This document shows, in pieces, positions 1 to 10,180 of a DNA stretch of 10,180 nt. The position numbers and the translations under genes were made by a program. The notes under the pieces were generated by a model. It searched no databases, had not been told where the DNA came from, and saw nothing but the letters and a program-made list of their open reading frames with translations. Each line of letters begins with the position of its first letter. The stretch's first letter is position 1. Origin of the DNA: Pyrinomonadaceae bacterium (GTDB lineage Bacteria; Acidobacteriota; Blastocatellia; Pyrinomonadales; Pyrinomonadaceae); the NCBI GenBank assembly GCA_013813825.1, contig JACCRA010000149.1:1-10180 (forward strand). The letters run 5' to 3'.

Positions 1-3
1 ACG

Positions 4-8
4 CCTCC
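4..8 (-). promoter_or_regulatory. Ribosome binding site of a gene beyond the left edge
   Basis: Read on the minus strand, GGAGG follows the stop codon of the LysW-like gene by two bases. This suggests that another gene starts just outside the window and is co-transcribed with it. For LysW-type carriers a neighbouring ATP-grasp ligase or amino-acid pathway enzyme would be expected, but nothing of it is visible here. Confidence 0.45.
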
Positions 9-10
9 GG

Positions 11-199
11 CTAATAGTCCTCGTCTTCGTCGTCCCCTAGTTTCTCATCGTCTTCGTCGATGATGTCGAGTTCGACGGGATCAAGCCCGACCACTTCCAA
101 GTCCGTCCCGCACTCGTCGCACTCGACCGCATCGCCTTTGTCAATATCTGTCCCGACGTGAACTTCGGCCGCACATTCTGGGCATGTTCCGGTTGGCAC
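11..199 (-). CDS. lysW: LysW-like zinc-ribbon amino-group carrier protein
   Basis: This 62-residue acidic protein resembles LysW, the carrier to which the alpha-amino group of 2-aminoadipate (or glutamate) is attached by an ATP-grasp ligase during lysine or arginine synthesis in the cytoplasm. The zinc ribbon is complete: CPEC at residues 6-9 and CDEC at 27-30, followed by the family-like stretch LEVVGLDPVEL at 34-44. The start is GTG, with AGGAGG nine bases upstream. The oddity is the tail. Thermus LysW ends in EDWGE, and the last Glu carries the substrate; this protein ends in DEDEDY, with Tyr last. It may therefore be a carrier with different chemistry or a LysW relative with another role. 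The fold assignment is firm and the pathway is not. A further gene probably follows immediately. Confidence 0.8.
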   Translation of the reverse strand: MPTGTCPECAAEVHVGTDIDKGDAVECDECGTDLEVVGLDPVELDIIDEDDEKLGDDEDEDY

Positions 200-208
200 T
201 GCTCTCCA

Positions 209-214
209 CCTCCT
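209..214 (-). promoter_or_regulatory. Ribosome binding site fixing the GTG start of the LysW-like gene
   Basis: AGGAGG on the minus strand, nine bases before the GTG at 199, is a near-ideal Shine-Dalgarno sequence. It supports this non-ATG start, which also places the first zinc-binding CPEC motif at the usual distance from the N-terminus. Confidence 0.7.
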
Positions 215-298
215 GCAATTTAACCAAATGAGAGGAACACCCGCAGCTTTACCGGGGAGACCTCAGTTCTGCAATTTGTCAGGTTTAAGACTTCCGAC

Positions 299-327
299 AA
301 TCTAACCGCCCCCGCTTGATTTTGCAA
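299..327 (-). promoter_or_regulatory. Candidate sigma-70-type promoter for the LysW-like gene
   Basis: On the minus strand a -35-like TTGCAA (322-327) and a -10-like TAGATT (299-304) are separated by 17 bases. Each matches four of six consensus positions. The leader would be about 90 bases. It was found by eye, and such matches occur by chance. Confidence 0.25.
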
Positions 328-410
328 TACTCAATTCTTACATTTGAATAGGCTGGCAAAGGTTGCAACCCGGCTTGTCTGATTATCCTCGCCTGAACAA
401 CTTTTCGACC

Positions 411-529
411 CCTGCGCGCGTCTAAAACTGTGATGAGCAATGTTCAAATAAGTGGGAAATTGAAGACCCGACGCGTTGGTGCTAAACTCACTCCGCCAAC
501 TGCCAGAGCGATTCTGACTCGCGCGCAGG
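411..529. repeat. 10-bp inverted repeat enclosing 99 bases
   Basis: The arms cctgcgcgcg (411-420) and cgcgcgcagg (520-529) are exactly complementary. They could close a structured RNA or leader, but the arms are simple CG alternation, so chance is a fair explanation. No conserved internal motif was recognised. Confidence 0.25.
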
Positions 530-674
530 CACGGCAAGAATAGCTTGCAAAATCTCCGATCAGACAGTTCAGTTTGAATGTTTGATTACATAGCGCATTA
601 ACCACCCCCATTCGTCTTTTTGCGATTTGCCAGGCCGGACTTAGCAAAAGTCTGCCGCAGGGAGATAAAAATCG

Positions 675-1268
675 ATGATTCGTCAGTTTTCTCGAAATGG
701 TTTTGTGGTTCTGTTTGCTATTCTGACCCTCGGTTTCGCAGCCCACGCGCAATCTTCCACCTCTGATTTTCCCCACATCAAGATTAAGAACTTCGGCCAG
801 ATGGACGAGCGTTTTTACCGTGGCGCGCAGCCCAAAGAGGACGACTATCAAGACCTTGCCGCGCTTGGCGTCAAGACCGTCATCGACTTACGCGACGATC
901 CGAAGGATTACGCGCAACCGCTGGTCGAATCGTTTGGGATGCGCTACGTCAATATCCCGATGAGCGATAAACATTACCCGCGCGAGGAGCAACTCGAACA
1001 GTTTCTCACTCTCGTTAACAATCCGGCGACGGGTAAGTTTTACGTCCACTGCGCGGGCGGGCGTCACCGGACGGGCGTGGCGGGCGCTGTCTATCGCTTC
1101 AACCTCTATCGCTGGGATTACGATCAGGTTTACAGCGAGATGAAGAATTATGACTTTTACACGCGCTGGGGACACGGCGACATGAAGAAGTACGTGCAGG
1201 ACTACTGGACGCGCGTTCAGACAAACGGCGCTCCTCTCTCCAATGCCGCTACCGCCGTCACGCGATAA
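675..1268 (+). CDS. Exported tyrosine/dual-specificity phosphatase (PFA-DSP/Siw14-like)
   Basis: A 197-residue cysteine-dependent phosphatase. Residues 1-26 form a signal peptide: a basic start, a hydrophobic core at about 10-22, and an AHA-QS cleavage site, so it should act outside the cytoplasm. The catalytic loop HCAGGRHRTG lies at 125-134, with nucleophile Cys126 and phosphate-binding Arg132. The upstream segments FYRGAQP (47-53) and GVKTVIDLR (65-73) are typical of the plant/fungal atypical dual-specificity phosphatase group, whose eukaryotic members such as Siw14 remove phosphate from inositol pyrophosphates. The general acid may be Asp98 in MSDKH. The substrate here is unknown and could be phosphoprotein, inositol phosphate or another phosphoester. 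GGGAG ten bases before the ATG supports the start. The gene stands alone and converges on the DUF4956 gene. Confidence 0.85.
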   Translation: MIRQFSRNGFVVLFAILTLGFAAHAQSSTSDFPHIKIKNFGQMDERFYRGAQPKEDDYQDLAALGVKTVIDLRDDPKDYAQPLVESFGMRYVNIPMSDKHYPREEQLEQFLTLVNNPATGKFYVHCAGGRHRTGVAGAVYRFNLYRWDYDQVYSEMKNYDFYTRWGHGDMKKYVQDYWTRVQTNGAPLSNAATAVTR

Positions 1269-1286
1269 AAGTTTTTAGAGAGAATT

Positions 1287-1321
1287 AGCAAAGGCCGCTC
1301 GAACCGTGAGCGGCCTTTGCT
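1287..1321. terminator. Hairpin between convergent genes, likely bidirectional terminator
   Basis: A perfect 14-bp stem (1287-1300 with 1308-1321) and a 7-base loop lie 18 bases after the phosphatase stop codon and 62 bases after that of the DUF4956 gene. The stem is GC-rich at its top and ends in A/T pairs. No long T run follows on either strand; the minus side continues taattctctct. It may therefore act as a weak intrinsic terminator or as a 3'-end stabiliser. Confidence 0.65.
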
Positions 1322-1383
1322 GTATAGAAATTGGAACCATCGCTACCCCGGCGGCAACCGCGTGTGGTCTTTGGCTCAAGTCG

Positions 1384-2361
1384 TTAGTTATAAATATAAG
1401 AACTGTTTTTCTGCTGCTCCCACTCGATGCCTTCAATGTTGTTCGGATCGGCACTCAACAGTTCGTCGTTGATCTGGTCGGTCGTGACAAAGACGCTGAT
1501 GCTCACTTGATAAGCGATGCAGCCGACTGGCTCGTTCTCGTCCGGCGGATCAAGTTGGCGCACCTCGTAGTTGAATTTATGCCGCCGGAAAATGCGCTTG
1601 ATGGCGGCCTGCGTCGCGTCCGTGTTGCGCGATTTGACTGTCAGCGACATCGCGCGGTAAATCTTCATTACTTCGTAGTATTCCAGCCCCCACAGCAGCG
1701 GCAGCACGAACAGCGTCAGCACCAACGACAACTCCCAGCGGCCGACGCCCGTCCCCAGTCCGATGGCGAGGCTGCACAGCAAGACTGTAATCTCTTTCGG
1801 ATCACGAATGTTGGTGCGGAAGCGGACGAGCGAGGCGGCGGCGAAGATGCCGAAGGCGCGCGCGGCGCTGTCGCCGACGATCATCATCAGCGAGGAGGCC
1901 ACGACGGCAAGCAAAATTTGCGTCTGCGCGACGTAAGGATTGCGTTGGAGCAGTGGCAAGTCTTTGCGTGGGCGGAAGGCCAGGACGGTCGCGAAGATCG
2001 CCGCGAGGATCAACCGGAACAGAATGCGCGGTACCGTCACTCGCCAACTCTCTTCCGGCATTTGACCGGGGACGGCAGGTTGATCGTCAATGCCGAAAAT
2101 GCTTGAGATGGCTGACTCTCCCGCCGCCCTTTCGGGAATTGGAGTGGCGCGCGGCGACTCGGCACTCGGCGTCGGTTGCGCTACGGGAGTTGCAACAGTT
2201 TGACTCGCCGCTGGCGCACTCGAAGCCGTCGGCTCTTCGTTCTGCCGCGACATGAAGAACGCCACCAGTCCGAACCCCACAGCGGCTGCGATCAGCGGAA
2301 TGATGACAGTCAGCAGCCGGCGCTGCTTTCGACTTTTCAAGTCGTTGTTGTTTTGGCTCAT
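1384..2361 (-). CDS. DUF4956-family membrane protein
   Basis: A 325-residue membrane protein whose core matches DUF4956. A basic N-terminus precedes a first hydrophobic helix (about 16-36), then a Pro/Ala/Ser-rich linker (about 40-105). The membrane core follows, with hydrophobic stretches at about 111-129, 145-163, 190-206 and 208-225. The signature ASLVRFRTNIRDPKE (176-190) precedes a Gly-rich helix, and a soluble alpha/beta domain ends the protein. Its biochemical role is unknown. Family genes are often neighbours of VTC-type polyphosphate polymerases and CotH-like kinases, and here ppk1 and a kinase-like gene lie upstream on the same strand. I chose the ATG at 2361; a GTG two codons upstream is possible, and neither has a strong ribosome binding site. 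The N-terminal helix and linker look like an extra module. Confidence 0.8.
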   Translation of the reverse strand: MSQNNNDLKSRKQRRLLTVIIPLIAAAVGFGLVAFFMSRQNEEPTASSAPAASQTVATPVAQPTPSAESPRATPIPERAAGESAISSIFGIDDQPAVPGQMPEESWRVTVPRILFRLILAAIFATVLAFRPRKDLPLLQRNPYVAQTQILLAVVASSLMMIVGDSAARAFGIFAAASLVRFRTNIRDPKEITVLLCSLAIGLGTGVGRWELSLVLTLFVLPLLWGLEYYEVMKIYRAMSLTVKSRNTDATQAAIKRIFRRHKFNYEVRQLDPPDENEPVGCIAYQVSISVFVTTDQINDELLSADPNNIEGIEWEQQKNSSYIYN

Positions 2362-2426
2362 CGGCACTCAGTCATGGCTGAAGTCGTCAACCACCTCTTA
2401 AACATCCCATCAATCGTAAAACTTAT

Positions 2427-2463
2427 CAGTGCAGCCGAACGGACACGCCCGCCGGCTGCACTG
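2427..2463 (-). terminator. Intercistronic hairpin, possible terminator or attenuator
   Basis: The arms cagtgcagccg (2427-2437) and cggctgcactg (2453-2463) form a perfect 11-bp stem with a 15-base loop, 27 bases after the kinase-like gene's stop. On the minus strand it is followed by ataagtttta, which has a short T run. It could end or reduce transcription before the DUF4956 gene, or protect the upstream mRNA. Confidence 0.45.
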
Positions 2464-2478
2464 GTACCGCAATCATGC

Positions 2479-2490
2479 GTTTCGCGAAAC
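2479..2490. repeat. 12-base perfect palindrome at the kinase-like gene's stop codon
   Basis: gtttcgcgaaac equals its own reverse complement and directly abuts the TGA at 2491-2493. It has the symmetry of a dimeric regulator's operator, but its position at a 3' end and its single occurrence give no functional support. Confidence 0.25.
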
Positions 2491-3453
2491 TCAGCGCGAG
2501 CGAGCCACGCCGCCTGATAAATTATTCAATTCGCTGATCCGCGCGCGAACGGCGGAAGACAAAAGATTGATCTCCGCCGGCGTGTAATTGGCGGCGCGGA
2601 AGGCGTCGCGCAGTTGCTTGTCACTGAGACGGGCGAGGTAGCCGCCGACCCAGCGCGCCTGCCCGACGGTGATGTCGTCGAAGAGTTCGCTTTTCTTGCC
2701 GCCGTAGCTGAAATCGATCTTCTCGCCTTCGATGCCGTCGATGAACTTTGCCTGCTCGAAATCCTTCGGCTTGTTGCGGCTGCGCGTGAGTTGCCAGAAC
2801 AGCCCGCCCGCTTTGCCGAACGTCGCGCCGAGGTCGCTGACCGCATATCTGATCTCTCGCTCGCCCTGCGTGTGGAGGATAACGTTGTTCTCGTCTTTGA
2901 TGTCCCAATTGTTCAAGAGCACCATCATCACCTTCAATCCCTGAAGCTCGTTGGTCCCAGTGAACGGGTTCTTATCCCACAACCATTCATCGTATCGCTT
3001 GACGTTTTCCGGGCGCGCCTCGAACCTTACGTTCTCGAACACGCCCTTGCCCGGAATCGTCACCCGTGGGACGAGATATGTGATTTCGGGAATGTAGCCG
3101 ACTGCCCACAAGAGACGTGTGGCGGCGGCCTCAGACTGCGCCTCTTCGCCGAGCTTGGCGACCCACTCGCGCCCCGAGGCGTCGCGCACGCGATACTTCT
3201 TCGACCAACCGCCCTTCTGTTCCTTGATAAACGTGATCCGTTTCAAGTTCGGCTGCATCGCCTTGCCGCCCGGCCCGTGAAAGAGATCGCGCGTCTTAAT
3301 GTCGGTCGGCTCTTGCCACAGCACGGGCGTGCCCTGCGGCAGCGTCTTCTTCGGTTTCGACTTTTTCTGTTCCGCGAGCGTGGGAGATGAAAGGCTTAAA
3401 ATGAAGATAAAAGTCAGGGCGAGCATCTCGCGAGTTTTGCTCAAATGTTTCAT
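2491..3453 (-). CDS. Exported protein with kinase-fold-like motifs, unknown function
   Basis: A 320-residue protein beginning with a signal peptide (basic MKHLSKTR, hydrophobic core about 11-23, cleavage near TLA-EQ at 26-29), so it is probably periplasmic or surface-exposed. A Lys/Pro-rich stretch follows. The body shows, in kinase order, SKKYRVRDASGREWVAKLG (84-102) with candidate ATP-binding Lys100, an acidic SEAAATRL helix (107-114) with Glu108, NNWDIKDENN (181-190) resembling a catalytic loop with Asp184 and Asn189/190, and SDLGATFG (206-213) resembling a DFG metal-binding loop with Asp207. This arrangement recalls atypical kinases such as the PI3/4-kinase, HipA, Fam20C or CotH type. I do not recognise the family by name and the substrate is unknown. 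The start at 3453 is chosen over one 33 bases upstream because of the GGAGG spacing and the cleaner signal peptide. It lies 36 bases after ppk1. Confidence 0.7.
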   Translation of the reverse strand: MKHLSKTREMLALTFIFILSLSSPTLAEQKKSKPKKTLPQGTPVLWQEPTDIKTRDLFHGPGGKAMQPNLKRITFIKEQKGGWSKKYRVRDASGREWVAKLGEEAQSEAAATRLLWAVGYIPEITYLVPRVTIPGKGVFENVRFEARPENVKRYDEWLWDKNPFTGTNELQGLKVMMVLLNNWDIKDENNVILHTQGEREIRYAVSDLGATFGKAGGLFWQLTRSRNKPKDFEQAKFIDGIEGEKIDFSYGGKKSELFDDITVGQARWVGGYLARLSDKQLRDAFRAANYTPAEINLLSSAVRARISELNNLSGGVARSR

Positions 3454-3461
3454 GCTGAAAA

Positions 3462-3466
3462 CCTCC
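3462..3466 (-). promoter_or_regulatory. Ribosome binding site deciding the kinase-like gene's start
   Basis: GGAGG on the minus strand lies eight bases before the ATG at 3453 and inside the alternative longer reading frame. It therefore favours the shorter start, which yields a normal signal peptide. Confidence 0.7.
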
Positions 3467-3489
3467 GTTAAAAAGTTAATCCACATTCA

Positions 3490-5694
3490 CTATTGACCAT
3501 CGGTGATGCCAGCAGCCGGCCAATCCGTCGCGCAGCAGTAACTGAGCGACGAATTGCCGGCGAAATACAATTGGCTATCAACCGTCTCCTCGCCGGGCGC
3601 GGGGCGGACGCGCTCATAAGTCCCGTCCGGCCGTAACTCGCGCGCCCGCACGTTGTCGCGCAAATACGTCCGCAACACCACATCCTTGAGATACTTTTTG
3701 ATTTGCGGATTGATGATCGGCGCGATCACTTCCACGCGCCGGTCGAGATTGCGCGACATCCAGTCGGCGCTGCCGGTGTAGAGTTCTTCCGCGCCGCCGT
3801 TGGCGAAATAATAGACGCGGCTGTGTTCGAGGAAGCGCCCGACGACGCTCCGCACGCGGATCGTCTCGGATAACCCCGGCACGCCCGGCCGCAACATGCA
3901 GATGCCGCGCACGATGAGATCAATTTGCACGCCGGCCTGCGCCGCGGCGTAGAGCGTGCTGATCACTTCGACGTCGGCGAGCCGGTTAATCTTCGCCACG
4001 ATGCGCGCCTCGCGCCCGGCCGCGGCGTGCTCCGCCTCACGATTGATCAATCCGATCATTCGTTCGCGGAGGTTGACCGGCGCGACGAGCAGTTGCCGGT
4101 ACGCCTTCTGCCGCGAATAGCCGGTCAGGAAGTTGAATAACTCGGTGGCGTCGGCGCCCAGTTTTTCGTCGGCGGTGAGGAGGCCGAGGTCTGTATAGAC
4201 GCTCGCAGTCGCCGGGTTGTAGTTGCCGGTCGCGATGTGCAGGTAGCGGCGTAGCGTGTCGCCTTCGCCGCGGACGACGAGCGCGATCTTGCAATGAGTC
4301 TTGAGGCCGAGCAGGCCATAGACGACGTGGACGCCCGCCTTCTCCAGCCGCTGCGCCCATTCGATGTTGTGCTCTTCGTCGAAGCGCGCCTTCAGTTCGA
4401 CCAGCGCCGTCACCTGCTTGCCTTGCTCGCTCGCCTCAATTAGTGACTGCGGAATCGGCGACTTGGCCCCTGTCCGGTAGAGACAGATTTTGATCGCTTG
4501 CACTTCCGGATCGTGCGCCGCCGTATGAATGAAATCGGTGACGGTCTGGTACGAGGTGTAAGGGTGATGCAGCAGGATGTCCTGCCGTTTGAGCACGTCG
4601 AAGATCGAGACGCCTTTGTGCAACGAGGCCGGTACAGTCGCCCGCAACGGCTTGTCTTTCAAGTCCGGCCGGTCCAGTTTGTACAACTCCATCAAGTCGG
4701 TCACGTCGAGCGGATCGTCCACGAGATACACATCGTCGGGCGTCAGGTCGAGCGACTTGGTCAGGTAACTGATCATCTCGGCGGGCATCTTCGAGCTGAC
4801 TTCGAGGCGCACCGCCTCGCCGAGGCGGCGCTTTTGGAGCGTCTGCTGCATCGAGCGCAGAAGATCTTCAGCCTCCACGTCGCGCACTTCGATGTCGGCG
4901 TCGCTCGTCACACGGAAAGCGTGGCACGGGCCATAGAGCATTCGCGGGAAAAGTGTCTCGGTGCTCGCGGCGATCAAATCGCTTAACAGAATGAACCGGG
5001 AATTAGTAGCCTCCACCGGAATCAGGCGGGGCACGCGCTGAGGAATTTTAATGCGGACGAAGCGCGGTTCGACCTTGCCGGTCAGCGAGCGTGTAATGCC
5101 ATGCTCAAGCGACGGTTCGACCATCAAAGCAAGATTCAAGCTCAGGTTCGAGATGTAGGGAAATGGATGGCCGGGATCGACGCCCTGCGGCGTCAGCACC
5201 GGAAACACCTTCTTCTCAAAGTAATCGTCAAGCCGCTCCTGTTCATCGAGCGAGAGTTGCTGGTACGAGACGAGTTGAATGCCTGCGGCTTCGAGTGGCG
5301 GCAGCACTTCTTCGCGCAGGCAACGCGCGTGCTCAGCGATCATTTCAAGGACGCGCTTCCTGATCTCGCCTAACTGCTCGGCCGGCGTCAGGCCGTCCGG
5401 CGAAGGGTCTTCTATCTTCTCGTCCACGCCCTCTTTCAGCCCCGACACCCGGATCATGAAATACTCGTCCAAGTTCATCGAAAAGATGGCGAGGAATTTC
5501 AGGCGTTCGAGCAACGGCTGATCAGCATCGAGCGCCTCTTCGAGCACCCGGCGAAAGAATTCGAGCAGACTCAACTCGCGGTTAAAGAGCAGGCGGCTCA
5601 TCGGCGTCGAATCGAGTGGGACGCGCTCTGTCGGCATTCCTGTAATTTCCGGTTCCGGGCTTCCCTGATCCACCGGGGTTGATTGACTGGTCAT
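3490..5694 (-). CDS. ppk1: Polyphosphate kinase 1
   Basis: A 734-residue PPK1, which reversibly transfers the gamma-phosphate of ATP to inorganic polyphosphate. The N-terminal domain opens with FNRELSLLEFFRRVLEEA (37-54) and LLERLKFLAIFSMNLDEYFM (61-80), as is typical of the family. The head domain follows, with GHPFPYISNLSLNLA (175-189). In the catalytic domains, LYRTGAKSPI (405-414) and KARFDEEHNIEWAQ (435-448) supply the magnesium- and phosphate-binding arginines. KTHCK (465-469) contains His467, the expected autophosphorylated histidine. LEHSRVYYF (622-630) contains the second conserved His624, and TGSADWMSRNLDRRVE (640-655) the phospholipase-D-like motif. Length is normal, and the last 30 or so residues are not conserved to my eye. 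No clear ribosome binding site precedes the ATG; a start at Met20 is possible. It is probably co-transcribed with the kinase-like gene downstream. Confidence 0.97.
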   Translation of the reverse strand: MTSQSTPVDQGSPEPEITGMPTERVPLDSTPMSRLLFNRELSLLEFFRRVLEEALDADQPLLERLKFLAIFSMNLDEYFMIRVSGLKEGVDEKIEDPSPDGLTPAEQLGEIRKRVLEMIAEHARCLREEVLPPLEAAGIQLVSYQQLSLDEQERLDDYFEKKVFPVLTPQGVDPGHPFPYISNLSLNLALMVEPSLEHGITRSLTGKVEPRFVRIKIPQRVPRLIPVEATNSRFILLSDLIAASTETLFPRMLYGPCHAFRVTSDADIEVRDVEAEDLLRSMQQTLQKRRLGEAVRLEVSSKMPAEMISYLTKSLDLTPDDVYLVDDPLDVTDLMELYKLDRPDLKDKPLRATVPASLHKGVSIFDVLKRQDILLHHPYTSYQTVTDFIHTAAHDPEVQAIKICLYRTGAKSPIPQSLIEASEQGKQVTALVELKARFDEEHNIEWAQRLEKAGVHVVYGLLGLKTHCKIALVVRGEGDTLRRYLHIATGNYNPATASVYTDLGLLTADEKLGADATELFNFLTGYSRQKAYRQLLVAPVNLRERMIGLINREAEHAAAGREARIVAKINRLADVEVISTLYAAAQAGVQIDLIVRGICMLRPGVPGLSETIRVRSVVGRFLEHSRVYYFANGGAEELYTGSADWMSRNLDRRVEVIAPIINPQIKKYLKDVVLRTYLRDNVRARELRPDGTYERVRPAPGEETVDSQLYFAGNSSLSYCCATDWPAAGITDGQ

Positions 5695-5842
5695 AGTGTT
5701 CGTTAGACGGGGGAATCGCCCTTCGGCGTTGACAACTCGCCAGGAAAAAAAGACTTTTTATAATTGCTTGAGCAACAAAATCCCACGAACTGTAATACCG
5801 CTCAGCGTCTTGGAAGATAAGGCTAGTAAAGCATACACAAGC

Positions 5843-5872
5843 ACTATTCCCAAATTTGCTGGCGGCTGACAA
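5843..5872 (-). promoter_or_regulatory. Candidate promoter for ppk1
   Basis: On the minus strand TTGTCA (5867-5872, five of six matches to -35) is followed after 18 bases by AATAGT (5843-5848, four of six to -10). The leader would be about 140 bases. A TATAAA nearer to the gene (minus strand, near 5760) has no good -35. No pho-box-like repeat was recognised. Confidence 0.3.
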
Positions 5873-5953
5873 TTCCCATCAAACTGTGGCTTTTGCTGCA
5901 ATTTCCTGAAGACTTGAAAATCTCAAAACCTCATCAAATGCCTATCTAGCGAC

Positions 5954-6048
5954 GGGGAGAGGGGGAGGCTATGGAAACGATTGAGAGACTTTCAGCCAGA
6001 CTTTACCCATCCTCTGATCTCCCCTTCTCCCCCTCTCCCCTTCTCCCC
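5954..6048. repeat. Polypurine/polypyrimidine element with direct and inverted repeats
   Basis: The 14-mer ctccccttctcccc occurs twice with a 16-base period (6019-6032, 6035-6048). A second 14-mer, ctccccctctcccc (6027-6040), is the exact reverse complement of ggggagagggggag at 5954-5967. A hairpin with a 59-base loop is thus possible just downstream of the CBS gene, and the uninterrupted pyrimidine strand could favour unusual DNA structure. It looks like simple-sequence intergenic DNA rather than a defined mobile element. Confidence 0.6.
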
Positions 6049-6066
6049 GTTTCCGCCCACTCGCCT

Positions 6067-6492
6067 TCACAACCCTGTCATCTCGTGCAGCAGGCGCAAC
6101 TCGTCGCCCTGCTCGCTTAGTTCGACACGCATGATGTCGCGCATCGAGAGCATCCCCACCCATTGGCCTCCGCGCATGACGGGCAGGTGGCGTGTGCCGT
6201 GCTGCTCCATCCGTTCCAGTGCCTGATGCGGCGTGTCGCTACACTCGATGAAAACATCAATGGCGCTCATTACGTCGCGCACCGGCACGCCTGCCGGGTC
6301 CAGTTTCGGGAGCACGACGCGCCGCAGCAAGTCGCGCTCGGAGAAGATGCCGGTTAACTCTTCCGCCTCGCTTAGAACGCAGACCGCGCCGATGTTACGC
6401 GAGGTCATATACTCAGCCGCGTCTAACGCGGTCGCCGACTCGCGTAACGAATATGGCTCGCGGTCGCGGATGACATCCGCAATTGTAATCAT
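6067..6492 (-). CDS. Protein of two CBS domains
   Basis: A 141-residue cytoplasmic protein made almost entirely of a CBS pair (Bateman module). The first repeat spans about 1-60 and ends with the typical LTGIFSERDLLRRVV (46-60). The second spans about 70-128, opening with VRDVMS (71-76) and ending with WVGMLSMRDIMRVEL (110-124). Such stand-alone proteins bind adenosine nucleotides (AMP, ATP, SAM) and usually modulate partners or sense energy or redox state. The partner is not identifiable here. GGAGG eight bases before the ATG gives a firm start. The gene lies 372 bases upstream of ppk1 and about 240 downstream of the radical SAM gene, so it is probably transcribed alone. Confidence 0.92.
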   Translation of the reverse strand: MITIADVIRDREPYSLRESATALDAAEYMTSRNIGAVCVLSEAEELTGIFSERDLLRRVVLPKLDPAGVPVRDVMSAIDVFIECSDTPHQALERMEQHGTRHLPVMRGGQWVGMLSMRDIMRVELSEQGDELRLLHEMTGL

Positions 6493-6537
6493 TGTTTCTC
6501 CCTCCGCCCGGTGTGAATGTCGATGGAGCTTCCCAAT

Positions 6538-6566
6538 GTTTTAATTCTTCGCCGCGAGAAGATCAA
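6538..6566 (-). promoter_or_regulatory. Candidate promoter for the CBS gene
   Basis: On the minus strand TTGATC (6561-6566) and TAAAAC (6538-6543) are separated by 17 bases, each with four of six consensus matches. This would give a short leader of roughly 40 bases before the ATG at 6492. Confidence 0.35.
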
Positions 6567-6568
6567 GG

Positions 6569-6596
6569 AAAAGGCATGAGGCAAAAGGCATCAGGT
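6569..6596. repeat. Two tandem copies of a 14-base purine-rich unit
   Basis: aaaaggcatgaggc (6569-6582) is followed directly by aaaaggcatcaggt (6583-6596), identical at 12 of 14 positions. It resembles in composition the other intergenic simple repeats of this window. No function is evident. Confidence 0.5.
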
Positions 6597-6731
6597 AAAA
6601 ATGCGGGATTGAGCCGGAGAGATGATTCTCGATCCAGCGGCGCGTGTTCGGTCAGAGTCTGCTGTGCGATTATTTAAACTCCTTCCTAACTCTTTTGTTC
6701 GTCCGCTCTACCAATTTTTGCTTTTTTGCCT

Positions 6732-7754
6732 TCACTCGAAGAGCGAGCCTTGTGCCGTCGGGCGGCGGAAAGTGCGATGCACCGGCGTTTGGCGTTGGTC
6801 CTCCACGTTCAATCCGAGACGTTTGCAGTGGAGCTTGAACATCTGCGAGACGACGCGCCATTGCTCGCTCTGCCCGCGCATCCGCTCGCCAAACTGGCTT
6901 GAATTGAGCCGCCCGCCGCGCGCTTCGCGCAAGCGGTTCAGGACGCGCTCGGCTTTGGTCGGCAGGCGTTCATGCAGGCGCTCGATAAAATATGGGGCGA
7001 CGCTGCCGGGCAGACGCAACATGCCCATGAAGGCCGTCCCGGCTCCGGCCTCGCGCGCCCGCTTCAGGAGCCTCGGGATGTGCGAATCGTTCAGGCTCAA
7101 AATGACGGGAGCGACCGCGAGGCCGACCGGAATGCCGGCGCGCGACAGTTCTTCCATCGCCTTGAAGCGCGCGTCCGGCGCGGGCGCGAATGGTTCCAAC
7201 GCGCGTGCCGTCTCATGATCGCTAAATGGGATCGTAAAGAACACCTCGACCGCCGCCTGCCGGTGCAACTCGACGAGCAGATCGATGTCGCGCCGCACTA
7301 ACGCGGACTTGGTGATCAGGCTCACGGGGTTGCGAAATTCAAGACAGACTTCAAGGCATTTCCGCGTCAGACAATAATGTGCTTCGAGCGGCAAATATGG
7401 ATCGGAGGTAAACGAGAAGACGAGCACATCGCCCTTCCAAGAGGGGCGCAGCATCTCACGCCTGAGCAGTTCGGCGGCACGCACCTTGACGACGATCTTG
7501 CGCTCGAAGTCGGTGCCCGCGCCCCAGCCGAGATACTCGTGCGTCGGGCGCGAGAAGCAGTAAGTACAGGCGTGCGGACAGCCGCGATAGACGTTAACGC
7601 TATAGTCGAAGCCCACGTCGGGGCTGTTGTTATGCGTGATGATCGAGCGGGTCGCGTCCTCCTCGAAGACTTCCTGACGCGCCTCGGGCGGCTCGCCGAT
7701 CCACTCGACGTGCGTGCTGCTCCACGGGCTGGGTGGGTTCTCAACGTAACGCAT
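6732..7754 (-). CDS. PA0069-type radical SAM protein (SplB-like)
   Basis: A 340-residue radical S-adenosylmethionine protein. The iron-sulfur cluster motif CPHACTYC (59-66: Cys59, Cys63, Cys66) follows NVYRGC, and [20 protein letters not shown] (71-90) follows it. These features, with [13 protein letters not shown] and the [12 protein letters not shown] segment further on, match the family annotated as PA0069/Rv2578c-like, related to spore photoproduct lyase. The reaction of these non-sporulator members has not been established to my knowledge. The length is normal. A TTG six codons upstream could extend the frame. I prefer the ATG at 7754, where family-like sequence begins; both have only a weak GAGAG upstream. 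It lies 83 bases after the PilZ gene on the same strand, so a two-gene transcript is possible. Confidence 0.9.
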
Positions 7755-7837
7755 CTTTCGACTCTCAGGCAATTCGACTCTCTCTGAGGATGCTACCGAT
7801 CAACTCGGAGGCCCGGGCGAGAGTCACCCTGCCTGAC

Positions 7838-8149
7838 TCATTGCCCGAGGCCGTGTGAGAGCAGTTCTTCAAGCGCGGCCTCTTCTTCCGCGCCGGAGCC
7901 GGTGAAGCGCAACGCAAAACCCATCTCGGAAATCTGATAGACCACTTCGGCCCAAAGGTAAATCTGTCCGTCATCAGGCAGCCTGATTTCCAGCCGGATC
8001 AACTCGCTGGGCTGCACCTTATCAGAGGTCAAGAGGAAACAGCCGTTGCGGCTACTATCAACAATGATGCCCTCAAAGCGACCCAACACGCCCTCCCAAC
8101 GGGCTTCGAGATTGAGTTTTGCGCGTCCGGCTTTTCTCCGGTCTTCCAT
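7838..8149 (-). CDS. PilZ-domain cyclic-di-GMP binding protein
   Basis: A 103-residue single-domain PilZ protein. Both ligand-binding motifs are intact: RKAGR (5-9, RxxxR) and DSSRNG (31-36, DxSxxG). A beta-rich body follows, including LIRLEIRLPDDGQIYLWAEVVY, then a helical end rich in Glu and Ala. It should bind cyclic di-GMP in the cytoplasm and act as a small adaptor; the target is unknown. The start is the ATG at 8149, preceded by AAGGGG five bases upstream. Upstream in-frame starts (8170, 8221) would add a non-conserved stretch without good ribosome binding sites. The radical SAM gene follows after 83 bases. Confidence 0.9.
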   Translation of the reverse strand: MEDRRKAGRAKLNLEARWEGVLGRFEGIIVDSSRNGCFLLTSDKVQPSELIRLEIRLPDDGQIYLWAEVVYQISEMGFALRFTGSGAEEEAALEELLSHGLGQ

Positions 8150-8154
8150 AATTT

Positions 8155-8160
8155 CCCCTT
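8155..8160 (-). promoter_or_regulatory. Ribosome binding site deciding the PilZ start
   Basis: AAGGGG on the minus strand is five bases before the ATG at 8149. The resulting protein begins MEDRRKAGR, a common beginning for single-domain PilZ proteins. Confidence 0.55.
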
Positions 8161-8424
8161 CGTCCGTCATAGATCGCCGCTGCTTTGACGGGCAGTCAAT
8201 GATAGTTGAAAGCCTGTTCATCAAACGTCCCGGCGAGTTTAAGAGTCGCCAGAGATATTATCCACGATGAATCGCAAAGCAGGGAGCGTAAATGCTCGAC
8301 GGCGAGCGGCCGGCGGAAGCAACAAGTCAACCGCACACGGAACAGACTTGCTTGCTTAACTCTTCGCGGCTGCTCTACTATCTTCGCGCGCCTGCGGATT
8401 GACTGCAATTGCGGGCGTTTCTCA

Positions 8425-8453
8425 AACATAAGTTTTGACACCCGCTTTATCAA
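8425..8453 (-). promoter_or_regulatory. Candidate promoter toward the PilZ gene
   Basis: On the minus strand TTGATA (8448-8453, five of six to -35) is 17 bases from TATGTT (8425-8430, four of six to -10). If used for PilZ, the leader would be about 270 bases, which is long; it might instead drive a small RNA. Confidence 0.3.
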
Positions 8454-8487
8454 GCAACGATTTCCGCGCTCGCTCACAGCCGATGCC

Positions 8488-8538
8488 GGGACGGTCCTCC
8501 ATCGCTGAGTTTTCTTTTATGCATTGGAGGCCCGTCCC
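8488..8538 (+). repeat. Imperfect 14-bp inverted repeat upstream of the SPOR gene
   Basis: gggacggtcctcca (8488-8501) pairs with tggaggcccgtccc (8525-8538) at 13 of 14 positions around a 23-base, T-rich loop. It ends 26 bases before the SPOR gene's ATG, so it could be a leader hairpin near the ribosome binding site, a terminator-like structure or an operator. A further palindrome, cccgcggg, overlaps its end (8535-8542). Confidence 0.5.
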
Positions 8539-8564
8539 GCGGGAAATCTGAGAGCCTCGGTATC

Positions 8565-9611
8565 ATGATCATCTTTTGCCCGAAATGCCAACTCAGGGGT
8601 GAAATCGTGGACGCGCCGGAGGCGGCGTTCTGCCTTCGCGTGACGTGCGTCCGGTGCTCGTCCGCCTTCATCGTTACGGCAATTAACGACGAAGCGTTAA
8701 TTGTTCTCGACAAAACGTCTTCCGGCAAACTGCCCTCTGCCTCCGCCGCCATCGCTGACGCCATCGCCCAGACGACGCCCGCCGCCACTACGGCTACGGC
8801 TGCCGCCCGCCCCGCCGCAAAGTCAGCCGCGGGCGACGACACGCCGCTGCCACCGCGACCGTCTTCACTACGCGAACGCATCGCACTCGCTGACGCGCCG
8901 GCCTCATCCACACCACAACGACGGACAGCCGAAGCGGCGGCTTCATCTCCCACCATGCCAACCCCTGTCCCCGCCGCCACCGCCCGTCCGGCGGCAGACT
9001 CTTTCGACACGGCGTTATACTCGCAGCCCGCGACGATGCCGCAAATGATTGTTCAACCAGTTGACGGCTACGACACCGGCTCGCGTCTGCTGCGGGTGTC
9101 GCCGCTCTGGTGGCTCGCCGCCGGAGTTGCTGTCGCCGCTTTCGTCATCTTCTGTAACTGGCTGATCCGACCCGGAACCAACTCGCGTGATGCCGCCGTC
9201 AATCTTTCGCGCCCGCTGCCGCGCGGCTCCTCGGCCGGCAACAGCACCGCGAATCAGAATTTGACCGTGCCGACCGAAGATGAGACGACCTCCGACGACG
9301 ATTTGCCCGCCGCTCCGTCCCCGGCGCTGATTACGCCACAAGGGACCAATGATGCAAGCGGTGGTCGCGGCGCAGGCTTCACAGTGCAACTCGGCTCCTT
9401 CAACAAGATTGAAGAAGCGCAGGAACTGATCGCGAGCCTCGCCGCCACTGGCATTTCCGCGCGCCTCGACGCACGCCCGGCGTCAAAGAAAAAAGTCTGG
9501 TATCGCGTCCACTCCGGCCTCTTCGCGAGCCACGACGAGGCCGCCGCCTACGGCCGTCAACTTCGCGCCCAAAAGGCAGCCACCGATTTCGTCGTCACAC
9601 CGACAAACTAA
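8565..9611 (+). CDS. Zinc-ribbon, transmembrane and SPOR domain protein
   Basis: A 348-residue bitopic membrane protein. Residues 1-40 hold a zinc-ribbon-like module with CPKC (5-8) and CVRC (28-31), resembling MJ0042-type N-terminal fingers. A long low-complexity Ala/Pro/Ser/Thr linker (about 55-165) leads to one transmembrane helix at 181-201. A second, acidic linker follows, and then a C-terminal SPOR domain (about 271-346) with GFTVQLGSFN and VWYRVHSGLF. SPOR domains bind peptidoglycan strands stripped of stem peptides, typically at the division septum. The finger would be cytoplasmic and SPOR periplasmic, suggesting a protein tying a cytoplasmic partner to the cell wall. The ribosome binding site is weak (GAGAG ten bases upstream). 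It is transcribed alone and ends at the large palindrome. Confidence 0.88.
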   Translation: MIIFCPKCQLRGEIVDAPEAAFCLRVTCVRCSSAFIVTAINDEALIVLDKTSSGKLPSASAAIADAIAQTTPAATTATAAARPAAKSAAGDDTPLPPRPSSLRERIALADAPASSTPQRRTAEAAASSPTMPTPVPAATARPAADSFDTALYSQPATMPQMIVQPVDGYDTGSRLLRVSPLWWLAAGVAVAAFVIFCNWLIRPGTNSRDAAVNLSRPLPRGSSAGNSTANQNLTVPTEDETTSDDDLPAAPSPALITPQGTNDASGGRGAGFTVQLGSFNKIEEAQELIASLAATGISARLDARPASKKKVWYRVHSGLFASHDEAAAYGRQLRAQKAATDFVVTPTN

Positions 9612-9674
9612 AGGTGAAAGGCGAAAAGTGAAAGAGAGTAAGCCTTACTCTCTTTCACTTTTCGCCTTTCACCT
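9612..9674. terminator. 31-bp perfect inverted repeat between convergent genes
   Basis: The left arm 9612-9642 and right arm 9644-9674 are exact reverse complements around the single base 9643; a real hairpin loop would open a few central pairs. It begins right after the SPOR stop codon and ends one base before the VOC gene's stop, so it can form in both transcripts. One arm is nearly all purine, with repeated gtgaaag units. No T run follows. It may be a bidirectional terminator, a dispersed palindromic repeat, or both. Confidence 0.75.
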
Positions 9675-9675
9675 C

Positions 9676-10044
9676 TTACTTATCGTGCCATGTGACAAAA
9701 AACAAGCGGTAGTGATCCGGGTCTTCTAGTGTGACGAAGCGCCCGCCCCAGCCTTCGTCGTCGGGCATGGTAACGTCCACGCCGCGCGCGGACAGATCAC
9801 GGTAATAGTCTTCGACGTTCTCGACGCCGAAGAAGAAATGGACGCCGCGCCCGCGCCGCGCCATCGTCAGCAGTTGCTCGGCCAGCATCACCTTCAAGCG
9901 TCCGGCGCGCAACGTCGCCATCGGCGGCTCGCCGCCCGGCGTCGCCGAGACCAACTCGAATCCCAGACGGTCGCAGTAAAACTCGATTGAGTCTTCCAGC
10001 TTGTTGACTTCCAGAAACAGCAGATCGAGACCCGTCAGGCTCAT
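9676..10044 (-). CDS. VOC-superfamily (glyoxalase/bleomycin-resistance-like) protein
   Basis: A 122-residue single-subunit VOC protein, normal length for the fold, with two beta-alpha-beta-beta-beta modules. The first is LDLLFLEVNKLEDSIEFYCD (6-25) and RLGFELV (26-32). The second is VHFFFGVENVEDYYRDLSAR (68-87) and GGRFVTLEDPDHYRLFFV (100-117). The superfamily includes metal-dependent lyases, dioxygenases and drug-binding proteins. The usual first-strand His is absent, and the last strand reads YRLFF instead of carrying the metal-binding Glu, so a metal enzyme is doubtful. The substrate is unknown. It starts six bases after the upstream membrane-protein gene ends and has no ribosome binding site of its own, suggesting translational coupling. 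Confidence 0.88.
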   Translation of the reverse strand: MSLTGLDLLFLEVNKLEDSIEFYCDRLGFELVSATPGGEPPMATLRAGRLKVMLAEQLLTMARRGRGVHFFFGVENVEDYYRDLSARGVDVTMPDDEGWGGRFVTLEDPDHYRLFFVTWHDK

Positions 10045-10050
10045 AATTTA

Positions 10051-10180
10051 TTAGATAGCGGTCAGCAATTGATAGACGACGTACACGCCGCCGACGACGA
10101 GCGACCAGAAAACGGCTTCCTGCGCCCAGACGAGCCGGCGCAGAGGGTTGGCGGGCGTCGTTCCTTCGCGCGCATAGCCA
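10051..10180 (-). CDS. C-terminal end of a membrane protein (cut by the window edge)
   Basis: The last 42 codons of a minus-strand gene that begins outside the window. The visible part reads as a soluble stretch with PANPLRRLVWAQEAVFW followed by a hydrophobic helix (SLVVGGVYVVYQLLTAI) ending at the stop. Two consecutive TAA codons (10051-10053, 10048-10050) close it, directly upstream of the VOC gene, so the two are probably co-transcribed. The family cannot be recognised from this fragment. Confidence 0.6.
   Translation of the reverse strand, partial: GYAREGTTPANPLRRLVWAQEAVFWSLVVGGVYVVYQLLTAI

Follow-up and report, generated by a model that had tools for sequence, protein, structure and literature searches.

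Genes encoding DUF4956 proteins have been described together with cotH and a polyphosphate polymerase gene as an accessory set, for example beside pelDEADAFG (excerpt of PMC7112168). For the VTC-type set of Streptococcus intermedius, excerpts of PMC12345266 report that aggregation and Pel remain after deletion of the polymerase, that deletion of the neighbouring membrane gene or of cotH reduces aggregation by >50% in one medium, and that the amount of Pel rises in the membrane-gene mutant and falls in the cotH mutant. The membrane gene product has four helices and an ACT domain according to the same excerpts, and the gene presumably encodes DUF4956, judging from the set outlined in PMC7112168. 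In VTC, polyphosphate is synthesised and, coupled to this, moved through a channel whose lining carries basic residues (excerpt of PMC9911596), and CotH is a protein kinase whose source of ATP is treated as an unanswered question in a passage of PMC7821199.

The stretch of DNA analysed here (10,180 nucleotides; hereafter, the window) resembles the VTC-DUF4956-CotH set in holding a DUF4956 gene, a gene for a polyphosphate-making enzyme and a gene for an exported atypical kinase in one row. It differs from that set in three respects: PPK1 takes the place of the VTC-domain polymerase, the kinase family has no detected sequence similarity to CotH, and a convergent gene for an exported phosphatase is added. 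No pel genes were recognised among the Pfam-scanned genes of the window. The row looks like a new version of the known gene set, here in soil bacteria, and no description of it was found by title or abstract opening among open-licence PMC papers.

Organization of the gene row

On the minus strand, PPK1 comes first, followed by the exported kinase-like protein and then DUF4956, and the ORF positions confirm the same-strand arrangement and spacings given in the initial annotation. The ppk1 gene (3490..5694) encodes 734 aa and is separated by 36 nt (3454-3489) from the kinase-like gene (2491..3453), which encodes 320 aa from a likely ATG at 3453 and whose frame is open to 3486. The DUF4956 gene (1384..2367) encodes a membrane protein of 327 aa from a GTG start at 2367; with the alternative ATG at 2361 taken into account, it lies 123-129 nt from the kinase-like gene. 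Convergent with it on the plus strand is a gene (675..1268) for an exported dual-specificity/tyrosine-type phosphatase with the active-site motif HCAGGRHRTG, and a terminator-like minus-strand hairpin (1287..1321; 14 pairs, 9 of them G-C) lies 3' of the DUF4956 gene between the two convergent genes.

The hairpin that had been noticed between the last two genes of the row is real: its stem lies at 2427..2463 on the minus strand, and the 123-nt region as a whole folds with a z-score of -2.5, 4 of 200 shuffled sequences being as stable. The stem is trailed by just four U in a row and is absent from the list produced by a terminator scan of the window; it may be an attenuator. Its position between the kinase and DUF4956 genes counts against a functional module. 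The idea that such a hairpin generally sets DUF4956 apart as an independent gene was rejected, because the kinase and DUF4956 genes overlap at other loci.

The exported kinase-like protein

Searches with the kinase-like protein gave no match at E≤1 in Pfam and NCBIfam and none among PDB sequences, and a plasmid search with the kinase also gave no match. Its structure model (pLDDT 91) adopts a predicted atypical-kinase fold, to which the closest solved folds are CtkA, PI4KIIα, Fam20C, HipT/HipA and CotH. CtkA, Fam20C and HipA are protein kinases. The window protein shares with Fam20C, CotH, CtkA and HipA the predicted fold, a lysine, a glutamate and two aspartates, but it has no detectable sequence relation to any PDB chain and belongs to a family of its own, with 7022 proteins at E≤0.001 among 7999 scored. 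Its conserved residues are K100, E104, E108, D184-x-K186-x-x-N189-N190 and D207-x-G209, of which K100, E104, E108, D184, N189 and D207 are invariant in 136 sequences. The model places the protein within the fold of atypical (PKL) kinases, and the candidate catalytic lysine and glutamate and the catalytic and metal-binding aspartates of these kinases are present, their roles being assigned by motif order, not from coordinates.

The earlier description of an exported kinase-like protein is borne out by the predicted fold and, by eye, by a signal-peptide-like N terminus. Under a crude signal-peptide rule, 72 of 74 kinases, 17 of 17 phosphatases and 0 of 19 PPK1s scored as positive; the rule lends weak support to export, because 207 of 407 called genes taken together were also positive.

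Many members of the family lie elsewhere. Of the 73 kinase copies in 60 related genomes, 47 have no PPK1 or DUF4956 gene nearby, and in 199 Acidobacteriota genomes 8 of 27 strong matches (E≤1e-40) lie within 5 kb of a DUF4956 match; at E≤0.001 the kinase profile matches 33 of the 199 genomes, many of these matches being short, weak and probably due to chance. Around the 24 partnerless copies, the recurrent neighbours, apart from the phosphatase family of the row, were an exported gene (five loci) and a metallophosphatase-type gene (three loci). At four loci (G011, G014, G017 and G028), an ABC exporter occupies the place of DUF4956.

The DUF4956 protein

The identification of DUF4956 holds, with a PF16316 match of 46 bits against a cut-off of 30.6. 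The protein consists of an N-terminal helix, a low-complexity linker, five further helices and a C-terminal ferredoxin/ACT-like domain. An R182-F-R184-T motif lies within the five-helix part, and its two arginines, R182 and R184, do not vary among the 34 aligned DUF4956s from 35 loci of the phylum (the gene at G160:C153 was not recovered). The polyphosphate channel of yeast VTC has a lining of basic residues (excerpt of PMC9911596). The row resembles the eukaryotic VTC complex in that polyphosphate would be made on the cytoplasmic side, next to a membrane protein with conserved basic residues; however, this likeness is one of arrangement and residue type rather than of demonstrated kinship in sequence or fold, and translocation by DUF4956 is putative.

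PDB sequence searches with DUF4956 gave nothing or chance-level matches. The transmembrane part was modelled with low confidence (pLDDT about 54-79). A known fold for this part was rejected on the basis of these values and of fold matches that cover residues 236-325 only.

PPK1s of the row form a distinct type

The window PPK1 carries all four Pfam PPK domains and scores 947 bits with the NCBIfam PPK1 subfamily model, in agreement with its first identification. Both catalytic histidines, H467 and H624, align with H435 and H592 of E. coli PPK1. Together with two further residues of catalytic type, R407 and R437, they are kept in 29 of 29 row PPK1s and in 16 of 16 stand-alone PPK1s.

A tree was built from a subset of the PPK1s found, comprising 47 sequences, of which 29 are in a row with a kinase or DUF4956 gene and 18 are alone. 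The alone label was decided from the flanking sequence retrieved (1.5 kb in most cases), with survey backing for kin and DUF4956, not for kin2 (kin and kin2 being our kinase labels). The row/alone label changes three times on this tree versus a mean of 14.5 in shuffled labels, and none of 500 shuffles was as low. Sixteen of the 18 lone PPK1s group in a single clade (SH-aLRT 99). The remaining two are placed among the row PPK1s and carry the row-type residues at the two positions of near-fixed difference (T429 and R571); their genomes have a kinase-DUF4956 pair at another site. The genome of the window contains both kinds of PPK1 (C554, the row copy, and C425). At the root as drawn (the true root is unknown), the row-type sequences are not one clade and the lone ones nearly are. 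By these sequence comparisons, row PPK1s are separate from stand-alone PPK1s, with few exceptions.

Conservation of the row and a fourth member

A neighbourhood survey, which had been suggested as a check, found that PPK1, the kinase and DUF4956 remain neighbours in related genomes. Among the 60 relatives, 25 DUF4956 copies were found in 21 genomes; upstream on the same strand lie PPK1 at 11 of the 25 loci, the kinase at 13 and both at nine, and at a 14th locus the kinase is on the other strand. These counts used 73 of 75 kinase, 25 of 26 DUF4956 and 56 of 63 PPK1 matches, leaving out second gene pieces, fragments and five weak partial matches. A rough estimate, assuming 1.5 copies in 4.5 Mb, is that ~0.06 of the 25 loci would have a PPK1 gene at most 3.5 kb from DUF4956 by chance, versus the 11 observed; it is no p-value, because the loci are related. 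More generally, the genomes counted are related and many are incomplete, and probabilities are uncorrected for kinship.

At 30 named DUF4956 loci, 11 of which match contigs of the 60-genome set in length, profiles of our own detected PPK1 at 18, kin at 19, kin2 at five, either kinase at 24, PPK1 plus a kinase at 16 and all four elements at 12. Neither PPK1 nor a kinase is present at four; at two of these the sequence starts within DUF4956 because the contig ends there, and at one (L139) a PLD-fold gene lies 3.8 kb downstream. Where kin2 and PPK1 occur together, the order is kin2, PPK1, DUF4956. In 22 of 24 PPK1-kinase pairs, the gap measures between -4 and 159 nt; in the remaining two, the longest-frame starts produce larger overlaps. 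In nine of 29 pairs, the kinase gene shares exactly 4 nt with the DUF4956 gene, and in most other loci these genes overlap or are <100 nt apart; at G164, both junctions have the 4-nt overlap. As a partner of DUF4956, PPK1 was found in the window's own family only, in both genome surveys; by the names of its closest proteins and loci, the window's relatives are Pyrinomonadaceae (Acidobacteriota).

The phosphatase (PF22741, 71 bits; cut-off 27) recurs in 17 of 41 loci fetched for holding DUF4956, PPK1 or the kinase. This count is informative because no locus had been chosen for the phosphatase, whereas the counts of DUF4956, PPK1 and the kinase (19, 22 and 30 of 41) prove nothing, because the loci were selected for them. 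The block coheres better than its surroundings, because families outside it other than the phosphatase recur in at most 7 of the 41 loci. An HC..G..R[ST] motif, which agrees with the HCX5R signature, occurs in all 17 members of the phosphatase cluster, including that of the window. The gene is present at 19 of the 30 named DUF4956 loci, always on the opposite strand and in one case 3.3 kb away.

Exchange of partners around DUF4956

The association of DUF4956 with polyphosphate polymerases and cotH, in print in the excerpt of PMC7112168 and stated in the initial annotation, was seen again in the phylum. The 60 relatives, including the window's own genome (78% complete), contain no VTC (PF09359). 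CotH (PF08757) occurs in one relative only (G014), beside a DUF4956 of more usual kind, and is not found in the window's genome (G000); the window kinase has no Pfam match to the CotH domain. In the 199 Acidobacteriota genomes, 26 contain DUF4956, at 35 loci. VTC is near 13 of these, with CotH too in eight, and kin or kin2 is at 12, of which four have a PLD-fold protein and four others PPK1. VTC and the kinase family never occur together at the 35 loci (Fisher p = 0.0009, uncorrected for relatedness). The 12 include a kinase on the other strand (G085:C45a) and a kin2 match ~2 kb upstream of DUF4956 (G214:C76), which scored 127 bits with the widened profile and 61 bits with the unwidened kin profile; some scored phylum loci also fed the widened profiles, having first been found with unwidened ones.

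At 4 of the 35 loci, DUF4956 stands in line with a PLD-fold protein, a phosphate-selective porin (Porin_O_P) and CotH, the porin being recognised by Pfam in two and by a profile built from those two in the others. A fifth locus has the porin and CotH, and a porin-type match occurs at one VTC locus as well (G085:C38). Five of the 35 loci have none of VTC, kinase, PPK1 and porin, although a PLD-fold gene lies on the opposite strand at one of them. The tree of DUF4956, which covers 34 of the 35 loci, places 21 of the 22 DUF4956s without VTC in one clade of 21 (SH-aLRT 99). DUF4956 occurs in three of 14 control genomes, and VTC in the same three. With VTC at 13 of 35 loci and this kinase family at 12, never both, DUF4956 seems to be a common core whose partners on the polymerase side and on the kinase side can be exchanged. 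The earlier proposal that PPK1 and an unrelated kinase fill the VTC and CotH roles is supported in part, and partner exchange is added to it; the link from polyphosphate to phosphorylation is one that we infer.

Possible function of the row

The genome comparisons bring out conserved co-location, gene order and overlaps, the split between row and lone PPK1s, and the exchange with VTC and CotH around DUF4956; the structure model adds a predicted kinase fold with conserved catalytic-type residues. We consider it probable, though by no great degree, that the row of PPK1, DUF4956, exported kinase and phosphatase is a conserved functional module. The dedicated PPK1 would make polyphosphate in the cytoplasm next to DUF4956, which in the inner membrane would receive, pass or sense it; the exported atypical kinase would phosphorylate an envelope target, and the co-located exported phosphatase would reverse this. 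In this picture we infer a polyphosphate-handling role for DUF4956, kinase activity for the exported protein and an opposing role for the phosphatase. By analogy, the module may work like the VTC-DUF4956-CotH set, built from different polymerase and kinase families. The polymerase-deletion result in S. intermedius, as given in the excerpts of PMC12345266, counts against this explanation. So do the many kinase copies away from both partners, the ABC exporter in place of DUF4956 at four loci, the confinement of PPK1 as a partner to the window's own family in the two genome surveys, the five phylum loci that have none of VTC, kinase, PPK1 and porin, and the low confidence of the DUF4956 transmembrane model.

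A tentative alternative is that DUF4956 is an MgtC-like regulator and not a conduit, the genes belonging to one phosphate or magnesium stress regulon in which PPK1 stores phosphate, DUF4956 tunes the ATP/phosphate balance and the kinase acts separately in the envelope. In the DUF4956 protein of the window, as in MgtC, the membrane helices precede an ACT-like domain at the C terminus; however, its Pfam MgtC match (21 bits) is below the cut-off of 31.4, it carries the DUF4956 R-F-R-T motif, and the MgtC fold match of its C-terminal domain is tied with many ACT-like folds. The overlaps, fixed order and partner exchange around DUF4956 suggest more than shared control. It is rather doubtful that the substrate of the exported enzyme is a lipid or glycan instead of a protein, so that the module would decorate an envelope polymer with phosphate and the PLD-fold partners would act there too: the closest folds also include the protein kinases CtkA, Fam20C, HipA and CotH, and a neighbouring phosphatase of dual-specificity type fits a phosphoprotein, although it would fit a phospholipid or phosphosugar too. 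Co-location without function, kept by slow rearrangement among related genomes, would suit the restriction of all nine PPK1-kinase-DUF4956 triads of the 60-genome survey to one family, but is very improbable given that flanking genes are kept much less, that order, strand and overlaps are kept, and that further families of the phylum also have the kinase-DUF4956 pair.

A stronger form of the module explanation, which we regard as improbable, is that polyphosphate made by PPK1 is threaded via DUF4956 to the periplasm as the phosphoryl donor of the kinase, the VTC-DUF4956-CotH set being the same device made from other families. If true, this would mean ATP-free envelope phosphorylation in bacteria.

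DUF4956 is a domain of unknown function that is rarely named in the open-licence PMC literature. The present analysis brings out a large unnamed family of exported kinase-fold proteins and a PPK1 lineage tied to it, and yields a testable rule, in which the polymerase-side partner of DUF4956 is VTC, a PLD-fold protein or PPK1 and the kinase-side partner is CotH, kin or kin2. DUF4956 may thus join polyphosphate-type chemistry inside the cell to a kinase outside.

At the end of the row, a strong hairpin (window positions 1287-1321) separates the convergent genes for DUF4956 and the exported dual-specificity/tyrosine-type phosphatase, and it is likely the terminator for the row. At locus L211 (genome:contig G077:C40), from an Acidobacteriota family different from that of the window, a 4-nt overlap joins the phosphatase gene to the kinase gene, and DUF4956 is encoded in the same operon.

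At four loci of relatives (L108-L111; G011:C45, G014:C86, G017:C72 and G028:C15), the DUF4956 position is occupied by an ABC exporter, which has one or more kinase genes on one side and the convergent gene for the phosphatase on the other. The exporter domains (PF00664 and PF00005) were assigned by Pfam in the L109 copy, and the L108, L110 and L111 copies were assigned by clustering. At L123 and L124 (G049:C15 and G045:C25), a kinase of the same protein family as the window's is encoded next to a PLD-fold protein as well as a PhoD-like exported metallophosphatase; a search of these two genomes for DUF4956 found none.

Immediately 5' of lone kinase copies, which lie near neither PPK1 nor DUF4956, an apparently exported protein of ~307-338 aa is repeatedly encoded (L125, L126, L221, L223 and L224). 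This protein, seen within one family, is a possible substrate or partner of the kinase.

An additional composition of DUF4956 loci consists of consecutive genes for DUF4956, a PLD-fold HKD protein, a phosphate-selective porin (Porin_O_P; assigned by Pfam at L204 and L210) and CotH (L201, L204, L207 and L210 in genomes G166, G214, G157 and G117, respectively), which suggests that phosphate or polyphosphate crosses both membranes.
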